A stretch of DNA of 64,000 bases from an uncultured Spirochaetota bacterium (GTDB lineage: Bacteria > Spirochaetota > Spirochaetia > JAFGXN01): NCBI GenBank assembly GCA_944388995.1, contig CALXKN010000001.1:1-64000 (forward strand), in the 5' to 3' direction. The translations under genes were made by a program, and so were the position numbers. The notes below the pieces were generated by a model. The model did not search any database. It saw only the letters and a program-made list of their open reading frames with translations, and was not told the DNA's origin. Every line of letters starts with the position of its first letter. Position 1 is the stretch's first letter. Of the stretch, positions 1 through 64,000 are shown piece by piece.

Positions 1-24
1 AGCCAGGATCAAACTCTCCATTAT
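1..24 (-). rRNA. rrs: 16S rRNA, 5' end only (partial)
   Basis: The reverse complement of the first bases is the universal 16S start (AGAGTTTGATCCTGGCT). By comparison with E. coli numbering, window base 1 corresponds to about position 24 and the mature 5' end lies near base 24. The gene runs leftward out of the window, so only the first two dozen bases are present. Confidence 0.97.
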
Positions 25-212
25 TTCTATACCAACGGCCGAAGCCGTTAATACCTTAAATAATCAAAAAGTTTTCCCTTTTCAATTCTTCATTGACGGT
101 ATCTCTTTCAATACCTCTCGCACAAACAACTTTTCCATCCCTTTTTTTTCTATGAACCTAAGCGCTCCCTCTCCGGCCTCCTTCTTCATGCCGCGAGGTT
201 CTTTGCGCTTGT
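25..212 (-). other. rRNA operon leader
   Basis: This is the transcribed spacer between the rRNA promoter and the 16S start. Just before the mature 5' end is a stable hairpin (arms 34-39 and 44-49) whose RNA loop is the very stable UUCG tetraloop. I saw no convincing boxA antitermination motif. The boundaries come from the promoter position and the conserved 16S start. Confidence 0.7.
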
Positions 213-218
213 CTGCCT

Positions 219-247
219 AATATACCCTTTCCGGAAGTTTTTGTCAA
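219..247 (-). promoter_or_regulatory. rRNA operon promoter
   Basis: On the minus strand there is a perfect -35 TTGACA (242-247), a 17-bp spacer and a -10 TATATT (219-224). Upstream (251-280) is a run of A/T that could act as an UP element. It points at the 16S gene about 190 bp away. Confidence 0.9.
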
Positions 248-492
248 TATCGCCGATAAATTTTTTATAAATTTTTATTCTTAATGAAGAGACCGAATCT
301 ATTGTTTTCGGCAAATAATATAGAAAGGAAAAACGCAACCGGAAAGACCGCAGGCCGGACAAAATATTCCGAAACCCTCACCGACGCCGAGACACAACGG
401 TTCTCCGCAGACAGTGATTTTCCGACACCGAACTCAGCGACAAACCGCTTTCAGCCGGGATTTTCCGAATCATCATATAACGCGCAAACAAC
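248..492. other. Intergenic stretch, no gene recognised
   Basis: This lies between the rRNA promoter and the promoter of the small membrane protein gene. The left part is the AT-rich upstream element of the rRNA promoter. A 70-codon open frame at 284-496 has no ribosome-binding site, no recognisable domain and a low-complexity polar composition, so I do not call it a gene. No RNA gene is visible. Confidence 0.6.
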
Positions 493-520
493 TTGACTTC
501 CTCCGCGATTTAAGTATAGA
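493..520 (+). promoter_or_regulatory. Promoter of the DUF4190-like gene
   Basis: TTGACT (493-498), 16-bp spacer, TATAGA (515-520). It is followed by a GAAGGAG ribosome-binding site just before the ATG at 546. Confidence 0.7.
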
Positions 521-545
521 AACGATAATAACGAAGGAGTGGTTT

Positions 546-833
546 ATGGACGAAGAGACACAAAAAACACCGGGAGCGGCGACCACGTCGTTGGTTCTGG
601 GATTGATTTCTTTAATTTTTGCCTGCTTCGGATACGGCGCTTTAATTTCCGTTATTACGGGAATCATCGGAATCATTCTCGGAATCAAAGCCAACAAAAT
701 CCAGCAAACGGGAATGGGGACGTCCGGCATCGTTCTTTCGATTATCGGGATTGTTTTGTCCGGCATTGTTTTTTTCGCTTGCGTTCTGTGCGTCGGAGGA
801 CTGCTCGCCTTAGACGCGGCAACAGCCTACTGA
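546..833 (+). CDS. Small two-helix membrane protein, DUF4190-like
   Basis: A 95-residue protein with a short acidic N-terminus followed by two long glycine/isoleucine-rich membrane helices (about residues 15-45 and 60-90) joined by a small loop with the sequence GIKANK. This layout matches DUF4190-type small membrane proteins, whose function is unknown. The ATG at 546 is chosen because a GAAGGAG ribosome-binding site lies 7 bp upstream; earlier in-frame starts lack one. It is a single-gene unit with its own promoter and a strong terminator at 854-883. Confidence 0.75.
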   Translation: MDEETQKTPGAATTSLVLGLISLIFACFGYGALISVITGIIGIILGIKANKIQQTGMGTSGIVLSIIGIVLSGIVFFACVLCVGGLLALDAATAY

Positions 834-853
834 ACCGTATTCCGGCGCAGAAT

Positions 854-883
854 AAAAGACAGGCTCTCCGGAGCCTGTCTTTT
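854..883 (+). terminator. Intrinsic terminator after the DUF4190-like gene
   Basis: A perfect 13-bp stem (854-866 with 871-883) with a TCCG loop; the stem ends in a run of four T. It lies only 11 bp before the lgt-like ATG. Confidence 0.85.
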
Positions 884-894
884 AATATCTTCCG

Positions 895-1707
895 ATGCAG
901 CCGTTTGTCACTTTTTTCGGAAAACCGGTAGCGACGTACTCACTGTGGATTCTTTTCGGATTGCTCGCCGGGACATCCGTCATCGTCATTTCCGCAAAAA
1001 AATTCGGCGTCAACAAAGACGACGCCGTTTACGCCGCGATTTACGCCGCTCTCGGACTCATTGCCGGCGGGAAAATTTTCTATCTGCTTCTGAATCCGAA
1101 AACCGTCATTGCCTTCGCCCAAACCTACGGCCTTTCCGCCATCCTTCAGGGCGGTTTTGTCTTCTACGGCGGCCTCATCGGTGCCGTTGCCGGAGCCGCG
1201 GTTTACTGCCGGCAGTTCCGTATTGAGGCGAAACCCGTCATCGCCCTGCTGCTCTTTGCAGCGCCGGCCGCCCACGCAATCGGCCGCATCGGATGTCTCT
1301 TCGCCGGCTGCTGCTACGGAATCGAATGCAGTCTGCCGGTAGCGGTCTCCCTTCACGGAAAACTCCTCTTCCCCGTACAGCTGCTCGAAGCCGCCCTCAA
1401 CCTTTTCCTGTTTGCCGTCCTGATATTATTGGTAATGAAAGTCAGACGGAAAGAATGGGTTATTCCCGTTTATCTGGGAGGTTACCCGATTATCCGTTTC
1501 TTCTGCGAATTCCTGCGCGGCGACCCCGAACGCGGCGTCATGGGAATTTTCTCGACATCCCAAGCGATCAGTCTGATACTCCTTGCCGCTGCGCTCCTGA
1601 CGGCGGTCCGATTTCTCCGGAAACCGCCCGCGGCAGCCGCTTCCGAAAACCGCGGCAATAATACTCTCCCGGCATCAAAAAGCAACCGGATCTGCCGCAA
1701 AAGTTAA
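895..1707 (+). CDS. Prolipoprotein diacylglyceryl transferase-like protein with altered key residues
   Basis: A 270-residue protein with about seven membrane segments. The Lgt family transfers diacylglycerol from phosphatidylglycerol to the lipobox cysteine. Family landmarks are visible: YGGLIG (from residue 91), GRIGCLFAGCCYG (from 130) and the RFFCEFLRGD block carrying the Arg and Glu equivalent to R239 and E243 of the E. coli enzyme (R201, E205). Two usually invariant positions differ: the His of HGGLIG is Tyr91 and the Asn of GRxGN is Cys134. It therefore belongs to a cysteine-rich Lgt-like branch, and whether it is the housekeeping enzyme is open. The ATG has no clear Shine-Dalgarno; a TAATAT box ends 6 bp upstream. 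Confidence 0.75.
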   Translation: MQPFVTFFGKPVATYSLWILFGLLAGTSVIVISAKKFGVNKDDAVYAAIYAALGLIAGGKIFYLLLNPKTVIAFAQTYGLSAILQGGFVFYGGLIGAVAGAAVYCRQFRIEAKPVIALLLFAAPAAHAIGRIGCLFAGCCYGIECSLPVAVSLHGKLLFPVQLLEAALNLFLFAVLILLVMKVRRKEWVIPVYLGGYPIIRFFCEFLRGDPERGVMGIFSTSQAISLILLAAALLTAVRFLRKPPAAAASENRGNNTLPASKSNRICRKS

Positions 1708-1744
1708 TTTAATCGAAAATTCATTTTCAGCCAAAAAAAACGGC

Positions 1745-1773
1745 TTGCATTTTTAAAAAATTCCCGTTATCTT
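1745..1773 (+). promoter_or_regulatory. Promoter of the CNNM/CBS gene
   Basis: TTGCAT (1745-1750), 17-bp spacer, TATCTT (1768-1773), followed by an AGGAG ribosome-binding site at 1783-1787. Confidence 0.65.
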
Positions 1774-1793
1774 ATTAGGCATAGGAGATTTTT

Positions 1794-3125
1794 TTGGAAG
1801 ACCCATCGATATTAAGTTCACTGATTTTACAACTGGTTCTGATTTTATTAAACGCGGTTTTCGCTTGCGCGGAAATCGCCGTTGTGTCCATGAACGCTGC
1901 CAAGCTGGCAAAGCTCAGAGAGCAAGGCAACCGCAACGCAAAGTGCCTTTCCAAACTGACGGCTCAACCGTCCCGATTTTTATCCACCATTCAAGTTGCC
2001 ATCACGTTGGCCGGATTCCTCGGCAGTGCGTTTGCCGCCGACAACTTTGCCGGACCGATCGTCGAAGCCCTGCTGCCGCTGGGACTGCCTCTTTCAAGAG
2101 AGACGCTGCACACGCTGTCGCTGATTACCGTAACTCTGATTCTTTCGTATTTCACGATTATCTTCGGCGAATTGGTTCCGAAGCGGATCGCCATGAAGAA
2201 ATCGGAGACCATTTCCCTGATTTTAGCACGTCCGCTCTGGGTGGTTTACAAACTTTTCGCCCCGCTGGTATTTCTGCTCACCATTTCGACCAACCTCGTT
2301 CTGAGACTGCTGAGAATGGATCCGAACGCCGACGAAGATCCGATTACGGAAGAGGAAATCCGGCTGATGGTCGACGCCGGAAACAAAAAAGGAACGATTG
2401 ACGCTGACGAAAAAGAACTGATTAAAAACGCGTTTAAATTTGACGATTTCACGGCGGGCGAACTGTGCGTCCACCGGACGGAAGTGGTCATGCTCGGACT
2501 TGACGATTCGGAAGCCGATTGGGAACGGATCATCACGGAAAATCCGTACCGCCGTTTTCCGATTTACGGCGACAATTCGGACGACATCCGCGGGATTTTG
2601 GATGAAAAGGATTATTTCCGCCTCACCGACCGCAGCCGCCGTTCGGTGATGAAAAACGCCGTTCATAAACCGTTCTGCGTTCCCGACTCCATCAAAGCCG
2701 ACGACCTTTTCCGGAAAATGAAGCAGGAAAAACGCTATTTTGCGACCGTCATCGACGAATACGGCGGAATGTACGGAATTCTGACAATGACCGACCTGCT
2801 GGAAGCGTTGGCCGGCAATTTCGGCGAACCGACGGACGAAGCCGAGGCGGACATCAAAAACACGGGTGAAAACGAGTGGCTCATCTGCGGAAGCGCGCCT
2901 CTACCCGAGGTTTCGGAAGCGCTGCAGATCGACCTGCCGGTTGCCGAATACGAGACCTTCAGCGGCTACATCATCGGTCTGACGGGCGTGATTCCCGAAG
3001 AAGATTCTTCATTCGACATCGAAACGGAGCGGCTGAAAATCCGCATCATTGACGTTAAGGACCGCAAAATCAAACAGGCGTCCGTAACGGTGCTGCCGCC
3101 TCCGGACGCGGACGAAGAGGCTTAA
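1794..3125 (+). CDS. CNNM/CBS-domain membrane protein (HlyC/CorC/TlyC family)
   Basis: A 443-residue inner-membrane protein. The N-terminal ~190 residues form a DUF21/CNNM region with three to four membrane helices and a conserved GELVPKRIA-type segment. Two CBS domains follow (about 205-330; second one near KRYFATVIDEYGGMYG), then a C-terminal CorC/HlyC domain (about 350-430). The family is linked to Mg2+/Co2+ efflux or resistance; the old name haemolysin is not informative. Translation starts at a TTG, supported by AGGAG 6 bp upstream and a promoter just before it. The gene converges on the next one and their stop codons overlap by 4 bp. Confidence 0.88.
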   Translation: MEDPSILSSLILQLVLILLNAVFACAEIAVVSMNAAKLAKLREQGNRNAKCLSKLTAQPSRFLSTIQVAITLAGFLGSAFAADNFAGPIVEALLPLGLPLSRETLHTLSLITVTLILSYFTIIFGELVPKRIAMKKSETISLILARPLWVVYKLFAPLVFLLTISTNLVLRLLRMDPNADEDPITEEEIRLMVDAGNKKGTIDADEKELIKNAFKFDDFTAGELCVHRTEVVMLGLDDSEADWERIITENPYRRFPIYGDNSDDIRGILDEKDYFRLTDRSRRSVMKNAVHKPFCVPDSIKADDLFRKMKQEKRYFATVIDEYGGMYGILTMTDLLEALAGNFGEPTDEAEADIKNTGENEWLICGSAPLPEVSEALQIDLPVAEYETFSGYIIGLTGVIPEEDSSFDIETERLKIRIIDVKDRKIKQASVTVLPPPDADEEA

Positions 3126-3901
3126 AACGAAAACCCGGCAACAACACCTCGGTGATTCGAGCCCGAAACCCGAAACGTTCCCGAGAAAGAAGGGCGGATT
3201 GTTTTTGAGCAGAACAAATAATCGGTACGAACAGCATTATTTCCCGTCATATTGTAACGATGAACGTCAGCCGTGTGCGCATCTGTCAGTCCCGATTTCT
3301 CAAATTCTTTATACAAACGGGATGACGGAAGAAATCCGAAATCTCCGCCCCAAATGACCGGTTCACCATCGATTTTAACAGCCGGCTCCGCATTTTCGTA
3401 AACGAATCGCCCGTCGGAAATCTTGTCCAACAGACCGGAAACAAACTTGTCATAACGGACCGGATTCATCGTCAGCAGGGTAACGGAATGACCGTTGATA
3501 TTCAATCGCAGAATCCCCAGCTTGGCATTCTGTCCGGGAAATCCGTTCACATACCCCTCTCCGCAAGCAGCCGTCTCTTTCACCTCGATCTCTTTTTTGA
3601 CAAGAAAGGCCAGCCGCAGCGCTTCTCTTTCAAACACTTCCGTATGAAAATAAACCGCGTACCCTTTCTCCTCGAAACGGGTAGAAAGCTTTTCCCAGCC
3701 GTCATTGAATCCGCTCATCATTACGACATCGGCGCCGACCGCCGTTATTTCCGCAACAGCCTCATCGTACGAATCGTTTTTCTCCGTCAGATTGACGGCG
3801 GCAACCGATAAATCGCATTCGGGAAGCGGTTTCTCGATCTCATAAACGCACGAAGCCAACAAAATTAACGCAAACAAAGAAAAAAGAATAATTTTTTTCA
3901 T
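3122..3901 (-). CDS. Lipoprotein with endonuclease/exonuclease/phosphatase-like fold
   Basis: A 259-residue predicted lipoprotein: signal peptide with lipobox LLASC, so it should be anchored at Cys18. The body resembles a small endonuclease/exonuclease/phosphatase (DNase I-like) domain: VIWGGDFGFLPSSRLYKEF corresponds to the GDFN...P.S..Y motif, DYLFCS to the DYIF motif, and SNHRGVVAGF to the terminal S(D/N)HRPV motif. The GDFN asparagine is Gly, so activity is doubtful. The ATG is preceded by GGAGGA and a promoter at 3923-3951. It is a single gene, convergent with the CNNM gene. Confidence 0.65.
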   Translation of the reverse strand: MKKIILFSLFALILLASCVYEIEKPLPECDLSVAAVNLTEKNDSYDEAVAEITAVGADVVMMSGFNDGWEKLSTRFEEKGYAVYFHTEVFEREALRLAFLVKKEIEVKETAACGEGYVNGFPGQNAKLGILRLNINGHSVTLLTMNPVRYDKFVSGLLDKISDGRFVYENAEPAVKIDGEPVIWGGDFGFLPSSRLYKEFEKSGLTDAHTADVHRYNMTGNNAVRTDYLFCSKTIRPSFSGTFRVSGSNHRGVVAGFSF

Positions 3902-3922
3902 ATTTATATATCCTCCTGGATT

Positions 3923-3951
3923 TTTATATCATACAATTAACTTAACTGCAA
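3923..3951 (-). promoter_or_regulatory. Promoter of the nuclease-like lipoprotein gene
   Basis: On the minus strand TTGCAG (3946-3951), 17-bp spacer, TATAAA (3923-3928), then a GGAGGA ribosome-binding site at about 3911-3916. Confidence 0.7.
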
Positions 3952-4146
3952 CCTTTTTTATAAAGTAAATTTAAGAATTAATTAAAATATCAATAAATTC
4001 ACAAAATAAAAACTCGATCTATAATCTTAAAGAATTAAGCAAACAACGATTCCAATTCAACCCGAAAACTTTTTTAATCTAAACTCGCAAAGATGATCAT
4101 TTTTAAATTCATTCCTGGGACTAACCGAAAAAAGATCTGGAATTCA
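3952..4146. other. AT-rich intergenic stretch
   Basis: No gene, RNA or repeat was recognised here beyond high A/T content. It lies between the promoter of the nuclease-like lipoprotein and the inverted repeat behind pgsA. Confidence 0.5.
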
Positions 4147-4194
4147 AAGTGCGCCCCGCCTGCCTATCTGTCGACAGGCAAACAGGGCGCACTT
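4147..4194. repeat. Large inverted repeat behind pgsA
   Basis: A perfect 10-bp outer stem AAGTGCGCCC/GGGCGCACTT (4147-4156, 4185-4194) encloses an inner 5-bp stem GCCTG/CAGGC (4158-4162, 4175-4179). It sits 21 bp beyond the pgsA stop and may terminate the ispH-thrS-pgsA transcript, but neither strand has a good U-run after it. Confidence 0.55.
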
Positions 4195-4214
4195 AAGAGA
4201 AACATAAAGCGCTG

Positions 4215-4838
4215 TCAATCCGCACTATGCATTTTCAAAAACGGAACCAAATACGTCAGAAAGGAGACAACACTGGCAACAGCAGCAGCCGTAAACAGAA
4301 CCGTCAATCCCATTCCGATGTATTCGGAAACCGCCGCATTCAAATCAGGCGCAAACCGAAAAACGCTTTCTGCTGCCAGCCCGGCAATCGAGGCAGCGGC
4401 ATAAAGCACTGACTTTGACTTTCCCCAGATATTGGCGGGTACCACTGTCCCGCTTTTAAGAGAAAGCATTCGTATAAACAGCTGAGAAAACTCGCGATAA
4501 AGAATCACTGCCAAAACCCAAAACGGCATCAACCCGGCGGCTGTAAAACAGAGGAAATAGGTGATGTGAATCAGAACATCAGAAAACGGATCGAGAAGCT
4601 TTCCCAAATCGGTCACCAAGTGATAGCGGCGTGCGATAAACCCGTCGGCTGCGTCGGAAAGTTCTGCCATCACGAGAAAAAGCCATGCCGCCGCCGTCGA
4701 AACAACATTCAGAATAAAAAGCGTTCTCTCCGATAAATCACCGGCCGCAAACAAAGCCCACGACGGCAGCATGAAGAACACAAAAAACAGCGGCGTCAAA
4801 ACGATACGCGAAACAGTGATTTTGGTTGGGAAATTCAT
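4215..4838 (-). CDS. pgsA: CDP-alcohol phosphatidyltransferase (phosphatidylglycerophosphate synthase type)
   Basis: A 207-residue integral membrane enzyme. The full CDP-alcohol phosphotransferase signature is present around residues 63-88 (DAADGFIAR, then G, then DPFSD; spacing D-x2-DG-x2-AR-x8-G-x3-D-x3-D). Members condense CDP-diacylglycerol with an alcohol; by length and lack of extra domains the likely product is phosphatidylglycerophosphate, but the substrate cannot be proven from the motif. It follows thrS by 11 bp, so it is the last gene of the ispH-thrS-pgsA run. The Shine-Dalgarno (AGGG) is weak. Confidence 0.82.
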   Translation of the reverse strand: MNFPTKITVSRIVLTPLFFVFFMLPSWALFAAGDLSERTLFILNVVSTAAAWLFLVMAELSDAADGFIARRYHLVTDLGKLLDPFSDVLIHITYFLCFTAAGLMPFWVLAVILYREFSQLFIRMLSLKSGTVVPANIWGKSKSVLYAAASIAGLAAESVFRFAPDLNAAVSEYIGMGLTVLFTAAAVASVVSFLTYLVPFLKMHSAD

Positions 4839-4849
4839 AAAACGACCCT

Positions 4850-6577
4850 TTATTCCTTTTCGTTCGACAAACGGCTGAACTCCGCAACCAGTTCATCAAA
4901 CGCAATGCCGTTAACCTGACGGCCGTCACGGTAACGGACACTGACCGTTCCGGACTCCTTCTCCTTATCCCCGAGAATCAGCATGCACGGAACCTTCGCT
5001 TTTTGTGCGTTGCGAATTTTTGCATTCATCCGATCGTCGCTTAAATCGGTTTCGGCACGGAACCCGGCAGCTTTCAGCTGTCCGGCAATCTCTGAGGCAT
5101 AATCATCAAACGCTTCAGCTACAGGAATGACTTTCACTTGAACGGGAGAGAGCCAAAACGGAAAGGCGCCGGCATAATGCTCGATTAAGATTCCGAAAAA
5201 CCGTTCGATTGACCCCAATAAAGCCCGGTGAATCATAAAAGGCCGGCAGTCGCTGCCATCCTTTTCGGTGTACACCATATCGAAACGAACCGGTAAATTG
5301 AAGTCGAATTGAATCGTCGACAGCTGCCATTCGCGGCCGAGCGCATCTTTGATTTTCAAATCGATTTTCGGTCCGTAAAACGCTCCGCCGCCGGCGTCGA
5401 TGTCATACTCAATCTTTTCTGCTTCAACAGCCTTTTGCAGCGAACGAGTCGCCAAATCCCAATCTTTCTCCTCTCCGACAGCCTTTTCCGGTTTAGTCGA
5501 AATGTACGCTTTGAACTCCGTAAAACCGAAAGCACGCAGCATCTCAAGGGAAAAACGAAGCACTTCGCGAATTTCGTCCTCCACTTGATCGGGGCGGCAA
5601 ATAATGTGGGCGTCGTCCTGAGTAAAACCGCGCACACGCAGCAATCCGTGAAGAGCGCCCGCTTTTTCATAACGGTAAACCGTTCCGAGTTCCGCCCATC
5701 GACACGGCAGTTCGCGGTAGCTGTGTTTAGAGTTGTTGTAAATCATGATATGGAACGGACAGTTCATCGGTTTGACGTAGTAATCGACGTTATCCATCTC
5801 CATTTTCGGATACATTCCTTCTTTATAAAAATCGAGATGCCCGGAAGTCTGCCACAGCCACGATTTTCCGACGTGAGGCGTGTAAAGCATTTCATATCCG
5901 TTTTGATAATGTTTATCGCGCCAGAAATTTTCGATCGTCAGACGGATGCGGGCGCCTTTCGGATGCCAGTAAACCAAGCCGGGACCGGCTTCTTCATGCA
6001 AAGAAAAGAAATCGAGCTCCTTTCCCAATTTCCGGTGATCGCGTTTTTCGGCTTCCGCAAGGCGATTCAGATAGGCTTTCAGTTCCTTCGGATCGGCAAA
6101 CGCAACGCCGTAGATACGCTGCAGCATCGGCCGTTTTTCATCACCGCGCCAGTAAGCGCCGGCGGTCCCTGTCAGCTTAAACGCTTTGTAATTCAACTCT
6201 TTTAAATCGCTCACATGGGGACCGCGGCATAAATCGGTAAATTCCCCCTGAGTATAAAGTGAAATTTCGGCGTCGTCCGGTAAATCTCTAATCAACTCCG
6301 TTTTGAACGGCTGGTCTTCAAATCGTTTCAGAGCCTCTTCCCTTGAAACAACCGATTTGACAAACGGACCGCCTTTTTTGATGATGGTTTCCATGCGCGC
6401 GGCAATTTCATCCAAATCTTCCGGCGTCAGCGTCCGGGGAAGCGCAAAATCGTAATAAAACCCGTTTTGAACCGCCGGTCCGATGGCGGTTTGGGCTTCC
6501 GGAAAAATCTGTAAAACGGCTTCCGCCATAACATGGGCAAATGAGTGGCGGATAACGGCCAAACGTTCTTCGTTCAT
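4850..6577 (-). CDS. thrS: Threonyl-tRNA synthetase, TGS-less
   Basis: A 575-residue class II synthetase that charges tRNA-Thr. It begins directly in the editing domain: HSFAH (H11, H15) and CRGPH (C117, H121) supply the HxxxH and CxxxH residues that clear Ser-tRNA. The catalytic core follows, with zinc ligands in NCPFH, DDAH and MIHRA, motif 2 around YRYEKAGALHG and motif 3 GSIERFFGILIEHY, then the C-terminal anticodon-binding domain. The usual ~60-residue N-terminal TGS domain is absent, as in other short spirochaetal-type enzymes. There is an AAAGGA ribosome-binding site and a 30-bp gap from ispH. Confidence 0.96.
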   Translation of the reverse strand: MNEERLAVIRHSFAHVMAEAVLQIFPEAQTAIGPAVQNGFYYDFALPRTLTPEDLDEIAARMETIIKKGGPFVKSVVSREEALKRFEDQPFKTELIRDLPDDAEISLYTQGEFTDLCRGPHVSDLKELNYKAFKLTGTAGAYWRGDEKRPMLQRIYGVAFADPKELKAYLNRLAEAEKRDHRKLGKELDFFSLHEEAGPGLVYWHPKGARIRLTIENFWRDKHYQNGYEMLYTPHVGKSWLWQTSGHLDFYKEGMYPKMEMDNVDYYVKPMNCPFHIMIYNNSKHSYRELPCRWAELGTVYRYEKAGALHGLLRVRGFTQDDAHIICRPDQVEDEIREVLRFSLEMLRAFGFTEFKAYISTKPEKAVGEEKDWDLATRSLQKAVEAEKIEYDIDAGGGAFYGPKIDLKIKDALGREWQLSTIQFDFNLPVRFDMVYTEKDGSDCRPFMIHRALLGSIERFFGILIEHYAGAFPFWLSPVQVKVIPVAEAFDDYASEIAGQLKAAGFRAETDLSDDRMNAKIRNAQKAKVPCMLILGDKEKESGTVSVRYRDGRQVNGIAFDELVAEFSRLSNEKE

Positions 6578-6607
6578 AATTTTTTCCTTTCTCTTTTGAA
6601 TGTAGAC

Positions 6608-7492
6608 TTATTTCGAAGAGGTGTCAAGCTCTTCCGGACGCTTTTCGGCGGAGAGCAGTTCCAATGCGGCGGTGACTTCATCGATAACGCGCTGCGGCGT
6701 CGACGCGCCGGCCGTAATTCCGACGGTTTCAACGGCCGTCATTTCGGGCAGCACGTCGGCTGCCGATTCGATCTGCCACACCGGTTTGCCTGACAGCCGC
6801 GCCGTGTGAGCCAACCGCACCGTATTGGCGCTGGAACGTCCGCCGATAACAACGATGGCATCACACTCGTCTAAAAGCAATCGCAGCGCTTCCTGCCGTT
6901 CTCCTGTTGCGGGACAAATGGTTTGATGCGTTTCAAAGCGCGTATCGGGAAATTTCTCTTTCAGCAAAGAAACGATTCGATCGTACTCCTCCTGCTTAAT
7001 TGTTGTCTGAGCGATAACGGTACACGCTGAACCGAGTCGTAAAGCGCTGATGTCAGCCGGCTCCTGAATCACAACCGTATCGCGAGCGCAGCCGGCAACC
7101 GCCTGGACTTCGCCGTGGTTGCGATCTCCAACCACAATCACCGTCTCTCCGCGAACCGATGCCGCTTCCGCAATTTTTTGAGATCGCAGCACACGAGGAC
7201 AAGTTGCATCGGTTACCTGCCAGCCGGCTGCCTCCAACATTTGCCGAACGGCCGGCGCCACTCCATGCGCGCGAATGACCACAACGCCGGCGGGTTCTGG
7301 CAGCGGCTCTCCCGGCGTCAAAACGCCTACGCCCCGCTCCCGCAATCCGTTTACAACCACCGGATTGTGAATCAGCGGACCGTAGGTGAACACCCGGCGT
7401 CCGTCTTCACGTCCGGCCACCGACTCCGCCGTTTCGACGGCCCGTTTAACCCCCATGCAAAAACCCATCACTTCGGCTTTTCTGATTTTCAT
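6608..7492 (-). CDS. ispH: 4-hydroxy-3-methylbut-2-enyl diphosphate reductase
   Basis: A 294-residue [4Fe-4S] enzyme of the MEP isoprenoid pathway that converts HMBPP to IPP and DMAPP. Cluster cysteines are C12 (GFCMGVKRAV), C98 (DATCP) and C193 (ICPAT); the substrate-handling residues H42, H76, H126 and E128 (HGEV) are in place. The start at 7492 is chosen because AGGAG lies 5 bp upstream; a longer frame reaching 7540 would translate through a terminator hairpin. The gene begins only about 11 bp after that terminator, with no promoter visible between. Confidence 0.95.
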   Translation of the reverse strand: MKIRKAEVMGFCMGVKRAVETAESVAGREDGRRVFTYGPLIHNPVVVNGLRERGVGVLTPGEPLPEPAGVVVIRAHGVAPAVRQMLEAAGWQVTDATCPRVLRSQKIAEAASVRGETVIVVGDRNHGEVQAVAGCARDTVVIQEPADISALRLGSACTVIAQTTIKQEEYDRIVSLLKEKFPDTRFETHQTICPATGERQEALRLLLDECDAIVVIGGRSSANTVRLAHTARLSGKPVWQIESAADVLPEMTAVETVGITAGASTPQRVIDEVTAALELLSAEKRPEELDTSSK

Positions 7493-7502
7493 AGCGCTCC
7501 TG

Positions 7503-7527
7503 TAAAAAACGCCGGCAGAGCCGGCGT
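7503..7527 (-). terminator. Terminator/attenuator between the chemoreceptor gene and ispH
   Basis: Perfect 8-bp stem ACGCCGGC/GCCGGCGT (7509-7516, 7520-7527) with a 3-nt loop. On the minus strand it is followed by six T. The ispH ribosome-binding site starts immediately after the T-run. Confidence 0.85.
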
Positions 7528-7552
7528 CCCATTCTTCCAAACACGGTTTGAT

Positions 7553-9163
7553 TTAATAATCAACCGTCTTTTCTTGCAATGAAGCCAGCGCTTCTTCGTT
7601 GGATTTTCCGATTTCCACCAGCAAATCCGATTCGCCGCGGACGGCCTCCAAGCCGCTGTCAATGGCGTTGATCCCGTTTGCGATGATACCGATAGCGTGT
7701 TTCACATCCTCGACAGCCGCCGCCTCTTCGTCAATAATTTTACTCATCTTCTCGGTGGAAATATCAACCTCTTTTTTCAAATCAACGACGTGGTAAACCG
7801 CCTTGTTGATTTCCCCGGTTCCCTGCGAAAGTTCCGACAAACCCTGATTGATCTCCGCCAACGATGACGAAATATTGACGATCTCCTGACCGATGGTCTT
7901 GATATTATCCGACGATTCCGCATTGGCGATAACCGCATTTTTGACATCCTGAATATTTTTCTTAATCATGGTGCTGATGATTTTTGAGTTCTTGGAGGTC
8001 TCTTCCGATAAATTCCGGATCGACTGCGCGACAATCGAGAATCCTTTTCCCGCCTCTCCGGCGTGAACCGATTCAATCGAAGCGTTCATCGCCAACAGAT
8101 TTGTCCGCTCGGAAATATCCTCAATCACGCTGACAATTTCACTCATCTGATTAATAGAAGCGATAATGCCGTCAAAAATCTGTACAGATGCCCCCAGTCG
8201 GTCTATACCTTCCTGAACGGTTGCCGACACCGATGTCAGTTTCTCTATTTTTTCATTAGCGGATGCCGACATATTTTCAATGGACGACGACATTTGAGCA
8301 ATGGCGGCCGTTGTCTGTTCAAAGGCGACAGCCTGATTGTTAATACGGTTTTTTACCCCTTCATTGGCTTCAATAATCTGATTCAGAAAACCGGAAATGC
8401 GATCAATATTTTCTTCGACTACCCCTTGATTTTCTCTCGAGGCTTTTGTCAAAGTTTCCATCTCTTTTAAGTTATCGGAAATGCTTTCTGCCGAAGCATT
8501 CAGACGGCTGCCGACATCCATACTGTCCGAAAGTGAATGAACAAATCCTGCCAGCGCCTTCATTTTGCTTTTTACTTCGGATTCACTTGCTTTTAAATCG
8601 GTCACCAATTTTTTATTCGAATACCATGCGACAACAGAAAGCGCATGCGCCAAAACCAACAGAATAAGCATCGAATAAAACATATCCATTGACAGTGTAA
8701 GCGTCCCCGATGCCTTCCCGGCCGGAACGGCTCTTGTTAAAAGGATAAAAATCACTCCACCGTAAATAATCGGCGTGGTGATGAAGAATGCGGCTTTTCT
8801 GACGGCAAAATTCCCCAACAACAGAATGATAATCGAGAAACAGAAGAGCGTGTACGGCATATCTAAAATGGTCATTTCGCGAGAGAGAATCAACGGAAAA
8901 GCAATCAAAAATCCCATCGAAAGCGCATACGACCATCCAAGACGGTACATACCTTTGTACTGCAGAATAATAACCGTAATCGAAATGACTATCAGGACAA
9001 TTTCAAATACCGCCATCGGGATATATCCCAAAAAGACATTCTTGACAGCTCCGCCGAACAACGCAAAAGACATCAGTATAAAAATCACCTGAAGGATTCT
9101 TGTCTTTATTTGAATGTCAATGGTCTCTTTTTGATACGCATCGGAAATCAGTCTGATTTTCAT
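7553..9163 (-). CDS. Membrane-bound methyl-accepting chemotaxis protein
   Basis: A 536-residue chemoreceptor. The N-terminal ~190 residues contain six membrane helices and no periplasmic sensor domain, so it probably senses a membrane or intracellular signal. The rest is a long coiled-coil cytoplasmic domain with the conserved hairpin tip [15 protein letters not shown] followed by [12 protein letters not shown], which contacts CheA/CheW. The start at 9163 is preferred because GAGGTGG lies just upstream; starts at 9175 and 9196 (TTG) have none. It is transcribed alone or read through into ispH. Confidence 0.9.
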
Positions 9164-9221
9164 TTTCCACCTCATATCGGATTCGTTCTGATTCAAACGA
9201 ACGACCGCTTCTTCCTATAAA

Positions 9222-9241
9222 GATACACTTTGTGTATCGGC
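9222..9241 (-). promoter_or_regulatory. Palindrome and -10-like box upstream of the chemoreceptor gene
   Basis: A perfect inverted repeat GATACAC-TTT-GTGTATC (9222-9238) overlaps, on the minus strand, GCCGATAC (9234-9241), which resembles the GCCGATAA -10 of sigma-28 motility promoters. A TAAA upstream is not at the canonical distance, so the sigma-28 assignment is tentative. The palindrome may be an operator. Confidence 0.4.
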
Positions 9242-9301
9242 ATTTTTACCGTTTAAAATTAAGGAAAATCGGGCTTTTGGCGGCAAAAACGGAATCTTTA
9301 T

Positions 9302-9325
9302 AAAAAAGAGCCGGCAGCTGCCGGC
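9302..9325 (-). terminator. Terminator of the yajC-secD-secF operon
   Basis: Palindromic stem GCCGGC-AGCT-GCCGGC (9310-9325), followed on the minus strand by CTC and six T. It lies 18 bp after the secF stop. Confidence 0.85.
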
Positions 9326-9343
9326 CCTGATTCGCATCCGCAC

Positions 9344-10537
9344 TCAATGTCTGCGTTTTTTTCCGCGTACTTTGCGTTCCAATAAAGGAATCTCCGTTTC
9401 AGCATCGGCACCGGTTTCGCCTGCCGTTTCGGAAACAGCCGCTGCAACGGCCTTTTCACCGTACTTTTTCGCCGCGCGTCTGCGTTTTCCGGCCTGCACC
9501 GCCGACTCGACCCAATAGTACACGGGAGAAGCGATGAAAATCGTCGAATACGTTCCGCTCACGATACCAACAATAAGATTTAGTGCAAAGCTCTTGATGT
9601 CGCTGGTATCGGCCGCAAAAATGTACAATGCCGCAACCGTGAACAAGGTCGTCAGAGACGTGATGACGGTTCTTGACAGCGTCTGAGAGACCGCCATATC
9701 CAACCGGGGACGCATTGCCATATTCGGGTAAAGACTGACGCTTTCGCGCACGCGGTCGAAAACAACGATGGTGTCGTTCAGCGAATAACCGATCATCGTC
9801 AGAAGGGCCGCAATCGTCACTGACGTAAACTCAACCTGAAAAATACCGATAAATGCCATCATAATGAAGACATCATGAAAAACCGCCGCCATGGCGCCGA
9901 CCGCAAACGAAAAGCGGAAGCGGAACCAGACATAAACCATGACCAACGCCATCGCCGCAACGACAACCCAGACGGCAGCCGTCGTTAAAGTCGCCGCCCG
10001 CGACGGCGTAACGCTCGCCTGCTGTTTGATTTCAACGGAATCGGCGCCGTATTCGGCCTCAACAACCCGTTCGACCTCATCGGCCGCCAGCTGAGCGAAA
10101 TCGATTCCCGTAAAATCCGAATCATAGGAGAGTTTTTCCAGCGGCGTCAGCGCGGCAACCTCTTCCGCCGTCATAACGGATTCGGGATCAACGCCCTCTT
10201 CCGCTTTAACGGGTTTGTGCAGACCGACCTGAGACATTCTGACGCGGTATTCGCGCGTCAGCGGATCGCGGTTGGGAATTTCCTGAATCTGCGCTTCATA
10301 AGGCGCCAGCAGCTCGCGGAGAACGGCAATCGTTTCCACTTCGCTTTGGGTTTCGTTTTCTTCGGTGATCGGTTCGGGAAGCCGGACAGCAAACTGAATG
10401 CTGACACCCGGATTGAAATCAACTCCCATATTCAGCCCGTGATGATAGAACACGGTAAACAGCAGGCCGAAAATCATGCAGAAAAGCGACAATCCGACCG
10501 CAATAAAACGGTAGCGGGTGAATCTAATTGTTCTCAT
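9344..10537 (-). CDS. secF: Protein translocase subunit SecF
   Basis: A 397-residue inner-membrane protein of the SecDF complex, which uses the proton gradient to help pull exported proteins across the membrane. It has an N-terminal helix, a periplasmic region (about 40-180) and a five-helix C-terminal bundle with the signature MIGYSLNDTIVVFDRVRE. The periplasmic part is longer than in E. coli, with an acidic insertion, and the C-terminal tail is highly basic (RGKKRRH). Its ATG lies inside the end of secD (14-bp overlap) with GGGGAGG 8 bp upstream. Confidence 0.95.
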   Translation of the reverse strand: MRTIRFTRYRFIAVGLSLFCMIFGLLFTVFYHHGLNMGVDFNPGVSIQFAVRLPEPITEENETQSEVETIAVLRELLAPYEAQIQEIPNRDPLTREYRVRMSQVGLHKPVKAEEGVDPESVMTAEEVAALTPLEKLSYDSDFTGIDFAQLAADEVERVVEAEYGADSVEIKQQASVTPSRAATLTTAAVWVVVAAMALVMVYVWFRFRFSFAVGAMAAVFHDVFIMMAFIGIFQVEFTSVTIAALLTMIGYSLNDTIVVFDRVRESVSLYPNMAMRPRLDMAVSQTLSRTVITSLTTLFTVAALYIFAADTSDIKSFALNLIVGIVSGTYSTIFIASPVYYWVESAVQAGKRRRAAKKYGEKAVAAAVSETAGETGADAETEIPLLERKVRGKKRRH

Positions 10538-12326
10538 ACTTTTTGCCTCCCCACATGACCTGAATCCGTTTGACTTTCAGCGTTTCGTAACAGAAATCAA
10601 AAATCAAACGAGTGACAAAAATCGCCGTAAACATCGAACAGACAACACCGACTGCCAGCGTATACGCAAACCCTTGAATGGAACCGGTTCCCAAAACGGA
10701 GAGAACCAATGCGGCAATCAGCGTCGTCACGTTGGCGTCAATCAGCGCCCACAACGCCTTGTCGTAACCGGCCTTTAACCCGGCAACAGCCGACTTTCCG
10801 GCGCGCTGCTCTTCACGCATACGCTCGAAAATAATGACGTTGGCGTCAACCGACATACCGATAGAAAGAATAATACCCGCCAAACTTGTCAAAGTCATGG
10901 TAAATCCCAACTTCGCCAAAATCGCAAAGATGAAAACCACATCCAGAAAAAGTGCAAAGTCGGCAATCAAACCGCCTCCGCGGTAATAAAGCATCATAAA
11001 AATAAAAACGGAAAAGAAACCGACGAAGAGCGCCCAAATACCGGATTGAATTGCATCCTGCCCGAGAGAGGCGTTGACTTCCTGTATCTCTTCAACCTGC
11101 AGTTCAACGGGAAGAACACCGGTTTTCAGCAGTTTTCTCAGATTCTCGGCCTCTTCATTGGTGAAACTTCCGGAAATCTGAACATTGCCGCCGGCAATCC
11201 GTCCGGAAATGGTGGCAGCCGCCTTGATTTTTTCGTCCAAAGCAATGACCATCGTTTTGCCTTTATTGGCATCAGTTAAATCAGCAAATAAATTCTGCGG
11301 ATTGATGGCGTTGCCCGCTGCGTCAGTTCCTTCCGTTCCGATACGAAATGAAACTGCCGGTTTTCCGTACTGATCCTGAGAACGAGCGACATCACTCAAA
11401 TAAATGCCGCTGAAATCGGGAACCGCCGTCACGACCAAATAGTCGCGCAGCTCGTCTTCGCCGTAAACATCCTTATCGTAAAGCCCCATAACGGTGTAAC
11501 CGGGTTTGACAATTCCCGATTCGATCAACGCACTCTGCGCTTCCGTGTCGGTCGTATCGAATCCGCTCTTCGTCGTGCCATAAGTTTCCATTAAATAGGC
11601 ACGGAAAGCGGCGGTTTGTTCAGAGTCAACAATATGGAAATTCAGGCTTCCTTTTCCCATCAAAAACGTTTTAATTCGCTCCGAATCGCGCGCACCCGGC
11701 AATTCAATCAAAATACGGTCAGCGCCGACTTTTCGAACGGTCGGTTCGGAAACTTTAAACGCGTCCACGCGGTCGTAAATGACATCCATCGCATCCATAA
11801 CGGGATCGTCGCCGGGCGTCACCTTCGACCAGTCGACATCAGCTTTCAGCATAAAACTGATACCGCCGTTCAAATCGAGACCGAGTTTCAGCGCGCTTTC
11901 GCGCAAACTGCGCACATCCTGAATCCGATTAACGAGAGCCACCGCATCGGTTTGAATGAAGAGTGCCTTCGCTTCGTCTTCGGAGAGATTCGGAAACGCC
12001 AATTTAGCCGTTTCCAAGTACGTCCACTCGGACGGCCGCTTTGCCTTCATTTCCTTTGCGTTCTCTTTCGCAATCGGAATCAGAAATTCATACGTTTCAG
12101 AAATGACATCATCCGGGGTGGTTCGCGTCAGTTCGTTAAAATCATTCCATTTCTTTTCCGCTTCCGTCGTGGCAAAATTGCGCACATCTTGACCGGGCAG
12201 AACCGCCAAATCCTTCTCTTCTTGCGTAACGCCCCAACCGGCGTACCAACGGAAGGTCGGCAACAGAAAAAGAACGGCAATAACGCAAACCAACAAGAAA
12301 ATCAAAAATCTTGAAGTTTTACTCAT
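10524..12326 (-). CDS. secD: Protein translocase subunit SecD
   Basis: A 600-residue partner of SecF. It has one N-terminal helix, a large periplasmic P1 region (residues ~30-420) including the GLDLNGGISFMLKAD block, and a C-terminal helical bundle with SIGMSVDANVIIFERMREE, the SecD signature. The ribosome-binding site is CGGAG. It stands between yajC and secF, with 24 bp to yajC. Confidence 0.95.
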   Translation of the reverse strand: MSKTSRFLIFLLVCVIAVLFLLPTFRWYAGWGVTQEEKDLAVLPGQDVRNFATTEAEKKWNDFNELTRTTPDDVISETYEFLIPIAKENAKEMKAKRPSEWTYLETAKLAFPNLSEDEAKALFIQTDAVALVNRIQDVRSLRESALKLGLDLNGGISFMLKADVDWSKVTPGDDPVMDAMDVIYDRVDAFKVSEPTVRKVGADRILIELPGARDSERIKTFLMGKGSLNFHIVDSEQTAAFRAYLMETYGTTKSGFDTTDTEAQSALIESGIVKPGYTVMGLYDKDVYGEDELRDYLVVTAVPDFSGIYLSDVARSQDQYGKPAVSFRIGTEGTDAAGNAINPQNLFADLTDANKGKTMVIALDEKIKAAATISGRIAGGNVQISGSFTNEEAENLRKLLKTGVLPVELQVEEIQEVNASLGQDAIQSGIWALFVGFFSVFIFMMLYYRGGGLIADFALFLDVVFIFAILAKLGFTMTLTSLAGIILSIGMSVDANVIIFERMREEQRAGKSAVAGLKAGYDKALWALIDANVTTLIAALVLSVLGTGSIQGFAYTLAVGVVCSMFTAIFVTRLIFDFCYETLKVKRIQVMWGGKKYENN

Positions 12327-12350
12327 GGTTTTCTCCGTTTTTCCGGGGTT

Positions 12351-12845
12351 TTAAAGCTCCGTTTTGGGTTTATCTGTTTTGTCTTTTTCACTTTTCTTCT
12401 TTCCGAATCCGGAAAAAATCGACTTTTTCGGTTCGGGCTGGGGCGGCGGATTTTTCTTCTCCAGCACCTGAGTAACCGCATATTTCGCAAATTCGACTTT
12501 GACATTGTCATTCAGCTTCAGAATGAAAGAGTTATCCTTTACCGTATCGATCATTCCGAAAATTCCGCTTGACGTCACGACGCGGTCTCCTTTCTCCAAA
12601 GAAGCGAGCATCCGCTGCGTCTCTTTCTGCCGTTTGCTTTGCGGACGGATCATGAAGAAATAGAGAACAATCATAAAAAAGACGAGCATCCAAATGAAGC
12701 TCGAATTGGCGAAGATTCCGCCCGACGGACGCTGCGGCTGCGCTGTGTCTCCGGAAACCTCCGCCGACGTTGTATTGTCGGTGTTGGACTCGACCACAAT
12801 CCCTTCCTGCAACAAGACGGGCGACCATGTCAATTGTTCCATCAT
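12351..12845 (-). CDS. yajC: Preprotein translocase subunit YajC
   Basis: A 164-residue single-span membrane protein that associates with SecDF. The membrane helix (about residues 49-66) is followed by the family hallmark MIRPQSKRQKE and the small YajC domain with LEKGDRVVTSSGIFG. It is longer than usual: about 45 extra N-terminal residues rich in Thr, Gln and Pro, and a basic tail (KKSIFSGFGKKKSEK). Translation may start at 12845 or at the adjacent ATG at 12842; AGAGG lies upstream. First gene of yajC-secD-secF. Confidence 0.93.
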   Translation of the reverse strand: MMEQLTWSPVLLQEGIVVESNTDNTTSAEVSGDTAQPQRPSGGIFANSSFIWMLVFFMIVLYFFMIRPQSKRQKETQRMLASLEKGDRVVTSSGIFGMIDTVKDNSFILKLNDNVKVEFAKYAVTQVLEKKNPPPQPEPKKSIFSGFGKKKSEKDKTDKPKTEL

Positions 12846-12864
12846 TGATTAAACCTCTGATTTT

Positions 12865-12870
12865 ATTATA
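12865..12870 (-). promoter_or_regulatory. Likely -10 box of the yajC-secDF operon
   Basis: A perfect TATAAT on the minus strand about 20 bp before the yajC ATG. The -35 is weak (TTAATT, 16 bp upstream). A tidy TTGACA at 12909-12914 is too far away to pair with it. Confidence 0.5.
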
Positions 12871-12921
12871 TTATCTGATTTTAAGAAATTAACACAGAAA
12901 AGAGAGGATGTCAAGAGAGGA

Positions 12922-13230
12922 TTATATCAATTTGACCTTTGCTGTCTGCGGCACCGAGAAGACTCCGAAAAGGCGGCTCAGCACTTCAACAGACGCATAC
13001 CGGCACGATTCGTTTCGGTTGACAACTTCCAAAAGGTATTCCAAATCCCTCTGCCCCGATTCGAGACCGGCTTCCTTGTCATAAAACGCTGCGCAAAACG
13101 CCGGCTTATACAATCCTTCGTCAGCCAGCTGACGGGAATTTTTCCCGCGGTATTTTCTTTTTAACGCTTTATCGACGACCACCGTATCACCTGACGAGCC
13201 GACGGCAAACATAAAATCTTCTTTTTTCAT
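12922..13230 (-). CDS. Small protein of unknown function
   Basis: A 102-residue soluble protein with no signal peptide or membrane helix, whose family I do not recognise. It has an N-terminal segment GSSGDTVVVDKALKRKY, then LADEGLYKPAFCAAFYDKEAG and a helical C-terminal half. The start is uncertain: ATG 13230 gives 102 residues without a good ribosome-binding site, ATG 13212 gives 96 with a weak GAAG, and a TTG at 13266 overlaps pdxA. It follows pdxA closely and is probably co-transcribed. Confidence 0.6.
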   Translation of the reverse strand: MKKEDFMFAVGSSGDTVVVDKALKRKYRGKNSRQLADEGLYKPAFCAAFYDKEAGLESGQRDLEYLLEVVNRNESCRYASVEVLSRLFGVFSVPQTAKVKLI

Positions 13231-13250
13231 ATAATTCAATTTACCACAAT

Positions 13251-14282
13251 TTAAAGCGATTGGCAATTCTTTTTTTCACTTCCGCGCCGGCGGACAACCA
13301 TGGCGGCGGCAACACGGAGAGCCTCTTTCATCCCCGTCGCGTCGGCCCGCCCCGTTCCGGCAATATCGAACGCCGTCCCGTGATCGACGGAGACGCGCAG
13401 AAACGGCAGTCCGGCCGTCACGGAAACGGTCCGATGAAAGTCAAGGGTTTTACAGGCGATATGGCCCTGATCGTGATACAGCGAAACAACGGCGTCGTAA
13501 CGGCCTTGCGCCGCCTGCGCAAAAACCGAATCGGCGCCGATCGGACCGACCGCGTCGGCGCCGTCCGCAGCGGCCGCCCGGACCGCCGGCTCCACCGCCA
13601 GAATCTCCTCGCGGCCGAGCAGACCGTGTTCGCCGCAGTGGGGATTGAATCCGGCGACCGCCAGTTTCGGATTTTCGATTCCCCATCCGCGCAGCGTATC
13701 GCGGCAGCGTAAAATAAAACAGCGCAGCGGCTCGGTTTTCAGACGCTCCGGGACTTCCGAAAGCGGCAGATGCCGGGTAAAGAAAAAAACGCACAGTTTC
13801 CCGGTCAAAAAAACCGTCAGCGGATCCTCGCTTTGCGTCAGTCCCGCCAGGATTTCGGTATGTCCGATGTACGGAACCCCCGCCGCCCGCAGAGATTCTT
13901 TGTTCAGTGGCGCCGTCACCACCGCATCGCAACAGGCGTCCCGAACCAAACCGACCGCCTTTTCAACCGCGCGGAAAGCGGTTTCCCCGCCGGCGGCGGA
14001 AATTTCCCCCCACCTCCACTCCCCCGGTCCTGCGGTCGGCACAAATTCAACGGTTCCCCTCCGCAGCGGACGGCGGCCGCGCCTCTCAAACGGCGTCAAC
14101 CGCAAACCGACGCCGGCGACCTGCGCCGCCGCTTTCCAGACGCTTTCGGGACCGACCAAAACCAAACGGGTCTGCCGCCGCACACCGCGGCTGACCGCCG
14201 CCCGAACCGCAATTTCCGGTCCGACGCCGGCAGGATCCCCGCACGTCACCGCCAAAACCGGCAAACGTTCCTTTCTTTCCAT
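13251..14282 (-). CDS. pdxA: 4-hydroxythreonine-4-phosphate dehydrogenase family protein
   Basis: A 343-residue NAD- and metal-dependent dehydrogenase. PdxA landmarks are all present: GDPAGVGPE near the N-terminus, GHTE (metal/substrate His), FNPHCGEHG, SLYHDQGH and VDHGTAFDIAGTG. The canonical role is in pyridoxal phosphate synthesis, but no other pdx gene is near, and PdxA2 relatives act on phosphorylated threonate or erythronate instead, so the exact substrate is open. The coding sequence is clearly richer in G+C than the flanking secDF and groL genes. Preceded by the groL terminator; the ribosome-binding site AAAGG is modest. Confidence 0.87.
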   Translation of the reverse strand: MERKERLPVLAVTCGDPAGVGPEIAVRAAVSRGVRRQTRLVLVGPESVWKAAAQVAGVGLRLTPFERRGRRPLRRGTVEFVPTAGPGEWRWGEISAAGGETAFRAVEKAVGLVRDACCDAVVTAPLNKESLRAAGVPYIGHTEILAGLTQSEDPLTVFLTGKLCVFFFTRHLPLSEVPERLKTEPLRCFILRCRDTLRGWGIENPKLAVAGFNPHCGEHGLLGREEILAVEPAVRAAAADGADAVGPIGADSVFAQAAQGRYDAVVSLYHDQGHIACKTLDFHRTVSVTAGLPFLRVSVDHGTAFDIAGTGRADATGMKEALRVAAAMVVRRRGSEKKNCQSL

Positions 14283-14300
14283 AAAGACCGCCTTTAAACA

Positions 14301-14345
14301 AAAACGCCGCGGCCGCGGTTATTCCAACCGCTCCGCAGCGTTTTT
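14301..14345 (-). terminator. Terminator of groL
   Basis: A long, nearly perfect stem (14301-14320 with 14326-14345) with a 5-nt loop, ending on the minus strand in a T-rich run. It separates groL from pdxA. Confidence 0.8.
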
Positions 14346-14361
14346 ACGGAAAATCCGTCGC

Positions 14362-16058
<1,697 letters not shown>

Positions 16059-16091
16059 GCGGTTTCATTTTATTTTTTAAAAAAGATTGCC

Positions 16092-16925
16092 TTACGGTTC
16101 GGAAAGAAACCGGACAACCCTGCATAAAGTTTCCGGACCGACGTTTTCTCCGCGGTCGCCGAGACTGACGCCGGCGGAAGCAAAAGCCGCCTCCAAACGC
16201 TTAGGCGGGAACCTTCCCTGCAGGGCGGTCAAATTGTTGCGGAGAGTTTTTCTCCGCGATTTGAACATCTCTTTCGCCAGCGTCAGGTAAAGACCGCGGT
16301 TGACGGTTTCTGTTTCCGGACGGCGGGTCATCACAACGACGGCGGAAACCACCTCCGGCTGCGGGAAAAAGGCGTCGGCGGGAATCTGAAACGGAACGGC
16401 CACTTCGTAATCCAAAGCGCAGAGCAGCGAAAACGACGAATAATCCCTGCTTCCGGGAAGCGCCTTCATCCGCTGCGCAACCTCCTTCTGCACCGTAAAC
16501 ACCATCCGCGGCGGCAGCGTTCCTTTTTCAATCAGAGCGCCGATCATGGCGGCGGCGGCGCAATACGGAAGGTTGCCGTAAATCAAATCGGGAACGGGAT
16601 TTTCGCGGAGAAAAGCGGGAAAAGTCCTGATAAAATCCCCGGCGACAATGCGGCGCCGCGGAAATTCCGTCTCCAAAAAACGGATAAACCCGTAATCGAT
16701 TTCAAACAAAACAAGATTTTTTTCTTCCGGGAAGAGCGCCGTCAGAGATCCGAGTCCGGGTCCGATTTCCCACGCCGATGAAACCGCTGCGGCATTCAGC
16801 TGTCCGAAAACCGCCTTCCGGAAACGGTCGGAAACCAGAAAATTCTGCCCGAATTTTTTCTGCATGGACAGCCGGAACAGCTCTAAAACTTCCTTGATTT
16901 GCCCCACCGAAGAATAATCAATCAC
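16092..16925 (-). CDS. rsmA: 16S rRNA dimethyladenosine transferase (KsgA family)
   Basis: A 277-residue SAM-dependent methyltransferase that dimethylates two adenines near the 3' end of 16S rRNA. Seen are KKFGQNFL at the N-terminus, the SAM-binding EIGPGLGSLT, the acidic FEIDYGF, and the catalytic GNLPYC. Translation starts at a GTG with AGGAG 6 bp upstream, and overlaps the end of the ComEC-like gene by 8 bp, so the two are translationally coupled. Confidence 0.93.
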   Translation of the reverse strand: MIDYSSVGQIKEVLELFRLSMQKKFGQNFLVSDRFRKAVFGQLNAAAVSSAWEIGPGLGSLTALFPEEKNLVLFEIDYGFIRFLETEFPRRRIVAGDFIRTFPAFLRENPVPDLIYGNLPYCAAAAMIGALIEKGTLPPRMVFTVQKEVAQRMKALPGSRDYSSFSLLCALDYEVAVPFQIPADAFFPQPEVVSAVVVMTRRPETETVNRGLYLTLAKEMFKSRRKTLRNNLTALQGRFPPKRLEAAFASAGVSLGDRGENVGPETLCRVVRFLSEP

Positions 16926-18390
16926 ACGGAACTCCTGCCTTTATTCTACTTTTTTTACGGAGGAAAGACAAGCCGTGCCGCGGCGTCCGCTCGCGGAACA
17001 GAATCCATATAAACGGAATAAAAAACAGAATCCCGAACGGCAGCAGCGGAAACGTCGGAACCTTTGCGAAAAAAATCAGCACGGCGACAAATCCGTCGTA
17101 GACAATGTCGGAGAGACGGGCAATCAAAAGCCCCGCGGCGGAAGCTCCCGCCAAAGCGGCGGCAGACGATAAAAAACGGAGATACATGAAAAAAGTCATC
17201 GGCGGGGAGGCCAAAATCGTCGCAAAAATTCCGCCGGGATTGAGGCCGTCCAATGCGAACAGAAGCGGAGCGACGGCGATTTGCGCCGCATAGGAGACCG
17301 CCAACGGTGCGGCCGCCGCTTTCGGAAGCCGGCGGCAGAGAGCGGTTTGCAGGGGCCTCGCCAGCAAAACGATGCCGAACACGGCCGCAAACGACAACCG
17401 CATTCCCAGCTGCGCCGTTTCCTGCGGGTACAGAAGCGAATTGACCGTCAGCGAGTGACACAGAATATCAATCATCGCAAGCCGTTTTCCGCCCGGCCGG
17501 ACAACGGTCGCAATAACAAACATCGTATACGCCCGTTTCAGGGAAGCGCCGCTTCCGGTCAGGATGACGTAAAATCCCAGCAGCGGCAGGGAAATTCCGT
17601 CAAGAATCCGCCGCGGGACAAAGCGCGCGAACACCAACCGGATGACACCAATGATGATCGCCAAATGCATTCCCGAAAGCGCCACCAAATGAAGGCAGCC
17701 GGAATCGCGGAAAACGGAGACCAAAACCGAATTCAGTTCGTCGCGGTCGCCTAAAATCAGCGCCTCAAAGAACGCCCCCGAATCGGTTTCTTCTATAAAA
17801 AAAGAGTCCGAAAACCGCTGCAGCAGCCTCGCGCGGAACGCCCAAAACGGCGGCGGTTCGCCGGTGAGCTTCAGCGACTCAACCCGAAAAAATTCGCCGC
17901 GCCAACTTCCCGAAAACGAAACCGGCTGCCCTTTTCTCAGTTTTTCACCGCCTCTGACAATAAAAAACCGCTCGCAGTCAACCGAAACGGAGAAATCCGC
18001 CCCCTCCGCGCGGACGCAACGCACCGTATAGCCGGTCTGTCCGTTATCCAGCCGGCGGCTGTCGGCGCTTAACGAACCGTGCCATACAGTCAGCCGCATC
18101 GGATCGGCTCCGCAGCGGTCGGCGGTTTGAGGAAACCGGACGCAAAAGACGGCGGCGGTCAAAAATCCGGCGCAAAGCATGACAACCGCCCGCAAAAATT
18201 CGGGCCGGGGACGCAGGCCGGAAAAAAACAAAGCCGCCGCCGCATACGCAACCGCCGAAAACGCGCACGCGCACCACAAAAGGCGGAGCGCCGGCGACAA
18301 CGGAAAGGCAACCGACAGCGTCAGCGGCGCAACCGACAGCAGCGGCGGCAAATAAATGTATCCGAACCGAATCAAATTCTTTCTTTTCAT
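16918..18390 (-). CDS. ComEC/Rec2-type membrane protein
   Basis: A 490-residue polytopic protein. The N-terminal ~90 residues hold three helices, a DUF4131-like soluble region follows (about 95-190), and then the competence domain with the typical LHLVALSGMHLAIIIGV segment (near residue 232). ComEC forms the DNA-uptake channel in competent bacteria. The C-terminal metallo-beta-lactamase domain found in long ComEC proteins is absent, which is common in short homologues. No other competence gene is nearby. Confidence 0.85.
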   Translation of the reverse strand: MKRKNLIRFGYIYLPPLLSVAPLTLSVAFPLSPALRLLWCACAFSAVAYAAAALFFSGLRPRPEFLRAVVMLCAGFLTAAVFCVRFPQTADRCGADPMRLTVWHGSLSADSRRLDNGQTGYTVRCVRAEGADFSVSVDCERFFIVRGGEKLRKGQPVSFSGSWRGEFFRVESLKLTGEPPPFWAFRARLLQRFSDSFFIEETDSGAFFEALILGDRDELNSVLVSVFRDSGCLHLVALSGMHLAIIIGVIRLVFARFVPRRILDGISLPLLGFYVILTGSGASLKRAYTMFVIATVVRPGGKRLAMIDILCHSLTVNSLLYPQETAQLGMRLSFAAVFGIVLLARPLQTALCRRLPKAAAAPLAVSYAAQIAVAPLLFALDGLNPGGIFATILASPPMTFFMYLRFLSSAAALAGASAAGLLIARLSDIVYDGFVAVLIFFAKVPTFPLLPFGILFFIPFIWILFRERTPRHGLSFLRKKSRIKAGVPCD

Positions 18391-18393
18391 ACT

Positions 18394-18421
18394 TTGATTA
18401 ATGGGAAAAATCTGCTAAACT
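18394..18421 (+). promoter_or_regulatory. Promoter of the CPBP gene (leaderless arrangement)
   Basis: TTGATT (18394-18399), 16-bp spacer, TAAACT (18416-18421). Only five bases separate the -10 from the ATG at 18427, so transcription should begin at or beside the start codon. Confidence 0.6.
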
Positions 18422-18426
18422 GAACC

Positions 18427-19131
18427 ATGAATTCGTCAAAAAGAGAGTCTTTTTTCCGGGCGGCCGAACCGCTTCTGATTTTTTTTGTTCTTTATTTTCC
18501 GACGATCCTTCAGCAGCAGGTCGGCGGAGGAATCCTCGACTTCGACAATCCGTTTCTGTATCTCACTTACTTTGCCGTCGCTGTTCCTCAGTTTCTTTTT
18601 CTGCTGTGGCTCATCGGGAAACAGCCTGAGAGTTCGTTTGCCGATTTCGGCTTCCGCAAGCCGGAAACGCCGATCGACTGGCTGATGCCGGCAGTCGTCG
18701 CCGCCTCGCTCTTTGCCGTTATTGTCGCCTCGGTTCTGATTCCGCGGATGTTCGGCTGGGGCGCGCCGTCCCCCGTTGAAACGGCGCCCTTTTCAATTAC
18801 AAATGCCGCCATGCTGCTTCCGGCGTTTCTGATGTTTCTGCTGACGGGCTATACCGAAGAACTGTATTTCCGTTCGTACCTGCTGACATTCTGGTCGCGT
18901 ATGGGCCTGCCGATGTCCGCTTCACTGCTGTTTTCTTCAATATTATTTGCATCGGGACACCTCTACCAAGGCTGGTTCGCCGTTGCGACAATTTTCCTCC
19001 TCGGGATTGTTTTGGGACTCTGGTATTTCGCACTGAAAAACATTCATCTGATTGCCGTCGCGCACGCCCTCTTTAATTTTCTGCAGCTTGTTTTTCTTTA
19101 TTTTCTTCATATTTCAGTAGCGGCAAATTAA
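18427..19131 (+). CDS. CPBP-family intramembrane protease (Abi/CAAX-type)
   Basis: A 234-residue protein with about seven membrane segments. The three metal-site motifs are present: EE in TEELYFRSYL (near residue 140), FASGH (near 177) and HALFN (near 216). Members cleave or bind substrates inside the membrane; in bacteria some confer bacteriocin immunity, but most have no known substrate. It is divergent from comEC with only 36 bp between them and has no Shine-Dalgarno before its ATG. Confidence 0.85.
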   Translation: MNSSKRESFFRAAEPLLIFFVLYFPTILQQQVGGGILDFDNPFLYLTYFAVAVPQFLFLLWLIGKQPESSFADFGFRKPETPIDWLMPAVVAASLFAVIVASVLIPRMFGWGAPSPVETAPFSITNAAMLLPAFLMFLLTGYTEELYFRSYLLTFWSRMGLPMSASLLFSSILFASGHLYQGWFAVATIFLLGIVLGLWYFALKNIHLIAVAHALFNFLQLVFLYFLHISVAAN

Positions 19132-19142
19132 TAAAAAAAGAT

Positions 19143-19170
19143 TTGCACTTTTTCCTATCTGCGCTATAAT
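19143..19170 (+). promoter_or_regulatory. Promoter of the SCP2/aminotransferase/transketolase operon
   Basis: TTGCAC (19143-19148), 16-bp spacer, perfect TATAAT (19165-19170). A GAGGAG ribosome-binding site precedes the first gene. This is the only clear promoter for the six-gene unit to 24480. Confidence 0.85.
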
Positions 19171-19211
19171 GAAATAAAAGATTATCTCAAACCTGATCAG
19201 AGGAGTCGATC

Positions 19212-19967
19212 ATGAAAAATCAGAAGGTACTGGCGTACTGCAATTTGTTTGCTGTTTTACGCAATATCGAATACCTTGCCGCGCATGATAAAGAGAGCAA
19301 AGCAGCCGTAGCCGGGAAAAATCTTTCCATCCAATTCAAGGTGAAAAACGGACCGTCGGGACAGCTGGTTTTTAAAAACGGAAGCGCCGAAATGCGCGAA
19401 GGATTCCATCCGTCTTCCATTATACTTTTCTTTACATCGCCGGAACATTTCAACAAAATGATCGACGGGAAAGCCAATCCGATCCCGTTAAAGGGTTTTA
19501 CCAAAATCGGTTTCCTGACCGGGCCGTTCATGAAGCTGGCCGAACGTCTTTCGTATTTTCTGAAACCGACGGAAGCGCTTTTATCCGACCCGGGATATTT
19601 TAAAATGAATACGGAAATGACGTTTTACACCGCGTTTTCAGCGCTGGCTCAAATCGGCAACCGCGACCGCAGGGGCATTCAGAATGCCAAACACATTCCC
19701 GACGGAACGGTTCAAGCCGCTATCGGCGACAGTGTCGGCCTGTACATCACGGCGAAAAACGGCAGACTGACAGCGGTTAAAGGATTTGCGGACAAACCGG
19801 CCGCCCGCCTCGTTTTCAAGGACCTGAAAACGGCGCAGGGGGTTTTATCGGGAAAAACCGACACTTATGCGGCCATTGCCGTCGGCGACCTGGTAATGAA
19901 GGGATTCATTCCGATGATCGAGCATATGAATCCGATTCTGGAATCCGTCAGCGGATATTTGTCATAG
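19212..19967 (+). CDS. Tandem SCP2-like (sterol-carrier/lipid-binding fold) protein
   Basis: A 251-residue cytosolic protein without signal or membrane helix. It looks like two SCP2-like halves: residues ~37-110 (an FKVKNG strand, then FFTSPEHF, then IDGK and a GF helix) and ~165-245 (YITAKNG, then LVFKDLKTAQGVLSGK, then GDLVMKGF). SCP2 domains bind sterols, acyl-CoAs or other hydrophobic ligands in a tunnel. It heads an operon with an aminotransferase, a split transketolase and a second SCP2-like protein (23140), so it may hold a lipophilic intermediate. The fold call rests on pattern only. Confidence 0.65.
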   Translation: MKNQKVLAYCNLFAVLRNIEYLAAHDKESKAAVAGKNLSIQFKVKNGPSGQLVFKNGSAEMREGFHPSSIILFFTSPEHFNKMIDGKANPIPLKGFTKIGFLTGPFMKLAERLSYFLKPTEALLSDPGYFKMNTEMTFYTAFSALAQIGNRDRRGIQNAKHIPDGTVQAAIGDSVGLYITAKNGRLTAVKGFADKPAARLVFKDLKTAQGVLSGKTDTYAAIAVGDLVMKGFIPMIEHMNPILESVSGYLS

Positions 19968-19976
19968 GAGCCCGTC

Positions 19977-21239
19977 ATGAAAGAGTTTTATACCAATCAA
20001 AAATCACAGGAACTGTTTAAGAAAGCGCTGAAATACATTCCGACAGGCATTCCCGGACACTTGGGACCGGTTCAGTCGCAGTTTATTCCGGCCGACGCGT
20101 TTCCGTTTTATGCCGAAAGAGCAAAGGATTCCTACTTCTGGAGCATTGACGGAAACAAATACATCGATTATATGTGCGCCTACGGTCCGAATATTCTGGG
20201 ATACAACAACGACATTGTCGACCGCGCGGCCGCCGAACAGCTGAAAAAAGGAAACTGCATGGCGCTTCCCGCCAAAGCACAGGTCGAACTGGCAGAACTT
20301 CTGTGCGGCACCATTGAAATTGCCGACTGGGCCTTCTTTTTAAAAAACGGGGGAGATGCGACCTCATTTGCCGTGATGACAGCCAAAGCCGCCACCGGTC
20401 GCAGTAAAACGATCCGCGTACAGGGAGGGTACCACGGCGTCGCTCCGTGGACGCAGGCAGAAGGCGCCAACGGAATTACCGCCGCTGATATGAAAGATAT
20501 CATTGTTATTCCGTGGAACGACACCGCCGCATTTGAAAAAGCGGTTGCCGAAAACAAGGATTCGATTGCCTGTTTCATCGCGACGCCCTACGATCACCGC
20601 ATTTTTGCCGACAACGCCCTTCCTCTTCCCGGATACTGGCAGAAAATCCGCGAAATCTGCACCAAAAACGGCATCGTGCTCATTGTTGACGACGTCCGCT
20701 GCGGATTCCGGCTTCACATTGAAGGAAGCGCAAAGTATTTCGGTTTCAAACCGGATTTGGCGTGCTACTGCAAAGCGCTTGCCAACGGCTACAACATCTC
20801 CGCCGTCGTCGGTATCGACGCGCTAAAATCCGCCGCCGGTTCGATTTTTTTTACGGGAAGTTACTGGTCGAGCGCCGTTCCGATGGCCGCCGCCGTCGCC
20901 TGTATCACCGAAATGAAAAGACTCGATATCGCCAACCTGTTTATCGAAAAAGGGAAAAAATTCGGCTCGGGAATGATTGACGCCGGACGGGCACACGGTA
21001 TTGACATGAAATTTTCGGGAGTCGAATCGATGCCGTTTATGCGCATCTCCAACGATCCGACTATGGAGATGATGCAGGATTTCTGCGCCGAATGTGTGAA
21101 ACGGGGAGTTTTTGTCGTCAGTCATCACAATCATTTTATGAACGCTTCCTTAACGGACGCCGACATCAAAAAGACGATCGCGGTGGCCGACGAAGCGTTT
21201 GCCGCCGTGGCAAAGCTGCATCCCGATAAAATCAACTGA
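19977..21239 (+). CDS. Class III aminotransferase, glutamate-1-semialdehyde aminotransferase-like
   Basis: A 420-residue PLP enzyme. The PLP lysine is K266 in CYCKALANGYN, preceded by the conserved Asp in LIVDDVRCGFR; the N-terminal GHLGPVQSQF and C-terminal SHHNHFMNASL regions match the GSA-aminomutase branch. I do not call it hemL: no tetrapyrrole gene is near and the DDVRCGFR block departs from the usual DEVxTGFR. Its partners are a split transketolase and two SCP2-like proteins, suggesting an amino group is moved on a ketone or aldehyde made or used by the transketolase. It begins 9 bp after the previous stop, with an AGGAG ribosome-binding site. Confidence 0.82.
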   Translation: MKEFYTNQKSQELFKKALKYIPTGIPGHLGPVQSQFIPADAFPFYAERAKDSYFWSIDGNKYIDYMCAYGPNILGYNNDIVDRAAAEQLKKGNCMALPAKAQVELAELLCGTIEIADWAFFLKNGGDATSFAVMTAKAATGRSKTIRVQGGYHGVAPWTQAEGANGITAADMKDIIVIPWNDTAAFEKAVAENKDSIACFIATPYDHRIFADNALPLPGYWQKIREICTKNGIVLIVDDVRCGFRLHIEGSAKYFGFKPDLACYCKALANGYNISAVVGIDALKSAAGSIFFTGSYWSSAVPMAAAVACITEMKRLDIANLFIEKGKKFGSGMIDAGRAHGIDMKFSGVESMPFMRISNDPTMEMMQDFCAECVKRGVFVVSHHNHFMNASLTDADIKKTIAVADEAFAAVAKLHPDKIN

Positions 21240-21260
21240 AAACGATAAAAGGAGAAAAAT

Positions 21261-22130
21261 ATGGGACTGACAAAAGACGAATTTCTTGCACTTGAAAACA
21301 AGGCAAGGGAACTACGCAAACTGACCGTCGATACGGTTATGTGGGCCAACGGAGGACATATCGGAGGCGCTTTGAGCGCAACCGATATTCTGACCATTCT
21401 GTATTACAAATACATGAATATTGACATCGCCAATCCGAAGTGGGAAGACCGCGACCGGTTCATTCTCAGTAAAGGGCATATCGGCGTCGGCTTTGCGCCG
21501 GTTTTGGCCGATAAAGGCTTTTTTGACAAAGAACTTTTAAAAACGTACAATCATACATACAGCAAACTGGGAATGCATTTGGACAAAAATAAAGTCATCG
21601 GACTGGACGCCTCAACGGGATCGCTCGGACACGGACTGAGTATCGCCCTCGGCATGGCTTTAGGCGGACGGCTGCAGGGGAAAAATTTCAAGGCATACTG
21701 TCTGCTCGGGGACGGAGAGTGCAACGAAGGATCTGTTTGGGAAGCCGCCATGGCTGTTTCCCACTATAAAGCAACCAACGTCATCACAATCGTCGACCGC
21801 AACAAATGCATGATTGACGGTCGGACGGAAGACGTCATGAGCCTGGAACCGTTTGCCGACAAATGGAAAGCTTTCGGATTTGACGTTAAAACTGTCAACG
21901 GACACGATATGTATGCACTGGCCGATGCGCTTGACTACGCACTTAAAGCCGAAAAGAAACCGGTTGCTGTCATCGCCGATACATTTAAAGGTTGCGGCGT
22001 CTCTGATATCCAGGACAACTACCAATACCATTATGCCAGTGTCAGTGCGGAAACCGCCGAAAAATACAAAAAACAGATCGACGAATATCACGATAATCGA
22101 TTGAAAAATCAGGAGAAAACGAATGGCTAA
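21261..22130 (+). CDS. Transketolase, N-terminal (thiamine-diphosphate pyrophosphate-binding) subunit
   Basis: A 289-residue half-transketolase. It has the SKGHIGVGF histidine motif, GSLGHGLSIALG, and the Mg/ThDP motif GDGECNEG followed by a conserved Asn (near 155-185). Transketolases move two-carbon ketol units between sugars; split forms also serve specialised pathways. The C-terminal half is encoded by the next gene with an 8-bp overlap. The ribosome-binding site is AAAGGAG. Confidence 0.93.
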   Translation: MGLTKDEFLALENKARELRKLTVDTVMWANGGHIGGALSATDILTILYYKYMNIDIANPKWEDRDRFILSKGHIGVGFAPVLADKGFFDKELLKTYNHTYSKLGMHLDKNKVIGLDASTGSLGHGLSIALGMALGGRLQGKNFKAYCLLGDGECNEGSVWEAAMAVSHYKATNVITIVDRNKCMIDGRTEDVMSLEPFADKWKAFGFDVKTVNGHDMYALADALDYALKAEKKPVAVIADTFKGCGVSDIQDNYQYHYASVSAETAEKYKKQIDEYHDNRLKNQEKTNG

Positions 22131-23130
22131 TTTGAATTATACCATGTTGGACGCGGAAAAAATGTCCACTGCAGAATATTACGGAAAGGTTCTCTGTGAT
22201 TTGGCGGCAAAAGATCCCCGTGTAGTCGGACTTTCCGCCGATCTGGCCAAATCAACAAAAATCGGAGCCTTGGCAAAGGATTTTCCCGATCGGATTTTTA
22301 ATTTCGGGATTGCCGAGCAAAATATGTTCGGAGCCGCCGCCGGAATGGCCGAAGCCGGACTGATTCCTTTTACATCGACATTTGCTGTTTTTGCTTCAAT
22401 GCGAGCGCTGGATCAATTCCATACCGACATCTGTTACCAAAACATGAACGTCAAAGTGATTGCCACCCACGCAGGGCTCTCTTTCGGACAGGCAGGCAGC
22501 ACCCATCACTGCACCGAAGACATCGGCATCATGCGGACAATGGCCAACTGCCGCGTCATCGTGCCGGCAGACGGAATGGAAACCGCCAACGCTGTTATAG
22601 CCGCCTACGAAAACGACGGACCTTTTTATATCCGAATCAACCGCGGATACGATATGCCGGTATACCGGGACACCGACTACGGATTTGAATTGGGGAAAGC
22701 GGTCCAACTGGCGGAAGGAACCGATTTAACCATCATTGCCTGCGGAGCCTGCGTCGCCCGCGCTTTGGCAGCCGCAAAAGAACTTGAATCGGACGGTATC
22801 CGCGCCCGTGTATTGAATATGCACACTATCAAACCGATTGATAAAGAAGCGATTGAAAAAGCCGTCATTGACACGAAACGGATCATTACCGTTGAAGATC
22901 ACAACATCATCGGAGGATTGGGAAGCGCCGTCGCTGAAACCGTCACCGAATTCGGGAAAGCGTGCGTCATGCGGAAACTGGGGGTTCCCGACACATTCTC
23001 CATCATCGGACTGCACGAAGATCTGATGTCGGAGTACGGATACGACTCAAACGGAATCGTCAAAACAGCCCGGGAAATCATGAACGTCACAATCGAAGAA
23101 GATGACGATTGGGATGACGATGATTTTTAG
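22123..23130 (+). CDS. Transketolase, C-terminal (pyrimidine-binding) subunit
   Basis: A 335-residue partner of the preceding gene. The ThDP-activating glutamate lies in FNFGIAEQNMFG, with FTSTFAVFASMRALDQ after it; a C-terminal transketolase domain begins near residue 190. The protein ends in a very acidic tail (EEDDDWDDDDF), unusual for the family and perhaps an interaction surface. The start overlaps the upstream gene by 8 bp, so the two halves are made together. Confidence 0.93.
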   Translation: MANLNYTMLDAEKMSTAEYYGKVLCDLAAKDPRVVGLSADLAKSTKIGALAKDFPDRIFNFGIAEQNMFGAAAGMAEAGLIPFTSTFAVFASMRALDQFHTDICYQNMNVKVIATHAGLSFGQAGSTHHCTEDIGIMRTMANCRVIVPADGMETANAVIAAYENDGPFYIRINRGYDMPVYRDTDYGFELGKAVQLAEGTDLTIIACGACVARALAAAKELESDGIRARVLNMHTIKPIDKEAIEKAVIDTKRIITVEDHNIIGGLGSAVAETVTEFGKACVMRKLGVPDTFSIIGLHEDLMSEYGYDSNGIVKTAREIMNVTIEEDDDWDDDDF

Positions 23131-23139
23131 GAGACGAAA

Positions 23140-23946
23140 ATGGGAACACAAATCACAAAAGAGCAGGAGACTCTTTTTTCAACCAATCTTTTTCTGTACG
23201 CTGTCTGTCCATTGCTGAAAACCATTCTTGAAGACAGACCCGCTTTACAGGCAGCGTGGCAAAAAAAACGGACCGTTGCCCAAATCAGCTGTTTGGACGC
23301 CGACGGGAAAAAGGCGATTCACTATCTGTTTGAAAACGGTACCTGCACGCCGAAAAAAGGCGTCAGTGAAGAACCTGTCGATATTGAACTTGAATTCAAA
23401 TCTCCCGAACATTTATGCTCTTTTTTCAAAGGAAAATTATTTCCTCTGCCGAAAATGAAAGGAGCTCTGAGACATTTTTCGGTTTTTTTGAATTTTATGA
23501 AGCTGCTGCTGACTATGTCCGGTCTGCTCGGCGCAAAAACCGCTCCAAAAAAAACCGAAGATCAGAAACTGCTGGTCAAATGTATGTTTTACCTGCTCTC
23601 CCGCGGTATCAGTATTTTAAATAAACTCGGACACCCCGACGTCTCTGCTTGGGCTGCCGTCAGCCCTGACCGCGTTTACGCATGGGCCGTCGAAGGGGAA
23701 CCTGAATTGGCTGCATGGCTCAGGGTCAAAAAAGGACGGACAAAAGCACGCCGCGGACAGTATGTCAGAAGCATGCCGTTTTTTACAATGAAATTCGATT
23801 CACCGAAAAGCGCATTGGGAATTTTGCAGGAAACCGATGATATGATTGAAGCAACCATTCAAAAGCGGCTGATCATGGTCGGAGGCCCGGAATTCGGCGC
23901 CCAATTAGGCGATTTTATGCTGCTTGTCGGCAGTTTGGTTAAATAG
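23140..23946 (+). CDS. Second tandem SCP2-like protein
   Basis: A 268-residue protein with the same layout as the operon's first gene: an N-terminal half with FKSPEHLCSFFKGKLFPLP and a C-terminal half with FDSPKSALGILQETDDMIEA. The two are too diverged to be a recent duplication. No signal peptide or membrane helix is evident. It starts 9 bp after the transketolase stop (AGGAG site). A lipid-carrier or ligand-holding role is inferred from the fold resemblance. Confidence 0.6.
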   Translation: MGTQITKEQETLFSTNLFLYAVCPLLKTILEDRPALQAAWQKKRTVAQISCLDADGKKAIHYLFENGTCTPKKGVSEEPVDIELEFKSPEHLCSFFKGKLFPLPKMKGALRHFSVFLNFMKLLLTMSGLLGAKTAPKKTEDQKLLVKCMFYLLSRGISILNKLGHPDVSAWAAVSPDRVYAWAVEGEPELAAWLRVKKGRTKARRGQYVRSMPFFTMKFDSPKSALGILQETDDMIEATIQKRLIMVGGPEFGAQLGDFMLLVGSLVK

Positions 23947-23955
23947 GAGGCTCCG

Positions 23956-24480
23956 ATGCGAATCAGAGGTTTCAATCACGTCGGCATCACGGTCAGGGAT
24001 TTTAAAAAAGCCGTTCAATGGTACCATGAGGTTTTCGGATGTTCCCTTATCTCCGAAGGCGGTTTGACAGCCGAACGGGTCTCCGAAATGAAAAAGCTCT
24101 ATAATCTGCCGGAAGGGGTCAGTGTCCACTTCGGGTTCTTGGTTTGCCCGCACGGCGGTTTAATCGAAATTTTTGAATTCTCAGAGACAGCTCCGTTTGC
24201 CCACTGCTGGAACCGTCCGGGAACCCACCACTTCACGCTTGACGTTAAAAATGTAAAAAAATGGTATAAAAAACTGAGTACGCGCAGTGACGTCGAAATT
24301 TTAAACGAACCGCAGCGCGACGACGGCGCAGATTGGTTTTTCTTCCGGGATCCGGACGGCAATCTCATCGAATTAATGGATTTGGGGAAAAATTATTTCC
24401 CGATTAAATACTTAAGTCGTCCGATCGGATTTTTTATGCGGAAATTTAAATTCAAGAAATTCTATACCGGGAAATCATAA
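23956..24480 (+). CDS. VOC-superfamily (glyoxalase/epimerase-like) protein
   Basis: A 174-residue vicinal-oxygen-chelate protein with two beta-alpha-beta-beta-beta modules. Probable metal ligands are H8 (NHVGI), E71 (GLIEIFEF), H91 or H92 (GTHHFTL) and E139 (NLIELMD). The family includes methylmalonyl-CoA epimerase and glyoxalase I. The basic C-terminal tail (MRKFKFKKFYTGK) extends past the core. It is the last gene of the tightly packed operon; an epimerase or isomerase step is plausible but not shown. Confidence 0.82.
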   Translation: MRIRGFNHVGITVRDFKKAVQWYHEVFGCSLISEGGLTAERVSEMKKLYNLPEGVSVHFGFLVCPHGGLIEIFEFSETAPFAHCWNRPGTHHFTLDVKNVKKWYKKLSTRSDVEILNEPQRDDGADWFFFRDPDGNLIELMDLGKNYFPIKYLSRPIGFFMRKFKFKKFYTGKS

Positions 24481-24506
24481 GGGAAATCCCGTAATTCGGA
24501 TTGATT

Positions 24507-26072
24507 ATGAAAACGAGCGCGTTCATCCGTTCAGCCGGACTCATCGCCGTATCGGCAGCAGCTGTTTCATGTCCGCCACAACCGGAAGCTGTTTATCCCG
24601 ACAGACTGATAGTTCCCGGTGAGGACAACGGTTCAAAAGCCGTCAAAACGGCCGCCGATTACGGCATCACGCAAAAACCGAACGTCATCTTCATTCTGCT
24701 CGACGATGCCGGTTACGGCGACATCGGGTGCAACGGACAGACGTATTTTCGGACGCCGAATATCGACCGGCTGGCGGAGAACGGAATCCGCTTTGTCAAC
24801 CACTACGCCGGCGCGCCGGTCAGCGCTTCGTCGCGCTGCGCGCTTCTGACGGGAAAAACCACGGGACACAGTTTTATCAGAGGAAATTTGGAATTCGGGT
24901 CCGGAGTCGGATTGTATCCTTCGTCGGTAACAGGAGAGGGGCAGAAAGGGTTACCCGCATCGGAGTATACGCTGGCACAGCTGCTTAAGGAAAACGGTTA
25001 CAACACGGCGCTTGTCGGCAAGTGGGGACTGGGAATGCCGGAAGAGGAAAGTTCTCCGTCTGATAAAGGTTTCGACAAATACTACGGACACCTCTGCCAG
25101 CGCATGGCGCACTCCTACTTTCCCGACCACGTCTGGGAAAACGACGCCGAAGTTCCGCTGGAAGGCAACACGGGAGAAGCCGGTTCGATTTGGCTTCACG
25201 ATGAATTTGAAAAAAAGACGGCCGAATATCTGAGCGAATTTTTAAGCTCACAGAAGCCGTTCTTCTTTTTCGGAACCTACACCATTCCCCACGGGGCGCT
25301 GCAAATTCCGGAAGGAAAACTGAATGACGTGGAGTATCATCCGTACACAACGGCCGGCTGGTGGTCAAAAGCCTCCGAAGACATGAAGCGCTATGCGGTT
25401 ATGATGCACCGCCTTGATTTGACCGTCGGTAAAATCATCGAGCAAGTGGAGGCGTCGGGAAAAGCGGACAATACCCTGATTCTCTTTTCAAGCGACAACG
25501 GACCTGCAGACGAATACGGAGCCGATCCGGATTTCTTTGAAAGCGCCGGCCGTTTCGGCGAAGAGCGGCTGAGGGGAATCAAACGGGCGCTTTATGAAGG
25601 CGGCGTCAAAGTGCCGTTTATCGCCTCGTGGAGCGGCAAAATCAAACCGGGGGTTTCCGAACACATTTTCGCCTCCTACGACATCATGGCGACCGTCGCC
25701 CAGATTCTCGGAACAGATTTATCCGAAAAAACACAGACCGACGGCCTTTCGTTTCTGCCGGTTTTAATGGGAGATACAGCGAACCAAAAACAGCACCCCT
25801 ACCTTTACTGGGAGTTTGTCGGATCAGAGCCGTCCGAAGGCGGCGGACCGCGGCAGGGCGTGCGCAGCGGCGACTGGAAAGCGGTGCTGAACTTCGGAGA
25901 AGTCGCAAAAGCCAAAGCAGGAGAAGGGGCAATCGAACTGTATCATTTGGGCGACGATCCCGGAGAAACAATTAATCTGGCATCGGTTTATCCGAATATC
26001 ATCAGTTCAATGAGAAGAATCATGTCCGACGCCCACGAAAACACTTTATTCTTTCCGCAGATCGAAAAATAA
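24507..26072 (+). CDS. Sulfatase (S1 family) lipoprotein with a serine-type active site
   Basis: A 521-residue secreted sulfatase. The signal peptide ends in AVSC, so C22 is probably lipidated. Metal ligands are in LLDDAGYGD (D66, D67) and SSDNGP. The formylglycine site reads APVSASSRCALLTG: the residue to be modified is Ser106 rather than Cys, and the usual Pro after it is Ser. Serine-type sulfatases need the radical-SAM maturase anSME, which is not in this window. ATG 24507 is preferred over TTG 24501, though the ribosome-binding site is weak. Only 26 bp without a terminator separate it from the VOC gene. Confidence 0.88.
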   Translation: MKTSAFIRSAGLIAVSAAAVSCPPQPEAVYPDRLIVPGEDNGSKAVKTAADYGITQKPNVIFILLDDAGYGDIGCNGQTYFRTPNIDRLAENGIRFVNHYAGAPVSASSRCALLTGKTTGHSFIRGNLEFGSGVGLYPSSVTGEGQKGLPASEYTLAQLLKENGYNTALVGKWGLGMPEEESSPSDKGFDKYYGHLCQRMAHSYFPDHVWENDAEVPLEGNTGEAGSIWLHDEFEKKTAEYLSEFLSSQKPFFFFGTYTIPHGALQIPEGKLNDVEYHPYTTAGWWSKASEDMKRYAVMMHRLDLTVGKIIEQVEASGKADNTLILFSSDNGPADEYGADPDFFESAGRFGEERLRGIKRALYEGGVKVPFIASWSGKIKPGVSEHIFASYDIMATVAQILGTDLSEKTQTDGLSFLPVLMGDTANQKQHPYLYWEFVGSEPSEGGGPRQGVRSGDWKAVLNFGEVAKAKAGEGAIELYHLGDDPGETINLASVYPNIISSMRRIMSDAHENTLFFPQIEK

Positions 26073-26148
26073 GCGTCTGTACGGAAAGATGTTTGCGCAA
26101 TAAGCGGCGAAGAGATGAAAACACATTCCCTTTTGCCGGAAAATCGGC

Positions 26149-26154
26149 TATAAT
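26149..26154 (+). promoter_or_regulatory. -10 box of the CvfB-like gene (leaderless arrangement)
   Basis: A perfect TATAAT ends 8 bp before the ATG at 26163. The -35 (TTCCCT, 17 bp upstream) is weak. Transcription should start within about two bases of the ATG. Confidence 0.6.
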
Positions 26155-26162
26155 CAGAGCTG

Positions 26163-27026
26163 ATGATTCAGCCCGACCGTTATTTCCGCCTGAAAATGAA
26201 AAAGAAAATTTCCGCCGGCATTCTCCTGACCGACGGGGAAACCGACGTCCTGCTGCCGGCTTCCGATTCGCGGCCGTCGTTTCAAAAAGGAAAAGAGACC
26301 GACGTTTTCGTTTACAACAACCGCGATTCGTTGAGGGCGACCGAACGCAGGCCCTTTGCCGTTCAGGGCGAATTTGCCGCGCTGACGGTCAAAAGCGTCG
26401 AACCGTTCGGAGTGTTTGCCGACTGGGGCATTCCCAAAGATCTGTTTATACCGTCGCGGAACCTGGATCACGACGAATACGAACCGGGAGAGACGATTAT
26501 TGTGCGGCTGACTCCCAACTTTGGGGGAGATACGACCGTCGGCGACTGTTACATTGAAGATTATCTGGAAACCGACGGAATTGATTTAAAACCCAACGAC
26601 AAAGTTGAAATTCTGATTTATAAATTGACTAAACTCGGCGCGTGCGCTGTTGTCGGCAACCGCTTTTTCGGATTGCTTTATCATCACGATGCACAAAATG
26701 CCTTTTACATCGGCGAGCGTCGAAACGCTTATGTTAAAAAAATTCGGGAAGACGGCCGCATCGATTTGACCCTTTTTCCGCAAGGTTACCGCGCTTCGCA
26801 GCCGGTCGCCGAAAAAACGCTGCTGGATGCGTTAAAGGCAGCCGGTGGGGTTTTGCCGCTCGGCGACGCCTCCTCCCCCGAAGAGATTGAAGCCGCCGTC
26901 GGCATGAGCAAGGCGCTGTTTAAACGCACCGCAGGCGCACTCTACAAACGGGGGAAAATTCTGATTTTTGACAACAAAATCACTGTGCCGCTGCGCCGAA
27001 AACCGCGCCCGCCCCGCCGTTCATAA
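26163..27026 (+). CDS. cvfB: CvfB-like S1 RNA-binding protein
   Basis: A 287-residue cytosolic protein. It appears to hold S1-like modules (about 12-65, 65-140 with VKSVEPFGVFADWGIPKDLFIP, and 145-215) and a C-terminal winged-helix region (225-280, ALFKRTAGALYKRGKI), the CvfB arrangement. Firmicute members bind RNA and affect virulence gene expression. There is no Shine-Dalgarno and the -10 lies right before the ATG, so the mRNA is probably leaderless. Confidence 0.8.
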   Translation: MIQPDRYFRLKMKKKISAGILLTDGETDVLLPASDSRPSFQKGKETDVFVYNNRDSLRATERRPFAVQGEFAALTVKSVEPFGVFADWGIPKDLFIPSRNLDHDEYEPGETIIVRLTPNFGGDTTVGDCYIEDYLETDGIDLKPNDKVEILIYKLTKLGACAVVGNRFFGLLYHHDAQNAFYIGERRNAYVKKIREDGRIDLTLFPQGYRASQPVAEKTLLDALKAAGGVLPLGDASSPEEIEAAVGMSKALFKRTAGALYKRGKILIFDNKITVPLRRKPRPPRRS

Positions 27027-27049
27027 AAAAACCGCGCCCGAAGGCGCGG
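27023..27049 (-). terminator. Terminator of the GH16 gene
   Basis: Stem CCGCGCC-CGAA-GGCGCGG (27032-27049), followed on the minus strand by seven T. It also lies just past the CvfB-like stop but has no U-run in that direction. Confidence 0.85.
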
Positions 27050-27070
27050 CCGGTCAGTCTGCCGTCAGTT

Positions 27071-28375
27071 TCAGTTTGCTGCCGCGGAGTTTGCCGGAAA
27101 ATCGTCGCGTCCGCCGTACCAGTTCTCCTGAGGTTCCAGCGCATAGAAGGCAAAGTAATCGGCAAAAAGCGTATCGTATGGTTTAATGATCCGTCCTCCG
27201 TTCGGTTCGTAAGATTTCAGATAAAGACCGTGGTCATTGTTCCACTGCCCCATTTCAATCGAATATTTAATCTGAATAGGATTAAACGCATCGTCGGCTA
27301 ACCGGGCCTGCTCCGCGGCCGTTTCCAACCAACCTTTTACGGAATCCCCTTTTTTGCGCTCCAGACGCTTTTCCCCGTCAAACCAAATGACGAAACCGTC
27401 AGGAGTCCAGAGCATACTCAGAATAAAAGCCTCTCCGTCTTTCATTTTCGGCTGCCGGGAAAGATTTCCCATAGCTCCGTAACCGTCATTCTGACGAAGT
27501 TCATCAATAGTTTTTAAATCATGCACTTCTCCGTACAAATCCTTTGAAGGAGGAGTCCCTCCTTTTTTCAGTTCTTCAACGCCGGGGTAACCGCCGTACC
27601 AATCCCAGCAGTGTTCCGCCTGCCATTGAAAATCTGTTGTATCCACCCATTCGTACATATCGTACTCATAAACCTGCTGTCCGTTGAATCCCTGCCACTG
27701 AGAAGGCGCTCTGTTGTTTTCGGTATACAAATCGGTTTTCCGTTTCATATCAGAGACATCCAGTGAAACGCCCGCTTCATCCAACATTTTCTGAGTCGGA
27801 AGAAACAGTGTCTTTTTTCCGTAAGCGCGGCTGAACGGGTTATTGCTTTCCGCCCACCACGCATCCCAATGCGCACGCGCGTGCTTATTCATAATGATGC
27901 GCGTCTCAAAATACCCGTAAGGGAACTGCCGCCGCGAATGAACGGCTCCCGTCAATCCGTATCCTGTCCGAATCCGGTTCCCGTCTTTGTCATACACAGG
28001 AACAGTCGGATCGTAGAGAGTCCAAAGCGCAAGAAATCCGTCCTGCAGCCTGACGGCCTTCGGCGACCAGTACGGCTGTTTGTAGCGGTCGTTCTTGTAG
28101 CCTTTCAGACCGTCGTCAAATACCACTTCTTCCGGCATTTCGTATCCATAATTGCCGAATTCGGGTTTTTCATACCCCGGGTTACCGATATCCCAATCCT
28201 CTTCAAAAGATTCCTGATTATCGAAATTATCGGCATAAGTCAGACTCAGACGGTAAGTCTTCCCGAAAGCCTCAACAGAGACCTCTTCCTTAGGACGGAC
28301 AGCCTGCAATTCCGGTAAGACAGTTGTACAGGCAATAAAGGCGAATCCGCACAACAGCAATAAAACTCTTTCCAT
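27071..28375 (-). CDS. GH16-family glycoside hydrolase lipoprotein
   Basis: A 434-residue secreted enzyme with a lipobox ending FIAC (C16). The GH16 catalytic signature ExDxxE is EYDMYE (E237 nucleophile, D239, E242 acid/base), preceded by a beta-strand block YGYFETRIIMNKHARAHWDAWW typical of the fold. GH16 members are endo-acting beta-galactanases, glucanases, agarases or mucin O-glycanases; the substrate cannot be read from the motif. The start at 28375 has AGAGG upstream. It is divergent from a GH20/GH95 pair, which argues for a shared glycan target. Confidence 0.88.
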   Translation of the reverse strand: MERVLLLLCGFAFIACTTVLPELQAVRPKEEVSVEAFGKTYRLSLTYADNFDNQESFEEDWDIGNPGYEKPEFGNYGYEMPEEVVFDDGLKGYKNDRYKQPYWSPKAVRLQDGFLALWTLYDPTVPVYDKDGNRIRTGYGLTGAVHSRRQFPYGYFETRIIMNKHARAHWDAWWAESNNPFSRAYGKKTLFLPTQKMLDEAGVSLDVSDMKRKTDLYTENNRAPSQWQGFNGQQVYEYDMYEWVDTTDFQWQAEHCWDWYGGYPGVEELKKGGTPPSKDLYGEVHDLKTIDELRQNDGYGAMGNLSRQPKMKDGEAFILSMLWTPDGFVIWFDGEKRLERKKGDSVKGWLETAAEQARLADDAFNPIQIKYSIEMGQWNNDHGLYLKSYEPNGGRIIKPYDTLFADYFAFYALEPQENWYGGRDDFPANSAAAN

Positions 28376-28396
28376 AACGGCAACCTCTTTCACATT

Positions 28397-28425
28397 ATCA
28401 TACCACACCGAACGGTCAAAAACAA
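28397..28425 (-). promoter_or_regulatory. Promoter of the GH16 gene
   Basis: On the minus strand TTGTTT (28420-28425), 17-bp spacer, TATGAT (28397-28402). It is about 45 bp from the divergent GH20 promoter, so one regulator could serve both. Confidence 0.65.
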
Positions 28426-28470
28426 GCAGGTGAAGAATTTCTGCCTGAAAACGAACTTTTTGTTTTATTA

Positions 28471-28499
28471 TTGAAAAAACACCGTCGGCTGTTTATTAT
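28471..28499 (+). promoter_or_regulatory. Promoter of the GH20-GH95 operon (leaderless arrangement)
   Basis: TTGAAA (28471-28476), 17-bp spacer, TATTAT (28494-28499); an overlapping TATAAT sits at 28497-28502. With the first choice, transcription would start on the ATG at 28506. There is no Shine-Dalgarno. Confidence 0.65.
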
Positions 28500-28505
28500 A
28501 ATAGA

Positions 28506-30374
28506 ATGAAAGTTTTTCAATTTTTTTCGATTCTGTTGCTTGCGCTCCTTTCCATTGCCGGATGTCTTTCCGTCGATGTTCAGGAAGAAGTTTCCCGTAT
28601 TGATACGGCGGAGTACCGCGCGCCGGTTGATCTAACGGCGGCTGAAGAGGCGCCGCGCGCGTTGATTCCGTTTCCCCGTGAAGTGATCTGGGGCAGCGGC
28701 GAACAGCCGCTTCCTCAGTGTTCCGTCAAAAAATCGATCGGAAAGCTGCCCTTTTCCGATTCGCCGGAAGCGTATTCGCTGACTGTCGGAAACGGCCGCG
28801 TCGACATCATGGCCTCTTCTGAACGGGGAATCCGCTATGCCGAGCTGACGCTGAATCAGCTGTCCGAGGGAGGAAGAAAACCGCTGCCCTCATGCGTTAT
28901 CCGCGACTGGCCGGCGTTTGAGATCCGCGGCTTTCATCAGGATACCGGCCGCAATTATCAGAGTCCCGAACGGCTCAAAGAGCAGATTCGGCGGTTGGCG
29001 GCGTACAAACTCAACACGTTTCACTGGCACATTACCGACAATCCCGGTTGGCGCGTCGAATGCAAAACCTATCCGATTCTCAACGACCCGAAGACGATGT
29101 ACCGTTCGGACTCCTTCTATACTTACGACGAAATCCGCGACGTCATCGCCTTTGCAAAAGAACAGGGAATGCAGATCATCATCGAACTCGATATGCCGGG
29201 ACACAGCAAATATTTCCCGAAGGCGTTCGGTTTTTCAATGGGATCAAAACGAGGCACGCAGATTTGCCGCGAACTGATTCGGGAATTCTGCGAAGAAATT
29301 CCCGTCGAGGATGCTCCGATTATTCACATCGGAGCCGATGAAGTGCGCGCACCGGTAATCGATGAGTTTATGGCAGAGATTGAGGCCGAATTGAAAGCGA
29401 ATAACCGAATCGGCATGGTTTGGCACCCGGGTATTCCGGCCCCGCCGTCGTTTATCGATCACATTTGGTTCGAAAACCACAAACAGAGCGGCCGCAAAAG
29501 CATCGATTCAAGCGGAATGTACACCAACACCCTCGACTACTTCAACGTCATCCAGGCGATTTATTTCAAGCAGCCGTGTGAAGTTCCCGAAGGTTCGGAG
29601 TTTGATTTGGGTGCGATTGTCTGCAACTGGAACGACGTTGCAGTCGCCGATGAACGCGATCCGATGCTCAACAACCCGGTTTACGCTTCGGGTCTCACCG
29701 GCGCCGAAATTTTTTGGAACGGCAACCCGACCGGCAGTCAGCGCTATAAACAGGTTCTGCCGCCGACAGGCAGCGAAGCGCTGAGAGCATTTGCCGAATT
29801 CGAAAACCGTCTTTTGATTCATAAAGAGCTGTATTTCAACGATGTCGGCGGCGAATTTGTTTACACGCGGCAAGCTGATCAAGTGTGGCAGCTGACGGGA
29901 CCGAACGGCGAAACGGCCGAAGCGCGCGGCGTATCGCTTTTACTCGGCGACTATTTTCCGAATGCCAAAAAACGACAGGCGGCGGTCTGCCGGTTGGAAG
30001 TCTTCGCCGACGAAGAAAAAGAGGTGCTGCTTCACGCCGGTTTTGACGTTCCGGGACGCGCCCACCGCTTTTACGGCGGCATTCCTCCGAAGGGAAAATG
30101 GGACCGCTACGGCAGTACGATTACGTTAAACGGCGAACCGGTCGCTCCGCCTGAGTGGAAGCAGCCGGGCGCCTACCGCCACGACATTGTCCAAACATGG
30201 GATCACCCGGTACAGGAGGTCCCGTGGACAGCCGAAGAACTCTACTGGCGCCGGCAACCGGTCCGTATACAGCTGAAAAAAGGAGTCAACGTTATCGAAA
30301 TCAAAGCGGTCAAAAATTCACCGAAACAGACCTGGATGACGGCATTTTGGATTGAAGAAATCGAAACCCGATGA
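28506..30374 (+). CDS. GH20 beta-N-acetylhexosaminidase lipoprotein
   Basis: A 622-residue secreted enzyme that removes terminal GlcNAc or GalNAc. Its lipobox is SIAGC (C20). An N-terminal GH20b-like domain (about 50-135) precedes the catalytic barrel, which opens with FEIRGFHQDTGRN and holds the catalytic pair D278-E279 in HIGADE; WHITDNPGWR and ELDMPGHS line the site. About 180 C-terminal residues form a separate beta-rich region. The gene overlaps the GH95 gene by 4 bp (ATGA). Confidence 0.93.
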   Translation: MKVFQFFSILLLALLSIAGCLSVDVQEEVSRIDTAEYRAPVDLTAAEEAPRALIPFPREVIWGSGEQPLPQCSVKKSIGKLPFSDSPEAYSLTVGNGRVDIMASSERGIRYAELTLNQLSEGGRKPLPSCVIRDWPAFEIRGFHQDTGRNYQSPERLKEQIRRLAAYKLNTFHWHITDNPGWRVECKTYPILNDPKTMYRSDSFYTYDEIRDVIAFAKEQGMQIIIELDMPGHSKYFPKAFGFSMGSKRGTQICRELIREFCEEIPVEDAPIIHIGADEVRAPVIDEFMAEIEAELKANNRIGMVWHPGIPAPPSFIDHIWFENHKQSGRKSIDSSGMYTNTLDYFNVIQAIYFKQPCEVPEGSEFDLGAIVCNWNDVAVADERDPMLNNPVYASGLTGAEIFWNGNPTGSQRYKQVLPPTGSEALRAFAEFENRLLIHKELYFNDVGGEFVYTRQADQVWQLTGPNGETAEARGVSLLLGDYFPNAKKRQAAVCRLEVFADEEKEVLLHAGFDVPGRAHRFYGGIPPKGKWDRYGSTITLNGEPVAPPEWKQPGAYRHDIVQTWDHPVQEVPWTAEELYWRRQPVRIQLKKGVNVIEIKAVKNSPKQTWMTAFWIEEIETR

Positions 30375-32827
30375 ACTCTTCGCTCTCTCCGGTCATTCTC
30401 ATAGGGACGATTCTCACAGGAACGCTTTTCTTTTCTCCCAATGCCTCTGCAGCCGAATCGGCCGATAAAGTCCTTTTCTACAAAAAACCGGCACAAAATT
30501 GGGAACAGGAAGCTCTTCCGATCGGAAACGGATGGATGGGCGCTTCTCTTTTCGGAGGAGTTTCCCATGAACGGATTCTTCTGAACGAAAAGACACTCTG
30601 GGAAGGAGGTCCGGGAGAATGGACCGGGTACGGCAAACCCGATCCCGGTAAAGGCGCCTTTGCCTTACCGGAAATCAGAAAAGCCGTCGCCGAAGGCCGC
30701 TACGAAGAAGCTCATCGTCTTTCGCAAAAGTATCTGACGGGTAACGGAACAGGAAAAGGAGCATATCAGCCTCTCGGAACCCTCGATCTTCATTTCCCCG
30801 AACTCGGAGAAAACCCCCGAAATTATATACGAAAATTGGATACATCCGTCGCTCTTCATTCCGTTACTTTCAGCTCGGACGGGACACATTATACCCGAAC
30901 GGCATTTGCCTCTTACCCCGATAAAGCAATGCTCTTCGCACTGACGGCAGACACCGAACGGAAAATCACATTCGGATTGCAGTGGGAACCGGTAACGGAT
31001 ACGAACAACTATTACGACCGATATCGCAACGAATTCCCCTGCTTAAATCCGAACGTCGGGAGAGGACGCAGGGAAACGGTATCGACAGTCTGTATCGACA
31101 GCCGGACGGCACGAATGACAGTCGAAGGAATCCTGAACAACAACGGCATGAAATACGCCGCCGTCATTTACATAAAAGCCGTCAACGGTACGATCGCTGC
31201 CGACGGCGAATCGGTGACTGTTCGGGGCGCCGACAGTGCCGTTCTCTTTTTCTCCGCGGCAACAGACTACATCAACGAATACCCTTTGTACAAAAGCCGT
31301 CGGTCACCTCTCAAAACGGCCGACAAATTGGCCCGTGAAGCCTGCCGAAAAGGGATCGACCGAATACTCGAGAATCACCGGCGCGACTATACGAATCTCT
31401 TTGACAGAACAACTCTCCGTTTTTCGACCCGATCCGATTCGAAAACGGATATTCCGACCGATAAACGCTTGCGCCGTTTTGCCGTCAGCAGAGACCCGCT
31501 GTTTTTGGAACTGCTTTTTAATTACGGAAAATATCTGCTGATTTCTTCTTCCCGTGAAGGCTCTCTGCCGCTCAACTTACAGGGATTGTGGAATGCCTAC
31601 ACCGATCCGCCGTGGAGCAGCGACTACCATACCAATATCAACCTTCAAATGGCCTACTGGCCCGCCGAGCCTCTCGATCTGGGAGAGGTCCACAAACCGC
31701 TGCTCGACTACATTCCGACACTGGTTCAACCGGGAGAAATCACCGCCCGTCACTATTACGGCACCGACGGATGGGTCTGCCATACAAGCAACAACCCTTT
31801 TGGGGAAACGCAGCCCGGCTGGGGAATTGTCTGGGGCCATTTTCCCGGAGCGGCAGCCTGGCTCTGCCGCCATTTATGGGATCACTACCTGTATACGCAG
31901 GATACCGCTTTTCTGAAAGAGATCTATCCGACGATCAAAGGCGCCGCGCAATTTTGGGTCGATTGGCTGATTGAAGACGAAACCGGTCATCTGATCTCCT
32001 CTCCTTCTTATTCTCCCGAGCACGGCACCGTGTCGGCCGGCGCGTCAATGGATTTCCAAATCGCACACGAAATCCTGAAAACCGTCGTTTCCGCTTCCGA
32101 AATTCTCGAAACCGACGAGCGGGAGCGGGAGGATTGGCGCTCCTGTTTGAAACGGATTCCGCAACCGAAAATCGGACGGTGGGGACAGCTCCAGGAGTGG
32201 GCCAAAGACATCGATTCGAAGACAAACAAACACCGCCATATTTCTCATTTGTACGCCCTACATCCGGGAACTCAAATTTCTCCGATTACGACACCCGAGT
32301 TGGCAAAAGCGGCTGCCGTTACGCTAAAAGCCCGAGGCGATAAGGGCACCGGGTGGTCGATGGCATGGAAAATGAATTTCCATGCCCGTCTGGGGAACGG
32401 CGACCACTCGTACCGGCTGCTGAGGAATTTTGTCAAGCCGACTTCGCGGTCGGAAATTGCCCTTTCCGGCGGCGGCTTTTATAAAAATTTGTGGGATGCC
32501 CACCCTCCGTTTCAGATTGACGGTAACTTCGGACTTGTCTCCGCCTTTATCGAATGGCTGCTGCAAAGCGGTAACGGAGAGATTCATCTGCTGCCGGCGC
32601 TGCCTTCGGCTATCGCAAGCGGCCGCTTTTCCGGTTTTAAAGCGGCCGGCGGGTTTACCGTATTCGCATCGTGGGAACAGGGGCAACTGACGGAAGCCGT
32701 TATCCGTTCCGATGCCGGAAAACCGTTAACGGTTCGCTACGCCGGCAAAACAATCGATATCGAACTGCAGCGGGGCGAATCGGTCCGGCTCAACGGCAAT
32801 CCGGAAATTCTTTTTTCGGAACGATAA
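30371..32827 (+). CDS. GH95 alpha-L-fucosidase, secreted
   Basis: An 818-residue enzyme with a cleavable signal peptide (cut near ASA-AES), so it is periplasmic or released. GH95 landmarks: the N-terminal WEQEALPIGNGWMGASLFGG, NEKTLWEGGP, the catalytic pair N422 and N424 in HTNINLQMAYWP (compare N421/N423 of Bifidobacterium AfcA), SPSYSPEHG carrying the general acid, and D717 in FQIDGNFG. The family cleaves alpha-1,2-linked fucose, the cap of many mucin and milk glycans; some members take alpha-galactose. Translationally coupled to the GH20 gene. Confidence 0.94.
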   Translation: MNSSLSPVILIGTILTGTLFFSPNASAAESADKVLFYKKPAQNWEQEALPIGNGWMGASLFGGVSHERILLNEKTLWEGGPGEWTGYGKPDPGKGAFALPEIRKAVAEGRYEEAHRLSQKYLTGNGTGKGAYQPLGTLDLHFPELGENPRNYIRKLDTSVALHSVTFSSDGTHYTRTAFASYPDKAMLFALTADTERKITFGLQWEPVTDTNNYYDRYRNEFPCLNPNVGRGRRETVSTVCIDSRTARMTVEGILNNNGMKYAAVIYIKAVNGTIAADGESVTVRGADSAVLFFSAATDYINEYPLYKSRRSPLKTADKLAREACRKGIDRILENHRRDYTNLFDRTTLRFSTRSDSKTDIPTDKRLRRFAVSRDPLFLELLFNYGKYLLISSSREGSLPLNLQGLWNAYTDPPWSSDYHTNINLQMAYWPAEPLDLGEVHKPLLDYIPTLVQPGEITARHYYGTDGWVCHTSNNPFGETQPGWGIVWGHFPGAAAWLCRHLWDHYLYTQDTAFLKEIYPTIKGAAQFWVDWLIEDETGHLISSPSYSPEHGTVSAGASMDFQIAHEILKTVVSASEILETDEREREDWRSCLKRIPQPKIGRWGQLQEWAKDIDSKTNKHRHISHLYALHPGTQISPITTPELAKAAAVTLKARGDKGTGWSMAWKMNFHARLGNGDHSYRLLRNFVKPTSRSEIALSGGGFYKNLWDAHPPFQIDGNFGLVSAFIEWLLQSGNGEIHLLPALPSAIASGRFSGFKAAGGFTVFASWEQGQLTEAVIRSDAGKPLTVRYAGKTIDIELQRGESVRLNGNPEILFSER

Positions 32828-32835
32828 TCACGCGC

Positions 32836-32884
32836 TGCCGAAAACGGCACCTTCTTCAAACAAGAAGGGCGCCCGCCGCCCTTC
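32836..32884 (+). promoter_or_regulatory. Cluster of hairpins before lysS
   Basis: Three possible hairpins: TGCCG/CGGCA (32836-32849), CCTTCTT/AAGAAGG (32850-32868) and GAAGGGCG/CGCCCTTC (32864-32884). The last two share bases and cannot form together. None has a U-run, so a terminator role for the GH95 transcript is uncertain. All lie upstream of the lysS promoter. Confidence 0.4.
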
Positions 32885-32891
32885 CCGTCTC

Positions 32892-32920
32892 TTGACTTTC
32901 GTTTCCGACAAAGTTATAAT
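32892..32920 (+). promoter_or_regulatory. lysS promoter (leaderless arrangement)
   Basis: TTGACT (32892-32897), 17-bp spacer, perfect TATAAT (32915-32920), then six bases and the ATG at 32927. Transcription should start on the A of the start codon. This is the clearest leaderless arrangement in the window. Confidence 0.85.
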
Positions 32921-32926
32921 CGCATC

Positions 32927-34492
32927 ATGGCAGATTCGTTTCACTGGGCCGACATTACGGCCGATAAAATCATCCGCGAAAAAGGCGGCAAAGAGCTTTA
33001 CGTCTGCGCGTCGGGCATTACACCGTCCGGCACGGTTCATATCGGTAATTTCCGCGAAATCATCTCCGTTGCACTGACAGTCCGCGCATTGCGCGAAAAA
33101 GGCAAAAAGGTTCGTTTTCTCTATTCATGGGACGATTACGATGTTTTCCGCAAAGTGCCGAAAAATATGCCGCAGCAGGAGCTTCTCGAAACGTTTTTAA
33201 GGCAGCCGATTACGTCGGTTCCCGATGTTTACGGACTCTATGACAGCTATGCGCAGTACAACGAAAAAACTCTCGAAAAACTGCTGCCGATTGTCGGAGT
33301 CGAGCCTGAGTTTATTTATCAGTCCGTAAAATACCGAAACGGTGATTATGCCGATCAAATCAAACGAGCGTTGGACAATAAAGACGAAATCCGCCGCATT
33401 CTGAACGAACACCGAACGGCGCCGCTTCCCGAAGATTGGCTGCCGGTCTCCGTTTTTTGCGAAAAGTGCCGCCGTGATACCACCGATGTTTACGATTACG
33501 ACGGCGAACATACGCTGCGTTACCGTTGTTCATCCTGCGGCGCCGACGAAGCGCTCGATTTATACAGAACCGAATCGGCAAAACTGCCGTGGCGCATCGA
33601 TTGGCCGATGCGGTGGGCTTTTGAAAAAGTCGATTTTGAACCGGCGGGCAAAGATCACCACTCGGAGGGAGGCAGCTTCGACACTGCCAAAAAAATTGTT
33701 GCGGTTTTCGGAGGAGAGGCTCCCGTCACGTTTCAGTATGATTTTATTTCGATCAAAGGTCGGGGCGGAAAAATTTCTTCATCCGGCGGCGACGTCATCG
33801 GTTTGGACGACGTGTTGGAAGTCTACACACCGGAAGTGACCCGTTATCTTTTCGCGGGAACCCGCCCGAATACTGAGTTTGCCGTTTCATTCGATTTGGA
33901 CGTTCTTAAAATTTATGAAGATTACGAATCGTGCGAACGTCTCTATTTTACGCAAAATCCAACTCCAAAAGAACAATCCAAAAAAGCGAAGAGCGACCGC
34001 ATCTATGAACTCTCTCAAGTCAAAGAAGTTCCTTCGGAGTGTCCGTATCAGATTTCGATTCGCCACCTTTGCAATCTGCTGCAGATTCACGACGGCAGCA
34101 TCGATGCCGTCCTTCGCTCGCTCAAAGATTTAAAACCGTCTCAAGAAGCGAGACTGCGGCAGAAAAGCGAATGCGCTTGGAATTGGATTACGAAATTTGC
34201 TCCCGAAGAGTTCCGCTTTTCTTTGCGTTCGGCCGATTCGCCGAAACCGGCAGCCGAAAACGGTTTGGCTGCTGTCATGAGCGACGTTCGGAATTTGGTT
34301 GCCGAAAAAATGGACAACTGCGACGAAAAAACATTCGGAGAGGCGGTTTATGCTTCCATGCAGGAACACAACGTCGCTTCCGCCGACTTTTTCACACTGA
34401 TGTATCAAACGCTGATCGGCAAAGACAAAGGGCCTCGGCTGATTAATTTCATGTACGCCATCGGCCGCGAACGGCTTTTGTCGCTGCTTTGA
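32927..34492 (+). CDS. lysS: Lysyl-tRNA synthetase, class I
   Basis: A 521-residue class I LysRS, a form found in archaea, spirochaetes and some alphaproteobacteria instead of the common class II enzyme. The Rossmann signatures are HIGN (38-41, in SGTVHIGNF) and KISSS (282-286). A four-cysteine zinc-ribbon-like insertion (CEKC...CSSC, about residues 179-206) sits in the catalytic domain, and an alpha-helical anticodon-binding region fills the C-terminus. No Shine-Dalgarno precedes the ATG. This gene is one of the best taxonomic clues in the window. Confidence 0.96.
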   Translation: MADSFHWADITADKIIREKGGKELYVCASGITPSGTVHIGNFREIISVALTVRALREKGKKVRFLYSWDDYDVFRKVPKNMPQQELLETFLRQPITSVPDVYGLYDSYAQYNEKTLEKLLPIVGVEPEFIYQSVKYRNGDYADQIKRALDNKDEIRRILNEHRTAPLPEDWLPVSVFCEKCRRDTTDVYDYDGEHTLRYRCSSCGADEALDLYRTESAKLPWRIDWPMRWAFEKVDFEPAGKDHHSEGGSFDTAKKIVAVFGGEAPVTFQYDFISIKGRGGKISSSGGDVIGLDDVLEVYTPEVTRYLFAGTRPNTEFAVSFDLDVLKIYEDYESCERLYFTQNPTPKEQSKKAKSDRIYELSQVKEVPSECPYQISIRHLCNLLQIHDGSIDAVLRSLKDLKPSQEARLRQKSECAWNWITKFAPEEFRFSLRSADSPKPAAENGLAAVMSDVRNLVAEKMDNCDEKTFGEAVYASMQEHNVASADFFTLMYQTLIGKDKGPRLINFMYAIGRERLLSLL

Positions 34493-34555
34493 TCCGGAAA
34501 AGGCGGTTTTTTTCAAAAAAGATCGGTTTCGGCATTATTAATACCGGAGGTCTTT

Positions 34556-35566
34556 ATGAGAAAAACCGTCTTTTTTTTATCCTTTCTTTTTGTTTCCTGT
34601 CCGATACTGACCATCGGAGGAAAAGCGCTTTCGGCCGACTTTTCCCCGCCCCGTTTTCTGGAAGCTTCGGTTCCCGATAACGAAAGTCTCCGGCTGACAT
34701 TCGACAAAAAATGCGCCGTCGCCGGAGAGCGTCTGGTGATCGGCGGATTGTCTGTTACAGGAATCCAAACCGGGGAAGACGGCGTCATCACCATCCGGAC
34801 AGAGCCGCAGGAACCGGGAAAAGAGTATGTCATTGACATTTCCGTCACGGACGACGCCGGAAACACAACGACACTGCTGTGGGCGTTTTACGGCTTCAAC
34901 TCCCGCCTTCCTTCCGTCCGGCTGAATGAAATTTCCGTCAATGCAAGCGGGAACAATCACGCCGACGCGGTGGAACTGCTCTGCCTTTCGGACGGAAATC
35001 TTGCCGGGCTTTGCCTGTATGAAGGCTCGCCCGCCGACTTCGATACGCTGTTTGTTTTCCCCAACGTTGAAGTCAGGAAAGGCGAAATGATTCTGGTTCA
35101 CTACAAACCCGAAGGTTTACCGGAAGAGGTTCAGGAAACCGGCGCTCTTGATGAGTCGGGAGGGAAAAATTCCCATCCCAACGCCCGCGATTTTTGGGTG
35201 GAAGGAGGCGACGGACTGACGGCCACAAACGGCGCACTGACGCTTTACAACACTCCCGGCGGCCGCCTCATTGAAGCATTCCTTTACTCCAATCGGACGA
35301 CCGCCTCCGATACGGCCTACAACGGCTTCGGCAGCGATTCGTTTTTAATCAATGTGACGGAAATCACTGAAGCCGGCGGTTGGAATTGGCCGCTCGGGCA
35401 GCCGCGGCCGGAAGACTGCGTTCACTCAAAAGGAATCACATCAACCCGTACTGTCAACCGCCGTCCGGATTCCCCTCCGGGAACAAAGGAGAGCTGGTTT
35501 ATCGGTGCGACAGGCACCGCCTCACTCGGCGAAACCAACACAACGGAAGAATATTCGCCTTCCTGA
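34556..35566 (+). CDS. Lipoprotein with a lamin-tail-like domain
   Basis: A 336-residue exported protein. The signal peptide ends in FVSC, a relaxed spirochaetal lipobox. Residues ~28-112 look like an Ig-like domain (ending DDAGNTTTLLWAF), and residues ~115-270 resemble a lamin-tail domain (RLNEISVNASG, then ADAVELLCLSDGNLAG, then GEMILVHYKPEG). Such proteins are surface or periplasmic and often linked to nucleases or adhesion; no catalytic motif is visible. Strong GGAGG ribosome-binding site. Confidence 0.65.
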   Translation: MRKTVFFLSFLFVSCPILTIGGKALSADFSPPRFLEASVPDNESLRLTFDKKCAVAGERLVIGGLSVTGIQTGEDGVITIRTEPQEPGKEYVIDISVTDDAGNTTTLLWAFYGFNSRLPSVRLNEISVNASGNNHADAVELLCLSDGNLAGLCLYEGSPADFDTLFVFPNVEVRKGEMILVHYKPEGLPEEVQETGALDESGGKNSHPNARDFWVEGGDGLTATNGALTLYNTPGGRLIEAFLYSNRTTASDTAYNGFGSDSFLINVTEITEAGGWNWPLGQPRPEDCVHSKGITSTRTVNRRPDSPPGTKESWFIGATGTASLGETNTTEEYSPS

Positions 35567-35593
35567 TATTTTTTTCACAAATTTTGTCAGAAA

Positions 35594-35618
35594 AATGATT
35601 TTTTCGGCATTAATCATT
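35594..35618 (+). promoter_or_regulatory. Inverted repeat upstream of ssb
   Basis: AATGATT (35594-35600) and AATCATT (35612-35618) form a 7-bp inverted repeat with an 11-bp spacer in the AT-rich region before ssb. It could be an operator; a promoter here is not clear. Confidence 0.35.
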
Positions 35619-35654
35619 ATGTAAATACGGACACAGTTCCGAATGGAGGTTTTT

Positions 35655-36053
35655 ATGAACAACTTAAATTCCATTTTAATCGAAGGTAATTTGGTCAAAG
35701 ATCCGGTTCTTCGATCCACTCCGAACGGCACCCCCGTGTGCCTCTTTTCCGTCGCAACAAACCGTTTTTTCAAGCAAAACGATGAACTGCAGAAGGAAGT
35801 CTCCTACTTCGATATTGAGTCGTGGGCGGCAACGGCACAGACCTGCGGCAGCACACTGACAAAAGGACGCGGCGTCCGCGTTGTCGGGCGGCTGAAGCAG
35901 GATCGGTGGAACGACGAAAACGGCGCGCCGAAAAGCCGTATAAAAATCGTCGCCGAACACGTCGAATTTAAACCCGTCGCCGCTCAGAATCACATGAATG
36001 TCGGAGAAAAAGCTCCCGATTTCGGGGGAAGTGAAAAAAATACAGAATCCTGA
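35655..36053 (+). CDS. ssb: Single-stranded DNA-binding protein
   Basis: A 132-residue OB-fold protein that coats single-stranded DNA. It has the typical N-terminus NSILIEGNLVKDPVLR, FSVATNRFF, and the FDIESWAATAQ and GRGVRVVGRLKQDRW strands. It ends in GGSEKNTES and lacks the acidic DDDIPF-like tip that recruits partner proteins in most bacterial SSBs. The start at 35655 has GGAGG at 35644-35648; an in-frame ATG 12 bp earlier does not. Confidence 0.93.
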   Translation: MNNLNSILIEGNLVKDPVLRSTPNGTPVCLFSVATNRFFKQNDELQKEVSYFDIESWAATAQTCGSTLTKGRGVRVVGRLKQDRWNDENGAPKSRIKIVAEHVEFKPVAAQNHMNVGEKAPDFGGSEKNTES

Positions 36054-36062
36054 AGAAAAAAT

Positions 36063-36091
36063 TTGCCGGCAGGCCGTTTTTTTAGTATCAT
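36063..36091 (+). promoter_or_regulatory. trxA promoter
   Basis: TTGCCG (36063-36068), 17-bp spacer, TATCAT (36086-36091), with a GGAGAG ribosome-binding site downstream. Confidence 0.65.
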
Positions 36092-36121
36092 ATAAACAGA
36101 TTAAATAAACGGAGAGATTTT

Positions 36122-36433
36122 ATGGCTATGGAACTGACAAGCGAAAATTTTCAGGCGGAAGTCTTAAATTCGGATATTCCTGTATTGATTGACTTTTGGG
36201 CGCCGTGGTGCGGTCCCTGCCGCATGATGTCGCCGATTATCGACGATCTGTCGGCCGAATACAACGGCAGAGTCAAAATCGCCAAAATCAACGTCGACAA
36301 CGAACGCGAATTGGCGATGCGCTACGGGGTTTCCTCTATTCCGTCTTTAAAACTCTTTAAAGACGGACAGGTCATCCGGGAAGCGTTGGGAGCCATGCCC
36401 GCCGACAAAGTCCGCGCGTTGATTGACGGCTGA
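36122..36433 (+). CDS. trxA: Thioredoxin
   Basis: A 103-residue cytosolic disulfide reductase. The active site is WCGPC (29-33) in the classic FWAPWCGPCR context; the cis-proline region is SSIPSLKLF. It is a single-gene unit with its own promoter and a strong bidirectional terminator right after the stop. Confidence 0.98.
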   Translation: MAMELTSENFQAEVLNSDIPVLIDFWAPWCGPCRMMSPIIDDLSAEYNGRVKIAKINVDNERELAMRYGVSSIPSLKLFKDGQVIREALGAMPADKVRALIDG

Positions 36434-36463
36434 AAAAAAGGGAATCGGAAGATTCCCTTTTTT
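36434..36463. terminator. Bidirectional terminator, trxA and the beta-propeller gene
   Basis: A 13-bp stem (36434-36446 with 36451-36463) with a GGAA loop and A/T runs on both sides. It serves converging genes and overlaps the last two bases of the minus-strand gene. Confidence 0.9.
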
Positions 36464-37319
36464 AATGAATATCAACAATATATTTTATCTTTCCGTCACC
36501 TTCCGTCGGAACCCACAAATTATCTCCGTCGATTAAAAAATCGCCGGGGCGATTTAAATCCTGCTCCCAAATCGGATATGTCATATTTTCGTCGGTATTG
36601 AAACAAAAAATCCGTCCCGAATTTCCGTCCGACCCTCTGTCGGTCACAAAAATGGAATCGCTGTGAACCGTAATACCCCGAAATTGCCCCGGAACTTCTC
36701 CGAAAAAATAAGGAATCAATTCGATTTTCGAATATTTTACTCGCAAATACCCGACTTTTCCGACCGCTTCTCCGTTCTCGACGGAAGATGTACAGAAATA
36801 TAAATTTCTGGACTTATACAGTAATCCCGTGACGCCGTCTATCGGATCCAAAATCAAGGGATAAAAATCGCCGTTGTAATAAACCCGATAAATCAATCCG
36901 TTTTTCGAATCCGAAACGGCGAACGAAACACCGTCGCGTAAAGACTCGACGTCAATCAGAGAATCGGTTTCCGGTAATTCCAATGCGAACTCCTCTTCCT
37001 GCGTAAGCAGATTGTATCCGCGCACAACACCGCCGTCCGCAACAAAAAGACAGTTATTCATAACTGCCATTCCTCTCGGAGCTTTTAAACCCGAAACCCA
37101 ATATTTATCGATGATTTTCCCCTCTTTCGTCAGCTTTGAAATATACCCGTCCGGGCTTTCCGCGTTGCCGCTCCCCAAATTCGAAACAAACAGGTAACGG
37201 CCGAACGAACAAACCGACTGAGGAGCCGTAAAACCGACCCATTCATATTCAAACCGGGTAGCCGAATAGCCGGCTGAAGCCAAACAAACAAAGAGAATCA
37301 CCGTAATTGATTTTTTCAC
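36462..37319 (-). CDS. Exported NHL/SMP-30-like beta-propeller protein
   Basis: A 285-residue protein with a cleavable signal peptide (cut near GYSA). The body is a chain of repeated strands such as YLFVSNLGSG, GMAVMNNCLFVADGG and IFVTDRGSDGNSGRIFCF, typical of NHL or SMP-30 propellers. No enzyme active site is evident. Start is GTG with GGAGG 5 bp upstream; a TATAAT on the minus strand (37343-37348) is the likely -10. Confidence 0.65.
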   Translation of the reverse strand: MKKSITVILFVCLASAGYSATRFEYEWVGFTAPQSVCSFGRYLFVSNLGSGNAESPDGYISKLTKEGKIIDKYWVSGLKAPRGMAVMNNCLFVADGGVVRGYNLLTQEEEFALELPETDSLIDVESLRDGVSFAVSDSKNGLIYRVYYNGDFYPLILDPIDGVTGLLYKSRNLYFCTSSVENGEAVGKVGYLRVKYSKIELIPYFFGEVPGQFRGITVHSDSIFVTDRGSDGNSGRIFCFNTDENMTYPIWEQDLNRPGDFLIDGDNLWVPTEGDGKIKYIVDIH

Positions 37320-37378
37320 AAGAACCTCCGTTTTCGGTTTTTATTATATCACAAATGCTTTTTAAAAAAAAGTCCTTC

Positions 37379-37398
37379 CTTTTGGCGATTGCCAAAAG
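37379..37398 (+). promoter_or_regulatory. Inverted repeat over the argR -35
   Basis: A perfect 8-bp inverted repeat CTTTTGGC-GATT-GCCAAAAG (37379-37386, 37391-37398) covers the -35 (37389-37394) of the argR promoter. It differs from the TGTATATTTAT motif at the -10 and may bind a second regulator. Confidence 0.5.
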
Positions 37399-37417
37399 CC
37401 GAAATTTCATGTATATT
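37389..37417 (+). promoter_or_regulatory. argRCBD promoter with putative ArgR site
   Basis: TTGCCA (37389-37394), 17-bp spacer, TATATT (37412-37417). The -10 is embedded in TGTATATTTAT (37410-37420), repeated exactly at the argG promoter. The predicted start is within two bases of the ATG at 37426. Confidence 0.7.
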
Positions 37418-37425
37418 TATACCGA

Positions 37426-37896
37426 ATGTCAAATAAAAATTATCGCTTGCAATTAATTAAAGAGCTCATTAACGGCGAACGCATCGAATCCCAGGAAAAT
37501 CTGGCGGAACGATTGAAGGATAAAGGGCTTACGCTGACTCAGGCAACCCTTTCGCGGGACTTAAAGCTGCTGAACGCCGCTAAAGTTGCCGACGACAGCG
37601 GTTATCGATATGTCATCGGAGAGCGGGTCCGGTCAACCGCCCATCAAAAAGAGTGTCTGAGGGAAATTGCGGGCGCGCTCGTTTCACTCGATTTTGCCGG
37701 CAACATGGGAGTGATTAAAACAAAAATCGGATACGCCGGCAGCGCAGCCTTGGCCGTCGATAAATTGAATATTCCGGATATTCTGGGAACAATTGCAGGC
37801 GACGACACCGTCTTTTTCGTTATGCGGGACGAATCTCGAAAGGACGCGATTTCGGCATATTTATCCGGGAAAATCCCGGAAAAGGAGAATAAATGA
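37426..37896 (+). CDS. argR: Arginine repressor
   Basis: A 156-residue regulator of arginine genes. It has an N-terminal winged helix (LTQATLSRDLKLLNAAKV) and a C-terminal hexamerisation/arginine-binding domain with GTIAGDDTVFFVMRD. It heads the cluster and overlaps argC by 4 bp, so it likely represses its own operon through the motif at its promoter. There is no Shine-Dalgarno and the mRNA is probably near-leaderless. Confidence 0.95.
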   Translation: MSNKNYRLQLIKELINGERIESQENLAERLKDKGLTLTQATLSRDLKLLNAAKVADDSGYRYVIGERVRSTAHQKECLREIAGALVSLDFAGNMGVIKTKIGYAGSAALAVDKLNIPDILGTIAGDDTVFFVMRDESRKDAISAYLSGKIPEKENK

Positions 37897-38930
37897 AAGC
37901 TGCTGTCATTGGAGCCACCGGGTATACCGGGCAGGTTTTACTGCGTTTATTGGAGAATCATCCGAAAATCAAAACGATTATCCCCGTTTCGTCATCCAAA
38001 ACCGGAACGCCGCTGTCGGCCGCCGATCCGGCAATCGGAAAAGCTTTGAAGAAAACAGCCGATGTCGATTCGAAGTACGTATCTGTCGCACAAGCTGTCG
38101 AAATGAAGCCGGATGTGGTGTTCGCGGCGCTGCCTCATTTAAAAAGCGCGGAAGTGTGCGCGCCGTTTTTCGACCGCGCCGTCGTCATCGATTTATCAGC
38201 CGATTTCCGTATTAAAGACCGCGCTGTTTTTCGCGAAGCTTACGGACAAGAACCGCCCCGCCCCGATTTGTTGGACCGTGCCGTTTTCGGGTTGGTTGAG
38301 ATTTACAAGAAAGAAATCAAAAAAGCGTCTTTGATTGCCAATCCCGGCTGTTATCCGACGTGCACGACATTACCGCTCTATCCGGTTTTAAAAAAATACA
38401 AACACACAGGCGCCGTTGTCGTTAACGCCCTGTCGGGAATTTCCGGAGCAGGAAAAAATCTGAAAGAGAATTTGATGTACTGCCAGCGTGATGAAAGCTG
38501 CGGCGCCTATAATCCTGGAAAACTCCACCGCCATACGCAGGAAATCGAACAGGAGCTGAACAAAGCGCGGCCGGGAACCGATATTTTCTTTACTCCGCAT
38601 TTGGTTCCGCTGAAACGGGGAATGGCGGTGACGTCGTTTGTTTCGTTTAAAAAAGAAATCACGGATGAAATGATTGAAACGGCGCTGAACCGCTTTTACA
38701 AAAATTCGCCGTTTGTCAATATTGTCGGAAGCGGCCGCATTCCGGAAACGGCCGATGTTCTCGGCTCCAACCGCTGCGACATCGGCTGGAGAATTTTCGG
38801 AAAACAGGTGATTTTTATGTCGGTCATTGACAATTTGATGAAAGGCGCCTCCGGGCAAGCCGTACAAAACATGAACGTCCGTTTCGGCTTTAAAGAGACA
38901 TCGGGACTCAATGTTTTCGGAGATTTGTAA
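37893..38930 (+). CDS. argC: N-acetyl-gamma-glutamyl-phosphate reductase
   Basis: A 345-residue NADPH enzyme for the third step of arginine synthesis. The N-terminus is the dinucleotide site (AVIGATGYTGQ), the catalytic cysteine is in NPGCYPTC, and the partner His in GKLHRHTQEIEQ. The ATGA overlap with argR and AAAGGAG upstream indicate coupled expression. Confidence 0.96.
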   Translation: MKAAVIGATGYTGQVLLRLLENHPKIKTIIPVSSSKTGTPLSAADPAIGKALKKTADVDSKYVSVAQAVEMKPDVVFAALPHLKSAEVCAPFFDRAVVIDLSADFRIKDRAVFREAYGQEPPRPDLLDRAVFGLVEIYKKEIKKASLIANPGCYPTCTTLPLYPVLKKYKHTGAVVVNALSGISGAGKNLKENLMYCQRDESCGAYNPGKLHRHTQEIEQELNKARPGTDIFFTPHLVPLKRGMAVTSFVSFKKEITDEMIETALNRFYKNSPFVNIVGSGRIPETADVLGSNRCDIGWRIFGKQVIFMSVIDNLMKGASGQAVQNMNVRFGFKETSGLNVFGDL

Positions 38931-38931
38931 A

Positions 38932-39693
38932 ATGAAAATCACGATAGTGAAGATCGGCGGCCGCGCCGCGGCCGACAAGGAAAAAACGGCGGCGTTGATC
39001 CGCGACATGGCAGCGGATAACGAAGGAACATTCGTCTTGGTTCACGGCGGCGGCGCCGAAGTGACGGCCGCTGCCAAACAATTCGGTATTGAATCGCAAT
39101 TCGTCGACGGGGTGCGTTTTACATCAATGCGGGAAATGGCTGTTGTTGACGCGGTTTTGGCAGGAAAAATCAACAAAGAGTTGGTTCGTCAAATCCGCGC
39201 CGCCGGTTTAAACGGCGTTGGGCTCAGCGGTTCGGACGGAGGTCTTTTCACGGGAATACCGATTCAGCCGGATTCCTGCACGGGAAAGGTAACGGGAACC
39301 GACATCCGCTTACTGCATCTCTTAACGGAAAACGGTTACACCCCCGTCATTGCCACTACCTCGATGACCGCAGACGGTTTTCCCCTGAACATCAACGCCG
39401 ACGAAGCTGCTTTAACGCTCGCCGCCGCCTTAAAAGCGGATCAGCTGATTTTTATCTCGGATATTCCGGGTGTTTTGAAAAACGACCGCGTTCTGCCGTC
39501 GCTGAACGAAGCCGCCATTGAAAAAGAAATCAGTGACGGTGTCATTTCGGGCGGCATGATTCCCAAGGTCAAATCGGCATTAAATGCGGTCAAAAACGGC
39601 GTCGGAGCCGTTGTCATCGGCGGATACGAAGAAGCCGGCGACTTGCTGCGTTTGAAAACCGGGACAAAAGGCACCGCTGTCACGCTTTCATGA
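38932..39693 (+). CDS. argB: Acetylglutamate kinase
   Basis: A 253-residue amino-acid kinase that phosphorylates N-acetylglutamate. It has KIGGRAA at the N-terminus, HGGGAEVT, NINADEAA and the SGGMIPKVKSA block near the C-terminus. The start at 38932 (GGAG 9 bp upstream, immediately after the argC stop) is preferred to an in-frame start 21 bp earlier inside argC. Confidence 0.95.
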   Translation: MKITIVKIGGRAAADKEKTAALIRDMAADNEGTFVLVHGGGAEVTAAAKQFGIESQFVDGVRFTSMREMAVVDAVLAGKINKELVRQIRAAGLNGVGLSGSDGGLFTGIPIQPDSCTGKVTGTDIRLLHLLTENGYTPVIATTSMTADGFPLNINADEAALTLAAALKADQLIFISDIPGVLKNDRVLPSLNEAAIEKEISDGVISGGMIPKVKSALNAVKNGVGAVVIGGYEEAGDLLRLKTGTKGTAVTLS

Positions 39694-39705
39694 AAGGAGT
39701 AAAAA

Positions 39706-40896
39706 ATGGACAACAGCAACGCTTACAGTGTTAATCCTCCGCTTTGCCGCAATTATGCAGATCGTTTTTTGGTCTTTGAGCGCGGTGAAGGTTGTTATCT
39801 CTACGACATCAAAGGCAACCGTTATCTGGATATGGCCGCAGGAATTGCCGTAAATGCTCTCGGTTACGGCCGTAAAGATTTGGCGCAAATCATGAGCCGG
39901 CAGGCAGAAAAAATTATTCACTGCTCGAACCTTTATTCAACCGTTCCGACTTTGACTTTGGCGCAAAAATTGACAGCCGCTTCCGGTTTTGATGCGGTTT
40001 TCTTCGGAAACAGCGGAACCGAAGCCAATGAAGCGGCGCTGAAATTCGCGCGCATCTACTCAAAAAGCCGCAAAGGTGAATCGGCCGTCGCTTACCTCAG
40101 TTTTGAATCGGCATTCCACGGACGAACGGCAGGAGCGCTTTCGGTCACCCCCAACGAAAAGTATCAAAAATCCTATCGGCCGCTTTTACCCGAATGTCAC
40201 ACGGCGCCGTTCAACGACATTCAAGCGCTTGAATCTATCCTCAATGAGTCGTTTGCCGCCGTCATCGTCGAACCGATTCAAGGCGAAGGCGGAATCAATG
40301 TCATGACTACTGAATTTGCTTCCAAACTCAACGAATTGTGCTCACGGTTTGACATCGTTTTGATTGCCGATGAAATCCAAGCCGGATTGGGCCGCACAGG
40401 ATTTGCATTTGCGTCGGCTGCCTGCGGTTTGAAACCGGACATCATTACACTGGGGAAACCGATCGCCGGAGGACTGCCGTTGGGAGCAACGCTGGTCAAA
40501 GCAAAAATCAATGACGCCGTTCACCCCGGCGACCACGGATCAACGTTCGGAGGAAATCCCGTCTGCTGCGCTGTCGCCAATGCCGTCACCGACACTCTTT
40601 TCCACCCCCATTTTCTGGAAGAAGTCAAAGAAAAGGGAAACTATTTGACGAAAAAATTGACAGAATTGAAAGAACGGCATCCCGATTCGATTGCCGAAAT
40701 CAGAGGCGTCGGATTGATTCAAGGTATTGTTTTGAAGGATAAAAATCCTGCCGAAATCATTGAAAGCTGCGAGAAAAACGGACTGATTCTGTTGAGAGCC
40801 GGCGCAAACGTTTTACGGTTGGTGCCGCCGTTGGTGATTTCAAAAGAAGAAATCGACGAAGGAACAGCCATTATCGAACGGGTCCTTTCCGACTGA
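39706..40896 (+). CDS. argD: Acetylornithine aminotransferase
   Basis: A 396-residue class III PLP aminotransferase making N-acetylornithine. The PLP lysine is in TLGKPIAGGLPLG and the preceding Asp in LIADEIQAGLGRTG; GNSGTEANEAALKFAR is the cofactor phosphate site. It begins 12 bp after argB with AAAGGAG. No terminator is visible before argG, which nevertheless has its own promoter. Confidence 0.94.
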   Translation: MDNSNAYSVNPPLCRNYADRFLVFERGEGCYLYDIKGNRYLDMAAGIAVNALGYGRKDLAQIMSRQAEKIIHCSNLYSTVPTLTLAQKLTAASGFDAVFFGNSGTEANEAALKFARIYSKSRKGESAVAYLSFESAFHGRTAGALSVTPNEKYQKSYRPLLPECHTAPFNDIQALESILNESFAAVIVEPIQGEGGINVMTTEFASKLNELCSRFDIVLIADEIQAGLGRTGFAFASAACGLKPDIITLGKPIAGGLPLGATLVKAKINDAVHPGDHGSTFGGNPVCCAVANAVTDTLFHPHFLEEVKEKGNYLTKKLTELKERHPDSIAEIRGVGLIQGIVLKDKNPAEIIESCEKNGLILLRAGANVLRLVPPLVISKEEIDEGTAIIERVLSD

Positions 40897-40929
40897 AACC
40901 GAACATTTCCGAGAATTTCGGCAAAAGGG

Positions 40930-40958
40930 TTGATGAAAGAAAAAAATTATTGTATATT
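40930..40958 (+). promoter_or_regulatory. argG promoter
   Basis: TTGATG (40930-40935), 17-bp spacer, TATATT (40953-40958). The -10 lies inside a 34-bp palindrome. Confidence 0.7.
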
Positions 40959-40984
40959 TATTTAAAATTAAAAATAAATATACA
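40951..40984 (+). promoter_or_regulatory. Putative ArgR operator at argG
   Basis: A perfect inverted repeat: TGTATATTTATTT (40951-40963) and AAATAAATATACA (40972-40984) with an 8-bp spacer. Its first 11 bases are identical to the motif at the argR -10. It covers the -10 and start site, a position suited to repression. Confidence 0.65.
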
Positions 40985-41000
40985 AAAGGAGAACTTTTTT

Positions 41001-42227
41001 ATGGATAAAGAAATCAAAAAAATTGTTTTGGCCTACTCCGGCGGATTGGATACATCGATTATCATTCCGTGGCTGAAAGAGAATTACAACAACGCCGAAA
41101 TCATTGGAGTTTGCACCGATGTCGGTCAAAAAGAAGATTGGGACGCCATGAAAGAGAAAGCGAAAGCTTCCGGCGCCTCAAAACTTTACATTTTGGACAT
41201 CAAGGAGGAGCTGGCTCAGGACTTAATCTTTCCGATGACCCGTGCCGGCGCCGTTTACGAAGGCAAATACCTTCTGGGGACATCCATCGCGCGTCCGTTG
41301 CAGGCCAAACACATCGCCGAAATTGCCTTAAAGGAAAAAGCCGATGCCGTTTGTCACGGATGCACGGGAAAAGGCAACGATCAGGTTCGTTTTGAACTGA
41401 CGTTTAAATCAATTGCCCCCGAATTAGAAATCATCGCTCCGTGGCGGATTTGGGATATTCACAGCCGTGAACAGGCAATCGATTACGCGCAGGCGCACAA
41501 CGTCCCGCTCGGAAACATCACGAAAAAGAATATTTATTCACGCGATTGGAATATGTGGCACATGAGTCACGAAGGCGCCGATTTAGAGAATCCTGCCAAC
41601 CGACCGCAGGAATCGCTGTTTCAGCTGACGGTTTCACCGCAAGCCGCGCCCGACAAAGAGACAGAGATTACCATTGATTTCGAAAAAGGAATTCCTGTCG
41701 GATTAAACGGAAAGAAAATGTCGGGAACCGACATCATTATGACATTGAATAAGCTTGGAGGGGAAAACGGAATCGGGCGCGCCGATTTGGTTGAAAGCCG
41801 CACTGTCGGAATGAAAAGCCGCGGTGTTTATGAAACGCCTGCCGGAACCGTTCTCTACACCGCGCTGCGGGAATTGGAAATGCTGACTCTCGACGCTGAC
41901 ACCCTGAGTCTGAAGCAGCACCTCTCCATCAATTATGCAGAACTGCTCTACACCGGAAAATGGTACTCGCCGGCGAGGGAAGCCTTGGAAGCGTTTATGG
42001 AAAACGCTTGCGCCTACACCACCGGTTCGGTCACTGTCGCTTTGTATAAAGGAAACATCATCATTGTCGGCCGCACTTCGCCGTATTCGATTTATAATGA
42101 AGAATTGGCCTCTTTCGGCGAATCATCGTACAACCACAAAGACGCCGGAGGTTTCATCAACCTCTTCGGATTGCCGACAAAAGTTGTTTCCTACGTCAGA
42201 AAGAATGCGAAAAAGGAAAAAAAATGA
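41001..42227 (+). CDS. argG: Argininosuccinate synthase
   Basis: A 408-residue ATP-dependent ligase joining citrulline and aspartate. It opens with the ATP P-loop VLAYSGGLDTSI; CTGKGNDQVRFE and NMWHMSHEG are conserved active-site segments. ATG 41001 has AAAAGGAG upstream; an in-frame TTG at 40950 lies inside the operator. argH is not in the window. Confidence 0.97.
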   Translation: MDKEIKKIVLAYSGGLDTSIIIPWLKENYNNAEIIGVCTDVGQKEDWDAMKEKAKASGASKLYILDIKEELAQDLIFPMTRAGAVYEGKYLLGTSIARPLQAKHIAEIALKEKADAVCHGCTGKGNDQVRFELTFKSIAPELEIIAPWRIWDIHSREQAIDYAQAHNVPLGNITKKNIYSRDWNMWHMSHEGADLENPANRPQESLFQLTVSPQAAPDKETEITIDFEKGIPVGLNGKKMSGTDIIMTLNKLGGENGIGRADLVESRTVGMKSRGVYETPAGTVLYTALRELEMLTLDADTLSLKQHLSINYAELLYTGKWYSPAREALEAFMENACAYTTGSVTVALYKGNIIIVGRTSPYSIYNEELASFGESSYNHKDAGGFINLFGLPTKVVSYVRKNAKKEKK

Positions 42228-42688
42228 CAGAGTTTACGGTACGGCCGGCGACTGTGCACGATGTTAACGCTGTTTTTCATCTGACAAACGATCATGCGCA
42301 GGCGGGCTTGATGCTTCCGAGAAGCAAATACAAAATCATCACCATGCTTAACAACTTTTCGGTGGTTGAAACCACCGAAAAGGAGGTGGTCGCCTGCGCG
42401 GCGTTAACGCCGCTGTGGACGGACATGGCGGAAATTATGGCACTGGCAGTTGCCGACGAATATCAAGGCAAAGGAATCGGAACCATGCTGTGCCGTTCGC
42501 TGATAAAACGGGCCAAAGAACTCGGATTTCCGAAGATCATTGCGCTGACCTATCAGGTCGGATTTTTCAAAAAAATCGGTTTTCAGGTCACCGATAAAGA
42601 TCAATTTCCTCGGAAAATGTGGAGGGAATGTCTGGAGTGTCCGAAACTCGAACAGTGCGATGAAACGGCGATGTTTCTGGATTTGTGA
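42224..42688 (+). CDS. argA: Short GNAT acetyltransferase, probable N-acetylglutamate synthase
   Basis: A 154-residue GNAT protein with the acetyl-CoA motif DEYQGKGIGTMLC. It ends in WRECLECPKLEQCDE, the cysteine pattern seen in short ArgA-type synthases (for example the mycobacterial Rv2747 group) and not in ordinary GNAT proteins. It overlaps argG by 4 bp, so it probably makes N-acetylglutamate, the first step for argB-argC-argD. It lacks the kinase-like domain of classical ArgA. Confidence 0.82.
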   Translation: MTEFTVRPATVHDVNAVFHLTNDHAQAGLMLPRSKYKIITMLNNFSVVETTEKEVVACAALTPLWTDMAEIMALAVADEYQGKGIGTMLCRSLIKRAKELGFPKIIALTYQVGFFKKIGFQVTDKDQFPRKMWRECLECPKLEQCDETAMFLDL

Positions 42689-42712
42689 CGCCGCAAAACA
42701 AAATCGTTTAAT

Positions 42713-42741
42713 AAAAAGGCTGCCTTTCGGCAGCCTTTTTT
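42713..42741. terminator. Bidirectional terminator between the arginine genes and rubrerythrin
   Basis: A 12-bp stem (42713-42724 with 42729-42740), TTTC loop and T/A runs on either side. It sits between two convergent genes and touches the rubrerythrin stop. Confidence 0.9.
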
Positions 42742-43277
42742 CAGTAAGAAATCACTCGCAATTGAAAATATGCCTGCGGGTGATCACAGACCGGACATTT
42801 TTTCGGTGCTTCAGGACCGTCATAAATATGTCCGCAGTTGCGGCAGATCCACACCGTTTTTTCGGTCTTTTTGAACACGGAGTTTGTTTCCACATTTTTC
42901 AGCAACGCTTTGTAGCGTTCTTCGTGCTCTTTTTCGATCTTTGCAACCGATTCAAACAAAAATGCGATTTGATCAAAACCTTCTTCCTTCGCTTCCTTGG
43001 CGAAAGTTGCGTACATATCGGTCCACTCGTAATTTTCTCCGGCAGCCGCATCCTTCAGGTTTGTCGCCGTATCCTGAATGCCGTCGTGCAGAAGTTTGAA
43101 CCAAATTTTCGCGTGTTCTTTTTCGTTGTCCGCCGTTTCCTGAAAAATCGCCGCAATTTGCTCGAAACCTTCTTTTTTCGCCTTGCCCGCATAGTAGGTG
43201 TACTTATTGCGAGCCTGAGATTCGCCGGCAAAAGCCGTCATTAAGTTTTTCTCCGTTTTGGAGCCTTTCAAGTTCAT
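42741..43277 (-). CDS. rbr: Rubrerythrin
   Basis: A 178-residue peroxidase of anaerobes that reduces hydrogen peroxide. The N-terminal four-helix ferritin-like domain carries the di-iron ligands ([36 protein letters not shown]), and the C-terminal rubredoxin domain has CRNCG and CPVC (about residues 145-165). It has a consensus promoter (43311-43339) and a GGAGG ribosome-binding site. Its presence supports an oxygen-sensitive lifestyle. Confidence 0.96.
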
Positions 43278-43310
43278 ATCGTCCTCCGTAATGATTTAAA
43301 CTTTATACTT

Positions 43311-43339
43311 ATTATAAAATAAAAGCCCGTTTTTGTCAA
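43311..43339 (-). promoter_or_regulatory. rbr promoter
   Basis: On the minus strand a perfect TTGACA (43334-43339), 17-bp spacer and perfect TATAAT (43311-43316). This is the only full-consensus promoter in the window. Confidence 0.93.
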
Positions 43340-43375
43340 CTCTTTTTTTCTTTATTCCGAAAAAAACCGAAACTG

Positions 43376-44152
43376 TCATTCAAAATCTTTCCGGGCGTCC
43401 CGGCGGCCGCGAAGAAAGGCCGCCAGCTGCCGCTCCCCGAACGGCAAATAAAGAACAATAAATATGAAAAAAGCCAGCAGCAGCATTCCGATGATGTAAA
43501 ACGGCCACGGTCCGAAGATTTTCACAAAAACATCGATCATTGACGGAAATTCCGGCTGCCCGTTGATAAACATATAATTGGCGCCGAGAATCTGATTCAT
43601 AATCATGACAAAGGCCATCAGTCCGGTTGAAATTCCCATGACCCGAAACAACGATTTGTAAGTGATCCGGTACTTCTGCACAATGATAAAATAGAGCGGA
43701 ACCAGAATCAGAGTGAAGTGGATGGCGGTAAAGTGAAACCAACGGACGTGGAGAAAATGATACTCCAAATTCGGCGTGATTAACGCCTGTAAGGCGCCTC
43801 CCAATCCCAGAAAGTACGAAAGTTCGAAAAAAACCTGCTTTCCGGTAAAAAGCAACAATATCGATGAGTAGAGGGCGAAGCTGCACAACTGCAGCGGCAG
43901 GCTGATCTTGACGTCCAAACCGTGCTGAAGACCGTACCAGATGTACCACGTCGACTCCGCAAACAGCATGAAACCCGCCAGCGAAATCCGGAAGACGGCC
44001 TGCGCTTTCTCGCCGCGGTTGCGCATCGACAACGGAATCAAAATCCACAAAGCGATGCAGCCGGCAAGCATCAGCAAATGCTCGACCGAAAAGGTCTCAA
44101 AACGGCCGTACTGACGGAAATATTCCTCCCCGAATCCGAAAAATCTGTTCAT
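43376..44152 (-). CDS. YwaF-type membrane protein (TIGR02206-like)
   Basis: A 258-residue protein with about six membrane helices. LPLQLCSFALYSSIL, WFHFTAIHFTLI and GANYMFINGQPEFP match the TIGR02206/YwaF family of unknown function. The start at 44152 has GGAG 5 bp upstream; a GTG two codons earlier is possible. It has its own promoter between it and the kdgK stop. Confidence 0.78.
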   Translation of the reverse strand: MNRFFGFGEEYFRQYGRFETFSVEHLLMLAGCIALWILIPLSMRNRGEKAQAVFRISLAGFMLFAESTWYIWYGLQHGLDVKISLPLQLCSFALYSSILLLFTGKQVFFELSYFLGLGGALQALITPNLEYHFLHVRWFHFTAIHFTLILVPLYFIIVQKYRITYKSLFRVMGISTGLMAFVMIMNQILGANYMFINGQPEFPSMIDVFVKIFGPWPFYIIGMLLLAFFIFIVLYLPFGERQLAAFLRGRRDARKDFE

Positions 44153-44167
44153 ATCCACTCCGTCCCT

Positions 44168-44195
44168 ATTATAACCGAAAACTCCGAAAAAGCAA
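44168..44195 (-). promoter_or_regulatory. Promoter of the YwaF-type gene
   Basis: On the minus strand TTGCTT (44190-44195), 16-bp spacer, perfect TATAAT (44168-44173). Confidence 0.75.
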
Positions 44196-44199
44196 GCCT

Positions 44200-45228
44200 T
44201 TAGCGGTCAATCCGCCGCTCCGCGCCGCCGGCCAGCGCCCTCACCTCTTCCGCCGACGCAAACGAAACGTCGCCGGGCGTCGACATCACCAACGCTCCGT
44301 GAGCCGCTCCCCACTCCACCGCAGAGGAGAGATCTTCCCCGTAAACCGACGCGGCCAAAAATCCGGCGACGAATCCGTCCCCGCCGCCGACCCGATCAAG
44401 AACCGGCAGTCCGTATTCGCGGGAAGAGACCGTCCGTTTGCCGTCGGAAAAAAAACACTGCCAGCGGTGATCGGAAGCCGTCAGAACGCGGCGGCGCGAA
44501 GCTCCGCAACCTTTCAGATTCGGGAAGCGGGTTAAAATTTCAGTCAGGACTTCGGGGAAAACCGCTTCCGTTGCGCCGGTCAGAAGTGCATAATCCTCCT
44601 CGCTGCCGAAAAGAAAATCCGCCTGCCGCGCAAATGTTTCAAAAAGACGGGAAGCCGCCTCCTTACCGCCGCGGGCTTTCCACAGCGACGGCCGGTAATT
44701 CAAGTCAAAAGAGACACAAACCCCGCGGGCGCGGGCGGCCGCTACGGCGGCGGCGGCCGTCTGAGTGGAAGTGTCCGACAATGACGCAAAAATACCCCCG
44801 GTATGGAAACGGTCCGTCACCGAAAAAATTTCGTCCCAATCAAAATCATCGGCCTTTATCTGCGAAGCGGCGCTGTGTCCGCGGTCGCTGCATCCGAGCG
44901 GCGCACGAAGACCGAATCCCCGTTCCGTGAAATTCAAACCGTTGCGCACGCTCTCTCCGATACCGTCAAACGGAACCATCCGCACCCAGCGGCTGTCGGT
45001 TCCGCCTTCGGCAATCAAATTCCGGATCAGGCGGCCGACGGGATTATCGGCCAGCGCCGTTACGACGGCGCTTCGCAAACCGAAACACGAAGCAAACGCT
45101 CGAGCCGGATTGTATTCTCCTCCGCCTTCCCACACCGAAAAATTTCGCGCCTGCGCAATTCTCCGCTCTCCGGGATCCAAACGAAGCATCACCTCGCCCA
45201 ATGAAACCAAATCGAAGCGTTCTCTCAT
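44200..45228 (-). CDS. kdgK: PfkB-family sugar kinase, probable 2-keto-3-deoxygluconate kinase
   Basis: A 342-residue ribokinase-fold enzyme. The PfkB signature near the C-terminus is VLDRVGGGDGFVAGFL, with the catalytic Asp in GGGD; the N-terminus SLGEVMLRLDP and the sugar-binding FDLNYRPSLW fit KDG kinases. It overlaps eda by 4 bp, and the pair would turn KDG into pyruvate and glyceraldehyde-3-phosphate. Substrate is inferred from context. Confidence 0.84.
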   Translation of the reverse strand: MRERFDLVSLGEVMLRLDPGERRIAQARNFSVWEGGGEYNPARAFASCFGLRSAVVTALADNPVGRLIRNLIAEGGTDSRWVRMVPFDGIGESVRNGLNFTERGFGLRAPLGCSDRGHSAASQIKADDFDWDEIFSVTDRFHTGGIFASLSDTSTQTAAAAVAAARARGVCVSFDLNYRPSLWKARGGKEAASRLFETFARQADFLFGSEEDYALLTGATEAVFPEVLTEILTRFPNLKGCGASRRRVLTASDHRWQCFFSDGKRTVSSREYGLPVLDRVGGGDGFVAGFLAASVYGEDLSSAVEWGAAHGALVMSTPGDVSFASAEEVRALAGGAERRIDR

Positions 45229-45800
45229 TCGCCGTCATCCTTCAAAAAAACCGATTTAAAATCCGATCCGGAAACACAAAACACAGACGGCAGCTCCAAA
45301 AAAGACCGGTAATTGTCGCGGTTGACGCCTCCCGTCGGCATAAAACGCGCGCCGGCGGCGAAAAACGCTGCCGACAGAGCTTTCAGATAACCGACGCCGG
45401 CCGCAGCTGCCGGAAAGAATTTTAAATAACGGCAACCGAACGCCAATGCGTTCTGAACCTCCGTCGCAGTGAAAACTCCCGGCAAGTACGGAACGCCGCG
45501 GCGTTCGGCTTCCCTGAAAACCTCCTGCGACCAACCGGGTGAAATCAGCGCGTCAGCGCCGGCCTCAACCGCCGCCGCCGCCGCTTTTCCGTTTAAAACG
45601 GTTCCGGCAGCCGTCCGCAGACCGGAAATCCGCATTTTCAGTGCGGCAACCGTTTCCAACGCGCTGTCGCTGCGCAACGGGACTTCGACGCACGTCAGAC
45701 CGTGCGAAATGAAAAATTCCGCCGCTTTTGCAGCCTCCGCCGGGTCGGGCGGAATCAGCGGCAGAAATTCCGCTTTTTGCAGATACCGGAAAAAATCCAT
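45225..45800 (-). CDS. eda: KDPG/KHG-type aldolase
   Basis: A 191-residue class I aldolase. Residues matching E. coli Eda are E39 (CVEVPLRS), the Schiff-base lysine K127 (LKFFPAA), AAGTVL, ISPG and PTGGV. It cleaves 2-keto-3-deoxy-6-phosphogluconate or relatives to pyruvate and an aldehyde. Only 4 bp follow the fucosidase stop, and the next gene is the matching kinase, so the operon couples glycan hydrolysis to keto-deoxy sugar-acid breakdown. Confidence 0.9.
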   Translation of the reverse strand: MDFFRYLQKAEFLPLIPPDPAEAAKAAEFFISHGLTCVEVPLRSDSALETVAALKMRISGLRTAAGTVLNGKAAAAAVEAGADALISPGWSQEVFREAERRGVPYLPGVFTATEVQNALAFGCRYLKFFPAAAAGVGYLKALSAAFFAAGARFMPTGGVNRDNYRSFLELPSVFCVSGSDFKSVFLKDDGE

Positions 45801-45804
45801 TGTC

Positions 45805-47301
45805 TCAATACAACGAACTGTAATAAAGCCCGATCGAAGAAATTTCCGGAATGTATCTCGACTGAACGATGTTGATACGCACCTTTTGCGCTTTCTGCAG
45901 CGGGAATTTCAAAAGCCGTTTGTATCCGATGGTGGTCGACCGTTCGACTTCTTTCCAGTCGCGGCCGTTCCAAACTTCAAGGGCGAATTTTTCGACGCGC
46001 TGCCCGTTGGCAATGTTCTCTCCGATACTAAGGCGGTTGAACCATTTTTCCTCACCAAGATCCAACTCGACGGTCATCTGATAATTCTCTCCTGAAACTT
46101 CAGAGTCGGTCCGTTTGGCGCCGGCAGCCCGGTTTTCTCCGAAAATTTCTTTAATTGTATCCCCGAATTCTTTCAGCCGTTTGACATCTCTGTCATGCAA
46201 CAGTCCGCGTTTGTCGGGAGGAATATTTAACAGAAGAACCGAATTTCGACCGACAGATTTATAGTAAATATCCATCAGTTTGGCCAGAGATTTTACCTGA
46301 AGATTCTGATAATCATGGTAAAACCAACCCGGCCGAATGGAAGTATCGCACTCGGCAGGATACCAAATCGCTTCTTCCGCTGCCGAAATGGCGACGCGGT
46401 CCCCCATATATTCGGACGAGGCATCATAGTTATACGAAGTAATACCCAATGCTTCCATTTCTTCGGGGGTAATATTTTCATAATGAAAGCCTCCTTCTTC
46501 AAATGCAGCGGCGATATCGTCCTGATCCCTGGCCGTTGCCGGAACCACGCTCCATTCCGATTCCCGCGCCAAACCCGATTCGTTGCCGACCCACCGGACG
46601 TCGGGGCCGCTGACGGCAATCACGCAGTTATCGTTGCGTTCCCGGATCGTTTTATAAAAACGGTTCCAGTCATAAACCTGTTTTTTGCCGTTGGGACCTT
46701 CCCCGTTGGCGCCGTCAAACCAAAATTCGTCAATATCGGGGCCGTAAAGATCAAAAATTTCGTTGATTTGGTTGTCAAAGTAGTCGTTGTAGGCGTCTGT
46801 TCCGTATGTTTTTTCATGGCGATCCCACGGAGAGAGATAAATTCCGATTTTGATTCCCTCTGCCCGGCAGGCATCGACGAATTCCTTGACTACGTCGCCC
46901 TGACCGTTTTTATACAAAGAAGAAGCCACGTCATGCGTTGTGTACTTCGACGGCCACAAACAAAATCCGTCGTGGTGTTTGGCCGTTAAAATCGCCAGTT
47001 TGAAACCGGCCGCCTTCACTGCTTTTACCCACTGACGGCAATCCAGCTCCGTCGGATTGAACAGCTTCGGATCTTCGGTTCCGTCGCCCCACTCCACGTC
47101 TGTAAACGTATTGATTCCGAAATGAAAAAAGCAGGTCAGCTCCAGTTGCTGCCAAGCCAGCTGACGCGGATGCGGCTTCACCTCAGCCGCTGCCCTCACT
47201 TTTTCCGGATCGACAAATCCTTCCCGATCCTTCCATGCATCCGTTGCATTACAGGAAAGAACCGAAACCATCAAAATAAAGAAAAAAACTGCCTTTTTCA
47301 T
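45805..47301 (-). CDS. GH29 alpha-L-fucosidase lipoprotein
   Basis: A 498-residue secreted fucosidase with lipobox SVLSC (C17). The catalytic domain (about 40-370) has HFGINTFTDVEWG, LTAKHHDGFCLWPS and the nucleophile D196 in EFWFDGANGEG. Residues ~390-495 form a C-terminal F5/8-type C (CBM32-like) beta-sandwich. GH29 enzymes, especially those with this domain, often cleave alpha-1,3/1,4 fucose. First gene of the operon with eda and kdgK; the ribosome-binding site is GGAGG. Confidence 0.93.
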   Translation of the reverse strand: MKKAVFFFILMVSVLSCNATDAWKDREGFVDPEKVRAAAEVKPHPRQLAWQQLELTCFFHFGINTFTDVEWGDGTEDPKLFNPTELDCRQWVKAVKAAGFKLAILTAKHHDGFCLWPSKYTTHDVASSLYKNGQGDVVKEFVDACRAEGIKIGIYLSPWDRHEKTYGTDAYNDYFDNQINEIFDLYGPDIDEFWFDGANGEGPNGKKQVYDWNRFYKTIRERNDNCVIAVSGPDVRWVGNESGLARESEWSVVPATARDQDDIAAAFEEGGFHYENITPEEMEALGITSYNYDASSEYMGDRVAISAAEEAIWYPAECDTSIRPGWFYHDYQNLQVKSLAKLMDIYYKSVGRNSVLLLNIPPDKRGLLHDRDVKRLKEFGDTIKEIFGENRAAGAKRTDSEVSGENYQMTVELDLGEEKWFNRLSIGENIANGQRVEKFALEVWNGRDWKEVERSTTIGYKRLLKFPLQKAQKVRINIVQSRYIPEISSIGLYYSSLY

Positions 47302-47317
47302 AAAACCTCCATGCAGG

Positions 47318-47346
47318 AGTTTAACACAGGAATCCGGAAAAGTAAA
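47318..47346 (-). promoter_or_regulatory. Promoter of the GH29-eda-kdgK operon
   Basis: On the minus strand TTTACT (47341-47346), 17-bp spacer, TAAACT (47318-47323). Both boxes match consensus at four of six positions. Confidence 0.5.
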
Positions 47347-47389
47347 TCTGTTTTTCCGAGTTCAGAAAATTAAATTTCACGGAATAATA

Positions 47390-47417
47390 TTGATTTTCAC
47401 GCTGTTTTCTGTAAAAT
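47390..47417 (+). promoter_or_regulatory. Promoter of the META-domain lipoprotein gene
   Basis: TTGATT (47390-47395), 16-bp spacer, TAAAAT (47412-47417), then a GGAGGTGAG ribosome-binding site. It may also serve corA downstream, since no other promoter is clear before it. Confidence 0.65.
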
Positions 47418-47434
47418 TATCAATGGAGGTGAGT

Positions 47435-48238
47435 ATGAAAAAATCACTTTTATCGGTTTTGACAGTTCTTTTTCTGTCCGCCTGCGCGGAAGAAGGGACT
47501 CTGACCGGCGCATCGTGGCGGCTGACGGGACTCGCCGACAGTGAAACCGGACAACTGACGGTTCCGGAAGAAACAGTCCGCGATACGAAAATCAATTCTC
47601 CGATTACGGTTTCGTTTACTGACACACAGGCGACGGGGACGGCTTGCGTCAACAACTTTTTTTCCTTGGTGAAAATCGAAGGCGACCGTCTGAATATCAG
47701 CAATATCGGCGCCACGCGGAAAGCGGGATCGGCGGATATGATGAAGCTGGAACAGCACTTTTTCGATACGTTAATCCGCACGGATCGTTTTGAAATCAGA
47801 AAAGGCGTTTTAACGCTTTTTGACGAAGCGGGAGCGAAGCTGATGACCTTTGCCGAAAACCGGTTGGAAAATACCGCCTGGCTTCTGACCGCCGTAAGCG
47901 ACGGATCCGCTTTGGTTTCCGCAAACGCCGATTTTCCCGCCGACATCGAATTCGGCAAGGATTACAGCGTTTACGGCAGCGACGGCGTCAACCGCTACTT
48001 CGGCAGTTATACCGAAAAGGCGGGAAACGCGATTTCATTTTCCAATCTCGGAGCCACTTTAATGGCCGGTCCCGAAGAGGCGATGGAGGCGGCCGAGCAG
48101 TTTCGGACGCTTTTAGGCAAAGCGGCGGCTTTTACGATTTCCGGAGCGACTTTGAAGATGAAAGATGAGAACGGCAGCGTAATCCTCGTTTTCACGGAAA
48201 AACCGCAGCCAAAAGCGGAAAACACACAGGAAAAATAA
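47435..48238 (+). CDS. Double META (HslJ-like) domain lipoprotein
   Basis: A 267-residue lipoprotein (lipobox LSAC, C17). Two META domains follow in tandem (about residues 22-140 and 145-250), each opening with a W.L.....G strand (SWRLTGL, AWLLTAV) and carrying a G.N.(Y/F) motif (CVNNFFS, GVNRYFGSY). The family, found in HslJ and other outer-membrane or periplasmic proteins, is linked to stress and antibiotic tolerance without known chemistry. ATG 47435 is favoured by GGAGG upstream. Confidence 0.8.
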   Translation: MKKSLLSVLTVLFLSACAEEGTLTGASWRLTGLADSETGQLTVPEETVRDTKINSPITVSFTDTQATGTACVNNFFSLVKIEGDRLNISNIGATRKAGSADMMKLEQHFFDTLIRTDRFEIRKGVLTLFDEAGAKLMTFAENRLENTAWLLTAVSDGSALVSANADFPADIEFGKDYSVYGSDGVNRYFGSYTEKAGNAISFSNLGATLMAGPEEAMEAAEQFRTLLGKAAAFTISGATLKMKDENGSVILVFTEKPQPKAENTQEK

Positions 48239-48279
48239 TCGCGCCGTCAACGGCGATTAAAAACCCAAAAGGAGTTTTT

Positions 48280-48333
48280 ATGGACGAGACCCCCGGCAGT
48301 CGCCGGCGTTTGAATTTTTTTCATTTTATATAA
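48280..48333 (+). CDS. 17-codon leader peptide upstream of corA, MgtL-like
   Basis: A short ORF encoding MDETPGSRRRLNFFHFI with an AAAAGGAG ribosome-binding site 5 bp before the ATG. It resembles the Mg2+-sensing MgtL peptide of enteric bacteria ([17 protein letters not shown]) in length, acidic/proline start, RRRL core and aromatic/hydrophobic end. It is followed by structures that could control corA. That it is translated and sensory is inference. Confidence 0.65.
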   Translation: MDETPGSRRRLNFFHFI

Positions 48334-48369
48334 ACCGGGGGAGCTCTGCCTCCGGATTCAAAGGAGGCA
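48290..48369 (+). promoter_or_regulatory. corA leader structures with sequestered ribosome-binding site
   Basis: Three helices can be drawn. CCGGC/GCCGG (48293-48297 with 48302-48306) lies inside the leader ORF. CCCCCGG/CCGGGGG (48290-48296 with 48335-48341) competes with it and spans the ORF. TGCCTCC/GGAGGCA (48347-48353 with 48363-48369) buries the corA GGAGG. A weak alternative GGAG/CTCC pairing (48340-48343 with 48350-48353) would free that GGAGG. The layout fits translation-coupled control. Confidence 0.6.
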
Positions 48370-48372
48370 AAA

Positions 48373-49302
48373 ATGGTCGAAATCTTGAAAACAGTCGGTC
48401 GAACGATAGAAAAATGCGGTTCCCCGGAAGCGGGAACGTGGATCAACGCGGTGGCGCCGACCGTCGACGAAGTCAAATCGCTTGCTGCGGAAATCGAACT
48501 TGATATCGACAGTATCAAAGCGGCGCTGGACGAAGAAGAACGGGCCCACATCGAGGTGGAAGAAAATCACGTTCTCATCATCATTGACGTCCCGATCGAA
48601 GACCGGACGGAAAACACCTATTTTTCCACCATTCCGCTCGGCATCGTTTTGATGAATGATTACATTGTCACCATCTGCACAAAAAAACTTCCTTTAATCG
48701 AAACGTTCTGTTCCGGCAAGTTCAAATCGTTTACAACGCAGAATCAAACCCGCTTTCTCCTCTTAATGCTCTTCCGCAATGCCGCCTACTTTCTTCACTA
48801 TCTGAAACGGATCAATCAGATGAGCAGCGCCATTGAACGGGACATGATCCGCTCCTACTCCAACAAGGAAATCGTAAAAATGCTGCGGCTTCAAAAGAGT
48901 TTGGTCTATTTTTCCAATTCGATAAAGACCAACGAGTCGGTGATGCTGAAACTGAAACGGTTTGATTTTATCAGGGAAAATCCCGATACCGAAGAGCTGA
49001 TGCAGGATGTCGTTATTGAAATCGAACAGGCAATGGAAATGGCCCGGACTTACACCGCAATCATCACCGGAGTAGCCGAAACGCTGGCGACGCTGGCCGA
49101 TACACAGCTGAACCGGACCATGAAGTTGCTGACCGGCGTCACCATCATTCTCTGCATTCCGACAATCGTCTCCGGTATTTACGGGATGAACGTCGCGCTG
49201 CCCGGCGGCTCAAATCCGCATACGTTCTGGTTTTTAACCGGCGGAATTGCGGCCGTTGCCGCCGTGCTGACTTTTTTTATGAAAAAAATGCGGATTTTTT
49301 AA
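48373..49302 (+). CDS. corA: CorA-family magnesium/cobalt transporter
   Basis: A 309-residue pentameric channel subunit. A large acidic cytoplasmic domain (1-245) is followed by two C-terminal membrane helices; the selectivity-filter motif GMN lies between them in YGMNVALPGG. It ends in the basic KKMRIF. The ribosome-binding site GGAGG lies in a 7-bp hairpin, and a small leader ORF precedes the gene, pointing to Mg2+-responsive translation. Confidence 0.95.
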   Translation: MVEILKTVGRTIEKCGSPEAGTWINAVAPTVDEVKSLAAEIELDIDSIKAALDEEERAHIEVEENHVLIIIDVPIEDRTENTYFSTIPLGIVLMNDYIVTICTKKLPLIETFCSGKFKSFTTQNQTRFLLLMLFRNAAYFLHYLKRINQMSSAIERDMIRSYSNKEIVKMLRLQKSLVYFSNSIKTNESVMLKLKRFDFIRENPDTEELMQDVVIEIEQAMEMARTYTAIITGVAETLATLADTQLNRTMKLLTGVTIILCIPTIVSGIYGMNVALPGGSNPHTFWFLTGGIAAVAAVLTFFMKKMRIF

Positions 49303-49318
49303 CGGCCTTCAATCAAGA

Positions 49319-49355
49319 AAAACCGCCTTCCGGATGATTTCCGGAGGGCGGTTTT
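49319..49355. terminator. Bidirectional terminator, corA and glyS
   Basis: AAAACCGCC (49319-49327) pairs with GGCGGTTTT (49347-49355), extended inside by CCGG/CCGG, with A/T runs at the ends. It lies between two convergent genes. Confidence 0.85.
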
Positions 49356-49381
49356 CGGGTTCGGAAACTCCGCAAACGGCG

Positions 49382-50713
49382 TCAGACGCGTTTATAGGCT
49401 TTCATATCGGAACGCAGAAATTCTACCAATGATGAAGCCGGAACCCGTTTCTGTTCCATTGAATCGCGCCAACGCACCGTCACCGTACCGTCTTCCTTCG
49501 AGTCGTAATCAACCGTAATGCAGTACGGCGTGCCGATTTCGTCCATCCGGCGGTATCGGCGGCCGATGGCGCCGCTTTGGTCATAGAAAACATTAAACTC
49601 ACTGCGAAGATCCGCCTCAATTTTCCGCGCCAGCTCATCAATACCGTCTTTTTTGACCAAAGGCAAAACCGCCGCCTTAACCGGCGCCACCTCCGGATGA
49701 AAGTGCAGAACCGTCCGCACGTCGCCGCCATCAAGTTCCTCTTCTTCATAAGCGTCGCAGAGAACCATCAGAACGGTACGCGTCAACCCCGCCGAAGTCT
49801 CAATGACGTAGGGAACGTAGCGTTCGTTGGTGTCGGGATCCAGATAAGTCAGCTCGTTCTTCCCCGAAAACCGGTTATGGCGGCTCAAATCGAAATCGGT
49901 TCTTGAATGAACGCCCTCCAGTTCCTGCCACCCCATCGGAAAGAGAAACTGAATGTCGAAGGCGTCTTTCGCGTAATGCGCCAGCTCATCGGCTCCGTGG
50001 CGGTGAAAACGCAAATGTTCGGGATGAATACCGAGGCGGGAATAATATTCCATCCGTTCTTTTTTCCAGTATTCAAACCACTCTTCATCCGTTCCCGGCT
50101 TGCAAAAAAACTGCATTTCCATCTGCTCGAATTCGCAGGTTCTGAAAATAAAGTTTTTCGTAACGATTTCGTTTCGGAAAGCCTTTCCGACCTGCGCGAT
50201 TCCGAACGGAATTTTGACGCGGCTTGACTGCAGTACATTTTTAAAATTGACAAAAATCCCCTGAGCTGTTTCGGGCCGCAGGTAAACAAGACCGTTTTCA
50301 TCCTTAACGGGTCCAAGATAAGTCGAAAACATCAGGTTGAAGTCGCGCGGTTCGGTAAAAGAGCCGACGGCGCCGCACTGCGGACAGGGTGCCCCCGTGT
50401 CGATTTGATCGGCCCGGAAACGCGTTTTGCAGCTTTTACAGTCTACCAGGGGGTCTGAAAAATTTTCGACGTGGCCGGAAGCTTCCCACACTTTCGGATG
50501 CATCATGATAGCCGCATCCAAACCGACGATATTGTCATGCATACGCGTCATCGCCTTCCACCAAAAATCCCGGATATTCTGTTTCAGCTCCGTGCCGAGA
50601 GGACCGTAATCCCATGCGGAAGAAAGCCCGCCGTAAATTTCCGACGACTGAAACACAAAACCGCGTCTTTTGCACAGCGAAACGATTTTATCCATTGTCA
50701 CTTCTTTACCCAT
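49382..50713 (-). CDS. glyQS: Glycyl-tRNA synthetase, single-chain alpha2 type
   Basis: A 443-residue class II GlyRS of the eukaryote/archaea-like type, found in spirochaetes, mycoplasmas and some others. The zinc-site cysteines CKSC and CPQC are near residues 90-110; motif 2 is GKAFRNEI and motif 3 is SAGLTRTVLMVL, before a C-terminal anticodon-binding domain. The start at 50713 has AGGGG 7 bp upstream and lies downstream of a strong promoter; longer frames begin inside or before that promoter. Confidence 0.95.
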   Translation of the reverse strand: MGKEVTMDKIVSLCKRRGFVFQSSEIYGGLSSAWDYGPLGTELKQNIRDFWWKAMTRMHDNIVGLDAAIMMHPKVWEASGHVENFSDPLVDCKSCKTRFRADQIDTGAPCPQCGAVGSFTEPRDFNLMFSTYLGPVKDENGLVYLRPETAQGIFVNFKNVLQSSRVKIPFGIAQVGKAFRNEIVTKNFIFRTCEFEQMEMQFFCKPGTDEEWFEYWKKERMEYYSRLGIHPEHLRFHRHGADELAHYAKDAFDIQFLFPMGWQELEGVHSRTDFDLSRHNRFSGKNELTYLDPDTNERYVPYVIETSAGLTRTVLMVLCDAYEEEELDGGDVRTVLHFHPEVAPVKAAVLPLVKKDGIDELARKIEADLRSEFNVFYDQSGAIGRRYRRMDEIGTPYCITVDYDSKEDGTVTVRWRDSMEQKRVPASSLVEFLRSDMKAYKRV

Positions 50714-50741
50714 TGCGAAACCCCTGAGACTGTTTTTTTTC

Positions 50742-50770
50742 ATTATAGGTGGATTTTTTGTTTGATTCAA
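50742..50770 (-). promoter_or_regulatory. glyQS promoter
   Basis: On the minus strand TTGAAT (50765-50770), 17-bp spacer, perfect TATAAT (50742-50747). It defines a leader of roughly 20 bases with a ribosome-binding site, in contrast to the leaderless genes. Confidence 0.85.
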
Positions 50771-50790
50771 GAGCCGGAAGATGTTTTTTC

Positions 50791-53544
50791 TTATTTTACG
50801 GTACACACAAAACGAAAACCGCCGTCTTCACGGTGTTCGGTCGGAACATCACTGTTACGAAATGCGATACGGCTGTACTGCAAATCGTCAAAAGCGCTTC
50901 CCCCCCGACGAACCCGAAACGATGCGGGCGCTTCCGGTCCGACCGGATCAATAACATACTCGATTTGTCCGTCATAAGAAGGGAAGAAACGGTACCAGTC
51001 CCAGACCCACTCGTAGACATTCCCGGACATATTTATTAATCCGACAGGAGTAGTGCGATCGCCGTCGTTGTCTGAATAGAGCTCGCTGTTACCATGAACA
51101 CGATTTCCTGAATTGTTATCGATATAAACATTGAAAGAATTATACGCATCGGGAGCCATTTGCGTCAGACCGTACCAAACATAACGATGGACTGTCTGAC
51201 GGTCTTCCAGAGTATACTGCGGACTATAAACCCACTCGCCGCTTCCATTGAAGCGGTAATGATCATCAATATAATCCCAGCCACAGCTGTAAGAAGCTCC
51301 GGAGAGACGGATACTTCCGTCAATGTATCCGGCCGCATATTCCCATTCGGCTTCAGTTGGCAAACGGAATCCCGTCCCTTTTCGGTTGAATACCACGCGG
51401 TCATACCGATCCCGCGCTTCGGAAGAGCTCATTTGGGAAATATCTCTCAGTGCACAGAGCGAAGCCTCTTCGACATCTTCCGTCTCCGTTGATCCGGCAA
51501 CCAAATAAACAGGAATCAACGGTTCCGGCGGATTTTTGGTATTATAATACTCCGTCAGCGCATTACACCAAACGACGGCATCATACCAAGAAATATCAAC
51601 AACCGGCAATTCAGCATCCGGAGTCGGCGATCCGCCGAAAACAGAACTTCCGCCTTCTTTTCCGGGAGAATAAAACCGGTAACCGCCTCCGGAGACAGCC
51701 CAATCATAGACAATCCGCCATAATTCATATTCGGTTTCGCTACGGTAAATCAGGAAATCTTCCGTTAAAACAACCTCTCTGACGGCCGTCACTCCCTCAG
51801 CGCCTGAAAACCACGTCCCCGCCGGAATCATTGACATCGGCAATTTCCGACCGGAAGGAAGCTCTAAATCCGGCGAGAACGGTCCAGCAGTCGGCATCGG
51901 CATCGCCTGCAGGTAAACAGGAGGCGATTTTCTGCCGGCAGCATCGTAAAGAAAGACGGCAAAAGTCGTCCGTACCCGATTCGACAAACCGCTGACAGTT
52001 TGGGACTGTTCTCCGCCTGCCTCTGTTGCGACATCAAGATCAAAACGCCCGAAAGTATCGCCGGTGAAATTTTCATACCGGTTTTTGACATCGTCGGAAT
52101 CCGTTCCGTATAAAAATCCGACCCTCACGCCATCCGAAGCGGATACAGAATTCGTCCATGTCAGCACTACGGATTGATTCCCCGCTGCAACCTTCGCATT
52201 CCGGACAGGCGGCAGTGATTCCGTCCCTCCCGCCGATTCCTGCGGAACAACCTCAAACGCTTTTTTGTCCTCCGGCCAATACTCATAAAGGCCGTTATAC
52301 GGCGAGGAATGATCGTTAACAACAATCAAAAACCAAAACCGCTCCGTCCGGGGATAGTCCAAATATGTCCCCAAATCCAGCGGATTTTCAATTCTGACGA
52401 CAGACGGTTCGTTAATTGAATCCGCTGTAAATTCCGACGAAGAGTGGTACAAATCGACTCCTGCCGCAGAATCCGGCGTTTTCCATGAAATCAATGCCTG
52501 TTCCTCAAAACGCGTTACCAACGGTTCAGCAGACAGAGTTTCCGGCTTAAAGGAAGAAAAAGGAACGGCATAAACAAAAAGTCCGGAAGACGAATTACCG
52601 GCCGTATCGTAAACGGTCAGCCGGAACGCATATTCAATCCCGTTCTGCAAACCGGTCACTTCAACCGTTTCCCGGTAAAATCCGTCAACAGTTTCCCCGC
52701 GTACTTCCTGATCAACTTTGATATCAGGCACATACCCCCGACGGCCGTAAACGATTTCCGTATAATCGTAATCATCGATTTCCGTTCCTCCGATCCGGGG
52801 AATAAACCAACGGATGCGGACAGCACCGCCGTTTTCGTATCCTTCGCCGGACAATGCCGAAATTTCCACTTCTTCGGGATCACCGGGAGCATCACCGTCC
52901 GGAGTCCCGTCTATACAAACCGGCGAAGACACATTACCGTACCCGTCGATTGCAGAGACAAAGAAACGGTAAGTAACATCGTTTTCCAAACCGGTAATTC
53001 GAAATTCGCTGTAATATCCTTCTCTGACGGCAACCGTCTGCGTACCCGTAGGATAAGAATCGGAGAGGCGAACAGTATGAATCCGAACAGCCGTGATACC
53101 CTGCTTTGTCGGAGTCAGCCACATCAAAGTCACACTTTTCAAACCTCGCTTAAGCGTCAGTTCCGACACGCTGGAAGGAACCGTCGTATCGACAGGCGTC
53201 GCACCGACGGAAACTCCGTCCGAAATCACGCCGTTTTTATCGACCACTTTCACGGTAAATGTATAATACACACCATTCTTCAATCCGTCTATCAGGGTAT
53301 CCGCCGGATTGACAGGCCCCTGATAGACGACAGCCGCACCGTCGGCCTCTTTGTATTCAACAGTGACATGAGAAAAAAAACGGCGATAATCGGGATCTCT
53401 CTTATCGGGAGTGACAAACGATAAAATCACAGCACCGTCCTGCGGCACAGCAGAAAGATCCGATACTTCATAACGGGGAAATAAAACGGTGCAGGATAAA
53501 AGAGAATGAAAAAAAATAAAAAGAAAAAAATGGAAAAATTTCAC
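50791..53544 (-). CDS. Large lipoprotein: fibronectin type III repeats plus FGE-like domain
   Basis: A 917-residue surface or periplasmic protein (lipobox SLLSC, C18). Residues ~25-560 hold about five fibronectin III-like modules. Residues ~590-915 are an FGE-sulfatase/SUMF1 fold with GFRLPTEAEWEYAAG, INMSGNVYEWVWDWY, RVRRGGSAFDD and GGFRFVC. The redox cysteines of true formylglycine-generating enzymes are missing after RGGS, so it is probably a binding module. The GTG start lacks a clear Shine-Dalgarno and lies 8 bp after a terminator; the start is the weakest part of this call. Confidence 0.83.
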   Translation of the reverse strand: MKFFHFFLFIFFHSLLSCTVLFPRYEVSDLSAVPQDGAVILSFVTPDKRDPDYRRFFSHVTVEYKEADGAAVVYQGPVNPADTLIDGLKNGVYYTFTVKVVDKNGVISDGVSVGATPVDTTVPSSVSELTLKRGLKSVTLMWLTPTKQGITAVRIHTVRLSDSYPTGTQTVAVREGYYSEFRITGLENDVTYRFFVSAIDGYGNVSSPVCIDGTPDGDAPGDPEEVEISALSGEGYENGGAVRIRWFIPRIGGTEIDDYDYTEIVYGRRGYVPDIKVDQEVRGETVDGFYRETVEVTGLQNGIEYAFRLTVYDTAGNSSSGLFVYAVPFSSFKPETLSAEPLVTRFEEQALISWKTPDSAAGVDLYHSSSEFTADSINEPSVVRIENPLDLGTYLDYPRTERFWFLIVVNDHSSPYNGLYEYWPEDKKAFEVVPQESAGGTESLPPVRNAKVAAGNQSVVLTWTNSVSASDGVRVGFLYGTDSDDVKNRYENFTGDTFGRFDLDVATEAGGEQSQTVSGLSNRVRTTFAVFLYDAAGRKSPPVYLQAMPMPTAGPFSPDLELPSGRKLPMSMIPAGTWFSGAEGVTAVREVVLTEDFLIYRSETEYELWRIVYDWAVSGGGYRFYSPGKEGGSSVFGGSPTPDAELPVVDISWYDAVVWCNALTEYYNTKNPPEPLIPVYLVAGSTETEDVEEASLCALRDISQMSSSEARDRYDRVVFNRKGTGFRLPTEAEWEYAAGYIDGSIRLSGASYSCGWDYIDDHYRFNGSGEWVYSPQYTLEDRQTVHRYVWYGLTQMAPDAYNSFNVYIDNNSGNRVHGNSELYSDNDGDRTTPVGLINMSGNVYEWVWDWYRFFPSYDGQIEYVIDPVGPEAPASFRVRRGGSAFDDLQYSRIAFRNSDVPTEHREDGGFRFVCTVK

Positions 53545-53552
53545 CGCTAAAT

Positions 53553-53582
53553 AAAAGACTCCCGACGGAACGGGAGTCTTTT
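53553..53582 (-). terminator. Terminator after the 397-residue lipoprotein gene
   Basis: A perfect 12-bp stem AAAAGACTCCCG/CGGGAGTCTTTT (53553-53564, 53571-53582) with a 6-nt loop; on the minus strand it ends in four T. The next gene begins 8 bp beyond. Confidence 0.85.
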
Positions 53583-53596
53583 AGTCAAAATCAGAT

Positions 53597-54790
53597 TTAC
53601 TTATTGACGGCGTCAACAATCAGCCCCGACCAAACCGGATCGGATCCCGCAAGACAATCCCATTGCATTTGGGCAAATGTCCAGTCCTGATTCCAAACAG
53701 TAAATTCCTTATCAATCAAACTGAACGCACTGATGCGGATATTTACCCCGACGCCCATTCCGAAATCCAGTGTCAGCAGTTGATTCCCGGAAACAGCGCC
53801 GGTCTGCAAATCAAAATCAACGGTACCGTCGTAATTCGCCGTCAGGAATTCGCGCGCCTGTAAATTGGCTCCGATAACGCCGTACAGCATAACACCGATT
53901 TTTTCATTGATACCGACCCCCGCATTGGCTTTGGCGTTGACGGAAACCGGCTCAATTTCGGGCATTCCCGCATCAAAATACTTTGTCGTCGCCCATTCAG
54001 CACCGTCATAAACAGCGCCCGCTCCGAAAGCAATGGTTTCAGAAACGGTCAGCCGCGCCCGGACAGATGCGTTAAAGTTTGCGTCCAAACCGATTTCAAT
54101 AATCGGCTGAAAAATAATGGGAACCGGTCCTGCCATAACAGTAATAACATTATAATTATACTCAAAAATGGGAACATAAGTATTGTAGTCGACGGAAGCA
54201 GTCAAATCGATATTCATTTCAGCCGTTAAAGACGCTTCCAGTTCAATAACAAATTTTTGCAGCTCAAAATCGGTGATATCAATATCAAAGTTCAGATAAG
54301 GATCAATACGGAGTTTGCCGTTCAGATCCAATCCGGCGTCAAGCGCAGACTCTTCATCCTCAACAAAATCGGCAATTCTTTTTGTTCCCAAATCAATTTC
54401 AAACGGCGATTCGGGGTTTAGTGTTACGCCACGCGCCAACGGCCGGGCCGAAACAATATCGGCTTCCGTCAGTTTGTAAGTGGACTTAAACTTTAAATCC
54501 TTAACCGCATTCGCCAACTGCGTGTCTTTAACGCTGTAAACACCATTGCTGACGGAATCAACAGCCAGCAAACGGCCTCCGGGCATATTGGAACCATCTT
54601 TTACAATGATGTAATCGGCGCCGGAGTAATCGTTCAACAATTTCAGACGACCTTCTTCGGCATTAAAATCCAAAACTTCATTGCTTTCGATGACAACGGT
54701 TCCGTCCGCCAGAACGCCGTCACTCTCCGCATATTCGACCTGACAGCCGAGTACGGAAAAAACGATTAATAAAATACCTAATAATTTCAT
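53597..54790 (-). CDS. Lipoprotein of unknown function, beta-rich
   Basis: A 397-residue lipoprotein (lipobox SVLGC, C16) that I do not recognise. After a polar region (20-130) come long alternating strands full of Asp, Ala and Val (residues ~150-370; LDLNGKLRIDPYLNFDIDITDF, then AEMNIDLTASVDYNTYVP and GLDANFNASVRARLTV), suggesting a beta-barrel or beta-solenoid. AAGGAG ribosome-binding site. It lies between two large Ig-type lipoproteins, so a surface role is plausible. Confidence 0.72.
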   Translation of the reverse strand: MKLLGILLIVFSVLGCQVEYAESDGVLADGTVVIESNEVLDFNAEEGRLKLLNDYSGADYIIVKDGSNMPGGRLLAVDSVSNGVYSVKDTQLANAVKDLKFKSTYKLTEADIVSARPLARGVTLNPESPFEIDLGTKRIADFVEDEESALDAGLDLNGKLRIDPYLNFDIDITDFELQKFVIELEASLTAEMNIDLTASVDYNTYVPIFEYNYNVITVMAGPVPIIFQPIIEIGLDANFNASVRARLTVSETIAFGAGAVYDGAEWATTKYFDAGMPEIEPVSVNAKANAGVGINEKIGVMLYGVIGANLQAREFLTANYDGTVDFDLQTGAVSGNQLLTLDFGMGVGVNIRISAFSLIDKEFTVWNQDWTFAQMQWDCLAGSDPVWSGLIVDAVNK

Positions 54791-54809
54791 AACTGTCTCC
54801 TTCTAGTAT

Positions 54810-54836
54810 ATTGTACCACGGCGGCGGAACTGTCAA
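54810..54836 (-). promoter_or_regulatory. Promoter of the 397-residue lipoprotein gene
   Basis: On the minus strand a perfect TTGACA (54831-54836) and TACAAT (54810-54815), with a short 15-bp spacer. Confidence 0.6.
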
Positions 54837-54870
54837 TCATATTATCAAAAAGTTAACATAAATTTGACGT

Positions 54871-57855
54871 TCACGGAACGGAAATATAGCCGCATTTCCG
54901 TTTTTCACCGCCATCGCGCGTGTATTCAAACATAGAGTTGCGGTGGGAAAAGGTCGTTCCGTTTTCGTAAAAACCAAGACGGTCACGCCACGTTTCTTCG
55001 GAAAAACGATAACTCGGACAGCTGTGCCCGACGCCGCTCCGTCCGTCACAGTCACCGACCCACCGGTTGCCGCTGAACTGAAACGACTCGCCGAGAGTAT
55101 TAGTCACCGTAACGGTATCATTGAGCGAAGCGTAATACCAGCAGTTTTCCAGAATGCCGTGAATATCAACCGTTCCGGGATAATCCCCGCCGACGGTCAG
55201 CGGAGTCTGGCGCTTGATTCCCTCGGGGGCAGACGCACTGTCAGCCTCAGCCGTGATCCCGACATAATAATCGTTATTACTTTTTGTAAACAGATAGAGA
55301 TACGCAATACCTCCCGTCAGCTTCAGCCGTTCGCCTTCATTATTAAAATGAAAATAATCAAGGAGCGTCGCCCTGTTTGAAGTCAGCCAATCGCTTTCCG
55401 GCCAAGAATCATCCCAAATACGGTAATAGAAAGAACCGGCAGTCTGCCCTGAAAAATAATTTTTTTGATTGACAAACGCCTCCAAATCTCCTTCACCCAA
55501 ATTAAACCGGCTTTGCAGGTGTCCGATTTCAACCAAAATATCGCGCAGCCACTCCTGATCTGTCAGATCTCTCATGCCGCTGTCTTTGGCTGTCTGAAGC
55601 GACGGAACCTCCGCTCCGTAAACATCGTCAAATCCGGATTTCCAGCCGCGGGCCTGTTTATCGGCGATTGTTTCCAGCTGAAAATACCAGGTATACGCCG
55701 TCTTTAGAGGCTGTCCGTCGCGGAGAGTGTAAGCATTTTCGGTAAGATTTTCCGCCAAAAGCGTTTCATCGGTCAACGAAAACGAAGAAGAACTGCGTGA
55801 AGCGTAAAGCCGGTAAAAATCGGCATTCACGGCCGCCGTCCATGAAAATTCAATACGATCTGTATAAACGCGGTCAGAGGCGGTAAATCCGTCCGCCGCC
55901 GGAAAAGGCCGGCACAACTGAATAATTTGATCTTCCGGATAATCCCCGACCGAAGCAACCGTTTCACCGTTTTCGTTACTGCGCGCCGGAATCAGTTTAT
56001 AAAAGGAAATTCCGTAAGGGACGGTGATGTACTCATTTTCGGAAACAAAACCGACCCGTTCCCAATCGGCTCCCAAACGTTTATCGGAGCGGTAAAGAAT
56101 CATTGAATTGATATACCCCGCCTCTTTTTGAGAGTGAGTCCACTGCAAACGATATTTATCCGAAGAGAGATTGTCGTCACTCAAATCAGAGCGGACGCCA
56201 AATCCCTCATAATTAAAAACAGAGACATAGCGGCGGACGGATGCCTCCATACCGTCGTAGAGAACCGTAAAGTCGACAGCATACTGCCCCGGCTTCCGGA
56301 GATTGATGAGTCCTGCCGCTTCCAGCGCCGCTGTCAGATTACCATCCTCCGGAAATCCGACGGAAACAGAGTCTCCCGCTTCCGTTGTACCGCCAACCGA
56401 AAGCGCATAGTCGTTTTCAGACAGCCGGTCGCCGGCACTGTCCGTAACAACGACTGACGGAAAGACAAATTCATCGGCAGCTCCGGTATAGCAGGCATAA
56501 ACAATGGCCTTTGTCTCTGTTCCCCCCGAATAAAAAAGCAGCTGCGCCGGAGAGCCCGACAGCATCTCAATTTTCCGCCAACACTCTTTTACATTTCCGC
56601 TGCGGTCAGACACCGTATACCGAAGCAGGTAAATATCGCCTTTGCGGGCCGCCGAATCGGGGAAGAGCGCGACGGCGTCGATCGTCCCGTCGGAAGCGTT
56701 GTAGCGAAAAAAAGCGGTTTGAACGCGACTCCATGGCAAATCTTTGTCACAGTTGTCGCTAACGGCCGGATAATTTTCTCCCTGCGGCTCTACAAATTTT
56801 TCACCGGCATTGAGATAAAAACAATCGGAAAGCTTCACGGCCTCCTGCCACGTATCCGCCGTTTCAGCGACTGTTGCATCAGCATTTCTTAAAATCAATT
56901 CGGGAGGAGTGGTGTCGACCAGCTCAAATCTCCTCTCGGCAAAAGCCTCAATATTTTCATCTGATCCGTCACGGGAATACCAATAATAAACGGAAAAATT
57001 CCCCGGCTTTCCGAAAGAAGGCGGCTGCGACCGGTACAATCCGGGAATAACTCCGACATCAGCCCCCCAACCTTTGCTTTCGGAAACCCCGCTTTCGAAA
57101 AAAGTCACCGCTCCGCCCGTTTCGCTGTGAGACCGCCCGACACCCGCTTCCATTCGATGAACCGACCGGGCATCACTCGGGTACGGAGGCAACAGAACCG
57201 CCGTCGGATAAGGATTCAGAAAAATCGAAACCCGGCCTTCCGCGGCATTGCCGTAAAAAACAAGGCGGCTGACAGGTTCTGCGGCCTTTCCCGAATAATC
57301 AAAACCATTATAATCGATTTGATAAATTCCTGCGCATGCGACCGTTTCTTCCGAAACAAAGCATCCGGCTCCGGAATCGAACCGTCTGACTGTGACCGCA
57401 AGACGGTCGGCCGTCATTTTACGTCCGTTACTGTCAAAAACAGCTGCCCCCGGATCCGAAAAAGGATTAGGATAAGCGGCAAAAAGCGGATTTGCTCCTT
57501 CCAGAATAATCCGCGGCGATTCAAAAGTCGGATAATACGGATCATCCCGAACTTCGACAATCAACTCGATTTCCTTTACAACGGAGAGACGGGTTATACG
57601 GTATTTCAAACGGTAACGTCCTGCCGTCGAAGTATCCAAAGTCCCGGAAACCAACTCAATCTCCGACGTTAAGTCTTTTTCTCCGGCTCCTTTAGCCTTT
57701 AAAACCGAAAAGACATCAAAAACGGAACCTTTCTCAACCGAAATTTCATAAACTCCGGTTGTCGCTTTTTCTCCGTTTAAATAAAAAACAACGGAATCGG
57801 TACAAGAGAAAAAAAATACGCAGAGCGCAATCGAAATCGAAAGAAAAAATCTCAT
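54871..57855 (-). CDS. Large lipoprotein with Ig-like and fibronectin III-like domains
   Basis: A 994-residue protein with lipobox FFFSC (C18). The N-terminal region has DUF5011-like bacterial Ig modules (GRYRLKYRITRLSVVKEIELIV, then LRYTVSDRSGNVKECWRKIE), followed around 580-740 by Fn3-like modules and a C-terminal ~170-residue unit with its own beta structure (LTVGGDYPGTVDIHGILENCWYYA). No catalytic motif was found. Upstream, TATAAT lies 8 bp before the ATG with no ribosome-binding site, so the mRNA may be leaderless. Confidence 0.75.
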   Translation of the reverse strand: MRFFLSISIALCVFFFSCTDSVVFYLNGEKATTGVYEISVEKGSVFDVFSVLKAKGAGEKDLTSEIELVSGTLDTSTAGRYRLKYRITRLSVVKEIELIVEVRDDPYYPTFESPRIILEGANPLFAAYPNPFSDPGAAVFDSNGRKMTADRLAVTVRRFDSGAGCFVSEETVACAGIYQIDYNGFDYSGKAAEPVSRLVFYGNAAEGRVSIFLNPYPTAVLLPPYPSDARSVHRMEAGVGRSHSETGGAVTFFESGVSESKGWGADVGVIPGLYRSQPPSFGKPGNFSVYYWYSRDGSDENIEAFAERRFELVDTTPPELILRNADATVAETADTWQEAVKLSDCFYLNAGEKFVEPQGENYPAVSDNCDKDLPWSRVQTAFFRYNASDGTIDAVALFPDSAARKGDIYLLRYTVSDRSGNVKECWRKIEMLSGSPAQLLFYSGGTETKAIVYACYTGAADEFVFPSVVVTDSAGDRLSENDYALSVGGTTEAGDSVSVGFPEDGNLTAALEAAGLINLRKPGQYAVDFTVLYDGMEASVRRYVSVFNYEGFGVRSDLSDDNLSSDKYRLQWTHSQKEAGYINSMILYRSDKRLGADWERVGFVSENEYITVPYGISFYKLIPARSNENGETVASVGDYPEDQIIQLCRPFPAADGFTASDRVYTDRIEFSWTAAVNADFYRLYASRSSSSFSLTDETLLAENLTENAYTLRDGQPLKTAYTWYFQLETIADKQARGWKSGFDDVYGAEVPSLQTAKDSGMRDLTDQEWLRDILVEIGHLQSRFNLGEGDLEAFVNQKNYFSGQTAGSFYYRIWDDSWPESDWLTSNRATLLDYFHFNNEGERLKLTGGIAYLYLFTKSNNDYYVGITAEADSASAPEGIKRQTPLTVGGDYPGTVDIHGILENCWYYASLNDTVTVTNTLGESFQFSGNRWVGDCDGRSGVGHSCPSYRFSEETWRDRLGFYENGTTFSHRNSMFEYTRDGGEKRKCGYISVP

Positions 57856-57863
57856 CCGCTTAA

Positions 57864-57892
57864 ATTATAACCTGTATTGTAAAAAATCACAA
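57864..57892 (-). promoter_or_regulatory. Promoter of the 994-residue lipoprotein gene (leaderless arrangement)
   Basis: On the minus strand TTGTGA (57887-57892), 17-bp spacer, perfect TATAAT (57864-57869). Eight bases separate the -10 from the ATG. Confidence 0.7.
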
Positions 57893-57913
57893 TCTCCGGG
57901 ACACAAAACTTCG

Positions 57914-60100
57914 TTACCGCAAACCGGGAAACGAAAGCGGCGGCGCCGAAGGATTTTCGACGGTCGTAAAAAACTCTCCGCAGCCGGAAATCGGTGCGGC
58001 AGCAATCGAACGATCGGGAAAAAGAAAATTGAGCCCTGTCTGACGATCAGAACGGATTCGCCAACTGAAGGAAACCGGTTCGCCGTCGGCGGAAAAGACA
58101 GCCGATTCGCAAACGGCCGCCCGCGTCGCCAAAACAGGGAAATCACCGGAAACGCGCCGCTCGCACGCACAGCCGAACGAAGCCGCCGCAGCAACCGCTT
58201 CGTCGTCGTTCAACTCCGGCCAAATTTGAATACGATTGCAGCCGTGTTCAATAAAGAACCGAGCAGCAAATGCATTGACTGCCGGCAGCGGATAGGAAAC
58301 GGTCAGCACCGCATCCGCCGGATACGAAAAATCGAGCTGAAACAAAGACGTCAACCGAAAGCGTTTGATACCGCGGGAGGCAGCTTCTTCGACATGCCGT
58401 CTCCACAATTCAACATCCGAATCCGAAAGAAAACACGGCAGAAGCAATTCATCGCCGGCAACAGCCGTATCCGCTTCCGAAACGCAGCGCACTGCCGAAC
58501 GACCGTCGGGGGTTTGCCGGCAGCCGAAAACTGTGAGCGTTTCGTCGAGGACCGTTTTGCTCCGCCAAGCGTCGGCAGCCGCCCGCACCGCCTCCTGCCG
58601 CGGCCGCCCGGGAACCGGAGCCCCGCGCCACGCCTCTTCAATTTCCCGCCGCCACCGTTTTTGCAGCGAAACGGGAACAAACCACCGCCCTTCGACGTCG
58701 GCCGTCACCCTTCCCGCCTTCCAATCGGCGCCGCCGCAACGGGAAAAAATTCGCCGCAATGTTTCTTCATCGACTGCGGAAGTTTCGGCGGCCGCCGGAC
58801 GGTACGGCAGCCGCCGCTCGGTTTGAGGCGCTCCGGTCACGGCAACCGACAACGCTTCTCCGGTCAGCTTCACGGTCAGCGGCAGCGGACGGCGGTCGTC
58901 AAAACGCTTCATTCTCTCCAAAAATTCGGGGGACTTACCGATTTGCGCTCCGACTCGATACAAAACAACTTCATTTGAATTTTTCCCTTCAGCCATCGAA
59001 AAACCGGCTTCAAACGTAAAAATCCGCCCCGGACGGACAACGCTGACAGCTTTTCCGTTTGATTCAATGCGTTTTAACGTGACAATACGGGCATCGGAAG
59101 CGCCGCCGATACGCAATTTGTCTCCGAGTTTAACTTCAACCAACGCTTTTGCCGTCCGTCGAAAACCTTTAGCCGCAATCAAAACCGCCGCCGCCTCGCC
59201 CGTCTGCCGCGACGGTTTACCCAAAAGCGTTTTTCGGCTTTTTCTATCGTAAAAACCGATACCGACGGCACGCACGGCAGTTCCCTTCAGGATTCTTTCC
59301 GCCTCTTCGATAACTTTCTTATCGGAGGCATCGTTATCCAACAGTAAGCGGTAAGCGCTGACGGTTTTGTGAACATAATCGACGCGCTTGAGTCTCCCTT
59401 CGATTTTAAGTGAGTCAATTCCAAGTTGTTTCAGCGAATGAATCAGCGGAACCGCCTGCAGATCGTCCGGAGAGAAAATCGGAGAGCGAACGTTGTCTGC
59501 GCTCCGGTAAAGACGGCGGCACGGCTGTTTACACTTTCCCCGATTGCCGCTGAAGCCGCCCTGAATCGAAGAGAAACAGCACATTCCGGAGAGGCTGCAG
59601 CAGAGCGCGCCGTGAATAAAGACCTCCAGCTCGGTCGGCCGCCTTTCAGCCAGAGCGGCGACTTCCGCCAGCGTCAGCTGCCGCTCCAAAATGACACGCG
59701 CAATACCGGCGCGCGCGGCAACCCTCAGACCGGCGCGGTTATGGATTCCCGCCTGCGTCGAGGCGTGCAGCCGGAATTCGGGGAAAAAATCGCGGCAGAT
59801 TTTCACCGCGCCCCAATCCTGGATAATCAGTGCGTCGGGCTCCAACCGCGACAGACGCTCCAACTCGGCGGTAAAACCGTCGATTTCACCGTCTTTGATC
59901 AGCGTATTCATCGTAACATAGAATTTTTTCCCGAAGTCCTTCGCGTAACGGCTCAGCCGGCTCATTTCATCATAAGTAAAATTCCGGTTCCGTTCGCGGG
60001 CATTGAAACGCGAAACGCCGGCGTAAACCGCATCCGCTCCCGATTCAAACGCCGTTACCGCACACTCCAACGTTCCGGCAGGCGCCAGCAATTCATTCAT
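57914..60100 (-). CDS. Peptidase U32-family protein, probable rRNA/tRNA hydroxylation enzyme
   Basis: A 728-residue protein. The N-terminal barrel (1-260) starts ELLAPAGTLECAVTAFESGADAVY and holds the U32 signature EVFIHGALCCSLSGMCCFSS with a second cysteine pair in RGKCKQPC; these cysteines bind an Fe-S cluster. The long C-terminal half matches the large RlhA (YdcP) group, which hydroxylates 23S rRNA, rather than the short TrhP group. ATG 60100 is chosen for GGAG upstream; a GTG at 60118 is possible. Confidence 0.85.
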   Translation of the reverse strand: MNELLAPAGTLECAVTAFESGADAVYAGVSRFNARERNRNFTYDEMSRLSRYAKDFGKKFYVTMNTLIKDGEIDGFTAELERLSRLEPDALIIQDWGAVKICRDFFPEFRLHASTQAGIHNRAGLRVAARAGIARVILERQLTLAEVAALAERRPTELEVFIHGALCCSLSGMCCFSSIQGGFSGNRGKCKQPCRRLYRSADNVRSPIFSPDDLQAVPLIHSLKQLGIDSLKIEGRLKRVDYVHKTVSAYRLLLDNDASDKKVIEEAERILKGTAVRAVGIGFYDRKSRKTLLGKPSRQTGEAAAVLIAAKGFRRTAKALVEVKLGDKLRIGGASDARIVTLKRIESNGKAVSVVRPGRIFTFEAGFSMAEGKNSNEVVLYRVGAQIGKSPEFLERMKRFDDRRPLPLTVKLTGEALSVAVTGAPQTERRLPYRPAAAETSAVDEETLRRIFSRCGGADWKAGRVTADVEGRWFVPVSLQKRWRREIEEAWRGAPVPGRPRQEAVRAAADAWRSKTVLDETLTVFGCRQTPDGRSAVRCVSEADTAVAGDELLLPCFLSDSDVELWRRHVEEAASRGIKRFRLTSLFQLDFSYPADAVLTVSYPLPAVNAFAARFFIEHGCNRIQIWPELNDDEAVAAAASFGCACERRVSGDFPVLATRAAVCESAVFSADGEPVSFSWRIRSDRQTGLNFLFPDRSIAAAPISGCGEFFTTVENPSAPPLSFPGLR

Positions 60101-60116
60101 CCGCTTCTCCGCCTTC

Positions 60117-60144
60117 ACTATACCGCCGATTTACGGAAATGCAA
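60117..60144 (-). promoter_or_regulatory. Promoter of the U32 gene
   Basis: On the minus strand TTGCAT (60139-60144), 16-bp spacer, TATAGT (60117-60122). It is divergent from the folE promoter, 10 bp away. Confidence 0.6.
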
Positions 60145-60154
60145 AGCGTTTTGT

Positions 60155-60183
60155 TTGAATTTTTTCGTCTTTTCTGCTAATAT
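60155..60183 (+). promoter_or_regulatory. folE-folP-folK promoter (leaderless arrangement)
   Basis: TTGAAT (60155-60160), 17-bp spacer, TAATAT (60178-60183). Five bases separate the -10 from the ATG at 60189 and no Shine-Dalgarno is present. Confidence 0.65.
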
Positions 60184-60188
60184 GAGCC

Positions 60189-60752
60189 ATGGACACACAA
60201 AAAATCGAAACAGCTGTCGGGCTGATTTTGGACGCCATCGGAGAAAATCCCCGACGGGACGGGCTGAAGGCTACCCCGAGACGGATTGCTTCCATGTATG
60301 AGGAAATTTTTTCCGGACTGAATCAAAACGCGGCTGATGTTCTGAACGTTTTTTTTGAATCCGACAGCGACGCGCCGGTTTCCGTCTGCGGAATTCCGTT
60401 TTATTCGATGTGCGAGCATCATTTTCTGCCGTTTTTCGGGACGGTTTCCGTTGTTTACGCGCCGCAAAACCGAAAAATCACCGGACTGAGCAAAATTGCC
60501 CGTTTGGTCGATGTTTTAGCCCGGCGGCCGCAGATTCAGGAGAATCTGACGGCTCAGATTACCGGAGCTTTGAACGAAAAACTGAATCCGAAAGGGGTTC
60601 TGACGGTTGTCCGAGCGGAGCATTTATGCATTTCCATGAGAGGAATCAAAAAACCGGGAACGCAGACCGTTACGGTTGCCGCGAAAGGAATTTACGAAAC
60701 CGACGGAGCGCTGCGGGCGGAGGCGCTGTCATGGCTGGCCGCCTCCGAATAA
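60189..60752 (+). CDS. folE: GTP cyclohydrolase I
   Basis: A 187-residue enzyme that opens the folate pathway by turning GTP into dihydroneopterin triphosphate. The zinc ligands C75 and H78 (MCEHHFLPFFG) and C147 (EHLCISMRG) are intact, as is the GLSKIARLVDVLARR segment. It heads folE-folP-folK, with 31 bp to folP, and appears to be translated from a leaderless mRNA. Confidence 0.96.
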   Translation: MDTQKIETAVGLILDAIGENPRRDGLKATPRRIASMYEEIFSGLNQNAADVLNVFFESDSDAPVSVCGIPFYSMCEHHFLPFFGTVSVVYAPQNRKITGLSKIARLVDVLARRPQIQENLTAQITGALNEKLNPKGVLTVVRAEHLCISMRGIKKPGTQTVTVAAKGIYETDGALRAEALSWLAASE

Positions 60753-60783
60753 CCGCCTGCGCGCTGCAGACGGAGACGGATTT

Positions 60784-61617
60784 ATGAGAAGCCTCGCTTT
60801 CGGACGGTTCGGACTGCCGCTGGGGCAGACTCCGCACATGGTCGGAATTCTCAATCTGACGCCCGATTCGTTCAGCGACGGAGGGGAATACGCGTCGTTT
60901 GAAGCGGCCGCCTTGCGGTGGAAGACGATGGAAGAAGAAGGCGCCGCCGTCATCGACATCGGAGCCGAATCCACCCGCCCGGGAAGCGTTCCGGTTTCCG
61001 CCGCGGAGGAGATCCGCCGTCTCTCCGCAGTCAAAGAACTCATTGCCGCTTCGTCCGTGCCTGTTTCCGTCGATACATACAAATCCGAAACGGCCGCCGC
61101 CGTTTTGAACTGGGGCGCGCAAATGCTCAACGACGTCAGCGGTTTTCAGGCCGATCCGGAAACGGCGGCGGTCGCCGCCTCCGCCGGGTGCGCGGTTTGT
61201 CTGTCCGGCAGCCGCAGAACCGACGGCGGGGAAAGCGACATTATGGACGCAATCAAAAGATCTCTGGAACGGTCTTTGGAAACGGCGGCGCGGGCCGGCG
61301 TCAAAGAAGAAAAGATTGTCATCGATCCCGGAATCGGTTTCGCCATGACGCCGGCGCAGGCGTTTGAAGCAATCCGCCGTTTAAAGGAACTGCACTCGTT
61401 CGGATTACCGATTGAGTTGGGCGCTTCCCGAAAGCGTTTGTTTGCCGCCGTTTGCGGCAACGCGCCGCGGGAGAGGGCCGCCGCAACCGCCGTAACGACG
61501 GCCGTCGGCGTTGCCGCCGGCGTCGACTTTTTCCGGGTCCACGACGTCAGAATCAACCGGGAAGCGGCGCTGACAGCCGCCGCCGTCTTCCCCGACAGGA
61601 GGTATCCGTATGAATGA
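60784..61617 (+). CDS. folP: Dihydropteroate synthase
   Basis: A 277-residue TIM-barrel enzyme joining the pterin to p-aminobenzoate; it is the sulfonamide target. Signatures are GILNLTPDSFSDGG, DIGAESTRPGS, DPGIGFAMTPAQ and GASRKRLF. The start at 60784 has GGAG about 8 bp upstream; the frame stays open upstream into folE but lacks a site there. Its end overlaps folK by 8 bp. Confidence 0.95.
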   Translation: MRSLAFGRFGLPLGQTPHMVGILNLTPDSFSDGGEYASFEAAALRWKTMEEEGAAVIDIGAESTRPGSVPVSAAEEIRRLSAVKELIAASSVPVSVDTYKSETAAAVLNWGAQMLNDVSGFQADPETAAVAASAGCAVCLSGSRRTDGGESDIMDAIKRSLERSLETAARAGVKEEKIVIDPGIGFAMTPAQAFEAIRRLKELHSFGLPIELGASRKRLFAAVCGNAPRERAAATAVTTAVGVAAGVDFFRVHDVRINREAALTAAAVFPDRRYPYE

Positions 61618-62140
61618 ACTGTATCTCAGCCTCGGCACAAACATCGGCAATACCGCCGCCAATATGCACCGTGCGCTGCTCTCCCTCTCCCAACTGCCGA
61701 AAACCAGACCGCTGGCCGTCAGTTCCGGATGGATAACGGCGCCGGTTGACGCCCCTCCTCAAAATGACTTTCTCAACCTCTGCTGTTCGGTGGAAACCGA
61801 CTGTCCGCCGGAAATTTTTCACCGCTATACAAAGCAACTCGAAACCGAATTCGGCCGCGTAAAAACCGGACTCAACGGTCCGCGGATCATTGACATCGAT
61901 TTGCTGTTTCTTGCCTCCGAAGAGACAATCCGCACCGAAACGCTGATGATTCCTCATCCGCGCCTCTTCGAACGGGCCTTTGTTTTGGCGCCTCTGCTTG
62001 AAATTTACAAAAACGGGACGCTTTTCGGCCGCCGTCCGGACGAATGCCTGAAAACCGCGCTGAAAACCCAGCGCGTCGAAAAACTCAGCCGTCCGTCATT
62101 CGCCTCCGCCATGAATCAATTCGTCAATCATGCTTTGTGA
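61610..62140 (+). CDS. folK: Hydroxymethyldihydropterin pyrophosphokinase
   Basis: A 176-residue enzyme making the pterin pyrophosphate used by FolP. It starts with YLSLGTNIGN and has the signature GPRIIDIDLLFL and IPHPRLFERAFVLAPL. Coupled to folP by overlap (AGGAGG upstream). The 3' end overlaps the convergent cNMP-binding gene by 45 bp. FolB, which acts between FolE and FolK, is not encoded here. Confidence 0.94.
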   Translation: MNELYLSLGTNIGNTAANMHRALLSLSQLPKTRPLAVSSGWITAPVDAPPQNDFLNLCCSVETDCPPEIFHRYTKQLETEFGRVKTGLNGPRIIDIDLLFLASEETIRTETLMIPHPRLFERAFVLAPLLEIYKNGTLFGRRPDECLKTALKTQRVEKLSRPSFASAMNQFVNHAL

Positions 62141-62626
62141 AAAATCTTCTCGCCGCTCAAACGCCAAATCGCGGTTGGAGCGCTGAAGCTTTTTAATCAG
62201 ACAGCTGATCATAATCAGCAGAATTTGATTGGAAGCGCTTCGGTGTTCCTTCATGAATTTCATGAAATTCTCTTTTTTGACTTCAATGATACAGGCGTCC
62301 TCCATCGGAACGGCGCTGTCGGCGCGTCCCATGCGGGGAAAAATTCCGGTTTCCCCGATAATTTCGCCTTCGCCCAGCGTGCAAAGATAAACTTCGCGCC
62401 CGTCTTCATTAATCGAAAGATCGACGCATCCCTTCGCGATGATAAAAAAACTTTCGCAGTCCGACGTTCCGGCTTTATTTTCGGGAGTTTCCTGATAAAT
62501 GTAATCTTTTTTCGGAAATTCAAGGATGCGTCCGGCTTCGATTAATTTCAGCAGTCCGTCCTCCGGAAAGCTGCGGAAGTTGGGTGTTTTTTTTAACGCT
62601 TTCAAAACGGCTGTACTGTTTTTCAT
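62096..62626 (-). CDS. Cyclic nucleotide-binding domain protein without DNA-binding domain
   Basis: A 176-residue protein made of one cNMP-binding beta-roll (about 18-135) with GEGEIIGETGIFPRMGRADSAV forming the phosphate-binding cassette, and a C-terminal helical tail. It lacks the Crp/Fnr helix-turn-helix, so it should act by contacting another protein. Start at 62626 with AAGGAG 6 bp upstream; a GTG directly before it is possible. Its 3' end runs antisense into folK. Confidence 0.85.
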   Translation of the reverse strand: MKNSTAVLKALKKTPNFRSFPEDGLLKLIEAGRILEFPKKDYIYQETPENKAGTSDCESFFIIAKGCVDLSINEDGREVYLCTLGEGEIIGETGIFPRMGRADSAVPMEDACIIEVKKENFMKFMKEHRSASNQILLIMISCLIKKLQRSNRDLAFERREDFSQSMIDELIHGGGE

Positions 62627-62668
62627 CACAGGCTCCTTAACACAAATTATTGTATCAACAACTTTCTC

Positions 62669-63676
62669 TTAATGCCTGACGGAAGGAAAATCCTTTTCCC
62701 GGTTTTTCAGAATTCCGTCAATCTGGTTCCGGTCTGTTTGCGTTAAACGGACGCCGACCGCCTTTAAATCTTCGTCCAGCTGACCGATCCGACGGGCGCC
62801 GGAAATGACGTGTGTCACTCCGGGGACGTTTAAAACCCACGCCAAAGCGAACGCTGCGCAGCTGAGAGCATATTTTTCCCGAAACGGCCGCAGTTCGCCG
62901 AGTAAAGCCGCCGCCTTCTGTCGGTTTTCGATAGAAAAACGCGGTGACAAAGTTCTAACGTCCGATCCGCCGAAAACAGTGTCCGACGGCGTCTCTTCTG
63001 CCAACAATCCGAATGACAGCGGCGAATATGCCAAAAATCCGATTCCCCTGCGGGCGCAAAACGCGGCGTTGTTTTTTTCCGCCTTACGGTCGATTAACGA
63101 AAGCCGTTCCTGATCGGAGGCAAGCGGCGCCGTTTTCAGACACCGCAGCATCTTTTCCGTCGAAACATTACAGACGCCGATTTCCCGAATTTTTCCTTCA
63201 TCGCGGAAACGCAGCATCGTTTCCATAATATCATCCCACGGCGTTACTCCGTCATACCAATGAATTTGGTATAAATCGATGTAATCGCTTTGGAGGCGGC
63301 GCAGCGACTGCTCCAATTCAAAACGCATCGATTCGGGGTGAAGGTGCAGTCGAACGCAGTGCCCGCCGGCGCGCCGCGTTCCGTTTTCGTCGGCATAAAA
63401 CGCCCGTTTGCCGGCGTCAGTATGCCAAACCATGCCGCACTTATCGGCGATGTAAAGCCGGTGACGAAAGCCGCGGGAAAATTCGCCCAAAAGGCACTCG
63501 GCAGCCCCCAACCCGTAAACAGGCGCCGTATCGAAACCGTCAACGCCGCGGTCAACCGCAGCCGACAGCGTGCGCAACGCTTCGCTGCGGTCAAAACCGC
63601 CGCGCATCCAACCGCAGAGCGCCCATGTACCGAGAATCACAGGGCAGATCGGCAATACGGCAGACGGTTTTTTCAT
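62669..63676 (-). CDS. Aldo/keto reductase
   Basis: A 335-residue NADPH-dependent TIM-barrel oxidoreductase of the YghZ/D-threo-aldose dehydrogenase type. The catalytic tetrad is visible: FDTAPVYG (Asp, Tyr), IADKCG (Lys) and YQIHW (His). It also has IREIGVCNVS and a C-terminal cofactor loop with VISGARRIGQ. The substrate is unknown. It overlaps the upstream gene by 4 bp. Confidence 0.92.
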   Translation of the reverse strand: MKKPSAVLPICPVILGTWALCGWMRGGFDRSEALRTLSAAVDRGVDGFDTAPVYGLGAAECLLGEFSRGFRHRLYIADKCGMVWHTDAGKRAFYADENGTRRAGGHCVRLHLHPESMRFELEQSLRRLQSDYIDLYQIHWYDGVTPWDDIMETMLRFRDEGKIREIGVCNVSTEKMLRCLKTAPLASDQERLSLIDRKAEKNNAAFCARRGIGFLAYSPLSFGLLAEETPSDTVFGGSDVRTLSPRFSIENRQKAAALLGELRPFREKYALSCAAFALAWVLNVPGVTHVISGARRIGQLDEDLKAVGVRLTQTDRNQIDGILKNREKDFPSVRH

Positions 63677-64000
63677 TTATCGCGGCCGGATCGTTTTTCC
63701 CGACCGGTAATTCCGGTTTTTTTCCTGAAAACGACACCCCATGAAATACCGAAACAAAGCAGCAGAACCAGAAAAACAGCGATGCCGTACTCGTAAAAAA
63801 AGCGGGCAATTCCGGAGCGTTCTCCGTAACCGATGGAATAATCAATACATCGTTCAATCGCTTTTTCGGGGGAATCCTTTCGCATCGCCCGTTCGGTTTT
63901 GGCTTTAATGTAGGTGCACGCTTTGGTGTCGTACGTATCGAAAAGCGATTCACCGACCGCGTAATAGGCGCCGTCGTTGCGCACGCAGATCCAAAGCACC
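63673..64000 (-). CDS. Membrane-anchored protein, C-terminal part only (cut by the window edge)
   Basis: The last ~108 residues of a protein that starts beyond the right edge. Visible are a soluble region (ICVRNDGAYYAVGESLFDTY, then a helix with AMRKDSPEKAIERCI), one membrane helix (GIAVFLVLLLCFGISWGVVF) and a short basic cytoplasmic tail. The layout would suit a TPM (YgcG-like) domain protein, but the missing N-terminus leaves this unproven. Translationally coupled to the aldo/keto reductase (ATGA overlap). Confidence 0.7.
   Translation of the reverse strand, partial: VLWICVRNDGAYYAVGESLFDTYDTKACTYIKAKTERAMRKDSPEKAIERCIDYSIGYGERSGIARFFYEYGIAVFLVLLLCFGISWGVVFRKKTGITGREKRSGRDK

Follow-up and report, generated by a model that had tools for sequence, protein, structure and literature searches.

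The window analysed here, a stretch of 64,000 nucleotides from an uncultured Spirochaetota bacterium, holds an operon in which two proteins of predicted SCP2 fold (SCP2a and SCP2b), a class III aminotransferase (AT) and the N and C halves of a split transketolase (TKN and TKC) are encoded in the order SCP2a-AT-TKN-TKC-SCP2b. This five-gene operon is real and conserved beyond chance, and its gene content suggests that it may well break down, and thereby detoxify, long-chain 2-amino-1,3-diols, with sphinganine or sphingosine as the likeliest substrate. The chemistry would probably run in the direction opposite to that first proposed, which was the synthesis of a sphingoid base. Sphingoid bases are antibacterial at mucosal surfaces and reach the gut with the diet and with host cells. 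Their breakdown by bacteria is poorly known, and even the product formed by Pseudomonas is unidentified (PMC11893366). A literature search found no description of this gene set or of a transketolase acting on sphingoid bases. The compact module of gut Clostridia and spirochaetes described here points to candidate enzymes and to an order in which they may act, and it offers a carrier marker.

All six open reading frames of the initial annotation, with their gaps of 9-21 bp or overlaps, were found on the + strand (Table 1). For the shared promoter proposed there, a sigma-70-like match agrees with the earlier start, although such sites barely exceed those in shuffled sequence (10 found against 7.2 expected, a slight excess only).

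Table 1. Features of the locus, in positions of the whole window
Feature	Position	Strand	Evidence and spacing
Sigma-70-like promoter TTTGCA-17-TATAAT	19142-19170	+	Consensus match alone, 10/12 positions
SCP2a	19212-19967	+	PF02036 E 1.4e-7; AF2 model pLDDT 92.3; Foldseek
Class III aminotransferase (AT)	19977-21239	+	PF00202; 9 bp gap after SCP2a
Transketolase N half (TKN; ThDP diphosphate-binding domain)	21261-22130	+	PF00456 E 4.4e-41; 21 bp after AT
Transketolase C half (TKC; pyrimidine and C-terminal domains)	22123-23130	+	PF02779, PF02780; 8 bp overlap with TKN
SCP2b	23140-23946	+	9 bp after TKC; predicted fold, AF2 pLDDT 93.5
VOC-superfamily protein	23956-24480	+	PF00903 E 1.3e-19; 9 bp after SCP2b
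Sulfatase lipoprotein	24501-26072	+	PF00884; 20 bp after VOC

The order of the five genes is kept in 72 of 80 genome loci, and six of the eight exceptions are loci cut by contig ends. These loci belong mainly to gut Clostridia, with spirochaetes in addition, and most carriers come from herbivore guts. Distance matrices of the five genes correlate with one another (r 0.66-0.93), with none of 300 permutations as high. The VOC gene occurs at spirochaete loci only (L036, L037, L039-L043), and so the conserved unit comprises five genes rather than the six originally grouped; the first five do recur together in many genomes, whereas VOC is a spirochaete accessory. In one spirochaete the module lies on two contigs, SCP2a-AT on one and TKN-TKC-SCP2b on the other, which indicates that the genes belong together and that they pair as carrier and enzyme: SCP2a is paired with the aminotransferase and SCP2b with the transketolase. 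A variant without the aminotransferase runs TKN-TKC-SCP2b-Zn-dehydrogenase-MerR at four loci. There are also SCP2a-AT pairs without a transketolase, and an SCP2a homologue adjoins sister aminotransferases. One genome (G003) has SCP2a-AT without this family's transketolase, but it is only 81% complete and was dropped as proof that the aminotransferase acts first.

Both SCP2-like proteins of the initial annotation are borne out, as AF2 models and Foldseek support an SCP2 fold for each. SCP2b gave no Pfam match, and its fold comes from the model together with Foldseek matches to SCP-2 and SdsA1; the SCP2a model matches SCP-2, UbiJ and SdsA1. The two also match each other at profile level (hhalign probability 97.8%). 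They are predicted to be tandem SCP2 folds and are putative lipid carriers.

The aminotransferase had been described as GSA-type. Its class III membership stands, but it is nearer to FumI, its closest solved relative (PDB 6hbs; E 5.7e-90, 305 bits), than to GSA aminomutase (GSAM; 163 bits). Among the family-conserved columns (n=125), 88 are common to FumI and 62 to GSAM, and the enzyme was placed in the FumI superclade, separate from GSAM. A HemL role in heme synthesis was ruled out, the TIGR00713 score of 222 bits being far under the equivalog cut-off of 527. FumI, the aminopentol aminotransferase of Sphingopyxis MTA144, is likewise of class III; its substrate is hydrolysed fumonisin, a long-chain 2-amino-3-hydroxy analogue of sphinganine, from which it transfers the amino group at C2 to pyruvate (PMC2933618). 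Unlike the present enzyme, FumI works in a fumonisin degradation cluster and has no known transketolase partner.

For the transketolase halves, the best structure matches are PDB 6yak for TKN (E 1.9e-74) and PDB 6yaj for TKC (E 6.9e-83). Both belong to the split-gene transketolase of Carboxydothermus hydrogenoformans, which shares the two-chain architecture and is the closest solved structure; it is a working sugar transketolase that also accepts aldehydes including phenylacetaldehyde (PMC7661550). It differs in retaining R358 and D469 and in having neither lipid carriers nor an aminotransferase. In the present family the GDGE motif, the catalytic Glu and the catalytic ketol-transfer histidines are all conserved. 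In the family alignment (n=75), the site of E. coli R358 is Ala in 73 sequences and that of D469 is Ala in all 75, while the S385, H461, H473, R520 and E411 sites are invariant. Three of the four phosphate-site residues (R358, S385, H461, R520) are kept, a partial retention of the sugar-phosphate acceptor site. In E. coli transketolase, changes at R358 and D469 allow non-polar or aromatic aldehydes to be used. Loss of D469 was ruled out as a unique signature because many other split transketolases vary at this site, with Asp in only 9 of 28 outgroup sequences.

Serine palmitoyltransferase (SPT) was absent both from the genome of the window, where a BioW-BioF biotin fusion was the sole alpha-oxoamine synthase, and from 28 non-spirochaete carriers at E 1e-20, in accordance with the absence that the initial annotation expected; some other spirochaete carriers have alpha-oxoamine synthases of unspecified family type. 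A sphingoid-type substrate gains support from gene co-occurrence, SPT absence, the predicted SCP2 folds, the FumI-like aminotransferase and the two lost acceptor residues, whereas the synthetic direction first given to it is disfavoured by ALDH3 genes and the Zn-dehydrogenase variant.

We infer the substrate, the direction and each reaction of the module from gene content, order and conservation, predicted folds and residue changes. Sphinganine or sphingosine could be taken up from the host, the diet or other microbes, and SCP2a would hand the lipid to the aminotransferase. The C2 amino group would pass to a keto acid, leaving a 1,3-dihydroxy-2-ketone that could serve as transketolase donor. 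The split transketolase, together with SCP2b, would then cleave C2-C3: the two-carbon ketol would go to a sugar phosphate and so enter the pentose phosphate pathway, and the remainder, a fatty aldehyde shortened by two carbons, would be set free. The aldehyde may be oxidised by an ALDH3-type enzyme where the operon has one, and elsewhere be dealt with by general enzymes. In eukaryotes, sphingoid bases are broken down by a kinase and S1P lyase and then by ALDH3A2; this route would give the same C16 aldehyde, oxidised by an ALDH3 enzyme, but it uses phosphorylation and a PLP lyase, with no transamination or ThDP step. The sphBCD operon of Pseudomonas aeruginosa is also a bacterial operon that clears toxic sphingosine, although its predicted periplasmic cytochrome, FMN oxidoreductase and PLP aldolase belong to other protein families (PMC11893366).

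Breakdown is favoured over synthesis because of ALDH3 within the operon, the Zn-dehydrogenase variant, the SCP2a-AT pairs without transketolase and the parallel with the steroid desmolase DesAB. ALDH3 is found within the operon in three lineages: at one locus (L115) SCP2b is followed after 27 bp by an ALDH3 gene of the fatty aldehyde dehydrogenase class, at another (L211) the distance from SCP2b to the ALDH3 gene is about 80 bp, and one of the four loci without the aminotransferase carries an ALDH3 whose PDB match is human fatty aldehyde dehydrogenase (E 3.9e-122). Several points count against breakdown. Both enzyme steps are reversible, the identity to FumI is about 39%, the loss of D469 is unspecific, and ALDH3 shows no genome-wide enrichment in carriers (8/46 against 9/34 controls). 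Canonical transketolases form a 3S centre, while natural sphingosine is 3R. Full-length ceramidase occurs among 98 Spirochaetia genomes only in three operon-bearing ones (G000, that of the window, G001 and G002). Of 295 genomes from a Clostridia order a single one has it; that genome too bears the operon, but it had been picked as the centre. Most Clostridia carriers lack it. As proof of breakdown this co-occurrence was counted weak, because the three spirochaetes come from one family and both ceramidase-family lipoproteins of G000 have lost the nucleophilic serine (Gly and Asp instead).

The same chemistry could serve a different hydrophobic 1,3-diol with an amino or keto group at C2, for instance an uncharacterised amino-lipid of bacteria or an analogue of sphinganine from plants or fungi. 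The herbivore-gut origin of most carriers, the extension of the FumI relationship to such analogues and the related 2-hydroxy substrates implied by the Zn-dehydrogenase variant are consistent with this, but the wide distribution across phyla points to a substrate that is common, and fumonisins lack the C1 hydroxyl that transketolase requires; this is a rather unlikely reading. Synthesis, in which the transketolase would extend a fatty aldehyde by a ketol unit and the aminotransferase would convert the ketone by amination into a sphingoid base without SPT, is unlikely. It would draw on the carriers and the two reversible reactions already described, it agrees with the absence of SPT, and making amino-alcohols with a coupled transketolase and transaminase is established practice in vitro (PMC5813273); furthermore, a weakly PapA-like acyltransferase lies 45-54 bp downstream at five related clostridial loci. 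However, no fatty aldehyde- or ceramide-forming gene was seen travelling with the module, the ALDH3 of three lineages would consume the aldehyde, and SCP2a-AT pairs would have nothing to act on where the transketolase is missing. If true, the reverse operation would be an SPT-free route to sphingolipids: backbones built de novo from a fatty aldehyde and a C2 unit derived from sugar would have arisen a second time, unrelated to the SPT route. Either direction would extend lipid transketolase chemistry past the steroid example.

An amino-sugar pathway, with the transketolase acting on sugar phosphates and the aminotransferase on a ketose, had been named as the main alternative. Despite the invariant S385, H461 and R520 and the sugar activity of the C. 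hydrogenoformans relative (PMC7661550), it appears improbable given the two putative lipid carriers that are always present, the FumI-like aminotransferase, the changes at R358 and D469 and the lack of any recurring sugar nucleotide, kinase or glycosyltransferase gene beside the module in the neighbourhood survey.

DesAB of Clostridium scindens, another gut anaerobe, is a split transketolase held to strip a C2 ketol from a lipid, cortisol, feeding the pentose phosphate pathway (PMC3735941). The desABCD steroid-17,20-desmolase operon, compared here by description rather than by sequence, differs in lacking an aminotransferase and SCP2 and in yielding a ketone, not an aldehyde; its desC-type dehydrogenase and desD transporter are absent from our core module. 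A steroid side-chain pathway akin to DesAB, with SCP2 as sterol carriers, would fit the variant without the aminotransferase, where alone a Zn-dehydrogenase adjoins the transketolase pair in the order of desABC, and the BaiCD-like oxidoreductases that flank six loci, but it is likewise improbable, as the aminotransferase has no evident place and the 17-ketone product leaves ALDH3 without a role.

In spirochaetes, TetR genes lie divergent to the module. The sulfatase reading frame close behind VOC suggests that the transcript is perhaps longer in this genus and that the sulfatase is possibly co-transcribed with the operon. It lies outside the conserved module, being found beside it only in this genus, and in a sister genome (L042) another gene intervenes.

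The six close-packed genes of the initial annotation, which encode two SCP2-like putative lipid carriers (SCP2a and SCP2b), a class III aminotransferase (AT), transketolase N and C halves (TKN and TKC) and a VOC protein, were confirmed at their positions, and the first five of them were found to co-occur elsewhere. Scanning GTDB genomes yielded 80 loci (50–93% identity), mostly from gut Clostridia, plus a few from spirochaetes and one from a record labelled Coriobacteriia; 72 of them keep the order SCP2a-AT-TKN-TKC-SCP2b inside a 7 kb stretch, and six of the eight exceptions are truncated by contig ends. Median intergenic gaps along the five genes are 13, 47, 2, and 24 bp, and the pairwise distance matrices of the five proteins correlate with r of 0.66–0.93. 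Flanking genes vary among lineages, which marks the module as a unit of its own. It is also rare, being found in 6 of 295 genomes of one Clostridia order and, in a class-level sample, in 5 of 391 genomes, four of these in a divergent form. Within the window's own class, AT relatives with 65–93% identity occur in six other genomes (next level down 39%), and SCP2b is present in five of these six and absent from all others of the 98 genomes searched. The host genome is 1.93 Mb, 98% complete, and nearest to an uncultured spirochaete among named relatives. A sulfatase gene lies 20 bp 3′ of the VOC gene, an adjacency missing in relatives; it starts with TTG and may be co-transcribed with the module.

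Natural splits divide the module in two, and each half pairs a carrier with an enzyme. In one Spirochaetaceae genome (L110) SCP2a-AT and TKN-TKC-SCP2b are on separate contigs. In spirochaetes, a sister clade of AT carries an SCP2a homologue immediately upstream (hhalign probability 99.9%) but lacks transketolase; its neighbours are a DUF819 membrane protein and, often, an SDR dehydrogenase. In a divergent clostridial form, SCP2a-AT is replaced by a Zn-dependent dehydrogenase and a MerR regulator while TKN-TKC-SCP2b is kept, a gene order reminiscent of desAB-desC.

Features of the module, its variants and the window genome
Feature	Location	Remark
Promoter-like site	19142-19170	Upstream of six-gene run
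Sulfatase, GH20, GH95, alpha-L-fucosidase genes	24501-32827; 45805-47301	Window
BioW-BioF-like fusion, 652 aa	L126:685-2643	Window genome (G000), contig C16; identified by eye, not family search; the genome's only alpha-oxoamine synthase
Neutral-ceramidase-family lipoproteins (two)	L176:4505-7273; L177:5828-8518	G000, other contigs
Sister SCP2-AT pairs without transketolase	L184 7089-11104; L186 8168-11298; L187 8476-12503; L188; L189	Spirochaetes; SDR dehydrogenase beside all except L186
TKN-TKC-SCP2b-Zn-dehydrogenase-MerR (no AT)	L197, L198, L199, L200	ALDH3 additionally in L200
Class II aldolase and second, GSAM-like class III aminotransferase	L067, L069-L072, L076, L079, L083, L091, L096, L099, L106, L109, L111, L116, L120	Divergent, upstream of module in 16 clostridial loci
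In-frame TGA codons	L115 8787-14200	G123 (1.1 Mb)

The top PDB match of AT is the aminopentol aminotransferase FumI (6hbs; E 5.7e-90, 305 bits), compared with 163 bits for GSA aminomutase (GSAM), and FumI agrees at 88 of 125 family-conserved columns against 62 for GSAM. The AT tree groups the module family with FumI and the SCP2-linked sister clade; GSAM falls outside, though on a long branch. FumI moves the amino group at C2 of hydrolysed fumonisin onto pyruvate (PMC2933618). The mutually homologous SCP2a and SCP2b are predicted to adopt tandem SCP2 folds (AlphaFold pLDDT 92–94), with Foldseek matches to SCP-2, UbiJ, and the alkylsulfatase C-terminal domain. TKN and TKC are nearest to the split transketolase of C. 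hydrogenoformans; the catalytic Glu and ketol-handling histidines are invariant, as are S385, H461, and R520 of the phosphate site, while the acceptor residues R358 and D469 are Ala in 73/75 and 75/75 sequences. Mutations at R358, S385, D469, and R520 broaden the range of E. coli transketolase to non-polar or aromatic aldehydes (PMC5073344, PMC7661550). These changes are supportive rather than diagnostic, as D469 is absent from many other split transketolases too. The partly retained phosphate site would fit one phosphorylated and one lipid substrate.

We propose that AT with SCP2a would convert a sphingoid base and a keto acid to a 1,3-dihydroxy-2-ketone and an amino acid, that transketolase with SCP2b would convert this ketone and a sugar phosphate to a fatty aldehyde and a ketose phosphate two carbons longer, and that ALDH3, where present, would oxidise the aldehyde to a fatty acid. 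The model is alike in mode of action to the proposal for DesAB of C. scindens, in which a split transketolase strips cortisol of its ketol side chain and passes it to the pentose phosphate pathway (PMC3735941). The module is not a des operon; it would be a variant of an already known kind of system, a split transketolase removing a ketol from a lipid. The enzyme families are known and the pathway is without published description in the open-access literature, where we found no report of the gene set or of transketolase acting on sphingoid bases. Stereochemistry is a problem for the model, as canonical transketolases form a 3S centre and natural sphingosine is 3R; speculatively, the VOC protein of spirochaetes might act as an epimerase.

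Because both steps can run either way, the direction has to be settled by gene context. Counted for breakdown are ALDH3 genes directly 3′ of SCP2b (27 bp in L115, about 80 bp in L211) or within the AT-less variant of L200, TetR genes divergent to the module in spirochaetes, the exchange of AT for a dehydrogenase, SCP2a-AT without transketolase, BaiCD-like reductases inside the operon of three spirochaetes, which could, speculatively, reduce a 2-enal, and the window's glycan genes, which suggest use of sulfated, fucosylated host glycans. For the L200 ALDH3, the match to human fatty aldehyde dehydrogenase has an E of 3.9e-122, with an unspecific ALDH3 match just as strong. ALDH3 shows no genome-wide enrichment in module carriers, a result that is neutral on direction. 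The ceramidase-family evidence is weak because both G000 copies lack the nucleophilic serine (Gly and Asp in its place), which the G122 and G002 copies keep. Synthesis without serine palmitoyltransferase, as initially proposed, would be an entirely new biosynthetic route and has the smaller chance. In its favour, the expected absence of this enzyme held in the window genome (sole relative the BioW-BioF fusion) and in 28 non-spirochaete carriers, and a weakly PapA-like acyltransferase lies 3′ of the module in five related loci.

In L115, in-frame TGA codons of AT and TKN fall on columns where Trp is conserved in 73/73, 65/73, and 78/78 family members, so G123 probably reads TGA as Trp; its Coriobacteriia label perhaps needs checking.
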